From assembly GCF_001434575.1 (NCBI RefSeq), contig NZ_AZDA01000140.1, positions 1-64,000 of the forward strand: a stretch of 64,000 bases of DNA, given 5' to 3'. The notes beneath the pieces are model-generated. The model made no database searches. It had not been told where the DNA came from and worked only from the letters and a program-made list of their open reading frames with translations. Position 1 is the stretch's first letter; the number at the start of each line of letters is the position of its first letter. This document shows, piece by piece, positions 1 to 64,000 of the stretch. A program made the position numbers and the translations under genes. Source of the DNA: Loigolactobacillus bifermentans DSM 20003 (GTDB lineage: Bacteria > Bacillota > Bacilli > Lactobacillales > Lactobacillaceae).

Positions 1-3000
1 ACGACATTTACGGATGTGTCGCCAGTTGGCACGTTTACCTCAGTTGTTTCGGCTGTATAACCTGGCACCTCTGGATAAGTGTCACTGTCGATTGTTGTAT
101 CGGTCGTCCCTGTTTTTGGCGTGGCAGTTGTCCCTGGAATTGGATCACCATTTTTATCCACCGGCGTAATGCTGTAATCGTGGGTCGTTGGCGTGTAAGT
201 CACTGTTCCGGTGTCTTTATCCACAGTGATGGTGCCATCTGGGTTCACTGTGGCTGGGACAGTTTCCTTGTCAGATGAATAACCTGGTACTTCTGGCACC
301 GTGACGTCAATGACGTTATCCACAGTACCGGTTACACCGACTACCGTTTTTGGTCCTTGGTTCGTTTCAATGGTCACATCCTGTGTGACTTGATCAGGCG
401 TATACACAATTGTTTCGTTCGGCGTAATCGTCCCATCTGGATTGACCGTCACAGTGGTCGTTGTTTGTGTCGTTGTGTAGCCAGTTACCGCTGGTACAGC
501 TACCTGAATCACGGCACCTGTTTGGCCAGTGACAGGTATATTTTCCAAAAGCGCTTGTTCTTCAGGTGTTGCTAAGCCTGTTGCCGTTAAGTCGACACTG
601 CCGTTAACGGTCTTAGGTGTGTAAGTCACCGTAATCGTCGGTGTGACCAGCGCCCCGATTGCGTCAATGGCAAAGCTTACTGGATAACTGGTGGCATCCG
701 CTTGGTAGCCGGCAATCACGTCAGGAGTTAAGGTTGTGGTTGTGTTAACAGTGCCTGTCACACTGGTCTGAGTCGGTTGATAGCCAGCCGGTGTGCCAAC
801 ATAATTCACTTGTACGGTTTGGGTGGCATCCACATAAACGATGGTTGCGTCTGTGTTCAATGTGGTCTCTGTTGCGGCCACTTGCGTAGCAGGGACTGCG
901 CTGGTTAAGGCAAATTGGCCGGTTACCGCTGCCGCATCAACTTGAGCAAAGGTCGCATTTGTGGTGGTCCAATCTGTATATTGACTCACCGTTGGTGCTG
1001 TTGGGTTGGTCGTATCTAAAATCGGTGTGCGGGTATACGTGACTGTTTGAACCACATCTGGGCTAATTTGGGTACCGCTTTGATCAACAAAATGAACAGT
1101 TCGCGTATACGTTTTGGTCAAATTAGTCGTTTTAGCATATACCACGTACACATTAAAATTAGCAGTATCAGCGGTGACTTGTTGTGCTGGTACCACTTGG
1201 GCACTTTTGCCACCTAACGCGACGGTTGCTAACGCAATCGCGTTTCCTTTTTGATCAAAGGCAAAAGCTTGTTCATCTGCTGGTAAGTTATAAATTTCAT
1301 GTGCCAGTACATAATCAAGGCTTGGTAAATAATCAGTGTTTAACGCAGCTGTTACGGTTTGTGCGCCTTGGGCCGCAGTCCAAGCGCCATCATAAGTAAC
1401 CGTTGGTTGAGCTGGGTCCGAAAAATCAACGGTTGCCGTCCGAGTAAAGTAAGCCAATTCCACACTCATGGGTACTTCGGCGCCACTTTGATCATAAGTG
1501 TACACATTTTCGGTAACAACGCGCACCATGTCATTCCGATTGGCATCCGTACTTGTCTTTGCACCGGTTAGCCCATCTGCGGCAAGCGTTGTCGGCCATT
1601 TAGGCCCATTGGTTGCACTCGAATCGACCAAACCTCCTCGTTCAATCACATGACCCGTGGCATCGTGAAATACCAGTGTATCAGTTGTTCCCGCCGCTAA
1701 AGCAACGGACACTGGTATTTTCGTTTGAATGTAATGTAAGGTCACCTGATTGTCGCCAGCCGTGACGGTGTACTGGGTGGGATTATCCGTATAAGCTGTA
1801 TAACCAGTAATCGTCGGACTAGTGATTGGCAACGTTTCACCAACAATCCCTTGTAACGTTGTCGCTGGATTTTGGTCTAATAGTTGACCATTTTGATCCA
1901 CGTAGTTAACTGTAACGGGTTGTTGTTGCACATAGTGAAGCACCACTGTATTTTCGCCATCTACTACTTGGTAAGTAGTGGGATTACTTGCAGTTGCATC
2001 CAACTCATAACCTGAAATCGTATAGCTTGAATCAGTTGTGCCATCTAAAGCTAGCGTTGCATTGAATTTCGTTGCAATCACTGTATCCGGAACGTTGGCA
2101 ATCGGTGTTCCATTCTCATCGACGTGCTGAATCGTCACTTGTTCAGGATTTGCCTGATAATGCAATGTAACCGTATTGTTGGTTAATGACGTAACAGTGT
2201 AATCAGCTGGATTATCCGTTGCCGTTGCAGTGTAGCTGCTATCATACGTATAGCCCGCAATTGCTGGATGGTCAATGGCATCCGTTGCTTGATAGTCAAT
2301 GTCTGTGGTCGTTGGTGCTTGAATCACCTGGTTATTTTGATCCACATAATTGATGGTCACCGGTACTTTCTCTGCATCATAGGTATAAGTGATGTTCGTG
2401 GTTTGTGGAATATAGGGATTTTTAACATTGTAGCTTCCAAAAGCCTTTCCTGCATCACCACCATAGATTAAATCAGTCCCAGAAGGTGCAGTTGTACTGC
2501 CAGGCGTTGTAAAAGTGATCTCACCTGTATTCACATCTTTAACCGTATAAATAATTTCACCTTTTTTGGTAAAATCCGTATTGTAAATAATCTGGGATTT
2601 GGTTTGCCCATTCTCCGTCCAAGGCGACATCGTACCTTTGGTGTTCCCCGAATCTGTCGGTGTATATCCCACTAAATCCGCAGAAGGAACCGTTTCGTAC
2701 TTCTGGCCTGATAAACCTGTCATTTCAACGGCTGACGCAATTTCATTACCATTTTTATCAACATAGCGTGTGGTCTGCGTTTGCTGAACCGGTTTAAAAA
2801 AGCCGTAGCCGCTATAACTACCTTTTGTCCCATTGGGATATTGCAAAACATCATAAATACTGCTTAATGTTCCCACGACATAAATGGAGTCTAGATTATT
2901 AAAAATGGTTAACTCACCATACTTCAGTGCCTGCACATCATTTGAGGCTGTGGGTAAGGTTTGAAAGTTATTAATTGTCAACTGGCCACTTGTACCAGCA

Positions 3001-3854
3001 ACCATCCCCACACGAACTGTTGTCATATCAGTGCGGTTAATTTCAAAGGAAACGGTATTCATTTGCGCAAACGTATACCAGTCTGAATCGGCTGGCTCAG
3101 CGTACACCCAATCTGGGTGATCTGGATCACTGACTGAAAATCCATCAGGCATGGTGGTTGTGGTCCCGGCATCCTGAAGTGATTTGGTTTGTGGTGATTG
3201 ATAGACCACGTCATCAGCCGCACTGGACGCAACCGGTGTCTGACTGGTTGTAGTCGCTGCTGGTGTGGCGATTGCCGCGGTACTGCTACTGACGGTACCA
3301 TTACTGGTTGCCGCGCTAGACGCACTAGTAGCCGAAGCCGGCAAATCAGATGTCGTCCGGGTGTTGCTAACCTGAGCGGTATCGGTTGACGCAGTTGAGG
3401 CTGCTGCGGCACTGCTGGCATAATCGGTGCTCGTTGTAGCAGTTGCGGTCGTTGTTTGGTCTGTCACGACATTGTTGGCTGCTGTCGTTGCAGTCGTTTT
3501 ATCAGCACTGGCAGCGCTACTAGCTACTTGTGCAGTGGTTGTACCTGCCTGACTAACTGTAGGTTTGGCGTCTGACTGAGCTGATGTCGCACTGCTAGCT
3601 TGATTGGTTGTAGTCGCTGTAGCTACAGCTTGACCCGCTGTACTAGCAGCGGTGCTGCTATTCACTTGTGTCGTTGCGGCACTACTGGTCGCTGCTGTGG
3701 TCGCCACACTGGCAGCTTGGACAGGGGTCACTTGTCGTTGGCTCACCCCTACAGCCAACGACACAATGGCAATGCCTGCATAGACCCATGTTTTTCCTTT
3801 TTTATACATTTTAAAATGCACTTTTTCATTATATTCATTCACCTTTTTAAACAA
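1..3854 (-). CDS. Large secreted MucBP/Mub-type adhesin, N-terminal part (C-terminus outside window)
   Basis: An open frame of about 1284 codons runs from 3854 to the left edge, so the C-terminus and any LPxTG anchor are not visible. I choose the TTG at 3854 because GGAGG lies 8 nt upstream and the product then begins with a full KxYKxGKxW signal (K-M-Y-K-K-G-K-T-W, about residues 16-24) followed by a hydrophobic stretch. The GTG at 3842 and ATG at 3809 lack a well-spaced SD. Residues about 45-220 are Ser/Thr/Ala-rich low complexity. A unique domain follows, then tandem MucBP/Mub-like repeats (patterns such as VNYVDQNG and YTRTVHFVDQSG) for the rest. The family is exported and binds mucin or other host or plant glycans. 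The ligand cannot be read from the sequence. It stands alone, with no secretion partner genes nearby. Confidence 0.88.
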   Translation of the reverse strand, partial: MFKKVNEYNEKVHFKMYKKGKTWVYAGIAIVSLAVGVSQRQVTPVQAASVATTAATSSAATTQVNSSTAASTAGQAVATATTTNQASSATSAQSDAKPTVSQAGTTTAQVASSAASADKTTATTAANNVVTDQTTTATATTSTDYASSAAAASTASTDTAQVSNTRTTSDLPASATSASSAATSNGTVSSSTAAIATPAATTTSQTPVASSAADDVVYQSPQTKSLQDAGTTTTMPDGFSVSDPDHPDWVYAEPADSDWYTFAQMNTVSFEINRTDMTTVRVGMVAGTSGQLTINNFQTLPTASNDVQALKYGELTIFNNLDSIYVVGTLSSIYDVLQYPNGTKGSYSGYGFFKPVQQTQTTRYVDKNGNEIASAVEMTGLSGQKYETVPSADLVGYTPTDSGNTKGTMSPWTENGQTKSQIIYNTDFTKKGEIIYTVKDVNTGEITFTTPGSTTAPSGTDLIYGGDAGKAFGSYNVKNPYIPQTTNITYTYDAEKVPVTINYVDQNNQVIQAPTTTDIDYQATDAIDHPAIAGYTYDSSYTATATDNPADYTVTSLTNNTVTLHYQANPEQVTIQHVDENGTPIANVPDTVIATKFNATLALDGTTDSSYTISGYELDATASNPTTYQVVDGENTVVLHYVQQQPVTVNYVDQNGQLLDQNPATTLQGIVGETLPITSPTITGYTAYTDNPTQYTVTAGDNQVTLHYIQTKIPVSVALAAGTTDTLVFHDATGHVIERGGLVDSSATNGPKWPTTLAADGLTGAKTSTDANRNDMVRVVTENVYTYDQSGAEVPMSVELAYFTRTATVDFSDPAQPTVTYDGAWTAAQGAQTVTAALNTDYLPSLDYVLAHEIYNLPADEQAFAFDQKGNAIALATVALGGKSAQVVPAQQVTADTANFNVYVVYAKTTNLTKTYTRTVHFVDQSGTQISPDVVQTVTYTRTPILDTTNPTAPTVSQYTDWTTTNATFAQVDAAAVTGQFALTSAVPATQVAATETTLNTDATIVYVDATQTVQVNYVGTPAGYQPTQTSVTGTVNTTTTLTPDVIAGYQADATSYPVSFAIDAIGALVTPTITVTYTPKTVNGSVDLTATGLATPEEQALLENIPVTGQTGAVIQVAVPAVTGYTTTQTTTTVTVNPDGTITPNETIVYTPDQVTQDVTIETNQGPKTVVGVTGTVDNVIDVTVPEVPGYSSDKETVPATVNPDGTITVDKDTGTVTYTPTTHDYSITPVDKNGDPIPGTTATPKTGTTDTTIDSDTYPEVPGYTAETTEVNVPTGDTSVNV

Positions 3855-4117
3855 GTCCCCGACCTCCAAACGGTTTTATTATCATCATCGTTTAGTTTAG
3901 TTCATTTATTACTATATTTTTTGTTGATATTCAGATAATAAATTTCTTAAATTTGAACAATCTGCTTAGCAGCAGCAATAAACCGTAATACTTAAAAACA
4001 ATTGTTCATATTTGAACCAATTTTGTCTTGACAGATGAATTATCATTTAGAAACCATTTTTAGGGATTGCGTTAGCTATTAATAGGTAGTTTTTCGATAA
4101 CAGCCCTATCTCAAAGC
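3855..4117. promoter_or_regulatory. Adhesin upstream region with inverted repeats
   Basis: This AT-rich stretch separates the adhesin from gpmA and holds no gene. On the minus strand it carries an imperfect palindrome (TTGTTC, 6-nt spacer, GAACCAA, about 4003-4021) next to a 10-bp palindrome AACAATTGTT at about 3998-4007. A second TTGTTCAAAT half-site lies closer to the gene. A TATAGT hexamer near 3910 could be the adhesin -10 box, but its -35 is poor. The regulator is unknown. Confidence 0.35.
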
Positions 4118-4151
4118 AAAAAAATAGCACTTAATCAGCAATTAAGCACTA
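4118..4151 (-). terminator. Rho-independent terminator of gpmA
   Basis: On the minus strand a stem of about 11 bp (TAGTGCTTAAT with ATTAAGTGCTA, two G-U pairs, 5-nt loop) is followed by seven T. It lies directly after the gpmA stop. Confidence 0.75.
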
Positions 4152-4823
4152 CTTTAAAATTTGTTTATGGATTATTTTCAATTGGCGATTCAAAGTATAA
4201 ACGATGGGTTGGCCATTGGGCACCTCAACGCCATCGATGCCGCGGTCGGAAATACCTTCCAAGTACTTAATCAACGCCCGTAAGCTACTGCCATGGGCAA
4301 CGATTAATTGGGGCTGGTTATCGATCAAAGCAGGCCCAATGTGATCGAGCCAATAAGGCACTAGCCGTTGCAAAGTCATTTCCAAGCTTTCAGCCCGTGG
4401 TTCAAAGCTATAACCAAGGCGGGTATAGCGACGGTCATCATCTGGTGTTGCCAGTTGTGGTGGTACGGTGGTATAGCTACGTCGCCACTTGGCAACTTGC
4501 GCCACACCGTAAACTTTGCGCGTCCAATCTTTATTTTGACCACGTAAGGCCCCATAATGACGTTCATTTAAGCGCCATGTTTTATGAACAGGAATGGCAT
4601 TTTGCGCCAAACAATCCAATACTAAATCCGTAGTGACAATGGCCCGTTGTAAGAGTGACGTATGACACGCCGCAAATTGAATGCCAGTGGCGCCAATCAG
4701 CTGTCCCGCAGTGATTGCCTCTTGTACGCCGTGTGCCGTCAATGGTACATCCGACCAGCCCGTATACAAATTATCCCGGTTGGCGGTGCTTTCGCCATGG
4801 CGAACCAATACAAGTTTTACCAT
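4149..4823 (-). CDS. gpmA: 2,3-bisphosphoglycerate-dependent phosphoglycerate mutase
   Basis: Glycolytic enzyme that interconverts 3- and 2-phosphoglycerate in the cytoplasm. The 224-residue product opens with the histidine-phosphatase motif LVLVRHGES (phospho-acceptor His9), followed by the typical [12 protein letters not shown] segment. It has [10 protein letters not shown] (catalytic Glu) and the second active-site His in [10 protein letters not shown], where most relatives have Asn in place of the first Ser. It is about 25 residues shorter than E. coli GpmA, as is common for lactobacillary versions. The start has GAGAGG 7 nt upstream. It is a single gene with its own terminator and diverges from thrB. 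Lactobacilli often carry several paralogues, so this may not be the main glycolytic mutase. Confidence 0.9.
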
Positions 4824-4880
4824 TTTTTAACCTCTCTATTTTGCCTGTTTGTCTCTATCTTACCGAATTTTCATGAAAAT

Positions 4881-4898
4881 ACCAGCGATTCCGCTGGT
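4881..4898. other. Perfect hairpin between gpmA and thrB
   Basis: ACCAGCG-ATTC-CGCTGGT forms a perfect 7-bp stem. It is followed by TTTTAT on the plus strand and ATTTTC on the minus strand, so it could weakly terminate either way. No plus-strand gene precedes it. It lies in what would be the gpmA leader or promoter region. An adjacent palindrome, ATTTTCATGAAAAT, ends just before it. Confidence 0.4.
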
Positions 4899-4939
4899 TT
4901 TATGGGTGGTGGTGGATTGAAATATCGGCTATAATTATT

Positions 4940-4968
4940 TTGACATAGTACTCTAAGTAAATTTTAAT
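4940..4968 (+). promoter_or_regulatory. thrB promoter
   Basis: TTGACA (4940-4945), 17-nt spacer, TTTAAT (4963-4968). The implied transcript start is only about 10-15 nt before the start codon, which would give a very short leader. A perfect TATAAT at 4930-4935 without a clear -35 is an alternative that gives a longer leader including the AGGAG site. Confidence 0.6.
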
Positions 4969-4985
4969 TTTAGGAGCCCTCACAT

Positions 4986-5849
4986 ATGAAAATTCAAGTT
5001 CCGGCAACCACCTCAAATTTAGGACCTGGCCTTGATTCTTGCGGATTGGCCTTGGCCCTTTACCTGCGGATTCAGGTCGGTCCGGAAAGTGATCATTGGG
5101 TGGTCCAGCATAATTTAGGCACACAAATTCCCAATGACGAAAATAATTTAATTGTTAAAACGGCATTGGACATTGTACCGCAGTTGCATCCCCATCAATT
5201 AACCGTCACCTCTGACATTCCGGTACAGCGCGGCCTAGGTAGTAGTGCAGCAGCCGTTGTCGGCGGTGTGGAATTGGCCAATCGCTTAGCGCAATTGAGT
5301 TTGACCCAAGAAGCCAAAATCAACTTAGCCACTGACATTGAGCCGCATCCCGACCACGTTGCCCCTGCCGTCCGCGGGAACTTCGTCAGTGCCGTGATGA
5401 CTGGCGGCGAAGTTTACTCGGTGCGGCATTTATTCCCAGATACAGACTTTATTTTACTCATTCCAGATCGCAAATTGCCGGCAATCAAAAGTCGTGAAGT
5501 CTTGCCGAAAGAGATTCCTTATCAGCAAGCCATTACCGGTAGTGCCGTGGCCAATGTGATGATCGCTGCGATTTTAAACGGTGACTTAAATTTAGCCGGT
5601 GAAATGATGGATCGTGACTTATTACAGGAACGCTACCGCGATAATTTTGTTCCTAAATTAAAACAAATTCGCCAGCGGGCCAATGACCTTGGTGCTTATG
5701 GTACCTTTATTTCAGGTGCTGGTCCCGCTGTGATCACCATGTGCCACGAAGATCTTACAGAAGATATTAAAGCTGCCTTGCAAAAGGACGCTCCACAAGC
5801 ACGGATTTTATCGTTAGTCGCCGATAAAGATGGCATCCAAGTCTTTTGA
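4986..5849 (+). CDS. thrB: Homoserine kinase
   Basis: Phosphorylates L-homoserine to O-phosphohomoserine for threonine synthesis, in the cytoplasm. The 287-residue protein has the GHMP-kinase layout: N-terminal MKIQVPATTSNLGPGLDSCG, the ATP-binding motif 2 PVQRGLGSSAAAVVGG at about residues 78-93, and the C-terminal motif FISGAGPAVITM at about residues 239-250. Length matches the family (about 290). An AGGAG site precedes the ATG. No thrC or hom lies next to it in this window, so it is a solitary threonine-pathway gene with its own promoter and terminator. Confidence 0.93.
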   Translation: MKIQVPATTSNLGPGLDSCGLALALYLRIQVGPESDHWVVQHNLGTQIPNDENNLIVKTALDIVPQLHPHQLTVTSDIPVQRGLGSSAAAVVGGVELANRLAQLSLTQEAKINLATDIEPHPDHVAPAVRGNFVSAVMTGGEVYSVRHLFPDTDFILLIPDRKLPAIKSREVLPKEIPYQQAITGSAVANVMIAAILNGDLNLAGEMMDRDLLQERYRDNFVPKLKQIRQRANDLGAYGTFISGAGPAVITMCHEDLTEDIKAALQKDAPQARILSLVADKDGIQVF

Positions 5850-5911
5850 ATCAGAATGCTTGACAAGACTTTTAATCTGACGTAAATTCACATTATTCAA
5901 ACTTTAAAATG

Positions 5912-5942
5912 AACCTTTGTCGTTTAAGACAAGGTTTTTTTG
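5912..5942 (+). terminator. Terminator of thrB
   Basis: AACCTTTGTC and GACAAGGTT pair with one bulged base and are followed by seven T. Confidence 0.75.
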
Positions 5943-5964
5943 ATCTAAAAAGGTGGTCCACGTC

Positions 5965-7218
5965 ATGGAATTAGGACGTTATGTCGCGCAACACCCGACA
6001 TTAAACCAGCACTTGCGCTTAAATTTAGGCATTGAAGTTGAAATGCACCGCATCACGGCACACGGCCATCCCAGCCAACGCCCTTACCCGGCCTTGCTAG
6101 GCGATGAACAGCAGAATCCGTTTATCACCAACGATTTCGTTGAATGCCAAACCGAAATGATCACCCGACCGTTTGAGACGACCACGGCAGCCTTACAAGA
6201 ACTTCGGGCTGAAAACGAAACGTTACGCGGCGCATTAAATGATCATGAACTGCTTTGGCCGTACTCAATGCCGCCTTGTTTGCCGGCCGACTTAACGCAA
6301 TTAAAGCTTGCGCAAGTGGTTCCGGAGGCCTATCATTACCGGCAACGTTTGGCTAAAAAACGTGGTAAAACTCGGATCATGATGACTGGTGTCCATTTAA
6401 ATTTCAGTCTACCAGATACCTTATTACAACAATTAAACCAGGCCCAGCCGCAATTGTCGGCCCAAGCGTTTCGGGATCATTGTTACTTAAAAATTGCCCA
6501 ACGGCTCATGCAACAACGCTGGCTGATGACCTATTTATTCGGTGCCTGTCCTGGCGTGGCCACCCGCTACCATTTACCAGTGCCGGCCACGCCAGTTCGG
6601 AGTTTACGCAACAGCCAATTTTATGGTTTTAGCAATGACGCTCAGGAAGATTACACCAGCGTGCCAGCTTACGTGGCCAACATTCGGCAACAAGTCCGCC
6701 AAGGCGTGTTACTGGCCCCCCGGGAATACTACGGCGCCGTCCGGCTCAAGGGCCAGGATCTGTTACAGCAAGGCGTCGACTATTTAGAATGGCGCGTGTT
6801 TGACTTGAATCCCTTTGTCCCACTGGGCATCGATCACTTGACCCTTGATTTTGTTCGGTTGTTAGTCCTTCACGACTTGTTACAACCGGCGCTGCCAGCG
6901 GATCAAGTCGCCATGGTTTTACAACAAGCCAAGCACCAAAATAACCAAGTGGCGCTGGAACGGCCTGATTATCCCACTGCCTATCAAGCAGAAGCCTTGG
7001 CCGTATTCGATCAGTTGGTCCAATTAAATCAAAGCTGGCAACTCATGACACCACAGGAGCTCCAGCAGCTACGGCAACGCGTACTTAACCCGCACTTAAC
7101 GTTAAGCGCGCAACTTTTGCGGCACTGGCATGGCCAGGCCTTGGCCCACTTTGCGTTACAGCAGGCCCAACAATTTCAACAAACCGCTTGTTTACATCCT
7201 GCTTATCAAAGCAATTAA
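5965..7218 (+). CDS. gshA: Glutamate-cysteine ligase (gamma-glutamylcysteine synthetase), single-domain
   Basis: Joins glutamate and cysteine with ATP to make gamma-glutamylcysteine. The protein resembles the N-terminal ligase half of the bifunctional GshF: LNLGIEVEMHRI (Mg/glutamate-binding Glu residues) and FVECQTEMITRPFETTT near the start, MMTGVHLNFSLP mid-way, and YLEWRVFDLNPFVPLGI near residue 275. I prefer the ATG at 5965 (417 residues) over the GTG at 5953 because AAGGTGG then sits 8 nt upstream. There is no ATP-grasp (GshB) domain and no gshB neighbour, so glutathione itself is not obviously made from this locus. The gene is flanked by terminators and is monocistronic. Confidence 0.85.
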   Translation: MELGRYVAQHPTLNQHLRLNLGIEVEMHRITAHGHPSQRPYPALLGDEQQNPFITNDFVECQTEMITRPFETTTAALQELRAENETLRGALNDHELLWPYSMPPCLPADLTQLKLAQVVPEAYHYRQRLAKKRGKTRIMMTGVHLNFSLPDTLLQQLNQAQPQLSAQAFRDHCYLKIAQRLMQQRWLMTYLFGACPGVATRYHLPVPATPVRSLRNSQFYGFSNDAQEDYTSVPAYVANIRQQVRQGVLLAPREYYGAVRLKGQDLLQQGVDYLEWRVFDLNPFVPLGIDHLTLDFVRLLVLHDLLQPALPADQVAMVLQQAKHQNNQVALERPDYPTAYQAEALAVFDQLVQLNQSWQLMTPQELQQLRQRVLNPHLTLSAQLLRHWHGQALAHFALQQAQQFQQTACLHPAYQSN

Positions 7219-7263
7219 AAAGCACTTGTTCGTCGCATGAACTGCGGCTAGCAAGTGCTTTTT
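7217..7263. terminator. Bidirectional terminator between gshA and serA
   Basis: AAAAAGCACTTG and CAAGTGCTTTTT form a strong stem between two convergent genes, with A and T runs on both sides. Confidence 0.85.
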
Positions 7264-7265
7264 AA

Positions 7266-8465
7266 TTAACGCTTCGGTTGTTCGATCACCCGTACCCGAA
7301 TCACATTTTCAATTTGTTCTAATTTCGTTGCGATCCGTTGCAGCCGCTTTTCAGCCACATGATCCAAGTCAATCATGGTATACGCATAGTCACCTTGACT
7401 TCGGTTCATCATGTTCACAATGTTCAAATCATAATTGGCTAAAATAGCTGTCATCCGACCAACCATGTTAGGCACGTTTTTATGGATCAACGTTAAGCGT
7501 AACGGCGCTGCAAACTGCATCACACAATCTGGGAACGTCACCGAATTGCGAATATTCCCCGTTTCCAAATAGTTCTTCATGGTTTGGACCACCATTTTAG
7601 CTGAATTGGTTTCAGCGGCAGTGGTGGACCCCCCAATATGTGGGAAAACCGTTACCTTCGGATGATGTAACAATTTTGGTGACGCAAAGTCCGTGACATA
7701 GCCACGTAATTGACCCCGATCTAAGGCCGCCAAAATGGCCTGTTCATCGATCACATCGTCCCGCGCAAAGTTTAACAAGACGCTACCCGGCTTCATCATG
7801 GCAATGCGCTGGGCGTTGATCATTTCCTTGGTCTCACCTGTTAAAGGCACGTGCAAGGTCACATAATCGCTATCGCGCAACACTTCTTCAATGGTGTCCG
7901 CGTGATGAATATGATGGGACAAGTTCCAAGCCGTATCCACTTCGATGTAAGGATCATACCCCACAACATGCATACCGAAAGCCAGTGACGACGCACCATT
8001 GGCAACCCGGCCGCCAACATGGCCTAAGCCGATAACGCCTAATTGTTTGCCTAACAATTCTGTCCCAACATAAGCTTTTTTACCAGCTTCCACTTGCACA
8101 TCAATGTCTTGGCCTTTTAAGTGATTGACCCAAGCATTCCCAGCCATTAACGGCCGTGCGCCGATCACCAAAGCGGCGAAAACCAATTCCTTCACCCCAT
8201 TAGCGTTGGCCCCTGGTGCGTTGAAAACCACTACCCCTTGATCAACTGCTTTTTCCAGCGGGATGTTGTTCACACCCACGCCAGCGCGGCCAATGGTTAA
8301 CAGTTCAGGGTTTAAAGGCGTGTCATGTAAATTAACACTGCGAATCAACAGCCCATCATCACCTGTATGGGGTTGCTCCCCTGTTTGTAAATGATATTTG
8401 TCTTGATCAAACAGCGCAATCCCATCCTGCGAAACGGTGGTCGAAGTTGTAATTTGATATGTCAT
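7266..8465 (-). CDS. serA: D-3-phosphoglycerate dehydrogenase with ACT domain
   Basis: First step of serine synthesis: 3-phosphoglycerate plus NAD gives 3-phosphohydroxypyruvate. The 399-residue protein has the D-isomer 2-hydroxyacid dehydrogenase fold: a substrate segment with RAGVGVNNIP, a Rossmann motif GLGHVGGRVA near residue 142, the catalytic Arg/Glu region NFARDDVIDEQAI, the catalytic His in HIGGSTTAAE, and a C-terminal ACT domain from about residue 325 (LTLIHKNVPNMVGRM) that would sense serine. It follows serC with a 2-bp gap in a two-gene operon. Lengths near 390-400 are usual for the short ACT-containing class in Firmicutes. Confidence 0.93.
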   Translation of the reverse strand: MTYQITTSTTVSQDGIALFDQDKYHLQTGEQPHTGDDGLLIRSVNLHDTPLNPELLTIGRAGVGVNNIPLEKAVDQGVVVFNAPGANANGVKELVFAALVIGARPLMAGNAWVNHLKGQDIDVQVEAGKKAYVGTELLGKQLGVIGLGHVGGRVANGASSLAFGMHVVGYDPYIEVDTAWNLSHHIHHADTIEEVLRDSDYVTLHVPLTGETKEMINAQRIAMMKPGSVLLNFARDDVIDEQAILAALDRGQLRGYVTDFASPKLLHHPKVTVFPHIGGSTTAAETNSAKMVVQTMKNYLETGNIRNSVTFPDCVMQFAAPLRLTLIHKNVPNMVGRMTAILANYDLNIVNMMNRSQGDYAYTMIDLDHVAEKRLQRIATKLEQIENVIRVRVIEQPKR

Positions 8466-8467
8466 GG

Positions 8468-9547
8468 TTAGCGTACCTCCTGCTCAAAATGCTTCATAAA
8501 GTCAACTAATGTGGTCACGCCGGCAATTGGCATAGCGTTATAAAGACTCGCGCGCATGCCACCCACTAAACGGTGCCCTTTTAAGTTATACAAACCCGCT
8601 TTAGTGGCTGCATCAATAAACTGGGCGTCTAAATCAGCATTGCCGGTGACAAACGGAATATTGGTTAAGGACCGATAGGCCGGTGCCACTGGGGCGGTAA
8701 ATAAATCGGATTGATCTAAGTAATCGTATAAGATCTTCGCTTTGGCTTGGTTGATCTGGGTCATGGCTGGCACCCCGCCTAACTGTTCGAGCCAATCAAA
8801 CACCAATCCGGCAGTATAAATCGCAAAAACAGGCGGTGTATTGTACAACGAGCCTTTATCCGCTTGCAATTGATAGTCCAACATCGCTGGTAAATTGGGC
8901 ACCTTGCCAATTAAATCGTCGCGGACGATCACCACCGTTAACCCTGCTGGCCCAATGTTCTTCTGCGCCCCAGCGTAGATCAAACCAAAGTCTGCCACTC
9001 GATAAGGTTGTGCTAAAATATTAGAAGACATGTCACCCACTAAAATATTATCGCCAACAGCTGGCAAGTCGAAGAACGTGGTCCCTTCAATGGTGTTATT
9101 CGTGGTAATATGAACGTAATCATAGTGGTCGGTAACAGCTGGCACCGTTGGGATCACGCGGTTTTGTTGCGCTTGCGAGCTGGCCAAAACTGTGGTGGTC
9201 ACGTGAGGCAACTTGTCGGCTTCAGCCTTGGCTTTTTTCGACCAGTTCCCCGTATCTACAAAAGCCACCTTGCCTGTGGTGGCAAGGTTTAGCGGCACCG
9301 CGTGAAATTGTAAACTGGCGCCACCTTGTAAAAAGAGCACTTTATAATTATCAGGAATCGCCATTAACCGTCGCAAACCGGCTTCTGCGCGGTCAATAAT
9401 ATCTTGGAACAAGGCGGAACGATGACTGATCTCCATTACGCTCATGCCGGTTTGCCGGTATGATAAAAGTTCATCCTGCACTTGCTGTAACACCGGCTGC
9501 GGTAACACCGCTGGCCCGGCTGCGAAATTGTAAACTGTTTTCATCAT
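8468..9547 (-). CDS. serC: Phosphoserine aminotransferase
   Basis: PLP enzyme converting 3-phosphohydroxypyruvate and glutamate to phosphoserine. The 359-residue product begins [15 protein letters not shown], carries the PLP-lysine segment [12 protein letters not shown] near residue 193 and ends with the substrate-binding part [18 protein letters not shown]. Length matches the family (about 360). Two ATG codons are in tandem at the start. The SD AGGAGGA is contributed by the last unit of the repeat array at 9551-9795, whose anti-SD strand could occlude it. It leads the serC-serA operon. serB was not seen nearby. Confidence 0.95.
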
Positions 9548-9550
9548 CGT

Positions 9551-9795
9551 TCCTCCTAAGTAATTTAAGGGCTATTTTGCTTCCGCAAAATCTTATTTCG
9601 GAGGATGTCCATTCCATCGGGCGAAAAGCGCCACGGTGGAAACATGGCTCCTCCTAAGTAATTTAAGGGCTATTTTGCTTCCGCAAAATCTTATTTCGGA
9701 GGATGTCCATTCCATCGGGCGAAAAGCGCCACGGTGGAAACATGGCTCCTCCTAAGTAATTTAAGAACTATTTTGCTTCCGCAAAATCTTATTTC
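9551..9795 (-). repeat. Array A of the SD-hairpin repeat: two identical 98-bp units plus a partial unit, leader of serC
   Basis: Read on the minus strand, each unit is: SD (TTAGGAGGA), GCC, ATG, hairpin P1, GGACATCCTCCG (anti-SD), AAAT, hairpin ATTTTGC-GGAA-GCAAAAT, a short spacer, then the next SD. Unit ATGs lie at 9743-9741 and 9645-9643, exactly 98 bp apart, and the units are identical. A distal partial copy (second hairpin plus SD) ends at 9795. The last SD (9557-9551) is that of serC, 3 nt before its ATG. TCCTCC at 9605-9600 can pair perfectly with this SD. Each ATG opens a 26-codon frame (9743-9663 and 9645-9565) that stops about 6 nt before the following SD. Confidence 0.85.
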
Positions 9796-9867
9796 ATTCA
9801 CGCATTAGACTATATTTTAAAAGCTTATTATTTTCTAATACTGCTCTCATAAAATAATGCAATTTTA

Positions 9868-9873
9868 ATTGTA
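9868..9873 (-). promoter_or_regulatory. serC-serA promoter (extended -10)
   Basis: TGCTACAAT on the minus strand is an extended -10 box (TGnTACAAT) about 70 nt before the repeat array. The -35 is weak. A second candidate is TTGCAT with a 16-17 nt spacer, slightly downstream. Confidence 0.45.
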
Positions 9874-10064
9874 GCACACCTGAAACCAAATTTGGGGCCA
9901 AAATCGCAAAAAGTCAGCGTTTTACTTACTAAAAGTAATTACTAGCTAACTAATAGTAAGCAAAAAAACGTTAAAAGGTTGATTTCATGCCAAGTTACGC
10001 TTCGGTAAACGTCCCTTAAGTCAGCAAACTTTTTTGAACTTTTTATAAAAATAGCTCAAAACAC
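9874..10064. other. Intergenic region with inverted repeat between serC and larE
   Basis: No gene is seen. An imperfect inverted repeat has CTTACTA (9925-9931) and TAGTAAG (9954-9960) as outer arms and contains the palindrome AGTAATTACT (9934-9943). It lies upstream of the serC promoter and could be an operator. No known binding consensus was matched. Confidence 0.3.
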
Positions 10065-10107
10065 GCAAAAATCCCAGTTAAACCGACCGTTTAACTGGGA
10101 TTTTTGC
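10065..10107 (-). terminator. Terminator of the larA-larE operon
   Basis: GCAAAAATCCCAGTTAAAC pairs with its complement across a short loop to give a long near-perfect stem flanked by A and T runs. It sits directly after larE. Confidence 0.88.
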
Positions 10108-10120
10108 GTCGTATATTTAA

Positions 10121-10945
10121 TTAGTTAGCAAAGCTCGCCAATTGTTTGTCAGATAATGTTTCGTTCATGCGACCACTACGGAAACCAGCTAAGTCTAATG
10201 TGACGTAGCGGAAACCAAGTTGTTGCAATTCGCGGTTCACACGGTCGTTAAAGACCATGAAATCAGCGATCCGTGCTTCTGGCAATTCGATGCGGGCAAT
10301 GTCGCCATGGCAACGAACCCGAACAGTTGGGAAGCCTAAGTCGCGGACGTATTTTTCAGCCTTCATGACCATGGCGATCTTGGCGCTGGTCAAAACAGTG
10401 CCATAAGGGAAACGTGATGAAACGGAGCAAGATGCCACTTTATTCCAGTTGGTTAAGCCTAAGACTTGGGCCAACGCACGAACGTCTTTCTTATAAAAGT
10501 CAGCTTCTTGTAACAAGCTACGGGCGCCAGCTTCAGTGCGGGCCTTTAAACCAGGCCGGTAATCTTGTTCGTCATCCATGATCATGCCGTCTAAAACAGC
10601 TTCGCCGTTGGCCATGTCCGTTAAGGCTGTGTAGAATAGCTTCTTGGCATAGTACCAGCTGTCAGGGGTGTTGTTTTTAATGTGCGCGTCAGCTAAGTAG
10701 TCCAAGTTAACGGATTTAACATTAGCGCCTAATTCTTGAGCCAAATCCATGGCTTTGTCGAATTCTTCGTTGGTGAATAATTCTGAATTTGCAACAACGG
10801 CTGTCACGTTGTCACGGCCTAAAACGTCTAAGGCCATTTTCAAAATAACGGTACTATCAATGCCGCCTGAAAAAGCGACAGTAACCTTCTTTAAGTCTTT
10901 TAATAAAGCTGTTAATGTTGCTTGCTTTTCAGCTAATGTTGTCAT
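10121..10945 (-). CDS. larE: Nickel-pincer cofactor biosynthesis sulfur transferase LarE
   Basis: In L. plantarum, LarE adenylates the LarB product and donates sulfur from its own cysteine to make the dithiolated nickel-pincer precursor. The 274-residue protein has the PP-loop SGGIDST at residues 26-32 and the segment NKVASCSVSSRFPYGT. Cys173 corresponds to the sacrificial Cys176 of L. plantarum LarE. It is last in the larABC1C2E operon and is separated from larC2 by 18 bp. In L. plantarum larD (lactic acid channel) lies between larC2 and larE, and it is absent here. Confidence 0.95.
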   Translation of the reverse strand: MTTLAEKQATLTALLKDLKKVTVAFSGGIDSTVILKMALDVLGRDNVTAVVANSELFTNEEFDKAMDLAQELGANVKSVNLDYLADAHIKNNTPDSWYYAKKLFYTALTDMANGEAVLDGMIMDDEQDYRPGLKARTEAGARSLLQEADFYKKDVRALAQVLGLTNWNKVASCSVSSRFPYGTVLTSAKIAMVMKAEKYVRDLGFPTVRVRCHGDIARIELPEARIADFMVFNDRVNRELQQLGFRYVTLDLAGFRSGRMNETLSDKQLASFAN

Positions 10946-10963
10946 AATACAACCTACTTTCGT

Positions 10964-11425
10964 TTATTGATGTTTTCGTGCTTGTAATGCCGCTTGGTAA
11001 ACCGTGGTGAGCGGAATATGGCATTTCTGTGCCAATTGAGCACAATCCGCGTATTCTGGCGTCACCTTTTTGGTTTTACCATAAGTGGCAATTTTCAAGT
11101 GAACGGCGCCATAAGGTGTCTCCACTTCTTCAAATGTCCGTTTCATGATCGTGCGGTGCCAATTTTGATAGCGCACGCCTAAAGTACTGGTCTCAGCTAA
11201 AATCAAAGCCGTGATTTTTTCCCGATCCGCCGGTGCTACCAGTACAGATAGCTTGCTGGCAGGCCGGTTTTTTTTCATTTGGATCGGTGTAAAAAAGACG
11301 TCAAACGCCCCAGCATCTAGCAAACGTGTCATCACATAGCCTAAGGTTTCCCCGGTCATGTCATCTAAATTAGCTTCCAACATCACCACCGTATCTGCTG
11401 TTGCTTGAACGATTTGCTGGCTTAG
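10964..11425 (-). CDS. larC2: LarC C-terminal part (larC2 frame), made by -1 frameshift from larC1
   Basis: LarC is the CTP-dependent nickel insertase that completes the nickel-pincer nucleotide cofactor. This frame supplies its C-terminal half (VVMLEANLDDMTGETLGYVM onward, to the stop at 10964). The first internal ATG is at 11389 but has no convincing SD. The frame is open back to 11425, where a -1 shift on A-AAA-AAC in larC1 joins the two parts. The fused protein would be about 418 residues, the size of full-length LarC. Programmed frameshifting for larC1/larC2 is described in L. plantarum. Here the slip site itself is visible. Confidence 0.9.
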   Translation of the reverse strand, partial: LSQQIVQATADTVVMLEANLDDMTGETLGYVMTRLLDAGAFDVFFTPIQMKKNRPASKLSVLVAPADREKITALILAETSTLGVRYQNWHRTIMKRTFEEVETPYGAVHLKIATYGKTKKVTPEYADCAQLAQKCHIPLTTVYQAALQARKHQ

Positions 11426-12219
11426 TTTTTTTTTTCGACTAAAATACCGCGCAAGGCATTAAAGCCACCGGTATCACGGGAACCAAAGCCGTAACCGACT
11501 TTTACCGGTACCATATTTTCAGGCATTGGGCCAAAGTCGCTGACCAAGGTTTTCACAATACCCATGCCAGTTGGCGTGATCAATTCTGTTTCAACATCTA
11601 AGCGTTGTTTAATCGGAATCTGTGTGCCAACACGCATTTGCATCACCGCTGGCACTGGGACAGGCATTTGCCCATGGGCCACGTTAATAAAGCCGCTCCC
11701 TTCGGCTAAAGGTGAAGCCAATAACGTGTCAATGCCCATCAGTTCCAAGCCTACACAGCAGCCGACAATGTCCACAATTGAATCCAAGGCCCCGACTTCA
11801 TGAAAATGAACGTCGCTTAACGGCATTTGGTGCACCGTTGCTTCTGCTTTAGCAATTTCAGTAAAAATGGCAATGGCCCGGTTTTTCACTTGTTCAGAGA
11901 GGGTGCTGCCTTGGATCAAGGCCACAATTTCATGGAGATGACGCCCATGCTGATGGTGATGTTCGTGTGCGTGCTCATGATCATGGTCATGATGATGTTC
12001 CACAAAGCCATGATCTTTCCCGGTTGGGACGATGACATCAAAGCTGGTGCCGTAAATACTGCTTTCAGCTTTGCGCGCTTGGGTCAGTTCATAACCCGTC
12101 ACCTGCAGCTTCGCCAATTCGGTTTTAAGCTGGTCAAAATCCAGACCTAGATCCAGCAACATGCCTAAAAACATGTCACCGCTAATGCCAGAAAAGGCAT
12201 CTAAATATAAAGTTGTCAT
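11422..12219 (-). CDS. larC1: Nickel insertase LarC, N-terminal part
   Basis: The zero-frame product has 265 residues and stops at TAA right after a ten-A run. Its start MTTLYLDAFSGISGDMFLGMLLDLGLD is family-typical. A His/Asp/Glu-rich stretch at about residues 73-95 (HHHDHDHEHAHEHHH and on) probably binds nickel ions. A segment around DVHFHEVGALDSIVDIVG precedes the C-terminal linker. It follows larB with a 4-bp gap. Both the short product and the frameshifted full LarC may be made, and in the family only the fusion contains the complete enzyme. Confidence 0.94.
   Translation of the reverse strand: MTTLYLDAFSGISGDMFLGMLLDLGLDFDQLKTELAKLQVTGYELTQARKAESSIYGTSFDVIVPTGKDHGFVEHHHDHDHEHAHEHHHQHGRHLHEIVALIQGSTLSEQVKNRAIAIFTEIAKAEATVHQMPLSDVHFHEVGALDSIVDIVGCCVGLELMGIDTLLASPLAEGSGFINVAHGQMPVPVPAVMQMRVGTQIPIKQRLDVETELITPTGMGIVKTLVSDFGPMPENMVPVKVGYGFGSRDTGGFNALRGILVEKKN
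11425..11431 (-). promoter_or_regulatory. Slippery heptamer for -1 frameshift in larC
   Basis: The coding strand reads GTC GAA AAA AAA AAC TAA. The last seven bases before TAA form A AAA AAC, the canonical X XXY YYZ heptamer in the correct frame, within a run of ten A. After a -1 slip the next codon is CTA, followed by AGC CAG CAA in the open larC2 frame. I did not identify a clear stimulatory hairpin downstream. Confidence 0.85.
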
Positions 12220-12223
12220 GCCA

Positions 12224-12982
12224 TTATCCTTTCTGAGCGGCTAAATGATTGATCATACTGGCAGAATAAGCCGCGCCAAAGCCGTTGTCGATGTTCACTA
12301 CCGTGATGCCAGAAGCACAACTGTTGAGCATGGTCAATAAGGCTGCCACCCCTTGAAAGTTTGCCCCATAGCCAATACTGGTGGGAACGGCGATCAACGG
12401 TTTGTCGATCAAACCACCGACGACACTGGCCAAGGCGCCTTCCATCCCTGCAATCACGATCACCACGGTCGCGCCACGAATCTCGTCAATATGGGCAAAT
12501 AACCGTTGGATCCCGGCCACCCCCACATCATAGATCCGCTTGACTTGGTTACCGTAAGTTTCCGCTGTAATGGCAGCTTCTTCAGCAACTGGCAAATCAG
12601 AGGTCCCCGCTGTGACCACGGCAATGTACTGCTCTTGAGCCGCGGGTAACGGTTGGCCTAAGGTTAAACAACGGGCCGTTTCATGGTAAACCGCATCTGG
12701 CAGTGCTGGCGCAATTTGGGCGTACTTTTCAGCACTGACCCGGGTGGCTAATACCGGTGCCCCCGTGGCCTGCAATGTTTTACCGATCTGACAAATTTGT
12801 GTCGCTGTTTTACCAGCCCCATAAATAATCTCAGGAAACCCATTGCGTTTTTCCCGCGCTAAATCGACTTTCGCAAAACCGAGGTCCGCCACTGGTTGGT
12901 CGTTTAACTGCGTCGCTGCTTGTTCTGGTGAGACTTGTCCACTGGCCACTTGCGCTAACAGTTGTTTCAGATCCGGTTTCAT
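12224..12982 (-). CDS. larB: Nicotinic acid adenine dinucleotide carboxylase/hydrolase LarB
   Basis: LarB carboxylates the pyridinium ring of NaAD and cleaves its phosphoanhydride, the first step in making the nickel-pincer cofactor. The 252-residue protein has an N-terminal region and a PurE-like C-terminal domain ([38 protein letters not shown]). Cys222 in MLNSCASG corresponds to the catalytic Cys221 of L. plantarum LarB. Its start overlaps the last base of the larA stop codon, which implies translational coupling. Confidence 0.95.
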
Positions 12983-14256
12983 TATTTCACAATGACGCCT
13001 AAACCATCAGGAATGACAGTTACTTTGGCGTCTTTGCCTTCACGGGCATAGGCCTTTGCCATGGCGTCGTCTAAGCTTAAGGCTAATTCCATGTGCATGT
13101 CCTTGATCAACTTAGGATCGACTAAGTCTGAGACAAAGATCACATGGTGATGCACTAAGATCCGCGCCAAAATTTGAGACGTCCACTGATCTGGAATCGT
13201 CTTTAAACGTGGTGTATTAATGGCTTTATCCAAAAATTCTTTAGGATCATCAACGTCAGCAATGTTATGATAGAAGCCTTCACCACCATGCCCATCACGA
13301 CTGCCGGCAACCATGACGATCGTGCCGCCTTCTTTATTGGTTGCTTCAGCAGCGGTCATGCCTTTAACGGCTTGGTAAATGTTCTGATCTAATGGGTACC
13401 CACCATTGGTTGAAATGGCGATGTCGCAATCAATTTTGTTCACGCTGGATAATTCTTTAACGAAGTCACAGCCGACTTTATGGGCTGCTTCTAAATCGCC
13501 AGCAAATGAACCAATGATTTTTTTGTCTTCGTCTAACACAACGTTTAAGATAAAGGCCAATTTCGCCGTTTTAGCAGCGTAAACCATGTCCTTATGAATG
13601 GGGTTATGCATTAAGTTCCCTGTCCGGGCTTTTGGTGAGTTAATAAATTCACCAGAATGGTTGGCCATAATAGTCTTGTAAGACGCGATCCCTGGCAAAA
13701 CGGACTTGCGACCACCAGAAAAACCAGCGAAGAAATGCGATTCAATAAAGCCTTCAGAAATTAACAAATCAGCTTCAACGGCCACTTTGTTAATGATGCA
13801 ATCCCCACCTGAAGGCAATTGGCCAATTTTGACCATCGCACTGTCATCAGTGGAAACGTGCATGACAATTTCTTCATTGTTCACAATGTCTTCACCGTAT
13901 TTGGCGACTAATTCATCATGGGTCGATGGGCGATGGAAGCCAGTGGCAACCAAAATACGAATCCGGGCATCTGGCGCAACCGAACGTAACCGGCGTAACA
14001 AGATCGGGGTAATAATGTGTGATGGCACTGGCCGGGTGTGATCAGAACTAATGATCACGATATTTTTCTTGCCCTTTGCTAATGCTTCTAATTTAGGTGA
14101 ACCAATTGGGTTATCTAAAGATTTTTCAACCGTTTCGTTTTCACTTAATTCATTGTGATACGTTGCGGCTTCTGACACTAATTGACCAGCAAAATTTTCC
14201 GCAGGGATTTTTGCTGTGATCGTGGTTTTATCGTATGGAAGCTTGATTTCAACCAT
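12982..14256 (-). CDS. larA: Nickel-dependent lactate racemase LarA
   Basis: Interconverts L- and D-lactate by hydride transfer on a nickel-pincer nucleotide. From the ATG at 14256 the protein has 424 residues, the L. plantarum length. Active-site residues then fall on the published numbers: His108 (TGFHRP), His174 (ESHFFAG), Lys184 (GGRK, covalent cofactor link) and His200 (ANHSGEF). An upstream in-frame start at 14280 would add eight residues (MKKEDDKS) and spoil this agreement. GAGG lies about 11 nt before the 14256 start. It is the first gene of larA-larB-larC1/C2-larE and diverges from larR, which in L. plantarum activates it in response to lactate isomer imbalance. Confidence 0.96.
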
Positions 14257-14312
14257 GCTTTTGTCATCCTCTTTCTTCAACTTTGTTCAAGCGTACGCTG
14301 TCTGTTATACGC

Positions 14313-14337
14313 AAAAAAAAGTGGCCTGTCTGCCACA
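14313..14337 (-). terminator. Terminator-like hairpin in the larA leader (possible attenuator)
   Basis: On the minus strand GTGGC-AGACAG-GCCAC is followed by eight T. It lies about 57 nt before the larA start and downstream of the divergent promoter region. A larA transcript would therefore cross it before the gene. The stem is only 5 bp but GC-rich. No overlapping antiterminator was evident. Confidence 0.45.
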
Positions 14338-14358
14338 TTTTATGTTCTCAAAGAAAGT

Positions 14359-14411
14359 TAACAAATGTATACTTTAAATGTTATTGTCTTTTTTCTGAAA
14401 ATAGCTATGAT
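14359..14411. promoter_or_regulatory. larA/larR divergent control region: larR promoter and candidate LarR operator
   Basis: The larR promoter reads TTGTCT (14384-14389), 16-nt spacer, TATGAT (14406-14411). Immediately upstream lies an imperfect palindrome with TAACA and TGTTA arms (14359-14383) centred on GTATAC. It is a plausible Lar box for the Crp/Fnr-type LarR because it sits between the divergent genes. I cannot confirm the consensus from memory. A second inverted repeat (AGCAC and GTGCT arms) lies at about 14412-14432. Confidence 0.45.
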
Positions 14412-14481
14412 AGCACTAGTGATTTGGTGCTGTCTGTTTTCATTCGACAACAACAATTCTTGCAAAAGGAAATGAAAATAA

Positions 14482-15147
14482 ATGGTCTTAACTGAAGTTG
14501 AATATTTGATGAATTTTCTGGCATCCCATCAGGTGCCGACGATTCAAAAAAAGCGTCACACTTACTTGACGTACCATGGCCTCACCGAGCATTACACTTA
14601 TGTTTTAAAGGATGGGATCATTAAAAATAGCATTATTTTGCAAGACGGCCGCGAGTTTAATCTCTCCTATATTGCCAAACCGGACGTGATCTCATTGTTA
14701 CGGGATGAAGTGTCTAAATCCACTTCTCAGCCGTTTAATGTGCGCATTGAATCCGAAACGGCCACCTTTTACCAAGTGGATCGGGTGACCTTCTGGCATT
14801 ATGTCAACAGCGATGTTGAACTGCAAAATTATGTCAAAAACTACTATCGTAAAAAGTTATCTGAAAATATTTTCAGACTGCAGCGTATGGTGATGAATGG
14901 TAAAAAAGGAGCGATCTGTTCGTTTATTTACAGCCTGATCGATTTATTTGGCCGGAAAGTCCAGGATGGGATCCTCATTGATTTTACCGTGACCAACGAC
15001 GATATTGCCGGCTTTTGTGGCATTAGTTCCCGTAGTAGTGTCAACCGCATGGTGAAAGAATTGCGGGAAGATGGCGTAGTCAGTGTGCAAGAGCGTAAGT
15101 TTGTGGTGCACAACGTCAGTTATTTATTGGACCAAATTGCAAATTAA
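14482..15147 (+). CDS. larR: Crp/Fnr-family lactate racemization regulator LarR
   Basis: The 221-residue transcription factor has an N-terminal cyclic-nucleotide-binding-like beta-roll (about residues 20-120) and a C-terminal winged helix (about residues 140-215), with recognition helix region DIAGFCGISSRSSVNRMVKEL. In L. plantarum LarR activates the lar genes with L-lactate and D-lactate as opposing effectors. Divergent placement from larA and cotranscription with larMN-larQ-larO match that system. AAGGA lies 11 nt before the ATG. No Fnr-like iron-sulfur cysteines are seen. Confidence 0.9.
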   Translation: MVLTEVEYLMNFLASHQVPTIQKKRHTYLTYHGLTEHYTYVLKDGIIKNSIILQDGREFNLSYIAKPDVISLLRDEVSKSTSQPFNVRIESETATFYQVDRVTFWHYVNSDVELQNYVKNYYRKKLSENIFRLQRMVMNGKKGAICSFIYSLIDLFGRKVQDGILIDFTVTNDDIAGFCGISSRSSVNRMVKELREDGVVSVQERKFVVHNVSYLLDQIAN

Positions 15148-15163
15148 ATGAAGAGGCGAAATT

Positions 15164-16135
15164 GTGCATATTCCTGATAATTATTTAAGTCCTGCAACTT
15201 GTGGCACCTTATTGTTAGCTGTCACGCCGATTTGGACGGTTTCTGTTTTAAAAGTTAAAGCGCAGATCAAAACCAAACGCGAAACCATTCCCATGATGGG
15301 CGTCACGGCAGCCTTAGCCTTTTTGATCATGATGTTTAACGTGCCGATTCCCGGCGGCACCACGGCCCATGCCGTTGGGGGAACCTTGTTAGCGGTGCTG
15401 ATTGGGCCCTGGGCGGCCTGTTTGTCCTTATCGGTGACCTTATTGCTGCAAGCCTTATTATTCGGTGATGGCGGCGTGATTGCTTTTGGCGCCAATGTAT
15501 TGAACATGGCGGTGATCATGCCCTTTGTGGGCTACGCCTTTTATCGACTGGGCCAACGTCTGGGTCACGAACGCATTGGCTTAGCCGTCGGCGCTTATGT
15601 GGGCATCTGTACCGCGGCCTTAGCAGCCGGTGTGGAGCTAGGCTTACAACCCCTGCTGTTCCACACCGCCAGTGGGCAACCACTTTACTGCCCTTACGGC
15701 TTAAACATTACCGTCCCTGCCATGTTATTGGCCCACGTGTTGGTTGCCGGTTGGGTGGAAGCTGGCTTTACCTTAGTGGTGTTCCACTTTGTCAAACAAG
15801 TCATGCCTCAAAGCTTGTACCAGGCGCCTTTAACCGGTGCGCAGCCATTAGGCCTACGCTATTGGGGCTACTTATTAGTCGGCCTCGCTTGCTTAAGCCC
15901 CTTAGGCTTACTGGCCCGCGGCACTGCTTGGGGGGAGTGGTCTACCAGTGAGTTACATCAGCGCATTGGCTTAGTCCCACAAGGCATGCACCACGGCTTT
16001 AATTTTAAAGCACTGTTTGCCGATTACAGTTTGCCTGGTTTACCCACTGCGGCTAGCTACTTATTAGCCGCTGCCACCGTGCTGTTGATCTGCTTACTGG
16101 TGGTACGGGCATCTCAACATGACCAAAAAGACTGA
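15164..16135 (+). CDS. larMN: Nickel ECF transporter, fused substrate-binding membrane component LarMN
   Basis: CbiM/NikM-type S-component fused to a NikN-like C-terminal part, importing Ni2+ for LarA. The GTG start is supported by GAGG 8 nt upstream and by the mature N-terminus MHIPDNYL, whose free amino group and His2 are metal ligands in this family. A further conserved His is in GGTTAHAVGG (His69). The 323-residue protein has about eight hydrophobic segments. The C-terminal part has an extracytoplasmic stretch (about residues 252-296) before a last membrane helix, as in NikN. It overlaps larQ by 17 bp. Confidence 0.92.
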   Translation: MHIPDNYLSPATCGTLLLAVTPIWTVSVLKVKAQIKTKRETIPMMGVTAALAFLIMMFNVPIPGGTTAHAVGGTLLAVLIGPWAACLSLSVTLLLQALLFGDGGVIAFGANVLNMAVIMPFVGYAFYRLGQRLGHERIGLAVGAYVGICTAALAAGVELGLQPLLFHTASGQPLYCPYGLNITVPAMLLAHVLVAGWVEAGFTLVVFHFVKQVMPQSLYQAPLTGAQPLGLRYWGYLLVGLACLSPLGLLARGTAWGEWSTSELHQRIGLVPQGMHHGFNFKALFADYSLPGLPTAASYLLAAATVLLICLLVVRASQHDQKD

Positions 16136-16928
16136 GTTACCCACCTGGTTGCAGCAACCTGACCGCCCAGTCCAACCAGCGAAACACCATAATTTCTTAG
16201 TTAAAAATAGTCGGCGCTTGGCGCAATTATTACAGCAGTTAACCAGTCCAGCAGGTATCGGTCAGCCCTTACTTAAAACAACGCCGCAATTACAACTGGT
16301 GGCGTTGTTGTTCACGTTATTGTTGATTTTAACCTCCCAACTAGGCTGGCAATTATGGCTACTGGGCCTGTACTTATTGCTCAATTGTCTCAGCCTAGCC
16401 GGCCGCCAATTACGGCGCTTTTTGCGCAATTGGTTGCTCACTTGCTGTGTGGCGCTGCCCTTGATTTTGCCTAGCTTATGGGTCAGCGGTCCGAATGTGC
16501 TGTTGCGCTTTTGTTTACGCACGTGGCTGCTGCTAGGCTTCACCCAATATTATCAGCGTACTGTGGCGTTGCCGTACTTGCTTAGCGGGTTACAGGCCTT
16601 ACATTTGCCTAACGTGCTGATTTTGATCATCGATATTGCCTGTGTTTATTTGAAACAGCTCACCACTTATTTATTGGCCTCCTTAGAGGCGGTTGAATTG
16701 CGAACGATTGCGGTTCCCAAACACCCTTACCGCTTGATTGCCGGCCTATTTGGTAGCTTGTATTTAAAAAGCCAGACTTATGCTTTAACCCTTAATGAAG
16801 CCATGGAAGTCCGAGGCTTTAATGGCCGTTATCAACCAACGGCGCCAATTTTGCATAGTCGTTGGTCCGATTATTTGGTGTTGTTGCCACCATTATTGCT
16901 GGCAGTCGTGTTCTTTTTGGAAAAATGA
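16119..16928 (+). CDS. larQ: Nickel ECF transporter transmembrane coupling component LarQ
   Basis: CbiQ-family T-component that joins the S-component to the ATPase. It has 269 residues, four to five membrane segments (around residues 60-95, 105-130 and 250-268), and the coupling region with AVELRTIAVPKHPYR and the second motif NEAMEVRGFNGRY, corresponding to the two Ala-Arg-Gly-type helices that contact the ATPase. It starts inside the end of larMN, suggesting coupled translation, and is followed 10 bp later by larO. Confidence 0.9.
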   Translation: MTKKTELPTWLQQPDRPVQPAKHHNFLVKNSRRLAQLLQQLTSPAGIGQPLLKTTPQLQLVALLFTLLLILTSQLGWQLWLLGLYLLLNCLSLAGRQLRRFLRNWLLTCCVALPLILPSLWVSGPNVLLRFCLRTWLLLGFTQYYQRTVALPYLLSGLQALHLPNVLILIIDIACVYLKQLTTYLLASLEAVELRTIAVPKHPYRLIAGLFGSLYLKSQTYALTLNEAMEVRGFNGRYQPTAPILHSRWSDYLVLLPPLLLAVVFFLEK

Positions 16929-16938
16929 GGTTTAACAA

Positions 16939-17664
16939 ATGTTAACTTTAGCAAATATTTCATTTCAGTATCCCAGTGGCTTGGCGCTGGATCAAATTAA
17001 TTTAACGTTGCCGGCTGGCGCGTTTGTTGGCTTACTGGGCCCTAACGGTTGTGGTAAATCCACGTTATTGCGGATTCTCAGCGGCTTGGCCCAACCGACC
17101 ACCGGGACGTATCAAATTGACGACCAGCTCATTACCGCCGAATGGCTGAAACAGCCGCAACAACGGCAAGCCCTTCATCAAAAAATTGGCTTTGTATTTC
17201 AAAATAGTGACTTGCAATTGTTTAACGCTACGGTTAACGCTGAAGTGGCTTATGGCCCGCAACAATTGGGCCTAGCTCCTACAGTGGTGGCCCACCGGGT
17301 GGCTGATTGCTTGGCACTAACCGGCTGCACCGACCTGAAAGATCGGATTCCCTATCAACTGTCTGGTGGTGAAAAAAAGCGGGTGGCACTGGCCAGTGTC
17401 CTGGCACTGAATCCCCAAGTGCTTTTGTTAGATGAACCGCTTAACGGCCTTACCGCAGGGGCGCAGCAAGAAATGCTCACCTTATTGCAACAGCTGCAAC
17501 AAGCCGGTAAAACCATTATCATGGCCAGCCACAACTTTCAACAGATCAAAACCTACGCCCAGCGTTTTGTGATTTTTAACGCTGATCATACACTAGCCGC
17601 GGATCTAACAGCAAAGGCCCTTCAGGCCCAGCCTGATTTACAGGCCGAACTGGCTTTGTTATAA
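16939..17664 (+). CDS. larO: Nickel ECF transporter ATP-binding protein LarO
   Basis: CbiO-type ABC ATPase of 241 residues powering nickel uptake. Visible motifs are Walker A GPNGCGKST (residues 34-42), Q-loop Gln88 (FQNSDLQLF), signature LSGGEKKRVALA (about 138-149), Walker B VLLLDEPLNGL (about 158) and the switch His in MASHNFQQI (about 196). It is last in larR-larMN-larQ-larO and is followed by a terminator. Confidence 0.92.
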   Translation: MLTLANISFQYPSGLALDQINLTLPAGAFVGLLGPNGCGKSTLLRILSGLAQPTTGTYQIDDQLITAEWLKQPQQRQALHQKIGFVFQNSDLQLFNATVNAEVAYGPQQLGLAPTVVAHRVADCLALTGCTDLKDRIPYQLSGGEKKRVALASVLALNPQVLLLDEPLNGLTAGAQQEMLTLLQQLQQAGKTIIMASHNFQQIKTYAQRFVIFNADHTLAADLTAKALQAQPDLQAELALL

Positions 17665-17682
17665 ACGCAGTACTCATCAGTC

Positions 17683-17717
17683 GGTGACACTTGTTCTGCA
17701 GGTGTTATCGATTTTTT
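17683..17717 (+). terminator. Terminator of the larR-larO operon
   Basis: GGTGACAC pairs with GTGTTATC (two G-U pairs) over an 11-nt loop and is followed by GATTTTTT. Confidence 0.65.
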
Positions 17718-17914
17718 GTTGTGAAATGATCTAAAATACGTTGCGTTAAAGTGACCACCTACACTTTTTCAATTCATTAGGTGTCTCCCTTTGTTTAACG
17801 GGCTGGCGGCAGTGTTTACCTGTTTTTTCAAGGCTGGTAGCCCAAAAATAACGACCAAATAGCCTTCAAATGTGATTCACCGTCGTGATATGTGATGTTT
17901 TATAACATAAGAAT

Positions 17915-17964
17915 TTGACAAGTTTCATAACGCCTGCTAAATTAGCTCTTAAGGTTAGCTAATT
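17915..17964 (+). promoter_or_regulatory. Promoter of the aminotransferase-permease unit with overlapping palindrome
   Basis: TTGACA (17915-17920), 17-nt spacer, TAAATT (17938-17943). A perfect inverted repeat AATTAGCT (17940-17947) / AGCTAATT (17957-17964) begins inside the -10 and covers the probable start site. A second pair, TTTCATAA (about 17923) and TTATGAAA (about 17963-17970), encloses it. The arrangement suggests a repressor operator. The rest of the 350-bp gap (17718-17914) shows nothing I can name. Confidence 0.7.
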
Positions 17965-18014
17965 ATGAAATGTTGTGAAACTGGATTACGTTTTAAACAA
18001 AGGAGTGCGCCATT

Positions 18015-19388
18015 ATGTTAAAATCATCCGTTGCCTTAAAAGATTCACTACCTGCTGTTACCATGCCCCTTCCTGGCCCTAAGGCCGCTGTTGTTTTAAA
18101 ACAACGTGCAGCGTGCGTACCAAATGCCATTGGCACCCAATATCCAGTTGTCATCAAACGTGGCGCTGGCGCCATGATCGAAGATTTGGATGGCAATCGC
18201 CTACTTGACTGGGTTGGCGGTGTCGGCGTCATGAATGTTGGTTACAGCCAACCAGCCATTATTGCGGCCGTTCAAGCCCAGGCGCAAAATTATTTTCATA
18301 GTATGATCAATGTCACCACCCATCCCAGTTACGTTGAGCTAACACGTCGTTTATCGGCATTGGCCCCACTTAACAGCACCCACAATAAGGCCATGTTGAT
18401 CAACTCTGGTGCCGAAGCACTGGAAAATGCTGTTAAGATCGCCCGCTCCTACACCAAACGGAATAATATTATTGTTTTTTCAGGTGCGTTTCATGGTCGG
18501 ACGGCTTTAACGGTGGCCATGACCGCCAAGCGCAGTTACTCTTACGGCCTAGATCACAATATCAGTGGTATTTATCGCGCACCATATCCTTACTTATACC
18601 GCGCACCGAAAGGCTACTCCCGTTCTGAAAGCATTCGTTATTACTTAGATCAATTAGAATTAGTTTTCGCCCAAGGCTGTCCCGCGGAATTTGTCGCTGG
18701 CATTGTTTTAGAGCCCATTCAAGGTGAAGGTGGTTTTATTCCAGCACCTTTTGAGTACGTGGCGGCACTGCGGCAAATCTGTCATAAATACGGTATTTTA
18801 TTAATTGCTGACGAAGTCCAAACTGGCTTTGGCCGTTCAGGCCAATTGTTTGTGTCTAACTATTGGCAAGAAAGGGGCTTTGCGCCAGATATTATTGCCA
18901 CTGCTAAATCCATCGGCGCTGGCTTGCCTTTAGCCGCTGTGATCTCAACCGCTGAAATCATGGATGGGATTCAACCTGGCATTGTAGGCAGTACCTTTGG
19001 CGGCAATGCCATGGCGTGTGTTGCCGGCCTGAAAGTGCTAGATATTATTCGCGATCAAGACTTATGTCAGAAAGCCTTACGTAATGGCAAAATTGTGGCA
19101 ACAGGCTTTCGTGCCTTGCAGGCAAAATACCCACAGGTCGGGGATGTACGCGGTATTGGCAGTATGGTGGGCATCGAATTCGTTCATGACCCGATTTCAA
19201 AACAGCCTTATCCAGAACTGGTGCAACGGCTAATCAATAACGCCGTTCAACACGGTTTATTAATGGAAAATGCCGGCCTACATGACAATGTGATTCGTTT
19301 TCTCTGTCCCTTAGTGGCAACACCAGAACAACTGAAAGCCGGTTTGAAAATCTTCGAATCTGCATTAACGGCAGCATTAACAGACTAA
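18015..19388 (+). CDS. Class III PLP aminotransferase, GABA aminotransferase-like
   Basis: The 457-residue protein is a fold-type I, class III aminotransferase: LLDWVGGVGVMNVGYSQP near residue 65, NSGAEALENAVKIAR at about 130, FHGRTALTVAMTAK at about 160, VLEPIQGEGGF, DEVQTGFGRSG, and the PLP lysine Lys298 in ATAKSIGAGLPLAAV. Overall it most resembles GabT (4-aminobutyrate to succinate semialdehyde). Lactobacillary amino-acid racemases such as isoleucine 2-epimerase belong to the same class, so the substrate is uncertain. An AAAGGAG site precedes the ATG. An amino-acid permease follows after 99 bp, which supports amino-acid uptake and transamination. Confidence 0.8.
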   Translation: MLKSSVALKDSLPAVTMPLPGPKAAVVLKQRAACVPNAIGTQYPVVIKRGAGAMIEDLDGNRLLDWVGGVGVMNVGYSQPAIIAAVQAQAQNYFHSMINVTTHPSYVELTRRLSALAPLNSTHNKAMLINSGAEALENAVKIARSYTKRNNIIVFSGAFHGRTALTVAMTAKRSYSYGLDHNISGIYRAPYPYLYRAPKGYSRSESIRYYLDQLELVFAQGCPAEFVAGIVLEPIQGEGGFIPAPFEYVAALRQICHKYGILLIADEVQTGFGRSGQLFVSNYWQERGFAPDIIATAKSIGAGLPLAAVISTAEIMDGIQPGIVGSTFGGNAMACVAGLKVLDIIRDQDLCQKALRNGKIVATGFRALQAKYPQVGDVRGIGSMVGIEFVHDPISKQPYPELVQRLINNAVQHGLLMENAGLHDNVIRFLCPLVATPEQLKAGLKIFESALTAALTD

Positions 19389-19487
19389 AAATGGTACACT
19401 AGTTACCATATTTGTTTTTTATACGGGTTCACATTTGCTAATGCTAATATGATACCCCTTAAATCTCCTTTTCAGGAAGTGACGCTT

Positions 19488-21092
19488 ATGCACACCCATA
19501 AAAAAATTAGTCTGTTTCAACTGGTCATGTTAGCCCTTGGCTCACTCATTGGTTCTGGTTGGTTATTTGGCTCTTGGGAAGCCGCCAAACTCGCTGGACC
19601 AGCCGCGATTCTCTCTTGGATCATCGGTGGTTTGATCATTGGCAGTATTGCCTACAACTACATTGAGATTGGGACCATGTTTCCAGAATCTGGCGGCATG
19701 AGCAAGTACGCCCAGTACTCCCACGGTTCCTTCTTAGGCTTTATTGCCGCGTGGGCCAACTGGGTCTCCTTGATCACGATCATCCCCATTGAGGCTGTGG
19801 CCACCGTGCAATACATGAGTAGCTGGCCTTGGGCTTGGGCACGTTGGACCCACGGCTTTCTCAGTCATGGCACCATTACCACTGCTGGTCTATTCGTCGT
19901 CTTTTTGATCATCATTATTTTCACCTTACTGAACTATTGGTCGGTAGCGATTTTAACGCACTTTACCTCACTGATCTCCATTTTCAAAATCGGGATGCCC
20001 TTGCTCACCGTGATCTTATTAACAGCATCTGGTTTTCATCCCGCTAATTATGGCACCAGCTGGCACAGTTTTTTCCCCTACGGTACCGCACCAGTCTTAA
20101 CGGCAACGTCAGTGGCTGGCATTATTTTCTCCTTTGACGCCTTTCAAACCGCCATTAACATGGGCAGTGAAATTGCCCATCCTAAACGGAATATCGGTTT
20201 AGGCATTACCTTGTCATTGCTGATTTCTGGTGTGATCTACATTTTGTTACAAAGCACCTTTATCACCACCATGCCAGCGGCGAGCTTGGCGCATGGGTGG
20301 CACGGCCTGAACTTCACCTCCCCTTTTGCTGATTTGGCCATTTTACTGGGGATCCACTGGCTTTCTGTCTTGCTGTACATGGATGCATTTGTCTCGCCTT
20401 TTGGCACCGGGGTTTCCTTTGTGGCCTCCACCGCCCGAGCTTTATATGCCATGGCTGGCAACCGGCACTTACCAAAGGCATTAGGCCAATTAAACCTTAA
20501 ATATGGCACCCCGCGCATTGCCATGGTCGTTAGCGCCGTGCTTAGCATGGTGATGGTCTCACTATTTCGCTCGTGGTCATTATTAGCCACGGTGTTATCC
20601 ACGGCAACGTTGGTGGCGTATCTCACCGGTCCCGTTACTGCTGTGTCATTACGCCACATTGGGCAAAATTTGATTCGGCCCATTCGCTTAAAGCACCTGC
20701 ACGTGATTGCACCAATTTCCTTTATTTTGGCTTCCTTGGCCATTTATTGGGCCATGTGGCCAACCACCATTCAAGTCATTGGCATTATTTTACTTGGCTT
20801 GCCGATTTACCTGTATTACGAATGGCGCATGCAGTTTGCAGAAACCAAACAAGCTTTCCGAGCCAGTTGGTGGCTGATCGGTTATTTGGTCTTTATTACC
20901 GTTATGTCTTACATTGGCGGCCAGCCCTTTAACGGCCGCAACTGGATCCATTATCCCTGGGACCAACTGGTGATTGCCATTGTCTCTTATGGCTTTTATC
21001 GTTGGGGCGTCCGTTCAGCCATCATCACCGCTGATTTTAAAAAGGCACAAGTCTTGAATCAACAAACCAGTGGCAAATTAGAAGACGATTGA
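19488..21092 (+). CDS. APC-family amino acid permease
   Basis: Membrane transporter with about twelve to fourteen hydrophobic segments. The first reads MLALGSLIGSGWLFGSW, where GSLIGSGW is the substrate-binding G-S/T-x-G region of APC transporters. I take the ATG at 19488 (534 residues) because AGGAAG lies 8 nt upstream. An in-frame ATG at 19449 would add 13 residues but has no SD. Downstream of the aminotransferase, it probably imports that enzyme's substrate or exchanges amino acids. The exact substrate cannot be read. It ends with a soluble tail after the last helix. Confidence 0.85.
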   Translation: MHTHKKISLFQLVMLALGSLIGSGWLFGSWEAAKLAGPAAILSWIIGGLIIGSIAYNYIEIGTMFPESGGMSKYAQYSHGSFLGFIAAWANWVSLITIIPIEAVATVQYMSSWPWAWARWTHGFLSHGTITTAGLFVVFLIIIIFTLLNYWSVAILTHFTSLISIFKIGMPLLTVILLTASGFHPANYGTSWHSFFPYGTAPVLTATSVAGIIFSFDAFQTAINMGSEIAHPKRNIGLGITLSLLISGVIYILLQSTFITTMPAASLAHGWHGLNFTSPFADLAILLGIHWLSVLLYMDAFVSPFGTGVSFVASTARALYAMAGNRHLPKALGQLNLKYGTPRIAMVVSAVLSMVMVSLFRSWSLLATVLSTATLVAYLTGPVTAVSLRHIGQNLIRPIRLKHLHVIAPISFILASLAIYWAMWPTTIQVIGIILLGLPIYLYYEWRMQFAETKQAFRASWWLIGYLVFITVMSYIGGQPFNGRNWIHYPWDQLVIAIVSYGFYRWGVRSAIITADFKKAQVLNQQTSGKLEDD

Positions 21093-21114
21093 TGTCAAAT
21101 TTCAGTGCGCACTT

Positions 21115-21145
21115 AAAAGGTCAAAATGTCATTTTGACCTTTTTT
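21115..21145 (+). terminator. Terminator of the permease gene
   Basis: AAAAGGTCAAAATG and CATTTTGACCTTTT form a near-perfect stem followed by T. Confidence 0.85.
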
Positions 21146-21154
21146 AATTGGAGC

Positions 21155-21185
21155 AAATTGTAATTCGTGGCACGAATTACAATTT
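21155..21185. repeat. Perfect 15-bp palindrome
   Basis: AAATTGTAATTCGTG, one G, CACGAATTACAATTT: a perfect inverted repeat just after the permease terminator. It may be an additional terminator or a protein site. The remaining sequence to 21453 (about 270 bp) has a purine-rich patch near 21330-21370 and no gene I can support. Confidence 0.6.
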
Positions 21186-21453
21186 TAATGTTTCACAGGC
21201 CCATTTAGGTCTCGAAGCTGTCACACCCTTCCGCAAAACATCAAATTTAGAGCAGGCGCTTATCCCAGTGATACCAAGGGTTTGCAAGCTTGTAACACAA
21301 ATGTAATAAAAAAAGTTGGCACGATTCAGGGGGGGTCGGGTTTTATATAAGGGAGGAGATAAAAAGATAAACAGCTGTTTTAAGCTTTGATTGCAGTATT
21401 TGTTCAAAAAAGACGCACCAACAAAATTGTCAGTCCGTCTTTCAAATCAAACC

Positions 21454-21957
21454 CTACACCGCCAAAATGCTGCCAAAGGTGGTGCCATTAAAGGTCACGT
21501 GGGCCATGAGTTTGCCGGGTATATCGGTGGTGTTATTTTTAAACGTAATGGTTAACTGCTGGGTCATGTTAGCCTTTCCTGCTGGGGCAAACGGTTGTGG
21601 CCCAAATAACGCCACGGCAATGCCACTGCTGGCTAAAGATTGTTTGGTTAAATCGGCTTGGCTTACCCATTTCGCTGCTTCCTGAATCGCAGCTGCTAAG
21701 CTATCCCAAGTGCCAGGGATGTTCAGTGTTGCGCTAGCAGCTTGATCAGGCAACAGTGACGCTGGGTCACCGGTTAAAGGCTGGCCTAAAACCATCACCG
21801 CTTGTTGCAACGCAACGGTTTGATCAGCAGTTGGCGCTGTGCCTTGCCGTAAGTTTTGAAGTTCAGTTGCCGTTAAACCAGTATAAATCGCCAAATCCGA
21901 ATCGGTTAAAGCGCTGGTCAATAAGGCTTGGATCGTAGTTAATTTCTGCATCATCAA
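21454..21957 (-). CDS. Hypothetical protein
   Basis: A 167-residue protein I do not recognise. The start ATG has AGAGGGG 6 nt upstream, and codon use looks like its neighbours, so it is probably real. Residues about 1-65 are helical with an HTH-like pattern (LTDSDLAIYTGLTATELQNLRQG, reminiscent of a Cro-like DNA-binding helix pair). Residues about 80-167 appear beta-rich (QLTITFKNNTTDIPGKLMAHVTFNG). No signal peptide or membrane helix is seen. It is a single gene upstream of the HAD/pgmB operon on the same strand, read away from it. Confidence 0.6.
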   Translation of the reverse strand: MMMQKLTTIQALLTSALTDSDLAIYTGLTATELQNLRQGTAPTADQTVALQQAVMVLGQPLTGDPASLLPDQAASATLNIPGTWDSLAAAIQEAAKWVSQADLTKQSLASSGIAVALFGPQPFAPAGKANMTQQLTITFKNNTTDIPGKLMAHVTFNGTTFGSILAV

Positions 21958-22013
21958 GTTCCCCTCTACTACGTTTTACTCTTAATAGTAGCCCAAAACC
22001 GTCACGATGCAAG

Positions 22014-22781
22014 CTAAATCAAGTGAAAATGCCGCAGTCCATGACCAATACCATCGTGCATGTTGTCTGTGGTCACATATTCAGCTAAGGCCTTCATTTG
22101 CGGATCGCCGTTGCCCATGACGATGGGATGATCGACCAAGCGTAACATAGGCGCATCATTCAGCGAATCACCAAAGGCATAAGTGGGGCAGTTTTCTAAG
22201 TTAGCGGCTTGTAAAAAGCGTAAAATGCCTGTGCGTTTGGACACGCCAGTGAGCATGGTATCCAGCCCGCGCACATTGTTGCGGACCAAGTCCAGTTGCC
22301 CGGCAAAGCGCTTGGTATAACGCGCTTCCTTGTCAGTGTTGTAAACAAACATAAAATTCACATCGTGGTGCCGATACCAACTGGGGTCAACAGTGGCGTC
22401 TAAGCCCAATAGCCGATAATTTTCCCGAGTGGCGGCATTTTCCTGACTTAAAGCAAAGGTGGTGTTGTTATACCAGGCCACCGGATCCCCTTGCAACCCA
22501 GCAAAATCATTAAAATCCTGCACTAAACGCGGTGGAATCACCGCTGCACTTAAGCGTTGCCCATGGTACTGAACGTAACTGCCATTGGCACTAACAATTG
22601 AATCGATTTTAGTTTGATCCAGCACATATTGCACCTCAAACACATTGCGCCCAGTGGCAATAATCGGCAACACATGCTGCGCCCGCAACGCGTCAATGGC
22701 TTGTAAAGTACTGATGGCGAGGGTTTTATCATCCTGCAACAAAGTGCCATCTAAATCAAAGAAAACCACTGCTTTAGGCAT
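22014..22781 (-). CDS. HAD-superfamily Cof-type phosphatase
   Basis: A 255-residue IIB-cap HAD phosphatase. Motif I is FFDLDGTLL (nucleophile Asp9, Asp11), motif II is IIATGRN, a Lys/Arg region follows near TGVSKRTGILRFL, and motif IV is YAFGDSLNDAPML. Such enzymes dephosphorylate sugar phosphates or flavin and PLP nucleotides. It overlaps pgmB by 8 bp and ends the GH65-pgmB operon, so a sugar-phosphate role is likely but unproven. Confidence 0.85.
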   Translation of the reverse strand: MPKAVVFFDLDGTLLQDDKTLAISTLQAIDALRAQHVLPIIATGRNVFEVQYVLDQTKIDSIVSANGSYVQYHGQRLSAAVIPPRLVQDFNDFAGLQGDPVAWYNNTTFALSQENAATRENYRLLGLDATVDPSWYRHHDVNFMFVYNTDKEARYTKRFAGQLDLVRNNVRGLDTMLTGVSKRTGILRFLQAANLENCPTYAFGDSLNDAPMLRLVDHPIVMGNGDPQMKALAEYVTTDNMHDGIGHGLRHFHLI

Positions 22782-23463
22782 GGAAATCCCTCCGATTCAT
22801 GGCCTGTTGAATATGAGGCAACGTCACGTCTTGTGTTTGGGTGAAAACCACGTCAGCCGCACGCAATTCGCATTTGTCACCAATACCGATAGCCACTTCG
22901 TCAGCGGCCTTAATGCCGGCGACTCCAGCTGCCGCATCTTCAAACCCCATACAAGCAGCTGGCGGCAAATGAATGCTAGCGGCCGCTTTCACGAAAATCT
23001 CTGGATCAGGCTTGCCGTGGGTTAACGTTGCGGGATCCACCACATTTGGGAAATAAGCCGTTAGCCCTAAATTTTGTAACACCCGCGGCGCATTTTTGGA
23101 AGCCGACGCCAGTGCAATACGATAGCCTTTTTGGGCTAAATCATCTAACAAGGCTTGCATCCCAGGCAAAATATCGGCTGGTGTCAAGGTGTCTACTAAG
23201 GCCAAATAATGCTGATTCTTTTCCGTCGCCAGTCGCTCTTTTTCACCTTGGGTAAAATTCTGTTCCAAATGACCGTGTTTCAAAATCAGCTCCAACGCTG
23301 CCATGCGGCCAATCCCTTTCAGACTTTCTTGTAACGCGTCATCCCAACTGATGCCCACTTGATCAGCGATTTGCCGCCAAGCCTGGGTATGAAAGCGCGC
23401 CGTATCGGTAATCACACCATCAAGATCAAAGATGGCGCCTTTAATTTGATTAAATGTTGTCAT
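22774..23463 (-). CDS. pgmB: Beta-phosphoglucomutase
   Basis: Converts beta-glucose 1-phosphate to glucose 6-phosphate. The 229-residue HAD protein has nucleophile Asp13 and acid/base Asp15 in AIFDLDGVITDTARFH, the cap segment SLKGIGRMAAL (in place of the usual KGVSRxxSL), LASASKNAP and GFEDAAAGV. Beta-glucose 1-phosphate is the product of inverting GH65 phosphorylases, and a GH65 gene lies just upstream, so the pair forms a disaccharide phosphorolysis route. Its SD is the end of repeat array B (23472-23617). Confidence 0.93.
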   Translation of the reverse strand: MTTFNQIKGAIFDLDGVITDTARFHTQAWRQIADQVGISWDDALQESLKGIGRMAALELILKHGHLEQNFTQGEKERLATEKNQHYLALVDTLTPADILPGMQALLDDLAQKGYRIALASASKNAPRVLQNLGLTAYFPNVVDPATLTHGKPDPEIFVKAAASIHLPPAACMGFEDAAAGVAGIKAADEVAIGIGDKCELRAADVVFTQTQDVTLPHIQQAMNRRDFHA

Positions 23464-23471
23464 AAATTCGA

Positions 23472-23617
23472 CCTCCTAAATGCTCTACTGACTATTTTGC
23501 TACCGCAAAATCCTATTTCGGAGGATGTCCATTCCCTCGGGCGAAGTGCACCACGAGGGAAACATGGCTCCTCCTAAGTTCTCTAAGGGCTATTTTGCCA
23601 ACGCAAAATCTTATTTC
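23472..23617 (-). repeat. Array B of the SD-hairpin repeat: one full unit plus a partial unit, before pgmB
   Basis: Same architecture as the serC leader. The distal partial copy (second hairpin with loop GTTG, then TTAGGAGGAGCC) leads to an ATG at 23565-23563. P1 arms are CCCTCG and CGAGGG (perfect). The anti-SD TCCTCC (about 23525-23520) is perfectly complementary to the GGAGG of pgmB (23476-23472). Hairpin 2 has loop GGTA. The ATG opens a 21-codon frame ending at TAG (23502-23500). It lies within the GH65-pgmB operon and fills most of the intergenic gap. Confidence 0.82.
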
Positions 23618-23638
23618 AAAAGACTGGCCAGTCCCTTC

Positions 23639-26389
23639 TTATTGCACGTACGTCACCGTCTGCTGTTCATTGGCCTTGAGGGGCACCATTTTAGTCCCCA
23701 CTTGCACCGTTAAGTCTTGATCTGCAGTAAGTTTTAACTGGTGGTGCGCTACTTGAACCGCAATGCCAGTGCCTTGAAATTGTAGGTGATACTGGACGTT
23801 TCGCCAACGACTGGGCAACCGGGGTTCAAACCGGACCACGTCGCCTAAAAGAGCCACACCGCCGTACAAGGTCATTTCAACATTTAAAACCGCGCCCATC
23901 ACGCCTAAATGAATCCCTTCAGCAGTGGTGCCGCCTTGAATGTCATAGTAATCAGAAAACAGGGCCTGGTGAAATAACTTCCAAGACTGATCTCGCCGTC
24001 CAACCAACCGGGTTAAAACGGCGTAAACAATGCGTGACAACGTGGAGCCGTGGGTGGTGCGGTCTAAATAAAACTGCAAATTCTGGGCAAAATAATCTTT
24101 TGGCAATTGATAGCCCATATCCTGGATCACCCCGTCTAAGGTCGCCCGATCTAACAGGAAAAAGGCCATTAGCGTATCGGCCTGTTTGGCCACTTGATAC
24201 GCATCTGGTGTTTTGCCTTCCGCTTTTAAGATCCGATCTAGTCGGGAAATGTCACCGTACTTTTGCCGGTAGCTGTCAAAGTTAAGGGTGGGTAATGCAA
24301 AGTAACCTGCAAACTGACCAATAATGCCTTGGTCATTGATCACCAGCGTCAGCCGCCGTCGAACCTTATTCAGTTGCTCTAAATCGGTTAACGCAAAATC
24401 GGCCTTTTCAGCAGCCGCTTGGAACACCGCGTCGCTGAATTGCGGCCGTAACTGACCAATCAGTTTAAACAGCCAAGCCACCATCATGTTGGTGTACGCA
24501 TTATCCGTTAGCCCTTCTGCATCACGGTTTGGGTAGCGTTCATGAAATTCATCTGGGCCCATCACCCCAGCAATATGATACCGCTTGGTTTCGGCATCAT
24601 ATTGGGTCATACTTAACCAGAACTTGGCAATCGACAGCAGCATTTCCAAACCATAATCCTGCATAAAAGCCTGATCTTGGTTTAAATGCCAGTACAACCA
24701 CACATTGTAAGCCACCGCTAAAGACACATGTCGTTGCCGCCGACTTTCATCCGGATCCCATTGATTGGTTAACGGGTTTAAATGGACAAATTGCGACTGC
24801 TCATCGCCTTTCATCCCAGACTGCCACGGGTACATGGCACCTTGATAGCCTTCACTGGCCGCATAAGTGCGAGCAGCGTCTAACCGGCGGTAACGGTAAC
24901 ACAACATGGCGCGAGCGATTTTAGGCGCCTGCATGGCATAAAACGGCATGACAAACATTTCATCCCAAAAAACATGGCCCCGATAGGCTTCGCCGTGCAA
25001 CCCACGGGCGCCCACTGACGCATCCAACTGATCAGACGCCAGCGCAGTGCCGGTGACAAACAAATGAAACACATTAACACGGCTAAGTTTTTGACTAATG
25101 GTATCGCCAGCAATTTTAAAATCAGCTTGTTGCCACACTTTTTGGTAAAATGCAGCGGTGCTTTGGGCCGTATCTGCATAAGAACTGGCACTTAATTCCG
25201 CCCACGTTAGGTCCTCTAGCGCAGACCGTTCACTTTCACGACTGGTAAAAATCGTCACATTTTTATCAACCATGTAAGTCTGACCTGGCTGAACCTCTAA
25301 ATCAACGGTTTGCTTTAACGACTTGGCTGCCGTGGTGGTCACCACCTGATTGGTAACATCCTGCTGCGGTGAGGTCAGCTGACTGCCGATCACAAACTGC
25401 ACGTTAGATGTTTTTGTGGTCCCCGTTAGCAACGCTTGATTGGCGGCACTGGCCATACCGGTGACCTCAAAATGATGCTGATCAAATTGGGCATAGCGCG
25501 CCACATTGCCATTGATCACACTCCCATCAATGGTGGCAGTCACTTGCAAACTGCCCGCAAAGTTCAAAGGGGTCACAGCGTAACGAATGGTAAACCGATG
25601 CCAATTGTGCATATCCGCCACTTTCGTCGCCTGAACCATTAATTGATGGCCCGTACTCAAGCCCACCATTAAGGTGGTGGTTAGCTGCCCCGTTTTCAGA
25701 TCTAGGCTGCGGTAAATATCCCGAATATTGCGCTGCTGGATCTTAAATGGGTTCTCGTGATCGATACCCACGGCCAGCGCCTGCGCATTGGGTAAATTCA
25801 CCAGATCCTCATTGACCACTTCCCGGCCGTTGATCGTGGTGGTATTTTGATTGTAGACCCCAGCCACATACAGCCCTGGGTAGTTGTCCGCATCGGCCTG
25901 GGCCTCTACATAAGCCCCACGTAAGCCTAAAAAGCCGTTGCCAATGGTCAACATGGCTTCCTGACCGTAATTGCGCTTGCCTTGATATTGGCCGTAATAA
26001 TCCAAATGCCAACTGTTAGCCGCCTGCTTTTGTTGCAACGCTTTGGCCAGCCCAATTTGCTTAATCGTCGGTAACGCTAATACCGGCACGTTAAACATGT
26101 TAGTCAGTGCAAGCCCAATATCAATCCGCTGGTGATGAAGCCCCACGATCGTATCCGAAAAAGGGTACTGCAATGGATTTTCAATCACAATGGCGTCAAA
26201 CTGAATGCCGACTAACTTCACCCGAATGTTCTCAAGATTTTCGCCAATCGTCTGATCGGCATCGTAGTTCACCATGATCTGTTGTGGCTGCGCGTCCACC
26301 TGATTGGCCGTAAAACTCATCTCGATTGCATCATCCATAATCTTCAAGGAAACTGTCTTCAACTCAATCTTCCTCTCTTTTATTTTCAT
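23639..26389 (-). CDS. Glycoside hydrolase family 65 disaccharide phosphorylase
   Basis: A 916-residue GH65 enzyme (maltose, trehalose, kojibiose or nigerose phosphorylase type) that splits a glucosyl disaccharide with phosphate into beta-glucose 1-phosphate and a sugar. The beta-sandwich begins near residue 130 (YYGQYQGKRNYGQEAMLTIGNGFLGLRGAY). The catalytic (alpha/alpha)6 barrel holds the general acid Glu614 in GVMGPDEFHE, and the phosphate-site region TTAEGIHLGVMG is near residue 820. The first roughly 125 residues are an extension not found in the approximately 750-residue maltose phosphorylases. The ATG at 26389 has AAGGGA 5 nt upstream. A TTG nine codons later has a better SD (AGAGGAAG). 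Substrate is not decidable by eye. pgmB downstream supports phosphorolysis. Confidence 0.88.
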   Translation of the reverse strand: MKIKERKIELKTVSLKIMDDAIEMSFTANQVDAQPQQIMVNYDADQTIGENLENIRVKLVGIQFDAIVIENPLQYPFSDTIVGLHHQRIDIGLALTNMFNVPVLALPTIKQIGLAKALQQKQAANSWHLDYYGQYQGKRNYGQEAMLTIGNGFLGLRGAYVEAQADADNYPGLYVAGVYNQNTTTINGREVVNEDLVNLPNAQALAVGIDHENPFKIQQRNIRDIYRSLDLKTGQLTTTLMVGLSTGHQLMVQATKVADMHNWHRFTIRYAVTPLNFAGSLQVTATIDGSVINGNVARYAQFDQHHFEVTGMASAANQALLTGTTKTSNVQFVIGSQLTSPQQDVTNQVVTTTAAKSLKQTVDLEVQPGQTYMVDKNVTIFTSRESERSALEDLTWAELSASSYADTAQSTAAFYQKVWQQADFKIAGDTISQKLSRVNVFHLFVTGTALASDQLDASVGARGLHGEAYRGHVFWDEMFVMPFYAMQAPKIARAMLCYRYRRLDAARTYAASEGYQGAMYPWQSGMKGDEQSQFVHLNPLTNQWDPDESRRQRHVSLAVAYNVWLYWHLNQDQAFMQDYGLEMLLSIAKFWLSMTQYDAETKRYHIAGVMGPDEFHERYPNRDAEGLTDNAYTNMMVAWLFKLIGQLRPQFSDAVFQAAAEKADFALTDLEQLNKVRRRLTLVINDQGIIGQFAGYFALPTLNFDSYRQKYGDISRLDRILKAEGKTPDAYQVAKQADTLMAFFLLDRATLDGVIQDMGYQLPKDYFAQNLQFYLDRTTHGSTLSRIVYAVLTRLVGRRDQSWKLFHQALFSDYYDIQGGTTAEGIHLGVMGAVLNVEMTLYGGVALLGDVVRFEPRLPSRWRNVQYHLQFQGTGIAVQVAHHQLKLTADQDLTVQVGTKMVPLKANEQQTVTYVQ

Positions 26390-26532
26390 GAAAATCCCTT
26401 CATGGTTACCCTAACGCGCCTTGACGACAATCTCAAATATTGACACTTATAGCCTTTAAAATCAAAAAAAGTACCTTAATTTCTGATGTTTCAAGTTAAG
26501 TTTTGGGGATCATCCTAACATGTTGGCTAACC
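26390..26532. promoter_or_regulatory. Upstream region of the GH65 operon
   Basis: No gene. On the minus strand a TATAAG hexamer follows a T-rich stretch near 26450 and may be the promoter, but no convincing -35 is seen and no clear catabolite-response element was found. Confidence 0.3.
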
Positions 26533-26579
26533 AAAAAAGACTGACCGAGACAACGATTCCGTCATCTCGGTCAGTCTTC
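26533..26579 (-). terminator. Terminator downstream of the dinJ/yafQ locus
   Basis: AAGACTGACCGAGA and TCTCGGTCAGTCTT form a perfect 14-bp stem followed by TTTTTT on the minus strand. Confidence 0.85.
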
Positions 26580-26671
26580 ACTTATCAAGCAATATACGCC
26601 GCAATTTTGTAACACAACACATGATTCAGCAAACGAAAACCACGTTCAGTCGTGCTTTTCTAATGCTTGCG

Positions 26672-26946
26672 TTATTCAATTCCTAGCACGTCGCGGTGCG
26701 TTCCGGTTGCAAGTAATCGCAACGTTACACGATTATTTTCGATTTGATACCTGAGTAACCAGTCCCCGGACCCTCCGACATGTAACTCGCGATCACTTTT
26801 AAATCATGATCCGACTGCGCTTTAAGGGTAGTTGCATCGTTTTCAACGATTGCAATAATCGCTGCATCTAACGTCGCCATCGAGTAGCCACGCTTTTGAC
26901 ACGCTTTATATTGTTTTTTAAAGGTTTTTGTTCGCTTAATCTTCAT
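26672..26946 (-). pseudogene. yafQ: YafQ/RelE-family mRNA interferase toxin, frame-broken
   Basis: The zero frame starts MKIKRTKTFKKQYKACQKRG, typical of YafQ, and stops after 73 residues at 26725. From the DHDLK codons onward the real family sequence continues in the -1 frame: SDRELHVGGSGDWLLRYQI, ending THRDVLGIE before TAA at 26672-26674. The break is at TTTAAAA (26797-26803), itself a U UUA AAA slip motif. Compared with family members, about four to five residues between DHxL and the REL/H segment are missing, and GATCG-type short repeats could have caused a deletion. I favour inactivation. A programmed -1 frameshift is an alternative. It overlaps dinJ by 11 bp. Confidence 0.8.
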
Positions 26947-27217
26947 CGTGTAGATCCTTCAATAAATCTTGGACATTATCAAATGTTTGATACTCACCTC
27001 GCGCTATTTCTTGGTGGGCCTGTTGTGTCGCAATATCTAACGGATCAAGCATTGTCATTTCTCTTGGAATCGCCTGATTACGAACCAGTGTTTTATAAAG
27101 GACACTTAAAATCATGCTTGGCGTATAGCCAAGTTCACTTAACACTTGATTGCCCTTTTTCTTTAATTCGGGATCGATTCGAGCATTAAAACGACCATTA
27201 TTTTGTTTTGTTGGCAT
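26936..27217 (-). CDS. dinJ: RelB/DinJ-family antitoxin
   Basis: A 93-residue antitoxin with an N-terminal ribbon-helix-helix (GRFNARIDPELKKKGNQVLSELGYTPSMILSVLYKTLV) for DNA binding and dimerisation, and a C-terminal charged tail (QTFDNVQDLLKDLHDED) that wraps the toxin in this family. It overlaps the yafQ start, the normal antitoxin-first order. It is intact although the toxin frame is broken, so it could act as an orphan or anti-addiction antitoxin. Such proteins repress their own promoter. Confidence 0.9.
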   Translation of the reverse strand: MPTKQNNGRFNARIDPELKKKGNQVLSELGYTPSMILSVLYKTLVRNQAIPREMTMLDPLDIATQQAHQEIARGEYQTFDNVQDLLKDLHDED

Positions 27218-27297
27218 TTATGGCACCTCACTTTGCGTTTCCACTGTACTTTCAAAGGATGACAATTTCAATTATCTAGCCCTGCTTTAACCACACC

Positions 27298-27334
27298 AAA
27301 AAACCAATCACCGTCACCGATGATTGGTTTTTTT
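27298..27334 (-). terminator. Terminator of the yhgE-marR operon
   Basis: AAAAAACCAATCA and TGATTGGTTTTTTT form a stem with a 10-nt loop. It is usable in both directions and lies directly after marR. Confidence 0.8.
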
Positions 27335-27338
27335 GGCG

Positions 27339-27800
27339 CTAAGCCTTGGGTGTGCCTTGGCCTTTGCGAATGATTTTTTCACCGACCTCTTCCATAATGG
27401 AAAGCAGGTCGTTGGCTTTATCGCTACCGAGCATGTCCACCCAGCCTTCAAAGACTTTGCGGATGGCTTGGTTGATCTTTGTGGTGACTTGCTTGCCTTC
27501 CGGTGTTAACCGAAGGTAAAGTCGCCGGCGATCAATTGGATCGCGTTCTTGTACCAAGTAGTGATGATCAAGCATCACTTTGATCTGCCGTGAAATGGCC
27601 GCGCGGGTAACCCCGCGTTTAGCCGCAATATCCGACATCCCGACTTGTTCGCTATTTTCAACATCCCGCATAATCAAAAACTGTTCAAAAGACAATTTGT
27701 AACGCTTCGTTGGTTCAGAAACCAAGTCACCGATGTACTTAAACACCGACATGTAAACGTTAATATACTTTTCAAGTAATGCGTCGTTTTTCTCTGCCAT
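27339..27800 (-). CDS. MarR-family transcriptional regulator
   Basis: Winged-helix regulator: helices around residues 1-40, an HTH with MSDIAAKRGVTRAAISRQIKVMLDHHYL (about 58-85), and wing DRRRLYLRLTPEGKQ. I use the ATG at 27800 (153 residues), which has GGTG 6 nt upstream. An in-frame ATG at 27812 adds four residues with no SD. It is cotranscribed after the YhgE/Pip gene, with 45 bp between them. It probably represses the operon promoter, where an inverted GTTAAC repeat occurs (30940-30970). Confidence 0.85.
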   Translation of the reverse strand: MAEKNDALLEKYINVYMSVFKYIGDLVSEPTKRYKLSFEQFLIMRDVENSEQVGMSDIAAKRGVTRAAISRQIKVMLDHHYLVQERDPIDRRRLYLRLTPEGKQVTTKINQAIRKVFEGWVDMLGSDKANDLLSIMEEVGEKIIRKGQGTPKA

Positions 27801-27845
27801 TCGAATCACCATTCATTTTGATTTGTTAATCCTAGCGTACCATAT

Positions 27846-30800
27846 TTAGTCGGCTTTAGGGGCAATAACCCCTTTTTTAATGATCAATGGCAAGATAAAG
27901 ATTGCGGCAAAGACAAATAAGATAAAGGTGCTGAACGCTGGTCCAGTGGCTAAGTTGTTTAAGGCATAATTCAGACCGTTTAACAAGTAAGTCCCTGGTA
28001 AAATGGCGCTTAAGCCTTGGTATAACCCAGACAACATATCGCCTGGCAATAAGCCACCTGAAATGATCAATTGGACAAAGAGAATGGCCAAGGTTGCCAA
28101 AACGCCCAACGTACCCCACCAACGATCGAAACTGAATACGATCAAGGTAAAGACGGCGCTACCTAAGATCAAGAAACCAAGGTAAGCAACAGGGTTCGCC
28201 ATGCTAACGCCCATTAAGGCGGTGACAACGGCGATACCAATGGCCTGTAAGACCACTGCAGCCCCAACATAACCTAATTTATTGGTTAATGGTTGCGCTT
28301 GGAAACTGTTGCTGTAACGGTTAAAGCCTAATTCCGTTAAAACAGCCCCAATGAATAAGACCATAAAGATCACAAGTGGTGCTAAAACAGACATTAACGG
28401 CTTGTTCAAGTTGTCCGCTTGCGTTGAATTCTTAACCGGTGAAACAAAGTGATTCACGTTGGCCGTGCTGGTATTCAAGCCACTGACTTGCTTGGCACCA
28501 TCCGCTAACTTGCTGTTTAACGTGGTCACCCCTGCGCCAACTTGACTTAACCCAGATTGCACTTGGTTTGAGCCATCTGCTAATTGGCTGGCCCCTGATT
28601 GGGCTTGATCGGCCCCATCGGCTAATTGACCAGCACCACTGACTAATTTACTGCTGTTGGCGGTTAATTGACTGCCACCGGCAACCACTTGGTCAGAGCC
28701 ACTGACCAGTTGATTGACCCCACTGACTAAAGCAGGCACTTTGCCATTCAGTTGGCCTAACCCAGTTGCTAACTGGCCGGCACCGCTGACTAATTGGCTG
28801 GAAGCACTGGTTAACTGACTACCACCGCTGGTTAATTGACCAGACGCACTGTTCAATTGGCTGGCGCCACTGTTTAATTGACCTTCAGCACTAAATAATT
28901 GACTGGAAGCACTGGTCAAAGCAGGTGTATTGGCATTTAATGTGCTGGCACCGCTGGCGGCTGTATCCACACCGCTGGTATACTGTTGGATCCCAGCAAC
29001 AAGTTGGCCGATCTGGCTACTAAAGTTAGACTTGTTAATCGTGGCATTGATCGTGGCTTCACTGGATAAATCAACGCCAGAACCATTCACACTACTATTT
29101 AATTGAGTGGCAATGTTGGCTGATTTAGCTGAAGCTGCTTGTAACTGTTGCAAACTGCTGCTTAACGTGGTCATTTGTGCTGGCAACGTCTTCAGCAAGG
29201 CAACTGAATCAGATAAATTGCTGGTTTGCGTGAGTAACGTATCGGAATCATTTAACAAGGTGTTCATACCACTTAACTCTTGTTTCAAAGTGGCGACTTC
29301 GCTGTCACTCGGTAATTGGTTAATAATAGCCTTCAGACTGGTTAAATCAGGCACTTCCATACTGCCGACGCCTTTTTGTAAGGTCGTCAACGTGCTGCTA
29401 ATGCCGCCTAAGTTATTATTAATATTTTGATTCCCGCTGTTCACAATGCTTTGGGCTTCTTGCTTGATCGTAGCTGACGCATCTGGATCGTCCACGATTT
29501 TTTGAGCGGTGGTGATTTCTGACCGTTGTAAGCCGGTAGCCATCCCGTTCTTCAAGCCAATTTGAACCAAAGAACTCTTAATAGTTGCTTGCGCTGACGT
29601 TAATTCAGAAGCCTTACTCATTAGATCATTGGCCGATGTTTTAGCGGTTTGTAGCCCGTCTAACAAGGTGACCATTTTATTCAATTCAGGTTCGATTGCT
29701 TTGGCTTGATCCACTTGCGTCTTCAAGGCTGCCGCTTGTTCGATCAAACTATCAAATTTCGCCGTTTCTGTACTCAACTTGCTCATATTGCTGGCATTAT
29801 CGCTTAAAGCTTCATTGACTTCATTTAAGCCAGAATTGATCTTACCATTATAAGCCGCCAGCCCTGCAATCGCAGCTGGCATTTGTTTGCCTGCGCTGGC
29901 TAAGGTGTTGGTGCCGTTGTTTAACGTACTTGAATTAGCGCTTAACGTGCTTAACCCACTGTTTAATTGGCTGACACCGCTGGTATATTGATTCACCCCA
30001 GTGGCGTACTTGTTCACACCGCTAGTATACTGGCCCACGCCATTCACGTAAGTCCCGACCCCAGTGGTATATTGACCCACACCGGTGGTATATTGGCCGA
30101 TCCCCGTGTTCAAAGTGTTTGAACCAGAGGCTAATTGTTGGACCCCACTGGCTAAAGCAGGTGTGCTACTTTGCAAGGTTTTCAGCCCTTCATTTAATTG
30201 CACGTTTCCCGCCGCCAAAGTGTCCACACCGTCAGTATACGTGATCAAACCGTCTTCTAACGTTTTACCGCCAGCTTTAAATTCAACCATTTTATCGGCT
30301 AACGTTTCTAAGTTACTGGCCACTTTTTTGTTACCGGCTAACAACTGATCCGTACCACTTTTCAGCTTCTTCGTGCCGTCATGGGCTTGGCTAACACCAG
30401 TGCCCAACTGCTTGATCGAGCTTAACATGGTTTGATCATAAGCCTGTTGCACGTTGGCAACCACTTCGGACCGTAACTTGTCCGCTACTTGACTGGTGAT
30501 CAAATGGGACGCAAAGTTGTTATGGTCTGATAACGACACATTAATTTGACTGGTCTTCGGCTTTTTGCTTAAGGCCGTCGTCGCATTTTTTGAGAAATCA
30601 CGTGGTAAGGTGACTTTCATCAAATAAGTGCCATCTTCCAGCTTTTTGTCAGCCGTTGCTTCTGAAACAAAATGCCAAGTCACTTGGTGATTGTGTTTCA
30701 GTTTCTTTTCAACACCAGTCCCTAAGGCAACCACTTTGCCTTGAAATTTTGCATTTTGATCGTTATCGACAACGGCGACATTAATGTTACTGGTACTATT

Positions 30801-30911
30801 CCGTTGTTCATATGAGACAAAGTTCATTGCAATAAATAATAATAGCAATGGAATCACGACCACTAACCCCAATAGTAGTATTTGCCGTGAATGATTCTTA
30901 ATGGTTTGCAT
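27846..30911 (-). CDS. YhgE/Pip-domain membrane protein (phage infection protein family)
   Basis: A 1021-residue protein with one N-terminal membrane helix (about residues 11-31), an extracytoplasmic region and a C-terminal block of five to six helices (about 835-1015), the YhgE/Pip layout related to ABC-2 permeases. The extracellular part carries long runs of short repeats with Gly/Ser and QL pairs (SGxxQLxSGxxQL; QYTSGVxQYxTGV) at about 225-320 and 640-790, predicted as extended coiled or helical rods. Pip is a receptor for lactococcal phages. Other members act in ESX/T7-like secretion or solvent tolerance, and the role here is unknown. It heads an operon with marR. Confidence 0.85.
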   Translation of the reverse strand: MQTIKNHSRQILLLGLVVVIPLLLLFIAMNFVSYEQRNSTSNINVAVVDNDQNAKFQGKVVALGTGVEKKLKHNHQVTWHFVSEATADKKLEDGTYLMKVTLPRDFSKNATTALSKKPKTSQINVSLSDHNNFASHLITSQVADKLRSEVVANVQQAYDQTMLSSIKQLGTGVSQAHDGTKKLKSGTDQLLAGNKKVASNLETLADKMVEFKAGGKTLEDGLITYTDGVDTLAAGNVQLNEGLKTLQSSTPALASGVQQLASGSNTLNTGIGQYTTGVGQYTTGVGTYVNGVGQYTSGVNKYATGVNQYTSGVSQLNSGLSTLSANSSTLNNGTNTLASAGKQMPAAIAGLAAYNGKINSGLNEVNEALSDNASNMSKLSTETAKFDSLIEQAAALKTQVDQAKAIEPELNKMVTLLDGLQTAKTSANDLMSKASELTSAQATIKSSLVQIGLKNGMATGLQRSEITTAQKIVDDPDASATIKQEAQSIVNSGNQNINNNLGGISSTLTTLQKGVGSMEVPDLTSLKAIINQLPSDSEVATLKQELSGMNTLLNDSDTLLTQTSNLSDSVALLKTLPAQMTTLSSSLQQLQAASAKSANIATQLNSSVNGSGVDLSSEATINATINKSNFSSQIGQLVAGIQQYTSGVDTAASGASTLNANTPALTSASSQLFSAEGQLNSGASQLNSASGQLTSGGSQLTSASSQLVSGAGQLATGLGQLNGKVPALVSGVNQLVSGSDQVVAGGSQLTANSSKLVSGAGQLADGADQAQSGASQLADGSNQVQSGLSQVGAGVTTLNSKLADGAKQVSGLNTSTANVNHFVSPVKNSTQADNLNKPLMSVLAPLVIFMVLFIGAVLTELGFNRYSNSFQAQPLTNKLGYVGAAVVLQAIGIAVVTALMGVSMANPVAYLGFLILGSAVFTLIVFSFDRWWGTLGVLATLAILFVQLIISGGLLPGDMLSGLYQGLSAILPGTYLLNGLNYALNNLATGPAFSTFILFVFAAIFILPLIIKKGVIAPKAD

Positions 30912-30939
30912 CAGCGTTTAGCCACCCCAAAGTAGATTT

Positions 30940-31006
30940 GTTAACTGGCTATATAGTTCATGCCGTTAACCTATTGCTATTATCCACCTATTTTTTTCAA
31001 TGTCAA
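30940..31006 (-). promoter_or_regulatory. yhgE-marR promoter and candidate MarR operator
   Basis: On the minus strand TTGACA (31006-31001), 16-nt spacer, GATAAT (30984-30979). Just downstream lie two GTTAAC hexamers (30965-30970 and 30940-30945) inside a wider inverted repeat, GTTAACGGC with GCCAGTTAAC, placed to block transcription. Confidence 0.7.
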
Positions 31007-31177
31007 ACCCTGATTTGCCTAAAAAACCGCTAGAAAAGCGCTTTAGAACAGTTTTTACGGCTGTTGGCACCTGCTGTCACAATTAACAGTCCCACTTCAA
31101 AACAAGCGCCTACTTTTGATGGCAACCACCAATGGGCGCCTTTTAAAAAATTTTCAAACACACCCTCAAAATTCTGC

Positions 31178-31183
31178 TATTAT
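31178..31183 (+). promoter_or_regulatory. Extended -10 of the M20 deacylase gene
   Basis: TGCTATTAT is an extended -10 box about 37 nt before the GTG start. The -35 is poor. The rest of 31007-31177 holds a small CGCT/AGCG hairpin and nothing else recognisable. Confidence 0.45.
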
Positions 31184-31219
31184 AGAGGTAACTTAATGTG
31201 AAGACAGAAAGGATAGATT

Positions 31220-32374
31220 GTGGTGGAGCAAAAAAATGCTTTGTCGATCCTTCAACGACTGATCCAAATTCAGTCGATCAACCAAAATGAAGCGGCCGTT
31301 GCTGATTATATTGCGGACCTGTTTCATCCTTATGCGGCGGCGCAAGTCACCCGGGTGGAATACAGTCCTGGCCGGACGAACTTAATTATTACCATTACTG
31401 GCACAGCCCCAGGTAAGATCCTCGGCTTTTCTGGCCATATGGATGTGGTGGCACCAGGCAACCCGCAAGCTTGGCAATACCCCCCATTTAGTGGTCAGAT
31501 CACACCAGATCGGGTTTACGGGCGTGGCGCTACCGATATGAAGGGTGGCTTAGCCGCCGCGATTTGTGTGCTGTTAGACTTATTAGCCGCTGGCACCCCG
31601 TTTAAGGGCCAGATCCGCTTATTCGCCACTGTGGGTGAAGAAACCGGTGAATACGGTGCGGCACAACTCACCAAGCAAGGCTTTGCTGATGATTTGGACG
31701 CCTTGATCATCGGTGAGCCTAGCCAGTTAAAGGTGGAATACACCCATCGCGGCGTCATCGATTATACGGTGATGGCCCAAGGAAAAGGCGCGCACAGTGC
31801 CCGACCTGAATTAGGTGTGAACGCCATTGAAAAGTTATTGCAGTTTTATCCACGCATGGCGGCCTTAATGGCGACGAAAACCGAGGTCGACCCGGTTTTA
31901 GGACCGTTACTCCATAATGTGACGCTGATTTCCGGTGGCGACCAGATCAATAGCATCCCTGCCCGCGCCATGTTATCCGGTAACTTACGCACGATTCCTG
32001 CCTATCCCATCAAGGATCTGATGCAGGAAATGACCGCGCTGGTCACCGAACTGAACAAAAATGAAGATACCGCGCTTAAAATCAGCTTCCATTATCCTGA
32101 AAGTCCTTTGCCCGGCAATCCTAAGGCGCCGTTTGTGCAGCTGGTGCAAAAAATTGCGGCGCAAACCTTACAACACAAAGTACCTTTAGTGGCCGATGTT
32201 GGCGCCACAGAAGCGTCAGAATACATTCACGCTGCGAAACGTTTCCCAATCGTGATTTTTGGACCTGGTAATGATTCCAGCCATCAAGTGGACGAATATA
32301 TTTTGATCAAAGATTACCTCAATGCCATTCGGATTTATCATCAAGTCATGGTCCAGTTTTTAAACGCTGACTAA
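31220..32374 (+). CDS. M20-family ArgE/DapE-type deacylase
   Basis: Zinc-dependent amidohydrolase of 384 residues. Metal ligands are in GFSGHMDVVAPG (His about 73, Asp 75), YGRGATDMKGGLA (bridging Asp), the catalytic pair VGEETGEYGA (Glu-Glu), IIGEPSQLKVEYTHRG, and a C-terminal His in DSSHQVDEYI. A dimerisation insert lies at about 180-290. The family includes succinyl-diaminopimelate desuccinylase and acetylornithine deacetylase, and the lactobacillary members are usually labelled DapE-like. GTG start with AAAGGA 6 nt upstream. Single gene with a strong terminator. Confidence 0.85.
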   Translation: MVEQKNALSILQRLIQIQSINQNEAAVADYIADLFHPYAAAQVTRVEYSPGRTNLIITITGTAPGKILGFSGHMDVVAPGNPQAWQYPPFSGQITPDRVYGRGATDMKGGLAAAICVLLDLLAAGTPFKGQIRLFATVGEETGEYGAAQLTKQGFADDLDALIIGEPSQLKVEYTHRGVIDYTVMAQGKGAHSARPELGVNAIEKLLQFYPRMAALMATKTEVDPVLGPLLHNVTLISGGDQINSIPARAMLSGNLRTIPAYPIKDLMQEMTALVTELNKNEDTALKISFHYPESPLPGNPKAPFVQLVQKIAAQTLQHKVPLVADVGATEASEYIHAAKRFPIVIFGPGNDSSHQVDEYILIKDYLNAIRIYHQVMVQFLNAD

Positions 32375-32376
32375 CC

Positions 32377-32417
32377 AAATGACCTGATTCCGTAATTTAC
32401 TGGAATCAGGTCATTTT
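32377..32417 (+). terminator. Terminator after the M20 deacylase gene
   Basis: AAATGACCTGATTCC and GGAATCAGGTCATTT form a perfect 15-bp stem followed by T. Confidence 0.9.
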
Positions 32418-32596
32418 TGCTTGATTGGTCTGAACCAGTCAAGCTCTTTTGAAACATCAATCAAATAACAATTACCGCTATGGGGAAACTGTGCTAATCT
32501 AAAAATATCAGTCTGTTTAATGAACGATTAAACTGATTTTGACACGATCCACTTGTCGCCAAACCGTAAAAACAGCTTTTAACTGGGGAAAAAATT

Positions 32597-33730
32597 ATGA
32601 CATTAACCGAAATAAGTACATCGTTTATCTTAACATTGCTCACTGACTGCCTTGTGATGGTCGGTGCGATCTCATTTTTTTATTGGCTCAATGCCAGTAC
32701 CGCAGCGGCTTTTGTAGTGGCTCACCGGCGCCCGCTCGTCATACTGACAGGGTGTGGCTTTGTACTCTATTTATTGGCCCGAATTGTAAACACCCTTTAC
32801 ACGCAGCCAATACCACCTACACCCTATTGGTCAGCCCTGAACCTGCTGGTCATCACCGGCTACCTGCTTAACTTGCGGCTGGGCTTTCGTTGGCAAGCAC
32901 CAGTGGCTGCCGGTTTGATGGCACTTTGTTATCTCATCTTCGGCGCACCTTGGTCGCTCATTGGTGGCCTTGCTGTGGTCGTTGCGGCTGGGGCGCTTTA
33001 TTGGACCCAAACGCAACACAATACCCAGCAACGCCTTAAGCGGTATGCCGGCCTGATTGTCGTTGCCGCAGCCGTCCTCACACTGGTCAGTCAATTTCAT
33101 TTAGGTCAGTACGACTTACAATTTTGGTTACGACAAGTCGGTGCCATGCTGGTGTTAGGCGCATTATGTTTAGAATTTGATCAACTGATGGACACAACTC
33201 GGCAACGAACCGATAAAATGCATGCACTCACCACCATTGACGAGCTGACTGGCGTCCACAATTTTGGCACCTTTAATCAAAGATTAGATACCTTATTTAC
33301 ACAATTTCAAAAAGACGGCCAACCTTACTCAGTATTCGAAGGCGACTTAGACCACTTTAAACAAATTAACGATACCTACGGCCATCTTAGTGGCAATGCC
33401 GTATTACGCCAACTGGCCTTAGAACTGGATGCTTTTGCAGACACCTTGCCGTTTCCCGCAACGGCTTACCGACTGGGTGGTGAAGAAATCGCCATTATCG
33501 CCTGCACCACCTTGAATCACCAGCAAGCCATGCAAATTGGTGAACGCTTTTTGGAACTGCTCAAATTGGTGCGTTTTCCAGATGCTGACCCAAATCTGAC
33601 CATTACTTGTTCGATTGGCCAAGCCCACGTGGAAAAAGGTGATTACAGTGCCAACGACGTTTACAAAAAAGCTGACCGCAACCTTTACGCTGCCAAACAA
33701 AGTGGGCGGAACCGGGTTCATGCCCAATGA
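32597..33730 (+). CDS. Membrane-bound GGDEF-domain protein (putative diguanylate cyclase)
   Basis: A 377-residue protein with about six membrane helices in residues 10-200, then a GGDEF domain (about 205-375). The domain starts ALTTIDELTGVHNFGTF and has EGDLDHFKQINDTYGHLSG. The active-site loop is GGEEI (294-298), a GG[DE]EF variant with Ile in last place, and CSIGQAHVEKG follows. No RxxD inhibitory site is obvious just upstream of the loop. It could make cyclic di-GMP, but no EAL, HD-GYP or PilZ partner is in the window. Start ATG with GGGGA 7 nt upstream. Monocistronic. Confidence 0.85.
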   Translation: MTLTEISTSFILTLLTDCLVMVGAISFFYWLNASTAAAFVVAHRRPLVILTGCGFVLYLLARIVNTLYTQPIPPTPYWSALNLLVITGYLLNLRLGFRWQAPVAAGLMALCYLIFGAPWSLIGGLAVVVAAGALYWTQTQHNTQQRLKRYAGLIVVAAAVLTLVSQFHLGQYDLQFWLRQVGAMLVLGALCLEFDQLMDTTRQRTDKMHALTTIDELTGVHNFGTFNQRLDTLFTQFQKDGQPYSVFEGDLDHFKQINDTYGHLSGNAVLRQLALELDAFADTLPFPATAYRLGGEEIAIIACTTLNHQQAMQIGERFLELLKLVRFPDADPNLTITCSIGQAHVEKGDYSANDVYKKADRNLYAAKQSGRNRVHAQ

Positions 33731-33746
33731 GCTGACACACAATCAG

Positions 33747-33792
33747 AAATAGCCTGATGAACTTGGTTTTCAAAGTTCACAAGGCTATTTTT
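33747..33792. terminator. Bidirectional terminator between the GGDEF and TetR genes
   Basis: AAATAGCCT(GA)TGAACTT pairs with AAGTTCA(CA)AGGCTATTT between convergent genes, and T follows on both strands. Confidence 0.75.
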
Positions 33793-33794
33793 AT

Positions 33795-34364
33795 TTAGTC
33801 TGATGACCGTCGTAACTGGGCTAAATACGTGGTCACCACTGCCTGAAAGCTCTCATCAGCCGTCAGCACATCTTTTTGAAAGTACCCGAGCTGGCTTAAA
33901 TTAATGTACCCGTGCATGAGACTGCGTAAACTGCGGCTGGCAATTAACAGCTCACGGTCGTCCCTTACCATCGGCCGCAAGATTTTGGATAACAGATTGG
34001 TATTCTCATGGCCCGCCTCGGTTAACGCAGCATTATGAAAACTGGGGACGGTGTTCAACAATTCGTACACCGCTGCGTGCGCCTGCGCAAATTGGCGGTA
34101 GGTCAGTGCGTACGTCATTAAGGCTGCTTCGCCGGCCTGGCCAACTAACGCTGTGGTCAACGCTTGATTTAACGCGCGGTGTAATTGAATCGCCGTTTGG
34201 ACCTGCAAATCGCGCAGATTTTTGAAATGATTATACAGCGATGGCGGCTTGATCTGCAGGCGTTCCGCAATGCGGGGAAACGTCACTTTCGTCAGCCCAA
34301 GCTCCGTCGCTAATGTCATATAAGTTGCAATAATTTTCTGTGGCGTTAAATCTCGTTTTACCAT
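33795..34364 (-). CDS. TetR-family transcriptional regulator
   Basis: A 189-residue regulator with an N-terminal HTH (KVTFPRIAERLQIKPPSLYNHFKNLRDLQVQ, about 24-54) and a C-terminal ligand domain ending in a WHG-like helix (LRSLMHGYINL, in place of the usual WsxvHG). It is divergent from an MFS exporter, and the shared intergenic region holds a perfect 10-bp inverted repeat over the exporter promoter. It is probably the local repressor of that exporter. Confidence 0.88.
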   Translation of the reverse strand: MVKRDLTPQKIIATYMTLATELGLTKVTFPRIAERLQIKPPSLYNHFKNLRDLQVQTAIQLHRALNQALTTALVGQAGEAALMTYALTYRQFAQAHAAVYELLNTVPSFHNAALTEAGHENTNLLSKILRPMVRDDRELLIASRSLRSLMHGYINLSQLGYFQKDVLTADESFQAVVTTYLAQLRRSSD

Positions 34365-34404
34365 TTGCTCACCTTCTCGATGCTATTTTAGCATAGCTCA
34401 CACA

Positions 34405-34449
34405 AAACTACTAACAGAAGTTGACAGACTACGATTAGTAGTTTATAGT
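34405..34449 (+). promoter_or_regulatory. MFS exporter promoter with TetR operator
   Basis: TTGACA (34421-34426), 17-nt spacer, TATAGT (34444-34449). The perfect inverted repeat AAACTACTAA (34405-34414) / TTAGTAGTTT (34435-34444) encloses the -35, and its right arm fills the spacer up to the -10. On the minus strand TGCTAAAAT is an extended -10 for the tetR gene. Confidence 0.8.
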
Positions 34450-34477
34450 TTGGACGATTAGAAAGAAGGCGACTGAC

Positions 34478-35707
34478 GTGCGCACCTTGCGGCAAAAATT
34501 GACCCACTTCGAGCTCTGGCAACGTGATCTTGTGATCCTCTGGTTTGGCAGCTTTATGACTGGCATTGGCGGCAGCCTGATTGCCCCTTTTCTCTCGCTG
34601 TACATCGACACCCTGGGCACTTTTACCAAACAACAATTGAATTTTCAAAGTGGTTTGATCTTCGCCAGTACCTACCTGATGACCGCAATTGTATCCCCAC
34701 TTTGGGGGAAGCTAGCGGATCAATACGGTCGGCGGCCAATGCTGATTCGGGCCAGCGCCGGCATGGCAATCACCATTTTTCTAATGGGGTTTGTCACTAA
34801 CACCTGGCAGCTGTTGCTGTTGCGCTTGCTGCTAGGCGCCTTTTCGGGTTTCACTAGCAACTCGATTGCCCTGATGGCCATTATCACCCCGAAGGAAAAA
34901 TCCGGACAGGTGCTGGGCACCTTATCCACCAGCACCGTTGCGGGAATGCTGCTAGGCCCGCTAGCCGGCGGTATTATTGTGGCCCACACAGGCTACCGCG
35001 TTGTCTTCTGGCTCACCGGCGTGATCATGTTGCTTGTGTTTCTGCTGACGATTTGCTTGGTACAGGAATACTTTACCCGACACACCGACCAGCCAGCCCC
35101 TTCTTTTAAAGCGGTGCGACAAAGCCTGCCCCAGCCCCGCATTATTCTCGGCATGGTGCTTACTACAATGATTATCCAAATCACCGATAAGTCGATTTCA
35201 CCTATTTTAAGCTTGTACGTGCGGGAACTGGTTCAGCAGCCTGGTCAAGTCACGATTTTTAGTGGCATCGTTGCCTCGGCGCCAGGCCTGGTCATGCTCT
35301 TTTTTGCACCACTGTTTGGCCGTATTGGGGATCGTATTGGCCAGTATAAAATCCTACTATTTGGCCTGATTGCCTCTTTGCTTTTTTACCTGCTGCTGGG
35401 ATTGACCCACAATATTTGGCAAGTCATCACGCTACGCCTGTTGATCGGCATCAGTGATGCTGCACTAGCCCCTAGCGTCCAAATCATCCTTTCGAAAAAT
35501 ACGCCGGTTGCGGTGACAGGCCGTATTTTCAGTTATAACCAAACCATGCAATCGGTAGGTGCGATCATCGGCCCGCTGATTGGCGCCACCGTCGCGGCAA
35601 GCAGCGGTTACCGTTACATCTTTTTCTCCGCCGCTATTTTCATTAGCCTCAACTTATTAAACTACTTCAGTAACTTCCACCAGCTTAAAACGGAAAGCAA
35701 CGGTTAA
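34478..35707 (+). CDS. MFS multidrug efflux transporter
   Basis: A 409-residue major facilitator with twelve membrane helices. The loop 2-3 motif is GKLADQYGRRPML (about residues 74-86), a TetA/PmrA-type signature, and the helix 5 region reads GMLLGPLAGGIIVAHTGYRVVF. The second half has GRIGDRIGQYKIL. GTG start with AGAAGG 8 nt upstream. Divergent TetR regulator and operator suggest drug- or metabolite-induced export. The substrate is unknown. Confidence 0.88.
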   Translation: MRTLRQKLTHFELWQRDLVILWFGSFMTGIGGSLIAPFLSLYIDTLGTFTKQQLNFQSGLIFASTYLMTAIVSPLWGKLADQYGRRPMLIRASAGMAITIFLMGFVTNTWQLLLLRLLLGAFSGFTSNSIALMAIITPKEKSGQVLGTLSTSTVAGMLLGPLAGGIIVAHTGYRVVFWLTGVIMLLVFLLTICLVQEYFTRHTDQPAPSFKAVRQSLPQPRIILGMVLTTMIIQITDKSISPILSLYVRELVQQPGQVTIFSGIVASAPGLVMLFFAPLFGRIGDRIGQYKILLFGLIASLLFYLLLGLTHNIWQVITLRLLIGISDAALAPSVQIILSKNTPVAVTGRIFSYNQTMQSVGAIIGPLIGATVAASSGYRYIFFSAAIFISLNLLNYFSNFHQLKTESNG

Positions 35708-35748
35708 ATTGCCTTGCCTTTCAGAAGGCTAACCTAAAACGACTACGC

Positions 35749-35790
35749 AAAAAAGCAGGTCTTTCATCAACTGATGAAAAGCCTGCTTTT
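35749..35790. terminator. Bidirectional terminator between the MFS and phosphatase genes
   Basis: AAAAGCAGG(TC)TTTCATCA and TGATGAAA(AG)CCTGCTTTT form a long stem between convergent genes. Confidence 0.85.
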
Positions 35791-35793
35791 CGA

Positions 35794-36612
35794 TTATTGT
35801 AAATAAAGTTGCTGTAAATCTCGAATATCTCCGGCACTCAGGGCCAATTCCTGCTGCAAGAATGCTGACACACTGCCGGCTTCAGCTTTAATTTCTTTTA
35901 AAGCGGTATTTAAATAATCCGGATGGACTGTTAACAAAGCATGGATATTTTGGAGCACATCTTCTGAAGCATCGGCAGCTTTTAATTCTGCCAACCGTTT
36001 TTCAATGTGCGGCGCAGCCGTTTGATTCGTTAAGAGATAATCTTGCCAAATCACTTCCGGCGCCACCCCTAATGCCGTTTCAAACAAAACAGCGCCTAAC
36101 CCAGTCCGATCTTTACCTGCGGTACAATGGAACAAAACCGCTTCGTCTGGATTGGTATTACTTAACAAGGTTGCAAAAAACTGCCGGTAAGTTTGCTTGG
36201 CATGCGGATCTGCTACTAAATTATGATAAACCTGCAACATGTGCTGGTGGGCACTGTTCGGTTGATTTTGATAACGTTGCTTTAATTCATCAATGGTCTG
36301 TGAATTTTGCGTTTGATCATAGTCAAAAACAGGTCGATATTGGTAAACGGCTTGATCAGGAACCCGATCTGGCTGCCGTTCCACTTCATCCCGTGACCGA
36401 AAATCCACATCCCAGCGAACCCCATAATCAGTTAAAAAGGCGAGATCATGGGCATCTAAGTTGCCTAAAAGCCCCGAACGCAACACTTTATGCGTTTTGA
36501 TCTGCCGACCATCTTGCGTCGGGTACCCGCCTAATTCACGGAAGTTATCACCAGTGGTAATGGGAAGCGCTTGGGGGTGCAATGCTGTTTTTTCTTGCAT
36601 AGGACGAATCAA
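35794..36612 (-). CDS. Tyrosine-protein phosphatase (DUF/PTP Y_phosphatase3 family)
   Basis: A 272-residue phosphatase with the P-loop HCTAGKDRTG (nucleophile Cys163), an N-terminal NFRELGGYPTQDGR segment and the general-acid region RWDVDFRSRDEVERQPDRVP. These are family-typical of low-specificity bacterial tyrosine or phosphoinositide phosphatases of the LipA/MptpB type. The start is uncertain: TTG at 36612 or ATG at 36600, with an AGCAGG site between suitable distances for each. Single gene. Its target is unknown. Confidence 0.83.
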   Translation of the reverse strand: MIRPMQEKTALHPQALPITTGDNFRELGGYPTQDGRQIKTHKVLRSGLLGNLDAHDLAFLTDYGVRWDVDFRSRDEVERQPDRVPDQAVYQYRPVFDYDQTQNSQTIDELKQRYQNQPNSAHQHMLQVYHNLVADPHAKQTYRQFFATLLSNTNPDEAVLFHCTAGKDRTGLGAVLFETALGVAPEVIWQDYLLTNQTAAPHIEKRLAELKAADASEDVLQNIHALLTVHPDYLNTALKEIKAEAGSVSAFLQQELALSAGDIRDLQQLYLQ

Positions 36613-36682
36613 CCTGCTTTCTCAAATAGAATTTGTTGCTATTTCACTCTATCAGATTTGACGCCACTTGACAAAAGCTTAG

Positions 36683-37219
36683 CTAAATCGAACTTGATGT
36701 ACTGTCCGTATCACTGGTGTTGGTATTGTCTGTGCTACCCGTTGGGAAAAAGTATTTTTGTAGCAACTGCTCACCAACTTGTGGTGTTTTCGTGATCATG
36801 GCCTGGGCCACCACTGATTCCTTTAGCTGCGCCTGCCATTGTGCGTTGGGAATTACGGTGCTGACCAACAACACCACAAACAAAATCAAATAAGTGATCA
36901 CTACTCCGACGGCGCCGCCGGCAATGCTATTCACTTGTTTGATCACCGGCAAAAATGTGACCACCCGCGACAAGCGCCCTAAATAATGAATGGCGATCCA
37001 GCCAATACTGGTGAGTAACATAAACGCCACACTATACGAGACGCTAGCCAACGTCAACCACCGCTCTAGCTGTGCCCCTAACGCACTGGCATAAGTCCGG
37101 GCAAAAACCAAAACTAAAATATAACCGGCGGCATAAATCAATTCTAACACCAGCCCGCGCCGAAACCCGCGGAACAGGGCATGCCCCAGTAAAATTAAGA
37201 TTACAATGGTTAAAATCAT
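36683..37219 (-). CDS. CvpA-family membrane protein
   Basis: A 178-residue protein with four membrane helices (about residues 2-20, 24-45, 62-82 and 98-124), the colicin V production protein (CvpA) layout, including GFRRGLVLELIYAAGY and the helix IAGGAVGVVITYLILFVVLL. The C-terminus is Ser/Thr/Asp-rich. CvpA proteins affect envelope stress and purine-operon phenotypes in enterobacteria. The function in lactobacilli is not established. Confidence 0.8.
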   Translation of the reverse strand: MILTIVILILLGHALFRGFRRGLVLELIYAAGYILVLVFARTYASALGAQLERWLTLASVSYSVAFMLLTSIGWIAIHYLGRLSRVVTFLPVIKQVNSIAGGAVGVVITYLILFVVLLVSTVIPNAQWQAQLKESVVAQAMITKTPQVGEQLLQKYFFPTGSTDNTNTSDTDSTSSSI

Positions 37220-37322
37220 GTCATCGACCTCATTTTAAAATTCAAAGTTGCGAACAGTTTAATGCTAACTTTAGCATATCCGCTAATGAATAAAACCTGC
37301 TTAAGACCGATTTCGTAAAAAC

Positions 37323-38006
37323 TTAGGATCTCAATTGTGGCAGTAGATTTTGAAATACAATTTCATAACCAGCCGGCAATAAATGCGCCCCATCAAACGT
37401 TAAATCGGCTTTTAGATTGCCATCTGTATCGGTTAACCCGGCATTGGCATTATAAAAAACCGCATGGTGCTGCTGCGCCAACGTCGCCACTTTTTGATTG
37501 GCTGCTGTAAGGGTGACATTAGAACGACGGGCGTATAAATGGTCGTGTGTCGCTTTTTTGCCACCAAAGTCGGCCTGTGTATTCACCGGATAATACGCCA
37601 ACACCGTGATTTGCGCGGTGGGCAACTGCACATGGACTTGCTCTAAAATAGCAGCGTAATTGGCTAAAAATTGTTGCTCGGGCACGCCAAACCCAATATC
37701 GTTTGACCCAATGTTAATCACCAATTGGCTGGGCTTTAAGTCGAAAATCAACGTTTGCAAATGCGCCAATACGTCGGCTGTGGTTGTGGCGCGAATCCCG
37801 CGATTGTACAGTTGTTTGGTTAACCCCAAGTTGGCCTTGTGCTGAAACTGTTCGACTGGAAATAATTCCATTAAGGATGACCCGACAAAAACGATTTGGC
37901 CTGGTATCACCGTCCGATTAGCCTGTGCATAGTTTGCCCGTAATTGATCCTGGAATGCTTTGATTTTCGGGTTAAGATCCGTTAATTGTTGTGTTCGTGT
38001 CATCAT
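37323..38006 (-). CDS. SGNH/GDSL-family hydrolase
   Basis: A 227-residue esterase-like protein. Block I is VFVGSSLMELFP with the nucleophile Ser, the block III region is LVINIGSNDIGFG (Asn), and block V is TFDGAHLLPAGYEI (Asp and His). No signal peptide is seen, so it probably acts in the cytoplasm on acyl or acetyl esters. It is divergent from a MarR gene, and its promoter carries a palindrome at the start site. Confidence 0.85.
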   Translation of the reverse strand: MMTRTQQLTDLNPKIKAFQDQLRANYAQANRTVIPGQIVFVGSSLMELFPVEQFQHKANLGLTKQLYNRGIRATTTADVLAHLQTLIFDLKPSQLVINIGSNDIGFGVPEQQFLANYAAILEQVHVQLPTAQITVLAYYPVNTQADFGGKKATHDHLYARRSNVTLTAANQKVATLAQQHHAVFYNANAGLTDTDGNLKADLTFDGAHLLPAGYEIVFQNLLPQLRS

Positions 38007-38036
38007 TTTAAAATTACCTCCATATAGTTCGTATAA

Positions 38037-38078
38037 CTAACAGTTAGATATACTACGTTTTAATAGTTGATTTGTCAA
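38037..38078 (-). promoter_or_regulatory. GDSL hydrolase promoter and candidate MarR operator
   Basis: On the minus strand TTGACA (38078-38073), 17-nt spacer, TAGTAT (38055-38050). The palindrome CTAACAGTTAG (38037-38047) lies just downstream over the start site. Similar TAACTA and CTGTTAA half-sites recur toward the marR gene (38091-38112). Confidence 0.72.
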
Positions 38079-38131
38079 ACAGTTTGTTATTCTAACTATT
38101 TATCTGTTAAACTAAATGTGAGGTGAAACAA

Positions 38132-38545
38132 ATGAATACTGTCACTGAAATTAGCCATACCCTGCGCCAGATTCAACGACAACAACAAACTTGGTTGCAG
38201 CATGCCTTAGCCGATACTGGGGTTACCGTTCAACAAGCCATTACCTTACAATTCATCGGCCAGCAGCCTGGCTTGATTCAAAAAGACGTGGTCAATGTCA
38301 TGCACCGCCGTGCTGCCACGGTTTCAGCTTTCCTTAAAAAATTGGAAACTGCTGGCTTGATTCATCGAGAAATTCCGGTTGATAATTCGCGCAATAAGCA
38401 AATTTTCCTAACCCCGACTGGTGAACAAGTGGTGGCCACTTTTCAAAAACGCCGCCAGCAAGCCGAATTACGTTTGGTGCACGGCCTAGACACTACTCAA
38501 CAAGCGGCCTTACTAGCGCTACTGAAACAAATCACGGCAGACTAA
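38132..38545 (+). CDS. MarR-family transcriptional regulator
   Basis: A 137-residue winged-helix protein. The HTH reads LIQKDVVNVMHRRAATVSAFLKKLETAGLI and the wing VDNSRNKQIFLTPTGEQ. The ATG at 38132 is chosen because GAGGTG lies 6 nt upstream. The GTG inside that SD would add three residues. It is divergent from the GDSL hydrolase, which it probably represses together with itself. Confidence 0.87.
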   Translation: MNTVTEISHTLRQIQRQQQTWLQHALADTGVTVQQAITLQFIGQQPGLIQKDVVNVMHRRAATVSAFLKKLETAGLIHREIPVDNSRNKQIFLTPTGEQVVATFQKRRQQAELRLVHGLDTTQQAALLALLKQITAD

Positions 38546-38589
38546 AATAACCCGCAAAGTGACCCATTCGCCACTTTGCGGGTTATTTT
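38544..38589. terminator. Bidirectional terminator between the MarR and DUF2207 genes
   Basis: AAAATAACCCGCAAAGTG and CACTTTGCGGGTTATTTT form a perfect stem between convergent genes. Confidence 0.92.
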
Positions 38590-38601
38590 GAGTGTATCAC
38601 T

Positions 38602-40443
38602 CTAAAACGCGCCACCTCCGGAACCGCCGCCAAAACCACCGGAGCTGCCACCGCTAAAGCCACCACTACTGCCGCTACTGCTACTTTGAATGCCGGTGCT
38701 AAAGTCGGTGTTAAATTGGCCAACAAAGCTGTCCCGCCCAAAATCACCGGCGAAAAACAGCGGATAGTAAAGTGGCATGGCCGTTTGTAAGGTATTATCG
38801 TCAAATCGCGTACGCATGGCCTTGATCACTTGTTTCGCACTGCCAAAGGCCACCGCGTAGGGTAGGATTTGTTCCCACAAGATCAAATCACTGACTTGTT
38901 TTTGCTCGAAATGGCCAATATCATGTAACATGCGCTTAAAGCCTTTCAGGGCATCCACTTCAAGCTCGCCGGCTTGATTATACGGTGACAAATGCCACAG
39001 CCGGTAAAACGCCAATCCTAAACTACTGCCTAACAATAACAAGGCTAGGCCCATTAAAATTGGCCGCCAAACCCCTGCGCTAAAAGCAGCCGCAATCAAG
39101 GCGCCTAAGGTTGGCACTAGGTTCAAACTGCCCAACAACCAACCGTGCGTGCGAATCGCCGCATTGTGCGTGTCGTAATAGCCTAACCCTTTAATGATCC
39201 GTTCCTGACGCCGCTGCCATTTTTCAAACTGCGTGGCCAACGGATTGGTACTTTTCTTTTGACCGTAAGTTCGAATTTGGGCCATGGTCACGGTATAGTT
39301 CATTTTGGCGCTGGTCTGCCGCCCAACTGTTTGGAACAAATAGCGCAACAACGGTTCTTCTCGGTGTGCAGCGGTTAACTTACCGGTTTGCGTTAACCGA
39401 TAAGTGGTTTTTCGGCCGCTTTTTTCAGGTTGAATCATGATTTCACCTGCCGCTGCTAATTCCAATAACCAGGCGGTGAGCCCTTTTGTGTCCGGCGCCC
39501 CTTGTGCCAAAAGCCCTTGCGCTTGTGCAGCTGGCAAGTTCGGAATTTCAAAATTGTGCACCGGTGGCCCTTGCTTGACGCGATGTGCTGGATGCTTGTG
39601 GAACCAGCGACCTTGGTACACTAAATGGCCCAACGCCAGCGCCAGCAACACAACACTGACGAGCACTGGGATCAACTGCGCCCGCTGGCGCCGTTGATTG
39701 GCCTGCCGCGCCAACTGCGCTTCTTGCCGCTGCACGGTTTTTAACCGCTGGGCGTCCCGCTGTTTGGTGGCCAGCGGCGTCACGTTAGTTGGAAACACCA
39801 GGTGACTTTCAACAAAGGTGTGCGCCGGCACCCGGTTTACTTGCATGACCACCCGGCCTGCTTGCCGCTTAACCTGCGTGGTGCCACTTAACGGGCCGTG
39901 GGTCCAAGCTTGCAACTTAGGCACATTTTGGCGTGGCAGTTGCACCGTGATTTTCACCTGATGCAGCGGCACTTCCCACCCTGTCCCAATGATCTTCCAA
40001 TTCAACTCGGCGGTATCCGCCCAATTGGTCACCACATCTTTCAAAGTGTAGCGATACAAAAACGTCACGTTGTCATTATGCGCAGGATAATAGACCTTGA
40101 ATTTCACATTTTTCGCTGTCCGCGTGGTGCTGTAAGTTTGCGGCAGCTCACTTGGACTGGCCGTTAACCGTTGCAACCGTTCCCCTTTCAGCACAAATAA
40201 TGACGGGTTTGACAAGCCGCCGGTGCCGGCAACATCCTGTTGATAGTACACCCCATTAAATGCCCCATCAAAATCATAGGTCACCCGCTGTGCCACTTGC
40301 GCGTTGCCATTTTTCTGAACGTTCACTTGAATGTTGTAGTCCGTGATCTCATAACTGCGGGCTTGCACTTGCGTGGTCTGCCAGCTAAACCCGAGCAGCA
40401 GCCCGAATAGTACGCCCCACAATCGGCCCCAATATTGTCGCAT
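38602..40443 (-). CDS. DUF2207-domain membrane protein
   Basis: A 613-residue exported membrane protein. It has a signal peptide (residues about 1-28, ending VQARS), an extracytoplasmic DUF2207 beta domain (SYEITDYNIQVNVQKNGNAQVAQRVTYDF onward, to about 220), a membrane helix near 250-270, a cytoplasmic winged-helix-like part (GLTAWLLELAAAGEIMIQ), two more helices (about 435-480), and a Ser/Gly-rich C-terminus (GGFSGGSSGGFGGGSG). Common in Firmicutes as a single gene. Biochemical function unknown. Confidence 0.82.
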   Translation of the reverse strand: MRQYWGRLWGVLFGLLLGFSWQTTQVQARSYEITDYNIQVNVQKNGNAQVAQRVTYDFDGAFNGVYYQQDVAGTGGLSNPSLFVLKGERLQRLTASPSELPQTYSTTRTAKNVKFKVYYPAHNDNVTFLYRYTLKDVVTNWADTAELNWKIIGTGWEVPLHQVKITVQLPRQNVPKLQAWTHGPLSGTTQVKRQAGRVVMQVNRVPAHTFVESHLVFPTNVTPLATKQRDAQRLKTVQRQEAQLARQANQRRQRAQLIPVLVSVVLLALALGHLVYQGRWFHKHPAHRVKQGPPVHNFEIPNLPAAQAQGLLAQGAPDTKGLTAWLLELAAAGEIMIQPEKSGRKTTYRLTQTGKLTAAHREEPLLRYLFQTVGRQTSAKMNYTVTMAQIRTYGQKKSTNPLATQFEKWQRRQERIIKGLGYYDTHNAAIRTHGWLLGSLNLVPTLGALIAAAFSAGVWRPILMGLALLLLGSSLGLAFYRLWHLSPYNQAGELEVDALKGFKRMLHDIGHFEQKQVSDLILWEQILPYAVAFGSAKQVIKAMRTRFDDNTLQTAMPLYYPLFFAGDFGRDSFVGQFNTDFSTGIQSSSSGSSGGFSGGSSGGFGGGSGGGAF

Positions 40444-40566
40444 AACCCCACCCCTTTTTTGGTCGTTGCCTTATTTTACCATGGTTTAAACTGGCTTTCG
40501 CCACAAAATCCGCCTAAACTTAAGTTAGAAATGATAGCGTTTTCAAAAAACAAAGGAGGAATCCCG

Positions 40567-41148
40567 ATGGGTAAAAAAGCAAATCACAAAGCCCAATGTC
40601 ACCAACGCCTGCAGCAGTGGGAGGCGGAGACACAGGCTTTGCCAGAACACATTTTAGAAAAAGTTCGTGCCACCAGCCGCTTTGAAAACTTACGTCAGTA
40701 TAACTTCTTCATCGCCATTAGCGGCTTCTTATTGATTTTCGCTTACGCTTTTTTATGGAAAATACCAGTGATCTTAATGGTCTCAATTCTGTTAGCCATC
40801 ACGGCCATTGTATTAGGCAGCTACGACCCCGCCGCAAAACGCCGCACTGCCAATGCCGATGGATTAGTGGTAGGCGTCACACATTCCCGCCACGACAACC
40901 AAGTGATGTATCATCCCCAATATGAAACCGTGATCGACGGTCATGTCATTCGCTTTGTGGCCAACAACGGTTCAGCCGCCCGGCCACAAGTTGGTAGCGC
41001 CGTTATCGTGGCTTATGACCCACAAGAATGGAACAATATTGATTTTGCCAGCGATCACCAACGTTCAGCGTACTTTTTTGTCTTCTTTTCCGGTTTGACC
41101 TTGCTTTTTAGCCTGTTCCTGTTAATTGCCGGCCATTTCATGGCATAA
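40567..41148 (+). CDS. Putative membrane protein, DUF3592-like
   Basis: A 193-residue protein from the ATG at 40567, which has AAAGGAGGA 7 nt upstream. Upstream in-frame starts lack an SD. Two closely spaced helices (about 45-82) precede an extracytoplasmic beta domain (DGLVVGVTHSRHDNQVMYHPQY; GSAVIVAYDPQEW), and a last helix (about 168-190) follows. The layout resembles DUF3592 proteins. Function unknown. Confidence 0.7.
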   Translation: MGKKANHKAQCHQRLQQWEAETQALPEHILEKVRATSRFENLRQYNFFIAISGFLLIFAYAFLWKIPVILMVSILLAITAIVLGSYDPAAKRRTANADGLVVGVTHSRHDNQVMYHPQYETVIDGHVIRFVANNGSAARPQVGSAVIVAYDPQEWNNIDFASDHQRSAYFFVFFSGLTLLFSLFLLIAGHFMA

Positions 41149-41223
41149 TCGCACCACAAAATGCACAGTCCCCACTAAACATGGTAGAATGATGGTAATT
41201 ACAAGTGAAATGAGGAATGATTC

Positions 41224-42579
41224 TTGGCTAGTGGTCAAATCGCAATTAATGCGATCGTGATGCTCATTACGTTTTTATTCGCAGCGTTTTTCGTAGCGTC
41301 CGAGTTTGCGCTGGTTCAAACGCGTCCCAGTGCGTTGGAAGAAGAACTGAAAAAGCGCGGCGGTAAATCCCGTAAAATTAAAAATGCGTTGAATATGGTG
41401 CACAACCTGAATGAATATCTATCAACCACCCAAGTTGGGGTCAGTGTGGCTGGGATTATTTTAGGGTGGATCGGGGAAGCGACAGTTGAAACTGTTTTGG
41501 TAGACCTCTTCCATCTGCGCCAAGTGCTAAGCCCCAGCGTCCTACACGCAGTTGGCGCCATCGCCGGCGTCCTGGTATTAACTTATTTGGAAGTGGTGTT
41601 CACAGAAATCGTGCCGAAAAATATCAGTATCGACATGCCGATGCAAACCATGATGTTTGTCACCACGCCATTGCATTACTTCCATATTATCTTTTATCCT
41701 TTTGTGTGGTTGTTAAACGTCTCCTCCACTGGCGTGGTGCGTTTGATCGGTTTAAAACCAGCCGATGAAGAAAACGACACTTACTCGCAAGCTGAAATTT
41801 TGAATTTATCCCGTAATGCCGTTTCAGGCGGTCAATTAGAGCGGAACGACTATATTTATATGGAACGCGCCTTTGAAATGAACGATAAAGTCGCCAAAGA
41901 TATTATGATCGACCGCACTTCTTTAACCGTGGTGGATGCCACTGCAACCGTAGCGGAAGTCATTGATCTTTACGTCAAAGTTGGCTTTAGCCGCTTTCCC
42001 GTGGTTAAAGATAACGATAAGGACGACATTCTCGGTTACGTTTATAACTATGACTTGATCAAACAAGCCGAAACTGACGATCAAGTCCGCGCTAAAAAAC
42101 TATTGCGCAACATTGTCACCGTTCCCGAAACCGCGTCGATCCAAAAAGTATTAGCCCAAATGGTTCAAAAACAAACCCCTATCGTGGTGGTTGTGGACGA
42201 ATATGGTGGTACCAGCGGGATTATTACGGACCGGGACATTTACGAAGAGTTATTCGGAACGGTTCGGGATGAAAATGAAAAACCTTCCGAAGAATATGTC
42301 AAACAACAAGCAGATGGTAGCTACCGGGTAAACGGCAAAATCACCCTTTACGATTTTGAACGCTACTTCCAACAAGACATGCCCGACTTCGACGACTCTG
42401 ACGTGGTCACCTTAACGGGCTTTGTGATGCTGCACCACGCCGATATTAAAGTCAACGACGAAGTCACCTTGGATCACTTCAAGTTGAAAGTATTGGATAT
42501 GGAAAATGCCTATATTGATTGGTTTAGCGTCACGCCAATTTCCGACGATGTGTCTGAAGCAGACTCATCAGAAGCTTAA
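41224..42579 (+). CDS. CNNM/CorC-family (HlyC/TlyC-like) transporter with CBS domains
   Basis: A 451-residue protein with a DUF21 membrane domain (three to four helices, residues 5-160), a CBS pair (about 205-335, DIMIDRTSLTVVDATATV ... IVVVVDEYGGTSGIITDRDI) and a C-terminal CorC_HlyC domain (about 350-440). Related proteins handle Mg2+ efflux. The TTG start has TGAGGA 7 nt upstream, and TGGTAGAAT at about 41182 is an extended -10. Monocistronic. Confidence 0.88.
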   Translation: MASGQIAINAIVMLITFLFAAFFVASEFALVQTRPSALEEELKKRGGKSRKIKNALNMVHNLNEYLSTTQVGVSVAGIILGWIGEATVETVLVDLFHLRQVLSPSVLHAVGAIAGVLVLTYLEVVFTEIVPKNISIDMPMQTMMFVTTPLHYFHIIFYPFVWLLNVSSTGVVRLIGLKPADEENDTYSQAEILNLSRNAVSGGQLERNDYIYMERAFEMNDKVAKDIMIDRTSLTVVDATATVAEVIDLYVKVGFSRFPVVKDNDKDDILGYVYNYDLIKQAETDDQVRAKKLLRNIVTVPETASIQKVLAQMVQKQTPIVVVVDEYGGTSGIITDRDIYEELFGTVRDENEKPSEEYVKQQADGSYRVNGKITLYDFERYFQQDMPDFDDSDVVTLTGFVMLHHADIKVNDEVTLDHFKLKVLDMENAYIDWFSVTPISDDVSEADSSEA

Positions 42580-42587
42580 CCAAACGA

Positions 42588-42621
42588 CTCACAGATTTTT
42601 TAAATCTGTGAGCCTTTTTTT
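42588..42621 (+). terminator. Terminator of the CNNM gene
   Basis: CTCACAGATTT and AAATCTGTGAG form a perfect stem with a TTT loop, followed by CC and seven T. Confidence 0.9.
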
Positions 42622-42788
42622 ACAATCCGCTAGCGTCTAAATTGTGTCCAATGCAATAATTCAAAAAAACTTCACATTTTTTCAGCTGGCACCGTGCTAG
42701 AATAAAAAAGATAACTTTAAGCCTATTTTAAGGCCCTTTCAGTACAGTAAATGATGCAAATTCGAAATTAAATGAAAGAAGGCTGCTT

Positions 42789-43964
42789 GTGAATAAACCT
42801 GTGCAGGGACCGCGTCATCAAACGCCGCGGCGCCGTCGTTGGCCTTGGATAATCTTATTGGTACTACTGGTGGTAGGTGCTGGCTTTGCTGGAACAGTCT
42901 ATTATAAGTTGCACCAAACAGCGAATGCCGTGCTTTCAAATCAAAGTGGCGTCAGCTCAAGCACCACCCAAAAAGTCAGTGCCACCAAGCCAATTTCAGT
43001 ATTACTATTAGGCGCTGATACAGGTGAAGATGGCCGGACTTATCAAGGCCGTTCTGACACGATCATTGTGGCGACCATTAATCCTAAAACTAAAAAAACA
43101 ACGATGATGAGTATTCCGCGTGATACGCTGGCTAAAATCAAAGGTGCCAGTTCCAGTTCCATTCAAAAGATCAATGCGGCTTATGAATTAGGCGGCGCTA
43201 AAGCGACGAAGAAAACAGTTGAAAGTTTACTGAACATTCCAATTGATTATACGGTCACCATTAATATGAAAGGCCTGAAAAACCTGGTTGACGCCGTTGG
43301 CGGTGTGACCGTCACCAGCAAGTACAACTTCACCTTTGATCACGTCACCATCAAAAAAGGCACCCATCACCTGACTGGGAAAGAAGCGTTAAGCTTTGCC
43401 CGAATGCGTTACGATGATCCATTAGGGGATTACGGACGCCAAATGCGACAACAACAAGTGATCAAGGCCGTTGCGAAAAAACTGATGTCTGCAAATAGTG
43501 TGACGAAGTATTCCAAGATCCTTAATATTGTTAAGAAAAATGTCAGCACCGATATGAACTTTAAAACCATGCTCGCCATGGCTGAAAAATACCGGTCAGC
43601 CGGCACCACGATCAAATCAGATCATTTACAAGGCCAAAGCGCCACGATTGATGGTAGCTCCTATCAAATTGCGTCGACGAAAGAATTACGCCGGGTCTCG
43701 AAAAAGATTCGTAAAACGCTTGGTTTAAGTGCCGTTACCGTAAAAAATACCGAAACGGCCTTAAACGCCGCCAATCCGTATTTTGACGGCAGTACTTATA
43801 CCACCTATAACGTTTACGCCAATACCGATACCAGCACGGAAACCGCAGATGCCACCACAACCGACACAACAACGGGTACCGATACCACCACTGGTACAGA
43901 TACAACCGGTACGGACACCACTGGTACCATCAACACCCAAACAAACCAGCAGCCCACCTATTAG
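42789..43964 (+). CDS. LytR-CpsA-Psr (LCP) family cell-wall polymer ligase
   Basis: Attaches wall teichoic acid or polysaccharide to peptidoglycan at the outer membrane face. The 391-residue protein has an Arg-rich cytoplasmic start, one membrane helix (about residues 18-38) and the LCP domain (about 75-230) with ISVLLLGADTGE, GRSDTIIVATINP, MSIPRDTLAKI and ALSFARMRYDDPLGDYGRQMRQQQVI, containing the phosphate-binding Arg and Asp residues. The C-terminus is a Thr/Gly/Asp repeat tail (TTTGTDTTTGTDTTGTD). GTG start with GAAGG upstream. TGCTAGAAT near 42700 is a probable extended -10. Confidence 0.92.
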   Translation: MNKPVQGPRHQTPRRRRWPWIILLVLLVVGAGFAGTVYYKLHQTANAVLSNQSGVSSSTTQKVSATKPISVLLLGADTGEDGRTYQGRSDTIIVATINPKTKKTTMMSIPRDTLAKIKGASSSSIQKINAAYELGGAKATKKTVESLLNIPIDYTVTINMKGLKNLVDAVGGVTVTSKYNFTFDHVTIKKGTHHLTGKEALSFARMRYDDPLGDYGRQMRQQQVIKAVAKKLMSANSVTKYSKILNIVKKNVSTDMNFKTMLAMAEKYRSAGTTIKSDHLQGQSATIDGSSYQIASTKELRRVSKKIRKTLGLSAVTVKNTETALNAANPYFDGSTYTTYNVYANTDTSTETADATTTDTTTGTDTTTGTDTTGTDTTGTINTQTNQQPTY

Positions 43965-43971
43965 TGCCCTT

Positions 43972-43999
43972 TAAAGAGACCTTCACAGGCCTCTTTTTT
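43972..43999 (+). terminator. Terminator of the LCP gene
   Basis: AAAGAG(A)CCT and AGG(C)CTCTTT form a stem followed by T. Confidence 0.65.
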
Positions 44000-44009
44000 A
44001 GTCACCATA

Positions 44010-44052
44010 CAAAAAAGTTGAACCACCTGATCAGGTTGCTCAACTTTTTTTG
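44010..44052 (-). terminator. Terminator of the cardiolipin synthase gene
   Basis: AAAAAAGTTGA and TCAACTTTTTT form a stem with an inner ACCACCTGATCAGGTTGC that can also pair. It is bidirectional. Confidence 0.8.
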
Positions 44053-44054
44053 AT

Positions 44055-45512
44055 TTATAAAATAGGTGATAAGAGCCGTGAAAAACGTTGTTTCAACGTT
44101 AGCCACCAGGACTGGTTGGCAATTTCTTCATGGGTCAATAACCGACTGACCCGCATGTCCGCTTTGAAAATCGTCTCCAATTCTTGGGCCACTGCTGGGT
44201 CATACAAAAAGGCGTTGACTTCAAAATTCAACTTATAACTGCGGAAATCTTGATTTGCTGACCCCACCGTGGCCACCTCACCATCTGCCACAATGGTTTT
44301 CGCATGAATAAAGCCGGCTTCATAAATGTAGATCTTAGCGCCTGCTGTAAATAGCAGGTTGGCATAATACTGCGTAGCGCGATAGATAAACGGGTGATCC
44401 GGCATGTTGGGAATCATGATCCGCACATCCACCCCGGACTGGGCAGCAATGGAGATTGCGGACAGCACACTTTCATCTGGGACTAAATAAGGGGACTGGA
44501 TCCAAACCCGTTTCTTCGCGGACGCAATCATTTTGATATACCCTACCTTGATCTGTTCCTTTTGCGCGGAAGGCCCGGAAGTAACGATCTGCAAAGGGGT
44601 TTTCGCATTGGCCGGGCGCAATGGTTCAGGGAAATATTTTAACTGATAGTTCAAATGGCGCTTTTCTTTAACGGATGCATTCCAATCCATAATAAAGCGT
44701 GTTTGCAGCGCCATCACGCCGTTGCCGACGATTCGTAAATGGGTATCCCGCCAAGGCCCGAAGCGCTTGGAACGGCCTAAATACTGATCCCCCACATTAA
44801 AGCCGCCGGTATAACCGATTTGCCCATCGATCACCACAATTTTACGATGATCGTGGTAATTCAATCGGGTTTTGGTAATGGTATTGTGTGAGGTAATAAA
44901 GCTGGTAGCTTGGCCGCCTAAACTTTCCAGTTTGCTAAACCATTTCCGTGTCGCCCCCCGGGACCCAAAGGCATCGTACAAAACCCGTACTTCAACGCCT
45001 TGTTGAGCTTTTTCTTCCAATAAACGCAACAGCTCATTGCCGATGTCATCATTATAAATCGTATAGTATTCAATATGAACACTGTGTTGTGCCTGACGAA
45101 TATCCGCCAGCAAAGCTGGAAACTTCGTTTGACCTGTGGTATAAATCTGAATTTGGTTGCGTTTGGTTAACGGTGCCCGGTCAGTCGTCTCAAATAACTG
45201 AATCAAGCCCGCTGCCCCTGCTGGTAGATCAGAGGTGTCTGTGGTGGCAAATTCCACATCATCTGTGTGCTGTCGACTGATCATTTCCGCTAACCCGGTG
45301 CGATCTTGATGTTCCAAACTAAAAATCTTTTCGCGACCTAACCCACGGCCCGTGAATAAATACAGCACAAAGCCCACGACTGGTAACAAGATCAACACCA
45401 ATAGCCACGCCCAAGTTGACGAAATATCACGATGTTGGCGAAAAACAGTTACGATGGCGAGAATCATATTGAGCATGACAACAACTTCGATCAACCAATG
45501 TACCCACTCCAT
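44055..45512 (-). CDS. cls: Cardiolipin synthase (phospholipase D family)
   Basis: Condenses two phosphatidylglycerols into cardiolipin at the membrane. The 485-residue protein has two N-terminal helices (about residues 8-28 and 35-55) and two HKD motifs: HDHRKIVVIDGQIGYTGGFN (about 223) and HAKTIVADGEVATVGSANQD (about 403). Size and layout are typical of Firmicute Cls. A divergent or flanking partner is absent. Monocistronic. Confidence 0.93.
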   Translation of the reverse strand: MEWVHWLIEVVVMLNMILAIVTVFRQHRDISSTWAWLLVLILLPVVGFVLYLFTGRGLGREKIFSLEHQDRTGLAEMISRQHTDDVEFATTDTSDLPAGAAGLIQLFETTDRAPLTKRNQIQIYTTGQTKFPALLADIRQAQHSVHIEYYTIYNDDIGNELLRLLEEKAQQGVEVRVLYDAFGSRGATRKWFSKLESLGGQATSFITSHNTITKTRLNYHDHRKIVVIDGQIGYTGGFNVGDQYLGRSKRFGPWRDTHLRIVGNGVMALQTRFIMDWNASVKEKRHLNYQLKYFPEPLRPANAKTPLQIVTSGPSAQKEQIKVGYIKMIASAKKRVWIQSPYLVPDESVLSAISIAAQSGVDVRIMIPNMPDHPFIYRATQYYANLLFTAGAKIYIYEAGFIHAKTIVADGEVATVGSANQDFRSYKLNFEVNAFLYDPAVAQELETIFKADMRVSRLLTHEEIANQSWWLTLKQRFSRLLSPIL

Positions 45513-45621
45513 AAAATCAACCTTTCTTGCGCAATTCTTGTTGTTTTATTATACGCCTAACCAGTTAGCCCTGTCGCCTGCATCTGAAAATCAGTTTAAA
45601 TTTGCCCGTTTCAGTGCAAAA

Positions 45622-45651
45622 CAAAAACCGCCACCTGCGCGACGGTTTTAA
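45622..45651 (-). terminator. Terminator of the DUF2187 gene
   Basis: On the minus strand AAAACCGTC and GGCGGTTTT pair around GCGCAGGT, followed by T. Confidence 0.6.
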
Positions 45652-45656
45652 CGAAC

Positions 45657-45866
45657 CTATTTTTGAGCCTTGATTGGTTTCATTTTGGTCAAGCTAATGA
45701 TGACCTTATGTTGTAGATCTTCAATATTCATATTGTCTTTTTCATCATATTCAGTCACTGCGATCAGCGCTGAGTTTTCATACACTTTTTCCACGGTACC
45801 TGAAAAATCTGCTTCCATATTACCGTTTGCCTTGCAGCGAACTAAATTGCCAACTTCAATTGCCAT
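45657..45866 (-). CDS. DUF2187-family small protein
   Basis: A 69-residue protein beginning MAIEVGNLVRCKANGNMEAD, with the KOW-like beta-barrel pattern of DUF2187 (GTVEKVYENSALIAV). The ATG at 45866 has GAGG 7 nt upstream. Widespread in Lactobacillales and of unknown function, possibly nucleic-acid binding. Confidence 0.75.
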   Translation of the reverse strand: MAIEVGNLVRCKANGNMEADFSGTVEKVYENSALIAVTEYDEKDNMNIEDLQHKVIISLTKMKPIKAQK

Positions 45867-46092
45867 AAACACACCTCATTTATTTTTTCAGTGAAACCTG
45901 TTTTGGTAACGTAGGCAATATATTAACGCGATTGATTTCAGAATGCAAGTAAAAGTTGTTATTTCTTCATTTTAGGCAAAACTTAACCAAATTCTGCCGT
46001 TGAATGTTCGATGGATGATTGACAGCGTTTGTTCATAATAGGTAAGATAAGAACAAACAATGGGCTGTTCACCCTGATAAGGAGTAAAAACT

Positions 46093-46821
46093 TTGAAAAA
46101 ATTATTAACAGGTGCCTTGGTCGTCTTAGGCCTATTTGGAGCCTTCGGCGCAACTGCCAGTCACGCCGCAACCACTACCAAAACTTATGTCGCCCCCAAA
46201 GTTGGGCAACTGGATAAGCACACTTATCAAGGGAAAACCTATTGGATCCCGGCCATTTATTGGCAAATGAGCAAGCATTATTTATCCGGTCTGACGGTTA
46301 GCACGGAAAGTAAACATCAGATTTTAGTAGCTGGTTACTTTGGCGATGCCAAAACCAAACAAGTTAAAATGGCGAAAAAGTCGAAAAAAACGGCCTCACA
46401 AGTGCGCTTTTCTGGAACCGTGCGCTACTTTGCTTGTCTGTACTCTGAAAAAGCCTTTATGAAACAATATGTCGCCGCTAGTGGCAGCGACCAGATTGAA
46501 CGGTTATTAACCGCTATTACCACCACTACACCGATGGTCAATCCTAATAAAAAGTCCACGCAGCTGCAAAGCGTCCCCGTCCTTTATCAATTAGAAGGCG
46601 TGAATAAAACCAGCACCTTCCCGATCAACTGGTGGGGCTTATACGATTACAAAAAAGAACAGCTCACCAGCTTGAAAAATAGTACGCTAAACCAAGCCAG
46701 CTTTACCATGAAAGATACCACTGGCGCTGACACCAGCGTCGGCTACCAATCGGCAGTGGTGACCCAAGTCACCGTGGATCCGTTACATCTATTCCGGCAA
46801 CCGGATACCACGACTTCTTAG
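46093..46821 (+). CDS. Hypothetical secreted protein
   Basis: A 242-residue protein with a clear signal peptide (MKKLLTGALVVLGLFGAFGA, then TASHAA cleavage site). TTG start with AAGGAG 8 nt upstream. The mature part is Thr/Lys-rich with aromatic patches (TYQGKTYWIPAIYWQMSKHY; FPINWWGLYDYKKEQ). No anchor, repeat or catalytic motif was recognised. A single gene between DUF2187 and nrdI. Confidence 0.75.
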   Translation: MKKLLTGALVVLGLFGAFGATASHAATTTKTYVAPKVGQLDKHTYQGKTYWIPAIYWQMSKHYLSGLTVSTESKHQILVAGYFGDAKTKQVKMAKKSKKTASQVRFSGTVRYFACLYSEKAFMKQYVAASGSDQIERLLTAITTTTPMVNPNKKSTQLQSVPVLYQLEGVNKTSTFPINWWGLYDYKKEQLTSLKNSTLNQASFTMKDTTGADTSVGYQSAVVTQVTVDPLHLFRQPDTTTS

Positions 46822-46902
46822 CAAAAGTTTACTGGGTTTAAGGTTGTTTTAAGACGCAGCGGTTATCTTATAAGCATACCCCAAACCTACCTCATCTAAT
46901 TT

Positions 46903-46945
46903 CAAAAAAATAACGCCTTGGCCAATTGGTCAGGGCGTTATTTTG
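46903..46945. terminator. Bidirectional terminator between the secreted protein and nrdI
   Basis: AAATAACGCC and GGGCGTTATTT, with inner TTGGCCAATTGG, form a stem between convergent genes. Confidence 0.85.
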
Positions 46946-46946
46946 G

Positions 46947-47411
46947 TTAAGCATGCTTGGCTGCTTCAGTCTGTAAAATTTGATAGATCCGCGTGACATC
47001 CTGGGTTGTGCCCCGTAATTCGTAATCACCAATAAAAGGGAACCCATAGGCCTCGGAATACTGGCGCGCTGTTAAACAATACTGCTCGTTAAAGTTGCGG
47101 TTTCCAGAGCCCACCACACCCCAACAATACTTGCGATTATCACCAATACTGATATATTCACCTAAAGCTTCGGTCATCAACTCTTGATAGCCGTTGTCGA
47201 TGCCGTTACCACCAGTTAAATAAGTCGGTACAAACGCAAAATAAGGCGTTGTTTCATCATCATCCGGTGTGGCGTCTGAAATTTCTTTCAATTCGATCAA
47301 TGGTGCGCTGGCATCAGCGGCGTGTTGGTCTTCCGCGTAGTCTTGCAAGGTTTCAACAAAAGAACGGGTATTACCGGAAATTGAAATATAAAGAATGCGT
47401 AATGTGGTCAA
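46947..47411 (-). CDS. nrdI: NrdI-like flavodoxin
   Basis: A 154-residue flavodoxin of the NrdI family, which supplies oxidant to assemble the Mn-tyrosyl cofactor of class Ib ribonucleotide reductase. It has the FMN phosphate loop SISGNTRSFVE (residues 10-20), FVPTYLTGGNG and the family-typical WGVVGSGNRNFNEQYCLTARQYSE. nrdE, nrdF and nrdH are not adjacent, so it is a stand-alone copy. Confidence 0.88.
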   Translation of the reverse strand: MTTLRILYISISGNTRSFVETLQDYAEDQHAADASAPLIELKEISDATPDDDETTPYFAFVPTYLTGGNGIDNGYQELMTEALGEYISIGDNRKYCWGVVGSGNRNFNEQYCLTARQYSEAYGFPFIGDYELRGTTQDVTRIYQILQTEAAKHA

Positions 47412-47601
47412 AATAGTTCCCCCTCAATTGGTTATAATCATCCAAGTGACCTTGGTTCATTTTAAAAATCATAGTCTTAGCATAAAATGAATCACCGCGA
47501 AAGTGAAGTCTTTTATCCGATCCATGATCAAATGGTCATCGTTTCAGCGCTAAAAATGCTATCATGGAACTTAACAAAACTCGCCTGAAAGAAGTGTGTT
47601 T

Positions 47602-49494
47602 ATGACAACCTTAAAAGATGATTTTTATGAAGCTATCAATGCCGATTGGCTGAAAACAGCTGAAATTCCCGATGATAAACCGGCAACTGGTGGCTTTCAA
47701 GATTTAGTCGAAGCCATTGAAAAAAATTTAATGGCCGATTTTGCGGCCATGCAAACTGGCGCTAAAGCCACTGAAAATGCGGCCCAATCACAATTTCTTG
47801 CTTACTATCAGTTGGCACAAGATTTTGACCAACGCAACGCTGCTGGCGCGGCGCCTTTAAAACCTTTGCTAGCTCAATTGGAAGGCTTACACAGCCTGGC
47901 CGATTTCCAAGCGCACCTTAGCGACTGGTTACTAGCCGGCCTCCCGATGCCATTTGACCTGGATATTGACGCTGACATGAAAAATGCCACCACCAATGCG
48001 TTATTCGCCAGTGCCCCTGGTTTGTTTTTACCTGATAAAACCTACTACGCCGCTGATAATCCCGCCGGACCTCAGTTAATGGGCGTTTTCAAAGATATGA
48101 TGACCCAACTCCTGGCCTTAGCTGGTTATGATGCCGCCCAGCAAAAAACACTGGTCGATCAAGCTGTGGCCTTTGATGCCAGTTTGGTACCTTTTGTAAA
48201 AAGCGCTGAAGAAAAGGCGGATTACAGTAAAATGTATAATCCAGAAAGCTTTGCAGCTTTTACCAGCCACAGCAGCCATTTAGACCTGGCCCAACTGATT
48301 CAAAACGTGCTGGGCGCCACACCGGAACAAGTCATTGTCACCGAACCTAATTTCTACGCTCATTTTGACGATGTGCTCAATCCCGACACTTTTGCCAACT
48401 TAAAAGGCTGGTTGATCATTAAAACCGTCCGCGGCTTAGCTGGCTATTTATCAGAAGACTTCCGCCAAACCGGTGGTATTTTCAGCCGCGCCCTTTCTGG
48501 CAATAAGGCTGCCATGAAGCCTGCTAAAAGTGCTTATTACTTAGCCACTGGTATGTTTGACCAAGTGGTTGGGGACTACTACGGCCGTAACTATTTCGGC
48601 CCGCAAGCCAAGGCTGACGTTCAGCAAATGGTTAAAAAAATGATCACCGTTTATGAACAACGCCTGACCCATAATACTTGGCTGTCTGTCGCGACCCGCG
48701 AAAAAGCCATTGTGAAGCTGGAAAAATTAGGCATTCAAGTGGGCTACCCGGATGCCATTGAGCCGTTGCAATTAACGTTTAAAACGGACACCACCCAAAG
48801 TTTATTAGCCAACACACTGCATTTCATTCACCTCAGCCAGTTGGATAAATTCAGCAAATGGAACCAACCCGTTAAACGGGATCAATGGGAAATGAGTGCC
48901 AACACAGTTAACGCCTACTACCATCCTTTCCGCAACATTATCGTGTTCCCCGCCGCGATTTTACAAGCACCCTTTTACAGCTTGGACCAACCTGCTAGCG
49001 CTAACTATGGCGGCATTGGTGCCGTCATCGCCCACGAAATTTCCCACGCCTTTGATAACAACGGCTCCTTATTTGACGAATACGGGAATTTACACAACTG
49101 GTGGACCGCTGATGATAAAGCCCATTTCAAAGGCTTAGCTGACAATATGATTGCTGAATTCAACGACCTGCCATTTGCAAAAGGCAAAGTCAACGGCAAA
49201 CTCACCGTTTCCGAAAACATTGCCGACGCTGGCGGCTTAAGCTGTGCTTTAGAGGCAGCTAAAGGTGAAGCAAAAGTTGACTTGAAAGCCTTCTTCGTCA
49301 ACTGGGCCACCATTTGGCGCACCAAAGCCCGCTTAGAATATCAACAACTGCTTTTAAACATCGACGTTCACGCCCCAGCGAAATTACGGGCCAACGTCCA
49401 ACCCCAAAACCTAGCCGATTTCTACACCACCTTCGACATTCAAGCCGGCGACGGCATGTACTTAGCCCCTGAACAACGGGTTGAGATCTGGTAA
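47602..49494 (+). CDS. pepO: M13-family neutral endopeptidase PepO
   Basis: Zinc endopeptidase of 630 residues that cleaves oligopeptides. It has HExxH at 478-482 (VIAHEISHAFD), the third-ligand Glu in SENIADAGGLSCAL, and the substrate motif NAYYHPFRNIIVFPAAIL. There is no signal peptide, as in lactic-acid-bacterial PepO, which is cytoplasmic. I use the ATG at 47602. The GTG two codons earlier lies within the likely SD region. An extended -10 (TGCTATCAT) is near 47560. Confidence 0.93.
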   Translation: MTTLKDDFYEAINADWLKTAEIPDDKPATGGFQDLVEAIEKNLMADFAAMQTGAKATENAAQSQFLAYYQLAQDFDQRNAAGAAPLKPLLAQLEGLHSLADFQAHLSDWLLAGLPMPFDLDIDADMKNATTNALFASAPGLFLPDKTYYAADNPAGPQLMGVFKDMMTQLLALAGYDAAQQKTLVDQAVAFDASLVPFVKSAEEKADYSKMYNPESFAAFTSHSSHLDLAQLIQNVLGATPEQVIVTEPNFYAHFDDVLNPDTFANLKGWLIIKTVRGLAGYLSEDFRQTGGIFSRALSGNKAAMKPAKSAYYLATGMFDQVVGDYYGRNYFGPQAKADVQQMVKKMITVYEQRLTHNTWLSVATREKAIVKLEKLGIQVGYPDAIEPLQLTFKTDTTQSLLANTLHFIHLSQLDKFSKWNQPVKRDQWEMSANTVNAYYHPFRNIIVFPAAILQAPFYSLDQPASANYGGIGAVIAHEISHAFDNNGSLFDEYGNLHNWWTADDKAHFKGLADNMIAEFNDLPFAKGKVNGKLTVSENIADAGGLSCALEAAKGEAKVDLKAFFVNWATIWRTKARLEYQQLLLNIDVHAPAKLRANVQPQNLADFYTTFDIQAGDGMYLAPEQRVEIW

Positions 49495-49500
49495 ACACTT

Positions 49501-49542
49501 AAAAAACCTTGTCACAAGCGAACTTGTGGCAAGGTTTTTTTG
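49501..49542 (+). terminator. Terminator of pepO
   Basis: AAAACCTTG(T)CACAAG and CTTGTG(G)CAAGGTTTT form a strong stem followed by T. Confidence 0.88.
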
Positions 49543-49581
49543 TTTTGAACCGCTTTAAAGTAACATAAACCCCTATGCCTT

Positions 49582-50331
49582 TTAATAAGTGGTCACAAAC
49601 AGATAAGCCGCCAACCCCAACGCCGCAAAAGCAATGGCAAAGCGGAGTTTACGAATCGGCAAGTGGCGCACGATCCGCGGGCCTAACCAACCACCGACTA
49701 AAAAGCCAATGCCCATGGTTAACGCCACCGTCCAACGTACATCCGCCGTAAAGGCAAAAATAATCATGGCCAAGCCATTCCCTGTAAAACTAATAAAATT
49801 TTTAATGGCATTGATCGTGGTAAACGGCAGTTGCTCCGTGACGGTTAAAATGGCTAAAGTGATCACCCCAGCCGATGCCCCAAAGTAGCCAATGTAGATC
49901 CCGACTAAAAATAACGCCACACTTTTTAAAATTGGATGTGCTTGCCCACCAGTTGGCGGCGTTTGCCGTAACAACGTATAAAACATTAAACAACCGGCAA
50001 AGGCAATCAAAAAGGGCACCGCTTTGGCAAAAGTGGCCGCTGGCGCCACCAGCAATAAAATACAGCCACATAACGACCCAAACAGTGAAAAAACAGCATT
50101 CATTGCCGTTGCATGCTGCGCACTTTTCAATTCTTTCGCTGAGCTTAACGTCGAACCAATGCCCGTAAAAATCTGGGCCGTGGTATTGGTTACATTAGCA
50201 GTCACAGGCGGTAACCCTACGCTTAACAGCACTGGATATGACACCAGCGACGCCATCCCAGCAATGGTGCTTAAGAGCCCACCAATTACCCCAGCCACTA
50301 CTAAATAAAGCTCTACCAACCAAAAATGCAT
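49582..50331 (-). CDS. TauE/SafE-family membrane permease
   Basis: A 249-residue protein from the ATG at 50331 (AGGCG 5 nt upstream), with about eight membrane helices. The first half reads GVIGGLLSTIAGMASLVSYPVLLSVGLPPVTANVTNT, and the second repeats the pattern with GIYIGYFGASAGVITLAIL. TauE/SafE proteins export sulfur-containing organic anions or similar compounds. The substrate here is unknown. Confidence 0.82.
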   Translation of the reverse strand: MHFWLVELYLVVAGVIGGLLSTIAGMASLVSYPVLLSVGLPPVTANVTNTTAQIFTGIGSTLSSAKELKSAQHATAMNAVFSLFGSLCGCILLLVAPAATFAKAVPFLIAFAGCLMFYTLLRQTPPTGGQAHPILKSVALFLVGIYIGYFGASAGVITLAILTVTEQLPFTTINAIKNFISFTGNGLAMIIFAFTADVRWTVALTMGIGFLVGGWLGPRIVRHLPIRKLRFAIAFAALGLAAYLFVTTY

Positions 50332-50522
50332 GTCGTCGCCTGCTTTCATTTCACTAATGCTTTTAGTATAGCTGTTTTCATGCTGCTTTGCAGATTAAAC
50401 TTGTTCTATGATCGCTAAAAATTAAAATGAAAGCTTTTTTCAGTGAGCCACCTACTTCTAAAGCGCCGCATTAAAACGCCATCTTTTTGTAAAAACAGTA
50501 CTGTATGATGCTTGACATAATT

Positions 50523-50566
50523 TGTAACGTAGTTGTTAAACTTGCGTGACGTCCTTGTAACGTCAC
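50523..50566 (+). promoter_or_regulatory. WalR-type box and inverted repeat upstream of the NlpC/P60 gene
   Basis: TGTAAC-GTAGT-TGTTAA (50523-50539) exactly fits the WalR/YycF consensus TGTWAH-N5-TGTWAH. A perfect inverted repeat GTGACGT (50546-50552) / ACGTCAC (50560-50566) follows. A TTGACA at 50513-50518 precedes the box, but no good -10 is spaced from it. The remaining gap 50350-50512 shows nothing clear. Confidence 0.6.
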
Positions 50567-50619
50567 ATGACTATGCTAGGGGTTGAACCAACGGATTTTA
50601 TTCAAAAAGGAGCCCTAAC

Positions 50620-51276
50620 ATGATTTCCAAACATAAACTTGCTTCATACACAGCTGCCGGTTTACTCGGCGCAACTGCTGCTTTTGCTTTCGGTACACAA
50701 AGTGTGCATGCCGATGCATCTGAGTACAACGCGCAAACAGCACAAGCAACGGCTTGGTACTCAAATAGCCAAACTAGCTATGCGGCGCCTACAACCACCG
50801 CTTATCAAGGTCAAACGACGACCACAACGCAACCTACAACTACTAGCTATCAAACCCCGACGACGACAACGGCACAACAAGCCACTGCCGCAACCAGCAC
50901 CACAACAGTGAGCCAAGGTGCTGCCACAGCGATTGCCGCTGCCAAAGCACAAATTGGGACACCTTATGCTAAGGCCGGTGCAACGCCAGGTGTTGGCTTT
51001 GACTGCTCGGGTTTAACCCAATATGCGTTAGCCCAAGCTGGCGTAACGGTTGATCATTACACCGTGGCTCAAGAAAGTGCTGGGACAGCTGTTCCATTGG
51101 ATCAACTCCAACCTGGCGACCTGATTTTCTGGGGATCACAAGGTGCTAGTTATCACGTTGCCTTATATATTGGGAACAACCAATACATCGACTCACCAAC
51201 TTACGGGCAATCTGTTGAGGTTGAAACGATCAGCAGTGCGTTCCAACCTTCATTTGGCGTTCACATCAACTACTAA
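50620..51276 (+). CDS. Secreted NlpC/P60 peptidoglycan endopeptidase
   Basis: A 218-residue cell-wall hydrolase. It has a signal peptide (residues 1-31, ending VHADA), a Thr/Gln/Ala-rich linker (about 32-100) with TTTTT-type runs, and a C-terminal NlpC/P60 domain with catalytic Cys129 (GFDCSGLTQYA), His in SYHVALYIG and a third polar residue in YIDSPTYG. It cleaves D-glutamyl-lysine or diaminopimelate bonds in peptidoglycan. Good SD AAGGAG. The WalR-like box fits cell-wall homeostasis control. Confidence 0.92.
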   Translation: MISKHKLASYTAAGLLGATAAFAFGTQSVHADASEYNAQTAQATAWYSNSQTSYAAPTTTAYQGQTTTTTQPTTTSYQTPTTTTAQQATAATSTTTVSQGAATAIAAAKAQIGTPYAKAGATPGVGFDCSGLTQYALAQAGVTVDHYTVAQESAGTAVPLDQLQPGDLIFWGSQGASYHVALYIGNNQYIDSPTYGQSVEVETISSAFQPSFGVHINY

Positions 51277-51287
51277 TTGATGGTAAC

Positions 51288-51319
51288 AAAAAAGTCGCTC
51301 ACCACTGAGCGGCTTTTTG
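51288..51319. terminator. Bidirectional terminator between NlpC/P60 and ECF S-component genes
   Basis: AAAAAGTCGCTC and GAGCGGCTTTTT (one G-U) form a stem with an ACCACT loop between convergent genes. Confidence 0.82.
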
Positions 51320-51325
51320 TGTGGC

Positions 51326-51868
51326 TTATTTTTTATCTGGTGCTAACGCTGGGATCTTCAACAATGCTGGCATGATCAGAATAGCCAAAATGCCCCCAAT
51401 GATCGCAGCGATAAATTGCATCGTCCCCATCATGGTCCCGATCAACTGTTGCTTTGGTGCTGGGGCCTTTAAAATCACCTTGGCCATTAAAACCGCAATA
51501 GCCAAGTACATGAAAACGGCCTTGACCCCAGCGCCAAGAATCAACGCAATCACTTTTTGGCCGATCTTTTCAGCGGTATTACCAAATTGTTTGACCAAGA
51601 AATGCCAAATCAACACTAAAATCAGGTTCCCGACAATAATAAATGGAATAAAGGCTGGAAAAGCGTTCTGACCTAAAATGGTGGCAGTGATCGGGCTTAA
51701 AATGGCAAGTAACACGGCGCTCGAAGTATTCACCAAGTAAACACTGGCGATCAACACCAAGTTCACCCCACTACCGACAAATAATTGCCCTGCTGGCTTT
51801 AAAGCGACTTGGATCACGATCAACAAGGCCAGCAGGACCCCTGTTTTCGCAATATTTCTGGTATTCAT
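51326..51868 (-). CDS. Putative ECF-transporter S-component-like membrane protein
   Basis: A 180-residue protein with five to six membrane helices starting NIAKTGVLLALLIVIQVALK, including the helix pair VLLAILSPITATILG and FIIVGNLILVLIWHFLV. The pattern is that of vitamin-type ECF S-components, which share a common energising module coded elsewhere. The substrate cannot be inferred. AAGGAAGGAG precedes the ATG. It diverges from the hydrogenase gene, which may or may not be meaningful. Confidence 0.65.
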   Translation of the reverse strand: MNTRNIAKTGVLLALLIVIQVALKPAGQLFVGSGVNLVLIASVYLVNTSSAVLLAILSPITATILGQNAFPAFIPFIIVGNLILVLIWHFLVKQFGNTAEKIGQKVIALILGAGVKAVFMYLAIAVLMAKVILKAPAPKQQLIGTMMGTMQFIAAIIGGILAILIMPALLKIPALAPDKK

Positions 51869-51896
51869 TTCGAAAAATCTCCTTCCTTTTACATCA

Positions 51897-51925
51897 AGTA
51901 TAGTCGTTCACATAGCCTGAAACAA
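51897..51925 (-). promoter_or_regulatory. Promoter of the ECF S-component gene
   Basis: On the minus strand TTGTTT (51925-51920), 17-nt spacer, TATACT (51902-51897). Confidence 0.65.
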
Positions 51926-52121
51926 CTGTTTGAGATGCTTTCTCATTCGGCCACAAATAAACCTGACTTTTTGATACCAAAACTTTTTTATTGTCTCAAA
52001 AATATTATTTAGCACTACTTCTTTTTATTGATTTCACTTGCTTTCAATCAATTTTTCAAAATCTGTGATATAGGGATTTCCCTCAAATTCGGCAAAACGA
52101 ATCATTTCATAGAAAATCGCC

Positions 52122-52149
52122 TAACAAGCAAGCGTTTTCGCTGTATAAT
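52122..52149 (+). promoter_or_regulatory. Hydrogenase promoter with cre-like site
   Basis: TAACAA (52122-52127), 16-nt spacer, TATAAT (52144-52149). The spacer contains AGCAAGCGTTTTCG (52127-52140), which matches the catabolite-response (CcpA) consensus TGWAANCGNTNWCA at most positions. Between the two promoters (51926-52121) the sequence is AT-rich without further recognisable elements, and I found no clear Rex palindrome. Confidence 0.55.
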
Positions 52150-52188
52150 TGTGGTGGAATGTTGCGACAAGCTCTTCAAAGAAACATG

Positions 52189-52236
52189 ACGTGTGCATCG
52201 ACAGCAAATAACTGCTATCACTTCAGGGACACACGT
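52189..52236 (+). other. Potential stem-loop in the hydrogenase leader
   Basis: In the roughly 100-nt leader ACGTGTG (52189-52195) can pair with CACACGT (52230-52236) around an inner AGCA/TGCT hairpin (about 52203-52216). The structure ends about 6 nt before the GGAGG of the hydrogenase gene. Confidence 0.4.
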
Positions 52237-52256
52237 TCATGGCGGAGGTAAGATAT

Positions 52257-54068
52257 ATGAAAGTCATGTTAAACGACAAAGAGTATGAACTAACACCCGA
52301 ACAAGAAGAAATGTCCATTTTGGAATTTGCCACGATCCAAGGTGACGACATCCCTAGTCTTTGCTTCTTAAAAGAAGCTGGGAACAACGGGAAATGTGGT
52401 GTGTGTAAGGTCGAAGTCGAAAAAGCAGGCACTGGCAAAGTGAAAACCACTTTGGCTTGCCGAATGAAGATGGAAGACGGTATGTCCATTCATACCAACA
52501 CTGAAAAAACGTTGGAAGCTGCTAAAAAAGCAGTCGTCCGTATTTTGAACAAACACGATTTCCGCTGTGGGAAATGCGTGCGCAAGGAAAATTGTGAGCT
52601 TTTAGCATTATCTAGCAAATTACGTGTACGTCCTGAAGTAAAATACAGCGATATTTGCGATGACCTGGAAGCAAACATTGACCGGCGAAGTATGGGCATT
52701 ACCATTGACCGTAACAAATGTATCTTATGCGGCCGGTGTGAGGCCATGTGTAAAGTCAAAACATCAACTGGCTCCATTAAGCTTCAAAAAATCGATGGCG
52801 AACGTAAAATTGCGCCATTGGAAAATGTTTGTTTCGATGACACGAACTGTGTGCTGTGTGGCCAGTGTGTCAACGCCTGCCCAGTCGGTGCCTTACAAGA
52901 AACCAGTGAACTGGACCGTGTTGAAGCAGCGCTAGATGACCCGGACAAGCACGTCCTCGTTGCCATCGCCCCTTCGATTCGGACATCATTTGGTGAGTTA
53001 GAAGGCGAAGAATTCGGTGTGGACACCATGAAGAAAGTCTATGCCGGTTTACGTGCAGCGGGTTTTGACCGGATCTATGACATTAACTTCGGGGCCGATA
53101 TGACCATTATGGAAGAAGCCACCGAATTAAAAGATCGCTTGTTAAACGGCGGTGTGTTGCCAATGTTTACCTCTTGCTGTCCTGGCTGGGTCCGCTTATT
53201 GCACAACTACCATCCAGAATGCTTGGATCACTTCTCTAGCGCCAAAAGTCCACAACAAATGTTTGGGGCCGCTAGTAAGTCCTACTACCCAGCTCAAGCT
53301 GGCATCGATCCATCGACCGTGTACACGGTAACTGTCATGCCTTGTTTGGCTAAAAAAATGGAAGCTCATATTCCAAGTATGGAAGTAGACGGCCAACGGG
53401 ATATTGACGCTGTGATCACCACCCGTGAATTGGCGAAGCTGTTTAAGGCCCGTAAAGTCAAATGGCGTAAACTGGAAGAAGAAGAACCTGATCAACCAAT
53501 GTCTGAATTTACCGGCGACGGAACTGGGTTCGGCTTCTCCGGCGGTGTCATGCAAGCCGCTTTACGGACGGCTAAACACATGGTTGACGGTGGCGACTTG
53601 GACATTCAGGCGATTGAATGGCAAGACAGTGGCATCCCAGGTGTCAGAGAATTTACCGCTGAACTTGGTGATCTCAAAGCACGTATCGGGGTCGTTAATG
53701 GCGCCGTACATGCATTTGATCTTTTCGAAAGTGGTCAGCTCAATGATTTCGCCTTTGTGGAAGTCATGGCCTGCGAAGGTGGTTGTATCAACGGCGGCGG
53801 TCAACCCCACGTTAATGCCCACACACGGGTTACCACCGATTTTGTGGCCAAACGCCGTAGCGTGTTGAAAAACGAACAAAAAGAATCTGGCTTCTCCAAG
53901 TCTTATGAAAACAAGACGTTGCAAGTCTACTATAACGATTATATTGGTGAACCAGCCAGTCATAAAGCGCATAAGTACTTGCATTACGACTTCCAAACCA
54001 ACTACGACAACAACGAAGGTTGGCGCAGTGAGGCTGGGAAGGAATTCTCGGAAGCCCATCAAAAATAA
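52257..54068 (+). CDS. [FeFe]-hydrogenase, monomeric multi-cluster type
   Basis: Reversibly reduces protons to H2. The ATG at 52257 (603 residues) has GGAGG 8 nt upstream. Domains: plant-type [2Fe-2S] (CFLKEAGNNGKCGVCKVEVE and TTLACR), a His-Cys3 [4Fe-4S] site (HDFRCGKCVRKENC), a two-[4Fe-4S] ferredoxin domain (CILCGRCEAMC; CVLCGQCVNACP), then the H-cluster domain with L1 TSCCPGW (305-311), L2 MPCLAKKME (361-369) and L3 EVMACEGGCINGGGQP (502-517), followed by a small-subunit-like tail. All H-cluster cysteines are present. Maturases HydE/F/G and electron-transfer partners are not in this window. Unusual in lactobacilli, and it would let cells dispose of electrons during anaerobic lactate or sugar fermentation. 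Confidence 0.94.
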   Translation: MKVMLNDKEYELTPEQEEMSILEFATIQGDDIPSLCFLKEAGNNGKCGVCKVEVEKAGTGKVKTTLACRMKMEDGMSIHTNTEKTLEAAKKAVVRILNKHDFRCGKCVRKENCELLALSSKLRVRPEVKYSDICDDLEANIDRRSMGITIDRNKCILCGRCEAMCKVKTSTGSIKLQKIDGERKIAPLENVCFDDTNCVLCGQCVNACPVGALQETSELDRVEAALDDPDKHVLVAIAPSIRTSFGELEGEEFGVDTMKKVYAGLRAAGFDRIYDINFGADMTIMEEATELKDRLLNGGVLPMFTSCCPGWVRLLHNYHPECLDHFSSAKSPQQMFGAASKSYYPAQAGIDPSTVYTVTVMPCLAKKMEAHIPSMEVDGQRDIDAVITTRELAKLFKARKVKWRKLEEEEPDQPMSEFTGDGTGFGFSGGVMQAALRTAKHMVDGGDLDIQAIEWQDSGIPGVREFTAELGDLKARIGVVNGAVHAFDLFESGQLNDFAFVEVMACEGGCINGGGQPHVNAHTRVTTDFVAKRRSVLKNEQKESGFSKSYENKTLQVYYNDYIGEPASHKAHKYLHYDFQTNYDNNEGWRSEAGKEFSEAHQK

Positions 54069-54077
54069 ACACACTGA

Positions 54078-54111
54078 ACTCGCAAATCATGAACGATTTG
54101 CGAGTTTTTTT
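54078..54111 (+). terminator. Terminator of the hydrogenase gene
   Basis: ACTCGCAAATC and GATTTGCGAGT form a perfect 11-bp stem followed by seven T. Confidence 0.92.
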
Positions 54112-54179
54112 GCGCCTGATCAGCGAAACTGCTAAAATATTTTTTATACGGGATAAAAATATTTTAGGGCGGTGATCCC

Positions 54180-55124
54180 ATGTTACAACGCCGGTATCAA
54201 GCAATCTTCATTGGTATTATTGCGGCCTTATTTTTTTCATTAACCTTTGTCCTAAATGAGCTGATGGCCACCCAGCAAAGTTACTGGCTGTGGACAGCTT
54301 GCTTACGTTATTTATGGACCTTGCCTTTGATGCTGCTAGCCATCCCCTTAACCCACAGCTCCTGGACCCGGCTGTGGCAAGCACTAAAAGGTCACCCACT
54401 ATCCTGGTGGTTGTGGAGTCAGTTTTGTTTTGTACTGTTCTACACCCCACTTTGTTTAGCCAGTCAATTTTTGCCAGGTTGGCTGGTGTCCAGCACTTGG
54501 CAACTCACCATTATTTTTGGTGTGCTGACGACACCGCTGACGAAAGTCCCCCAAGTCGAAGCCGGTCAAACCTATTACCGCCGTGCTCGGATTCCTTTAG
54601 ACGCCTTGCCGTGGATGGTACTAATTTTAGGTGGTGTTTTACTAACAGTGCTGGATTACGCCAAACAATTTCACGGCGTGGCCCATTTAGGTCTCAGTTT
54701 AATCAGCTTGATGATTGCAGCAGTGTCCTATCCCTTAGGCAATCGCCAAGTGATGGCAGTCAGTCCGGAAGTCAATGGGGTGGAAAAAGTGCTCGGCATG
54801 TTATTGTGCAGCTACCCCACTTGGCTACTAATGGCCGGCGTTAGCGCCTTCACCGTTGGGGCGCCACAAGCTGACACCGTGCTGAACACCTTACTCGTCG
54901 CGTTGTCTTCTGGTGTGGTGGCCACGATTTTATTCTTTCAGGCCACCTCAATGGTCGCCGCTAAAATGGCCGACTTGGCTAAAGTTGAGGCTACGCAAGC
55001 CATGGAAGTGGTATTTTCAGTGCTCCTCAGTTGTTTATTTTTAGGCCACACTTTCCCTGCTGGCTGGCAATTGATTGGGTTGAGCGTGATGATCATCGGT
55101 ATTATTGGCATTAGTTTGCGCTAA
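54180..55124 (+). CDS. EmrE-type multidrug resistance efflux transporter (DMT superfamily)
   Basis: A 314-residue protein with ten membrane helices, from YQAIFIGIIAALFFSLTFVLNEL to GLSVMIIGIIGISLR. The overall pattern fits the putative multidrug resistance efflux family (long EmrE relatives) of the drug/metabolite transporter superfamily. Substrate unknown. It lies 111 bp after the hydrogenase, separated by a terminator, so it is transcribed independently. Confidence 0.78.
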   Translation: MLQRRYQAIFIGIIAALFFSLTFVLNELMATQQSYWLWTACLRYLWTLPLMLLAIPLTHSSWTRLWQALKGHPLSWWLWSQFCFVLFYTPLCLASQFLPGWLVSSTWQLTIIFGVLTTPLTKVPQVEAGQTYYRRARIPLDALPWMVLILGGVLLTVLDYAKQFHGVAHLGLSLISLMIAAVSYPLGNRQVMAVSPEVNGVEKVLGMLLCSYPTWLLMAGVSAFTVGAPQADTVLNTLLVALSSGVVATILFFQATSMVAAKMADLAKVEATQAMEVVFSVLLSCLFLGHTFPAGWQLIGLSVMIIGIIGISLR

Positions 55125-55154
55125 AAAAGCACGGCCATCGCGGTCGTGCTTTTC
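55123..55154. terminator. Bidirectional terminator between exporter and DJ-1 genes
   Basis: AAAAGCACG(G)CC and GG(T)CGTGCTTTT pair over a short loop between convergent genes. Confidence 0.85.
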
Positions 55155-55160
55155 ATTTGC

Positions 55161-55736
55161 TTAAATATTGGCTTTTAAATAATTGTACTGCATGGCTTCT
55201 TTGACGTCGGCGGTGTCATAACCAATGGCTTCCGCAATCGCATAACTATAAGCCAACGCAGTGGCTGGACCGCGGCTGGTGATCAAATGAGCCGCTTGAT
55301 CGACAACCACCAAACCGTCCTGATACTTGGCACTGGGGGATTCAGCCTGAATTTGGTCTGACATGCCTGGGAAAACCGTGTAGTCATGACCGTCTAACAA
55401 GCCGTAACGGGAAAAAGCCGTGGGCGCAGCGCACATCGCTGCATTCCACTTACCTTGTTGGGCCCGTTGCTGCATCAGTGCCATCAGCCGGTCACTCTCA
55501 CGTAGGTTTTTGGCGCCAGTGCCACCGCCTGGAAAAATCACAATGTCATAATCCAATAAACTGTCATCTAAAACTTTGTCACAAACCAAATGCACATTGT
55601 GAGCGCTGACCACGTTGCGTTTGTCCAACGCCACCATATCGGCTTGTGCGCCTAAACGGCGTAACACGTCAATTGGGGATAACGCTTCGACTTCTTCACA
55701 ACCATTGGCAAATAAAACTGCTGCTGTTTTTGTCAT
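55161..55736 (-). CDS. DJ-1/PfpI (ThiJ)-family protein
   Basis: A 191-residue protein from the ATG at 55736. It starts TKTAAVLFANGCEEVEALSP with a conserved Glu (about residue 15), has VIFPGGGTGAKNL and the nucleophile-elbow Cys102 in AAMCAAPTAF, and ends with the family ITSRGPATALAYSYAIAEAI. Members include glyoxalase III/deglycase-type and redox-stress proteins, and the specific activity is unclear. The GAGGAGGAG SD is the 3' end of the five-copy repeat array at 55744-56240. Confidence 0.87.
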   Translation of the reverse strand: MTKTAAVLFANGCEEVEALSPIDVLRRLGAQADMVALDKRNVVSAHNVHLVCDKVLDDSLLDYDIVIFPGGGTGAKNLRESDRLMALMQQRAQQGKWNAAMCAAPTAFSRYGLLDGHDYTVFPGMSDQIQAESPSAKYQDGLVVVDQAAHLITSRGPATALAYSYAIAEAIGYDTADVKEAMQYNYLKANI

Positions 55737-55743
55737 TTTATAT

Positions 55744-56240
55744 CTCCTCCTCAAAACTTTAATGTCTATTTTGCTAACGCAAAATCTTATTTCCGTAGGA
55801 TGGCCATTCCTACGGGCGCAACCTCCCTCGTAGGAAACATGGCTCCTCCTAAATACGCTAAGGTCTATTTTGCTTTCGCAAAATCCTATTTCCGTAGGAT
55901 GTCCAGTCTTGTGGCGTCAGTTCGCACCGCAAGACACATGGCACCAGCTAAATTCTCTAATGTATCTTTGCTTCGCAAAGTTCTTATTTTCGCTGGTTGT
56001 CCAGTCTTGTGGGGTCAAACCACCCCGCAAGACACATGGCACCAGCTAAATTCTCCGATGTATCTTTGCTTCGCAAAGGTTTTATTTTCGCTGGTTGTCC
56101 AGTCTTGTGGCGTCAGCCCACACCGCAAGACACATGGCTCCTCCTCAAAACTTTAATGTCTATTTTGCTAACGCAAAGTCTCATTTCCGGAGGATGTCCA
56201 TTCCTACGGGCGCAACCTCCCTCGTAGGAAACATGGCTCC
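55744..56240 (-). repeat. Array C of the SD-hairpin repeat: five tandem units between pepC and the DJ-1 gene
   Basis: Unit ATGs (minus strand) are at 56234, 56135, 56037, 55939 and 55840, giving periods of 99, 98, 98 and 99. The first unit begins at the pepC stop (TAGGAGCCATG), and the last ends in the SD of the DJ-1 gene. Two subtypes alternate. Units 1 and 5 have P1 arms CCTACG/CGTAGG. Units 2-4 have GTCTTG/CAAGAC with an inner stem that also covaries (GGGGT/ACCCC versus GGTGT/ACGCC). Before units 3 and 4 the SD is replaced by GCTGGTG, and the matching anti-SD becomes AACCAGC. Unit 4 is a hybrid of the two subtypes. Every ATG opens a 17-codon frame with the stop at the same place (AAA TAA, TAG or TGA). 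Confidence 0.87.
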
Positions 56241-57556
56241 TATGCTAATGAATCCCAAGGTGTGATCACTGTTGGTTGGGTGGTTAAGGCTTGAATTTGA
56301 GCCGGCTCCAAATACTTCCGATCAATCACGCACTCGTAAACAAAGTCATCATACCATTCGTCGCTCATCACAAAGTAGCCTTGTTCCCCGTTTTTCTCAC
56401 CCCAGGAATTTTCCACTTTCCACTTGGTCGGTTGCTCATTGACTAAATCCACCCCAGTTAACGTCATGGCATGGGAAACGGCGCCTTCACCATACGTTAA
56501 GCGGTCGGCTTTGGACAAACTCAGGTCAATCCCAAATAATTCGGCTTGGCGGTACAGCTTGCTGTCTAACAAGCCGGCTTGGCGGTTCATTTGTTGTAGC
56601 ACATCGTTGCCAAACCAAATGCTGTCACCTGCTTGCAACTGCTTCAAGGTAGCGGCCTTCATGGTGGCGAGATCCACGTTAAAGAAGGCCACATCTGGGC
56701 CACCGATCACGTTATTTTCCATTGGCAACGTAAACAGCTGATTATAAGGCTTATTTGGTGCGTTGGTCACCACCACATAATCGGCTAAATTGCGTTTGAA
56801 ATACTTTTTGGCAAAGGCTTGTGGGGTTAAATCAGGGTCGCGGTGATACTTTTTAGCATCATCCCGGTACACAAAATCAAAACTTTCCGGTGGTGTGCCA
56901 AACGCATAACTACAAATGCGATAAACTTCTGCTAAAAACTGGCGCTTTTGATCGGCGATGCCTTGGTCACTGGCACTACTATTCGCCAATTTCCGCAACA
57001 CGATCGCGTCTTTGCGTAACTTTAGATTCAAGACTTCTGAAAAATCGTTGGTATTCTCGCTGTTAAAGGTTTCTGGCATCACGTCTTTCGGTACCAAGCC
57101 ATACTTGGCCACCAAAGCCGCCGCATTGTGGAATTGACCGCCATCGGTATCTGGCGCTGCTAACAGCCAGGCGACTAAGCGATGATCGGCAGGTAGATCG
57201 GCGGTTTCAATAATGTGTTCGTAAAACGCGTTGGCTTTTTCAAAACGGTCCCAAAAAGAAAGGTAATTTTGCGACAATTCAAAATCTTTTACGTTGTATG
57301 CTTTGGCAAAGTCATGGCGTAATGTATTTAATGTGGAAAACAGCCAACAGCGGCCGCTTTTCTTTTGATTCGACACTTTACCGGTGTCCAATTCCACTGA
57401 AAAAGTGCGGTTTAACCGACTAGCTGCCGTTGGATCTTGGCTGGTGGCCTTAATGCCGTTATTCATCACGGCCCGTTGTAAGGCCGCACTACCAGGGATA
57501 TGCGCCATTTTCTGTTGAAATTTGGCCACTGCTGCTGGTGTAATTTCATGGGTCAT
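56240..57556 (-). CDS. pepC: C1-family aminopeptidase C / bleomycin hydrolase (PepC/PepE type)
   Basis: Cytoplasmic cysteine peptidase of 438 residues. Catalytic Cys70 is in KKSGRCWLFSTLN, His in AVSHAMTLTGVDL (about 368), and Asn in WKVENSWGEKNGEQGYFVMSD (about 390). The C-terminus reaches into the active site in this family and makes PepC an aminopeptidase. Length equals that of the related endopeptidase PepE, so the PepC/PepE choice is open. Its stop codon is fused to the first unit of repeat array C. Confidence 0.9.
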   Translation of the reverse strand: MTHEITPAAVAKFQQKMAHIPGSAALQRAVMNNGIKATSQDPTAASRLNRTFSVELDTGKVSNQKKSGRCWLFSTLNTLRHDFAKAYNVKDFELSQNYLSFWDRFEKANAFYEHIIETADLPADHRLVAWLLAAPDTDGGQFHNAAALVAKYGLVPKDVMPETFNSENTNDFSEVLNLKLRKDAIVLRKLANSSASDQGIADQKRQFLAEVYRICSYAFGTPPESFDFVYRDDAKKYHRDPDLTPQAFAKKYFKRNLADYVVVTNAPNKPYNQLFTLPMENNVIGGPDVAFFNVDLATMKAATLKQLQAGDSIWFGNDVLQQMNRQAGLLDSKLYRQAELFGIDLSLSKADRLTYGEGAVSHAMTLTGVDLVNEQPTKWKVENSWGEKNGEQGYFVMSDEWYDDFVYECVIDRKYLEPAQIQALTTQPTVITPWDSLA

Positions 57557-57640
57557 TTCATCATCTCCGAACCTATTGTCTGCTTATTATTTTAGGCTTT
57601 CTCACCAGGAAATACAACGAAGTGGCTTAGCCGCTTCACG

Positions 57641-57670
57641 CAAAAAAGCCACCTGCCGGTGACTTTTTTT
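57641..57670 (-). terminator. Terminator of the activase-fusion gene
   Basis: On the minus strand GTCACC-GGCA-GGTGGC, flanked by A and T runs, directly after the stop at 57677. Confidence 0.8.
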
Positions 57671-57676
57671 GACGTG

Positions 57677-60600
57677 CTATAAACTAGGGACCTTCACTGC
57701 CCGCGCTGCCGTTGTTGTCGGCTTGCTGGTGGTAATGGTGGACGCCTCTAAATGCTTGTTAGCAGTGGCTAACATTAAGCGGATCCGGTTTAATTGGTTA
57801 ACAATTGAAGTACCTGGATCATAGTCGATTGGGGCAATGTTGGCTTCAGGATACTGATGCCGCAATTCCTTGATCATCCCTTTACCCACCACATGGTTTG
57901 GTAAGCAGCCAAATGGTTGCATACAGATGATATTCGGCACACCACTCTTCAACAATTCGATCATTTCCCCAGTTAAGAACCAGCCTTCACCGGTTTCATT
58001 GCCTAAGGATAAGATCTTGCTGGCATCGTCTGCCAGTTCTTCAATGGCACTGATGCCTTCAAACCGTTGCGAAGCCGTTAAGGCCTTTTGCATCGGCTGT
58101 TCACACCATTTAATAATCTTCAACGCCATTTCAGCAAAAACTTTGGCCTTGTAAGAAGCACCTAATTCTTGGTACTTGTAGATTTGGTTATAAAGTGAGT
58201 AGTTCATAAACCCAACAATGTCCGGCACAACCGCTTCAGCGCCTTCTTTTTCCAGTAAATGGACCACATCGTTATTGGCAATTGGCGAATACTTCACTAA
58301 AATTTCGCCAACGATCCCGACTTTTGGCTTTTGCACGTTGCGCAATGGCACCGTGTCAAAGTCTCGAACGATTTCTTGCACGTTGCGTTTAAAGGCTCGG
58401 AAGCTGCCTTTTTCAACGCTTGGCTTCACCAATTCCAGCCAGTCCGCGTGCATTTTATCCACAATGCCAGGTTCTTTTTCATACGGCCGGGTATGGTAAA
58501 CCACCCGTTCAAATAAGTCCCCATAAAGGAAAGCAATGGCCACCCGTTTCAGCAATGGCAAGGTGAATTTAAAGCCTGGTGTTTCTTCGACCCCTTGGTT
58601 GCCTAAGGACATGGAAACCACTGGAATGTTTTCAAAACCAGCATCTTTCAAGGCTTTCCGAATCAACGGAATATAGTTGGTGGCCCGGCAGCCACCGCCA
58701 GTTTGGGTCATCATCACCGCTGTCTTTTTCACATCATACTTGCCGCTTTGTAACGCTTCAACCATTTGGCCAATGGAAATAATGGCTGGGAAACAAGCGT
58801 CGTTGTTGACAAAGCGTTGGCCCATATCAATCGCCTTGTTGTCCTGCATTGGCAAGTTCACCACGTTGTAGCCGGAAGCCTGCAACGCCACGTCCACCAA
58901 ACCTTGTTGGTGGATCGGTGACATCATTGGCATTAACAAGGTATAGCCTTGTTGCTTCATGTCTTTAGTGTAAGTCACCGGTTTGTCAGCGTCAAATAAC
59001 TTTTCAGGTAAAATACGCCGCTTCCGCCGTTCTTCAACCGCCGCCTTTAAGGAGCGCAAGCGAATGCGAATCGCTCCCATGTTGGTACCTTCATCAATTT
59101 TCAACACGGTATATAACCGGTTGTACTGTGCCATGATTTCTTCCACTTGGTCGGTGTCAATGGCATCTAACCCGCAACCGAAGGAATTTAATTGAACCAA
59201 TTCCAATTGAGGATCACGGGCCACGACCCGCGCCGCAGCGTATAAACGTGAATGATAAACCCACTGGTTCACTACGCGTAAGCCTTTGACATCACCTAAA
59301 TGGGCAATTGAATCTTCGGTTAACACGTGGAAGCCCTCTGTGGTCATGATTTGGGCGATGCCATGGTTGATCTCAGGATCTAAATGATACGGCCGGCCGG
59401 CTAACACAATGCCGCGTTCGCCGCTTTGTTTCAGCATCCGCAAGGTATCTTCCCCACGATTTTGTACCATTTGTTTAAAGTGCTCTAATTCTTGATAGCC
59501 GGCTTCTAACGCAGCACTGACTTCTTTTTTGGTCACGCCAAAGTCCTTGAAGCATTCAAACAAGTTGTTGGTGGTGGACTCATGATCAGCTAAGTTTAAA
59601 TACGGATTGCGATAATCCACATCACCATCACGAATTTCATCCACGTTATTTTTGATCACATCAGGATAAGATTGCACAATTGGGCAGTTAAAGTGGTTTT
59701 GCGCATCTTGATTTTCCACCCGTTCGTACACCACCGCCGGATAGAAAATCGTCTCATACCCTTTGGCAATTAACGCTTGAATGTGCCCATGTACTTGTTT
59801 GGCTGGGTAACAAACCGTATCACTAGGAATGGTTTCCATGCCTTTTTCAAATTGGGCTTGGGTGCCTTTAGGGGATAACACTGCTCGAATCCCCAATTTG
59901 GTAAAAAACGTTTGCCACAATGGGTAATCTTCATACATGTTCAACACCCGAGGCATGCCAATTGTGCCACGAGTTGCCAATTTTTTACGTAAAGGTTTGT
60001 AGCCAAACAACAACTTGTACTTTTCTTCGACTAAGTTGACTTTACCGTTGTCCTTAGGAATCTTCAGCTTCAGGCCTCGGGCTTCCCCACGTTCACAACG
60101 ATTCCCAGTGACAAACCGGCGGCCGTCATTAAAGACGGTAATGGTTAACGCACAGTTATTTTCGCATAACCCACAGTGCATGAATTCTTTCGTCGCTGAC
60201 AAATTATCCATTTCAGCTGGTTGTAACAAAGTGGTCACATCACCAGTTTCATAAGCATTTTCCGCAATTAAAGCCGCCCCGTAGGCGCCCATTAACCCGG
60301 CAATATTTGGCCGAATCACTTCACGACCTGAAATTTTTTCAAAGGCCCGTAACACAGCTTCGTTATAGAACGTGCCCCCTTGGCACACAATGTGCTCCCC
60401 TAAGTCTTCTGGTCGACGTAACTTAATGACTTTATACAAGGCATTTTTGATCACCGACATGGACAACCCAGCCGAAATATCGCCAATGGTGGCCCCTTCT
60501 TTTTGCACTTGCTTGACCTTAGAGTTCATAAACACGGTACAACGTGAACCCAGGTCAGCTGGGTGTTTGGCCAATAAGGCGGCTTGGGCAAAGTCCCGCA

Positions 60601-61996
60601 CATTGTACTTCAATGAGGTGGCAAACGTTTCAATAAAGGACCCACAGCCTGACGAACAAGCTTCGTTTAGCTTAATGGTGGCCAACGCATTGTTCTTAAT
60701 GGTCATGGCTTTCATATCTTGACCACCAATGTCCAAAATAAAGTCCACATCTGGTTCAAAATAGTGCGCGGCTTGGTAATGGGCCACCGTTTCCACTTCA
60801 CCAATATCAACTTTTAAGGCGTTTTTGATCAAATGCTCGCCATACCCTGTCACCGCAGTTTTCCCAATGGTGACGCCGGCTGGTAATTTGGCGTACATCT
60901 CTTTTAAAATGGCCTCCGTTTTCGCCAACGGATCGCCATCGTTATTATCATAATAGGTATACAACAACTTATGGTCATCGCTCATTAAAGCAACTTTGGT
61001 GGTGGTTGAACCTGCGTCAATGCCTAAATAAGCCACCCCACGGTAGCTGGCTAAATCGCGAGACGCAACTTGCGCTTCTGCGTGACGTTGTCGGAATTGT
61101 TGCAACTCTTCATCATCGTTAAATAAAGGTGCCAATGATTTCGATGGTTGCATCACCGAATCGTCCCCATGTAACAAACGGTCCAACAACTGCGTTAAGG
61201 TGGTGGCTGGTTGATCTGCTGCGTATAAAGCAGACCCTTTCGCCACAAACAATTGCGGATCAGCTGGGAAAATCACTTGGGCCGGCGTTAATTGCAAAGT
61301 TTCAATGAAGCGATACCGCAATTGATCCATAAAGTATAAGGGCCCGCCTAAAAAGGCCACATTGCCCTTAATTTTGTGTCCTGCCGCTAAGCCAGCAATG
61401 GTTTGATTAACCACGGCTTGGAAAATACTCGCCGCAATATCCTCTTTCCGTGCCCCGTCATTGATTAACGGTTGGACATCCGTTTTGGCAAACACCCCAC
61501 ACCGTGATGCAATTGGATATAAGGTTTTGGCATCTTTGGCGAGCTCATTTAACCCATTGGCATCCGTTTTTAACAAACTGGCCATTTGGTCGATAAACGC
61601 CCCAGTCCCCCCGGCACAGCTCCCGTTCATCCGTTGTTCCAATGAGGCACCAAAAAAGGTAATCTTCGCATCTTCACCGCCTAATTCAATACTCACATCC
61701 GTTTCAGGAATCAGCGTTTCAACCGTTTTCGTACATGCAATGACTTCTTGAATAAATTTTAAGTTTAATAAATTCGCTAAGCCCATACCGCCTGATCCAG
61801 TAATCGTCATGGCAATCGGCTGTTGCGCATCAATGGTTTCTAAAGCCTCACGTAAAATTTTCTCACTGGCGGCCTTTACATCTGAGTAATGGCGCTCATA
61901 GCGTGAGAACAACGTTTGTCGTCGGGCATCCATGATTACAAGTTTCACCGTAGTCGAACCAACATCGATCCCACCATATAATTTCGCTTGTTGCAT
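57677..61996 (-). CDS. Two-activase/dehydratase fusion protein (2-hydroxyacyl-CoA dehydratase activase family, YjiL/DUF2229)
   Basis: A 1439-residue protein. Domain 1 (about 1-270) is a BadF/BcrA-type ATPase: GGIDVGSTTVKLVIMD, cluster cysteines in NGSCAGGTGAF and ASRCGVFAKTD. Domain 2 (about 320-590) repeats it: YLGIDAGSTTTKVALM, EACSSGCGSFIE, GSRCTVFMNSK. Next comes a Cys-rich DUF2229 region (FMHCGLCENNCALT, GNRCERGEARG, SDTVCYPAKQ), then dehydratase-like halves with LAGRPYHLDPEINHG, FGCGLDAI, NDACFPA and MTQTGGGCRATNY. Family activases couple ATP hydrolysis to very low-potential electron transfer through a [4Fe-4S] cluster at the dimer interface. The acceptor of these long fusions is not known. 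It diverges from a TetR gene. Confidence 0.88.
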   Translation of the reverse strand: MQQAKLYGGIDVGSTTVKLVIMDARRQTLFSRYERHYSDVKAASEKILREALETIDAQQPIAMTITGSGGMGLANLLNLKFIQEVIACTKTVETLIPETDVSIELGGEDAKITFFGASLEQRMNGSCAGGTGAFIDQMASLLKTDANGLNELAKDAKTLYPIASRCGVFAKTDVQPLINDGARKEDIAASIFQAVVNQTIAGLAAGHKIKGNVAFLGGPLYFMDQLRYRFIETLQLTPAQVIFPADPQLFVAKGSALYAADQPATTLTQLLDRLLHGDDSVMQPSKSLAPLFNDDEELQQFRQRHAEAQVASRDLASYRGVAYLGIDAGSTTTKVALMSDDHKLLYTYYDNNDGDPLAKTEAILKEMYAKLPAGVTIGKTAVTGYGEHLIKNALKVDIGEVETVAHYQAAHYFEPDVDFILDIGGQDMKAMTIKNNALATIKLNEACSSGCGSFIETFATSLKYNVRDFAQAALLAKHPADLGSRCTVFMNSKVKQVQKEGATIGDISAGLSMSVIKNALYKVIKLRRPEDLGEHIVCQGGTFYNEAVLRAFEKISGREVIRPNIAGLMGAYGAALIAENAYETGDVTTLLQPAEMDNLSATKEFMHCGLCENNCALTITVFNDGRRFVTGNRCERGEARGLKLKIPKDNGKVNLVEEKYKLLFGYKPLRKKLATRGTIGMPRVLNMYEDYPLWQTFFTKLGIRAVLSPKGTQAQFEKGMETIPSDTVCYPAKQVHGHIQALIAKGYETIFYPAVVYERVENQDAQNHFNCPIVQSYPDVIKNNVDEIRDGDVDYRNPYLNLADHESTTNNLFECFKDFGVTKKEVSAALEAGYQELEHFKQMVQNRGEDTLRMLKQSGERGIVLAGRPYHLDPEINHGIAQIMTTEGFHVLTEDSIAHLGDVKGLRVVNQWVYHSRLYAAARVVARDPQLELVQLNSFGCGLDAIDTDQVEEIMAQYNRLYTVLKIDEGTNMGAIRIRLRSLKAAVEERRKRRILPEKLFDADKPVTYTKDMKQQGYTLLMPMMSPIHQQGLVDVALQASGYNVVNLPMQDNKAIDMGQRFVNNDACFPAIISIGQMVEALQSGKYDVKKTAVMMTQTGGGCRATNYIPLIRKALKDAGFENIPVVSMSLGNQGVEETPGFKFTLPLLKRVAIAFLYGDLFERVVYHTRPYEKEPGIVDKMHADWLELVKPSVEKGSFRAFKRNVQEIVRDFDTVPLRNVQKPKVGIVGEILVKYSPIANNDVVHLLEKEGAEAVVPDIVGFMNYSLYNQIYKYQELGASYKAKVFAEMALKIIKWCEQPMQKALTASQRFEGISAIEELADDASKILSLGNETGEGWFLTGEMIELLKSGVPNIICMQPFGCLPNHVVGKGMIKELRHQYPEANIAPIDYDPGTSIVNQLNRIRLMLATANKHLEASTITTSKPTTTAARAVKVPSL

Positions 61997-62052
61997 TCAA
62001 TCAGCTCCCTTTTCCACAAACCACACATCTATTTTAAATAACCAACAGGTTG

Positions 62053-62082
62053 TTGAATAACTAACAGATTGTCTGTTATACT
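62053..62082 (+). promoter_or_regulatory. TetR gene promoter with palindromic operator
   Basis: TTGAAT (62053-62058), 18-nt spacer, TATACT (62077-62082). The perfect palindrome TAACAGA-TTG-TCTGTTA (62062-62078) fills the spacer and touches the -10. A related CAACAGGTTGTTG (62043-62055) is adjacent, toward the activase gene, and AACAGATTG occurs again near 62152. This is a likely operator for both divergent genes. The leader to 62280 (about 200 nt) is AT-rich and otherwise unremarkable. Confidence 0.75.
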
Positions 62083-62280
62083 ATACGTGTTTAGTTTAAC
62101 GCTTCACAAAAATGCTGCAATCAGCAATTTTCGCCAATCTGTGTTTTAAACAACAGATTGCTTAAAAATGTTGTAAAAAGTTGTAAAAAAATCGTTAAAA
62201 ATTAGCTTAACAGGCCTTACTCGTGAAGGTTTGTGCTAATTGAGAATCTTTATCAATTAGATAGAAATCAGGTCTAACCT

Positions 62281-62892
62281 ATGGCAAAACGTCCCGATCT
62301 ACGTGTAATCCGCACCAAACGGATGATTATTAATGCTTTTATGAAACTTGTGACCCAACATGGCTTTGATGCCGTGACGATTCAGCAAATTGCTGACGAA
62401 GCCATGATCAACCGCGCCACTTTTTATGCGCATTTTAAAGATAAACAGGATCTGTTTGATCAGATCCTCCAAATCACCACAGGCTCCTTTTTGAAAATTC
62501 TTGACGCAGATATTTTATTCGATGGCAACAAGATCAAAATGAAAACCATCGAACGAACGCTAACCGAAATTTTTAAAGAGATCCAAGATAACCGTAGCTT
62601 CTTTCAGTTGGCAACAGATGGGTCAAACAACGTTCAATTAGTCGAACAGCTCCAAATCTTATTGCAGCAGCGTTACGCTGAGCTGTTTGATAACCTTCAC
62701 ATTACCCAAAATCAAACAGAGATTCCCACCGACTTTATTATTGCGTACATGACCTCGATTTTCATGGGCACGGTGCGCTGGTGGGTTCACTCCGATGGCA
62801 GCTTCTCACCTGACCATTTGGCACACTTGATCATTCAATTGATTGCCAACGGTCATTTGACAGTGCTAGGCATCGAGCTGGTAGACGCTTAG
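62281..62892 (+). CDS. TetR/AcrR-family transcriptional regulator
   Basis: A 203-residue regulator. The HTH reads FDAVTIQQIADEAMINRATFYAHFKDKQDLFDQIL (about 29-63), and the C-terminal domain is all-helical (TetR_C_7-like, ending IIAYMTSIFMGTVRWWV). It is divergent from the 1439-residue activase fusion with a shared palindromic operator region, so it probably controls that gene and itself. The start lacks a strong SD, and GGTCTAACCT precedes the ATG. Confidence 0.87.
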   Translation: MAKRPDLRVIRTKRMIINAFMKLVTQHGFDAVTIQQIADEAMINRATFYAHFKDKQDLFDQILQITTGSFLKILDADILFDGNKIKMKTIERTLTEIFKEIQDNRSFFQLATDGSNNVQLVEQLQILLQQRYAELFDNLHITQNQTEIPTDFIIAYMTSIFMGTVRWWVHSDGSFSPDHLAHLIIQLIANGHLTVLGIELVDA

Positions 62893-62957
62893 ATTAGGGG
62901 CTTTCCCTATTTTGAAAACGGTTTCCATTTTTAGTACGTCTAATGCGCAAAACCTGC

Positions 62958-62963
62958 TATACT
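62958..62963 (+). promoter_or_regulatory. Extended -10 of the small gene at 62998
   Basis: TGCTATACT, 35 nt before the start codon. The -35 is weak. Confidence 0.5.
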
Positions 62964-62997
62964 AATTGTGAAAACAATCATAAAGAAGGTTTGCGTT

Positions 62998-63222
62998 ATG
63001 GCTGAACATGCTTTTACCCTGGCTAAACTCGAGGATCACGCTGTTTACACTGCAATCATGCCCTTTCAAGTTGCCACTGAGATCAGCGCCAATTTCAACG
63101 CTTTTCCTGGTGACCGGATTCGCATCGTCGGTAAATTTCCCAACGGTGCGTTCGTTTACAACCTTGACGACAAAGCGGGTTTCTTTGTCCCAACGCGCCG
63201 CATCGCCGAACTTTTTGGTTAA
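62998..63222 (+). CDS. Small hypothetical protein
   Basis: A 74-residue protein beginning MAEHAFTLAKLEDHAVYTAI. The ATG at 62998 has AGAAGG 7 nt upstream, with an extended -10 and a terminator around the gene, so it is probably real. It is compact and beta-rich (GDRIRIVGKFPNGAFVYNL; DKAGFFVPTRRIAELFG), suggestive of an SH3-like barrel. No family recognised. An antisense frame (62962-63261) is its shadow. Confidence 0.65.
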   Translation: MAEHAFTLAKLEDHAVYTAIMPFQVATEISANFNAFPGDRIRIVGKFPNGAFVYNLDDKAGFFVPTRRIAELFG

Positions 63223-63252
63223 ATCAGCTTCATTAAACACGATTTTGTGCCG

Positions 63253-63285
63253 CCCTGTCAACGATAACGCTGGCAGGTTTTTTTA
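63253..63285 (+). terminator. Terminator of the small gene
   Basis: CCTGTCAACG and CGCTGGCAGG pair (one wobble, one mismatch) and are followed by seven T. Confidence 0.7.
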
Positions 63286-63367
63286 AGTGCCATCACTTGC
63301 CTGTTAACGTCAGATGAAAGCGCACCGCTTTGCACTTGCAACCCACAATAATTGGTTTCAGTGTCCA

Positions 63368-63405
63368 CAAAAAAACGCCACGACAGATTGTCGTGACGCC
63401 TTTTT
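63368..63405 (-). terminator. Terminator of the PAS-domain gene
   Basis: ACGCCACGACA and TGTCGTGACGC form a stem with a three-base loop and T runs on both strands, directly after the stop at 63416. Confidence 0.82.
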
Positions 63406-63415
63406 GATACCTGAA

Positions 63416-64000
63416 CTAAAGGCGCTTTTCGCCTTCTAATTCATGGATCTCAGAAATGTCTTGCGTGACTTCTAAGCAACCCAGGTAATTGCCTTCAGGG
63501 TCGCGAATGGCGAAGTAGCGAATGTAGACGAACATTTCACCATGTAAATTGATCCAGAAATCAGCATGGTCCAAGGTGCCGGCCCGGAATTGGTCCAAGA
63601 TTTTCTGAACTTTTGGCATGCTCTTAGGTGGATGGCAGTTCACCACTGCCCGGCCGATCACCGCCCGGGTCCGTGGGAAGACACGATCACCGTTGTCAGA
63701 GAACCATTGCACAATGTCATTGGCATCCACAAAGGTTAAGTCTAATGGCAACACGCGCAGTAGGCCTTCGATTTCGGAAATGGTTAAGTCCCCAGTTGGC
63801 AAGCACACTTTTGCTGTGTTATCCGCTGCAATCTCCAAATGTGTTTTCACCTTATTTTGACGCCGTGGGGCACCAGCGGCTGGCGCAGCGTTTTGGGCTA
63901 ACATTTTCCGAACGGATTCTGGCATACCAGCTGGCGCATCGTCATCGGCTGGTGCTGGTTGGTCAGCTGGTTGGGTTGGCTTAGTTGGCTTAGCGGCCGC
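63416..64000 (-). CDS. PAS-domain (DUF438-type) protein, C-terminal part (5' end outside window)
   Basis: The frame is open to the right edge, so the N-terminus is missing and the internal ATG at 63925 is not the start. The visible 194 residues comprise a Lys/Pro/Ala-rich linker (AKPTKPTQPADQPAPADDD), a helix PESVRKMLAQN, a linker, and a PAS domain of the DUF438 type (TGDLTISEIEGLLRVLPLDL; WFSDNGDRVFPRTRAVIGRAV; NCHPPKSMPKVQKIL; YIRYFAIRDPEGNYLGCLEVTQDISEI). Relatives combine DUF1858, hemerythrin-like or DUF438 modules with this PAS and are thought to sense redox or oxygen. Function here is unproven. Confidence 0.8.
   Translation of the reverse strand, partial: AAAKPTKPTQPADQPAPADDDAPAGMPESVRKMLAQNAAPAAGAPRRQNKVKTHLEIAADNTAKVCLPTGDLTISEIEGLLRVLPLDLTFVDANDIVQWFSDNGDRVFPRTRAVIGRAVVNCHPPKSMPKVQKILDQFRAGTLDHADFWINLHGEMFVYIRYFAIRDPEGNYLGCLEVTQDISEIHELEGEKRL

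Follow-up and report, generated by a model that had tools for sequence, protein, structure and literature searches.

The window, a 64,000-nucleotide stretch of contig NZ_AZDA01000140.1 from Loigolactobacillus bifermentans DSM 20003, carries three arrays of one repeat unit, all on the minus strand. Each array runs head to tail with a constant period, and the eight full units are 97–99 nt each. The array in the serC leader (9551–9795) consists of two full units and one partial unit. The unit adjoining serC (9551–9648) ends in AGGAGG, which is the Shine-Dalgarno (SD) sequence of that gene (start at 9547). The second full unit (9649–9746) is nearly identical to it, and a partial unit with hairpin 2, linker and SD (9747–9795) stands at the 5′ end of the array. 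In the pgmB leader (23472–23634), one full unit (23472–23568) ends in the AGGAGG that is the SD of pgmB (start at 23463), again with a partial unit at its 5′ end (23569–23634), between pgmB and a GH65 phosphorylase gene whose stop lies at 23639. The third array (55746–56237), in the leader of a DJ-1-like gene, has five full units and abuts the stop codon of pepC (56240–57556). Given the positions of the pepC stop and of the GH65 gene, two of the three arrays sit between genes on the same strand. Gene names in the window, and those of genes downstream of other copies, were assigned from translations without a family search. The initial annotation had described units of about 98 bp at three leaders, on the coding strand and ending in gene SDs, and the period, places and strand are confirmed.

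Read in the direction of the gene, a unit begins with GCCA and continues with hairpin 1, TGG, four bases and the anti-SD, a pentamer able to pair with an SD. Some nine bases then lead into hairpin 2 (TTTTGCnnnnGCAAAA), which a linker of roughly 20 bases separates from the 3′ end. That end is usually AGGAGG(T), and in the last unit of an array it serves as the gene's SD. These parts vary within the DJ-1 array. Unit 1 (55746–55843) adjoins the gene and supplies AGGAGG as its SD. Units 2 (55844–55942) and 4 (56041–56138) are switch units: the first has GCTGG at the upstream SD position, CCTAC as anti-SD and GGAGG at the 3′ end, and the second has GGAGG, CCAGC and GCTGG. Unit 3 (55943–56040) has GCTGG upstream, CCAGC and a GCTGG end, and unit 5 (56139–56237), which starts at the pepC stop codon, ends in GGAGG. 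All three jointly changed P1 arm pairs listed in the initial annotation are present (CCCTCG/CGAGGG, CCTACG/CGTAGG and GTCTTG/CAAGAC), as is the variability of the hairpin 2 loop. It had also stated that the anti-SD changes with the SD. The pairs GGAGG/CCTCC and GCTGGT/ACCAGC do occur, the partner being the downstream SD of the same unit, but GCTGGT is found in the window only between units and is the SD of no gene there. Short tandem repeats of 21–42 bp were also seen at 28770–30031, within a gene of 1021 amino acids (27846–30911).

BLAST with one unit gave at least 78 matches in the 3.13-Mb genome of this species. Units were gathered by iterative profile search, and a covariance model (R1) was built from an alignment (A1) of 69 own-genome units, which omits 8 of the 77 collected (four of locus L061 and four others). 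At E ≤ 0.01, R1 gave at least 149 matches in the own genome and from at least 17 to at least 91 in each of the other seven Loigolactobacillus genomes, so that all eight genomes of the genus carry the element. We examined 72 distinct own-genome clusters; this count is the sum of 39 clusters and 33 places among the R1 matches listed, plus one more inside L046, minus L209 (identical to L208 in the compared stretch), and excludes one row of L047 that is an artefact of a run of N. The repeat is thus common to the serC, pgmB and DJ-1 leaders as originally noted, but it is far from confined to them, with about 72 places in this genome alone.

The covariance-model search of the Lactobacillaceae that the initial annotation had proposed gave matches in 18 of the 301 genomes sampled (8 of them from the genus) and in 5 of 40 genera at 1e-4. 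In a Lactobacillales sample searched with stricter filters at 1e-5, 1 of 395 genomes matched, and this was the own genome, for which 9 candidates were scored. L. backii carries real units (2 among 6 examined of 30 exact-pattern stretches in named genomes), and the unit on contig NZ_RHNQ01000011.1 of L. backii JCM 18665 (L117) has the same sequence as the unit at contig C13 of genome G001 (L132). There was no match in plasmid and phage collections, from which near records were possibly left out. The family was unrecognised in the initial annotation and matches nothing in Rfam: 4227 models run over the whole window gave no match at gathering score, and the two permissive matches at 55600–56400 (E = 2.4 and 4.5) are unrelated. 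In a literature search that mostly excluded subscription journals and bioRxiv, so that an earlier description is possible, we recognised neither a repeat family bearing a gene's SD nor a structured repeat family of Loigolactobacillus.

A palindromic host repeat of about 300 bp (GCCATAATGC...GCATTATGGCGCACGTTAGAGG...) provides empty and filled versions of one insertion site. The own genome contains 14 copies of it, with 21 partial matches (loci L240–L260; for example L054:4700–4960, at C15:47399–47659). Thirteen copies were classified and one (L256) was not. Eight, including L243, are empty, with ...CAGAT directly joined to the right arm. The other five are filled, with ...AGAT followed by GCCATG...AGGAGGT and then A..., and the element sits in a hairpin loop. 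In all five, the insert from GCCATG to AGGAGGT is exactly 99 nt, which is one array period. Because this precise insert includes AGGAGG, the 3′ SD is part of the element. A strict target duplication of the SD is ruled out here, since AGGAGG arrives with the element, and no duplication beyond one ambiguous T was found at this single site. The five filled copies share that site and may stem from one insertion event.

Orthologous leaders point to lineage-specific insertions. R1 detected no unit in the leaders of gyrA, plsX and yhaO in any of the seven relatives, or in the leader of serC in the six relatives where this gene was found. The only three R1 matches across these 27 loci all belong to L189, past the far end of plsX; at L189:294–606 (G005), they lie 3′ of plsX in tandem, about 114 bases apart and on the plsX strand. 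In G002, G005 and G007 the serC leader reads GGAGGAACC uninterrupted. By eye only, the serC leader of G003 (L199) seems to contain a different-looking hairpin element without an R1 match, perhaps a diverged element. It stands directly 5′ of the native GAGGAGGAACC SD, at the place that the array occupies in the own species.

The empty orthologous and paralogous sites establish that the element was inserted. They also bear on the idea of an ordinary tandem leader repeat that grew by slippage without mobility. Head-to-tail copies, a constant period and the near-identity of some neighbouring units, as at serC, are what slippage would give. Slippage alone is nevertheless refuted by the dispersal of about 72 clusters over one genome and by the empty sites. 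Hairpin 1 occurs in three sequence types, and these are mixed within arrays: L066, L036, L048 and L051 are mosaics of different hairpin types. We therefore give the slippage reading practically no credence. A metabolite riboswitch was rejected as well, since hairpin 1 has three sequence types and not one aptamer, and the downstream genes are unrelated. The initial annotation's preference for a copied or mobile module over a riboswitch is supported.

Most clusters lie at gene starts, their SD being at the distance usual for a start codon. Taking a gene as a start codon followed by an open frame of 60 amino acids or more, 58 of the 66 own-genome clusters with an SD-like 3′ end lie directly 5′ of a gene start and in gene orientation, while 479 of 4000 random positions (12%) in the same loci met this definition. 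Of the eight exceptions, four are nested in another repeat (L033/L207, L204, L208 and L215), L040 is at a broken frame, L043 lies where a contig ends, L050 is degenerate, and the last is L218. The 3′ end of cluster L203 is truncated. None of the five clusters ending in GCTGG or GCCGG (L054, L226, L227, L229 and L231) precedes a gene, and the difference between SD-ended and non-SD-ended clusters gave a Fisher p of 9e-5 (computed with 59/67). The downstream genes include gyrA, gyrB, plsX, fabF, serC, tilS, an Asp23-like gene and one for a CamS-like lipoprotein. They have no pathway in common, as the initial annotation had said of its three.

An SD-like motif, defined by a broad pattern, also stands on the other side of the element. 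Of 38 first units, 36 have it 5′ of hairpin 1, as do 16 of the 18 that have no remnant of another unit upstream; 565 of 4000 random 9-mers fit the same pattern. Insertion only behind AGGAGG is not supported by the left flanks of copies away from genes, which are TTTTTCAGAT, TTTTTTAGC, TTTTTT, GTAGCTA and TTTTAGCGGGT.

The initial annotation had proposed selection on base pairing, and covariation in A1 upholds this. The covariation score was 0.203 compared with 0.093 in shuffles, and versions slid out of register gave at most 0.083. Standard pairs filled 88.6% of cells compared with 82.1%, and 145 cells were changed on both sides compared with 52; for these three measures, 0 of 500 shuffles reached the observed value. 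The count of further pair types, one of five measures, showed no excess (33 versus 33.8 in shuffles). In relatives, 37 matches (30 distinct) scored 0.238 versus 0.091, with a bias in favour because they were aligned to the model. Hairpin 1, hairpin 2 and the helix between the anti-SD and the 3′ end are all kept by paired changes.

The anti-SD pairs over at least 4.5 of 5 bases with the downstream SD in 105 of 122 distinct own units (shuffles: mean 62, maximum 73). The 17 units below 4.5 include those with CATCC (4) and CGACG (3). Since the SD and anti-SD of a unit are copied together, the 15 cases of CCAGC/GCTGG are not 15 events, and the number of pair types is a better measure. There are seven: CCTCC/GGAGG, CCAGC/GCTGG, CCTTC/GAAGG, GCTCC or ACTCC/GGAGT, GCACC/GGTGC, CCACC/GGTGG and CCGGC/GCCGG, several of which rest on one unit each.

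Pairing of the anti-SD with the upstream SD also reached 4.5 in 66 of the 122 own units, more than in any of 1000 shuffles; this excess probably reflects the sharing of types between adjacent units of an array. Among the 69 units of A1, the anti-SD fits the downstream SD better in 26, the upstream SD better in 2 and both equally in 41. On these units the helix with the upstream SD showed no excess over shuffles, and in a further permutation test 68 of 300 permutations reached the observed value. The upstream SD is thus not supported as a covarying partner on the 69 units; given the excess in the larger set, the upstream pairing may have a role. In relatives, SD pairing was weakly above permutation with a mismatch-tolerant score (29 of 300 reach it) and gave no signal when contiguous helices were scored (397 of 1000 reach it), the pairing often having one central mismatch. 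The pairing with the SD thus stands out clearly in the own species and is partial in relatives. We also counted G-U against A-C mismatches as a test of RNA versus DNA folding. The counts were 15 to 2 in the 3′-end helix, 7 to 38 in hairpin 1 and 8 to 7 in its inner part for own units, and 21 to 9 in the hairpin 1 of relatives; this mixed result was set aside.

The position before genes and the covariation of the anti-SD with the downstream SD are both what would be expected of a dedicated cis-acting translational regulator, a module selected and spread for anti-SD:SD control of the downstream gene. Folding of the 69 units without the upstream SD adds to this, masking the gene SD with a mean downstream pairing probability of 0.84. 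However, when the same units were folded with the upstream SD, the anti-SD paired upstream with a mean probability of 0.54 and downstream with 0.24. The leader is therefore predicted to fold in two ways, and a masked gene SD is not its default state, contrary to the initial annotation. In the three window leaders, the predicted probability that the gene SD is unpaired is 0.75 for pgmB, 0.82 for the DJ-1 gene and 0.24 for serC. Over 39 cluster ends, of which two precede no gene, the mean is 0.38, compared with 0.50 for nine other genes of the window (p = 0.12). In these models, then, cluster-end SDs do not differ clearly in exposure from those of other genes, which also weighs against a dedicated regulator.

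The distribution of the helix itself is a further argument against that reading. All five clusters that end in GCTGG or GCCGG have kept the anti-SD:3′-end helix with no gene downstream, and the unit directly 5′ of the gene lacks the helix in four clusters (L210, L217, L232 and L233, with anti-SD CATCC or CGACG). The lack of a theme shared by gyrA, gyrB, plsX, fabF, serC and tilS points the same way, and we consider a dedicated regulator unlikely. A helix that is kept without a gene and without an SD means that SD masking is not the sole role of the pairing, and it was probably not the original one. For the same reason, we read the helix as part of the mobile unit itself. The initial annotation had equated the compensatory pattern with SD masking, and this is not supported in that form; its interpretation as a whole is partly supported.

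A second reading that is confined to translation makes the unit a leader-peptide attenuator, in which a unit peptide is translated from the CCATG start and opens the next SD. The ATG is kept in 63 of the 69 units, and 45 of these 63 frames are open through the anti-SD. Stops fall in the ATG frame in 21 of 69 units, though, against 25 and 17 in the other two frames; 17 of the 63 stop after four or five codons, and several copies in other genera have no ATG (e.g., L153 and L162). Small open reading frames with MFPTREVAPVGMDILRK-like peptides were set aside because they show no frame constraint. We regard a leader-peptide attenuator as very improbable.

We think it likely that the element forms a new repeat family, small, non-autonomous and mobile, whose members replace the SDs of genes and are moved by a putative mobilising enzyme. 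The family is best taken as a further kind of small repeat similar to BOX, REP or MITE elements. In Streptococcus pneumoniae, BOX elements, with the arrangement boxA-boxB(n)-boxC, are described in PMC3049150 as short structured interspersed repeats with a tandem module and predicted RNA stem-loops, and they can affect downstream genes. Our element is likewise a short structured interspersed repeat with a tandemly repeated module. Unlike BOX, it has no A/B/C layout: every unit is complete and alike, and an array repeats one module n times, the first unit being partial in some; its 3′ end is an SD at gene starts, an internal segment covaries with that end, and it matches no Rfam model. Among REP/BIME elements, REPs are 20–40 bp long and carry GTAG or CGTC tags according to PMC3733652, and our units are longer, at 98 bp. 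Like the MITE-like RUP, ERIC and Correia repeats, the element is non-autonomous and about 100 bp long; RUP measures 107 bp and occurs in 108 copies between genes, and most of the small repeats tabulated in PMC2229807 have terminal inverted repeats, several with target duplications. The element differs in its ends, GCCATG and AGGAGGT, which are not terminal inverted repeats, and in that no duplication was seen.

The order of parts within the unit resembles another kind of element. In IS608, a guide 5′ of the right-end hairpin pairs with the cleavage site, insertion occurs precisely behind a target tetranucleotide and an altered left guide redirects insertion, as set out in the sections of PMC5934647 used here. 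Our element has the same succession of internal pentamer, hairpin, linker and paired 3′ end. A sharper form of the mobile-repeat reading would therefore make it an IS200/IS605-like single-strand element, with the anti-SD as DNA guide for a putative 3′ cleavage site and the unit as minimal ends without a gene. Several observations are consistent with this. Insertion lies behind a left flank, there was no target duplication at the one tested site, and the internal segment 5′ of the subterminal hairpin pairs with the element's own 3′ end in those 105 of 122 units and in seven pentamer types, also away from genes. On the other side, the element has no internal transposase gene, a separate left guide is not visible, and no fixed motif common to the non-gene left flanks was seen. 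This sharper form is possible, in our estimate, but doubtful. We take the resemblance to IS608 as a likeness and not as membership.

The distribution of candidate enzymes also speaks against that form. A Y1_Tnp (PF01797) search of the eight genus genomes gave three matches in the own genome (two over the cut-off, in apparently broken genes) and one in G002; none was found in the other six element-bearing genomes, among them G001, G003 and G004 with at least 61 to at least 91 covariance-model matches. The Y1 loci have no element-like ends (best E 0.9). The PF01797 matches do not follow the presence of the element or its copy number across the eight genomes, and a Y1 transposase of this family is not supported as the common mobiliser. 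Loci L119–L121 (own genome, C119:54660–55017 and C85:82752–82964) contain the apparently broken IS200-like Y1 transposase genes. A reverse transcriptase as common mobiliser failed in the same way: it is not correlated with the element, and RVT_1 (PF00078) has no match in the own genome. On contig C1 of G003, the reverse-transcriptase domain has 20 matches. Many of these score identically, so they may represent an expansion of a group II intron, and one of them (C1:497381–498004) adjoins an element array.

Under the mobile-repeat reading that we prefer, the copies that survive would be those landing just behind a native SD, the 3′ end of the element restoring an SD at the right spacing. Stacking could then result from renewed insertion behind the SD-like end of a unit already present. 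In the mRNA, the anti-SD would have two possible partners, the SD 5′ of the unit and the one that the gene has newly acquired, and an occupant of the upstream site, such as a ribosome, might turn the gene SD from free to masked or back. The conserved helix would be primarily the mobile unit's own fold and secondarily a means of translation control. Where a unit directly precedes a gene, its last six bases act as the ribosome-binding site, so an insertion can reset how translation of that gene begins.

Leaders of the erm type, which act by coupling or attenuation, have an internal segment that pairs alternatively with one of two initiation sites. Our element is similar in the predicted alternative pairing of an internal segment, and it differs in having no conserved peptide frame and no pathway shared by the downstream genes.

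The two kinds of pairing could be joined in a single, more tentative proposal, which we judge to be improbable as a whole. It envisages a gene-free, guide-carrying unit with an SD as its own end. For movement, the pentamer would pair with the 3′ end in single-stranded DNA; in RNA, that pairing would form a two-way switch, and the element would rewire translation throughout the genome. If this were true, insertion would swap the ribosome-binding site without killing the gene, because the end is an SD, and guide and end would drift jointly (GGAGG, GCTGG, GAAGG, GGTGG, GGTGC, GCCGG and GGAGT).

Mobile repeats of this size are mostly regarded as neutral filler, or as elements that now and then modify the stability of an mRNA. 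The present family provides the ribosome-binding site for dozens of genes in one species, including gyrA, gyrB, plsX, fabF and serC. Copies stack in variable numbers; if the switch works, translation would be tuned by how many of them a leader carries, and this number could vary from strain to strain. With the covarying pentamer pair, the same mutations could separate RNA function from DNA mobility. With no Rfam match and a putative mobiliser, the family may also lead to a new enzyme.

A diverged subtype was seen by eye in G003 and G007 (L126, L133, L141, L142 and L166) and in G005 (L127 and L135), many of whose units start with GTAGAGCCATG. A linker CCAC just upstream, and not the anti-SD, is a possible pairing partner of its SD region, which reads GTGGAG in several units. 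Several of these copies precede gene starts. Related units with hairpins 1 and 2 and ends without an obvious SD were found in G002, G005, G006, G245 and G063 (L128, L129, L136, L137, L143, L144, L151, L157 and L160), with cores like GGACAACGTCCGGAACAT and GATTTTCGGTACGAAAATC. Some of these lie within larger palindromic intergenic repeats.
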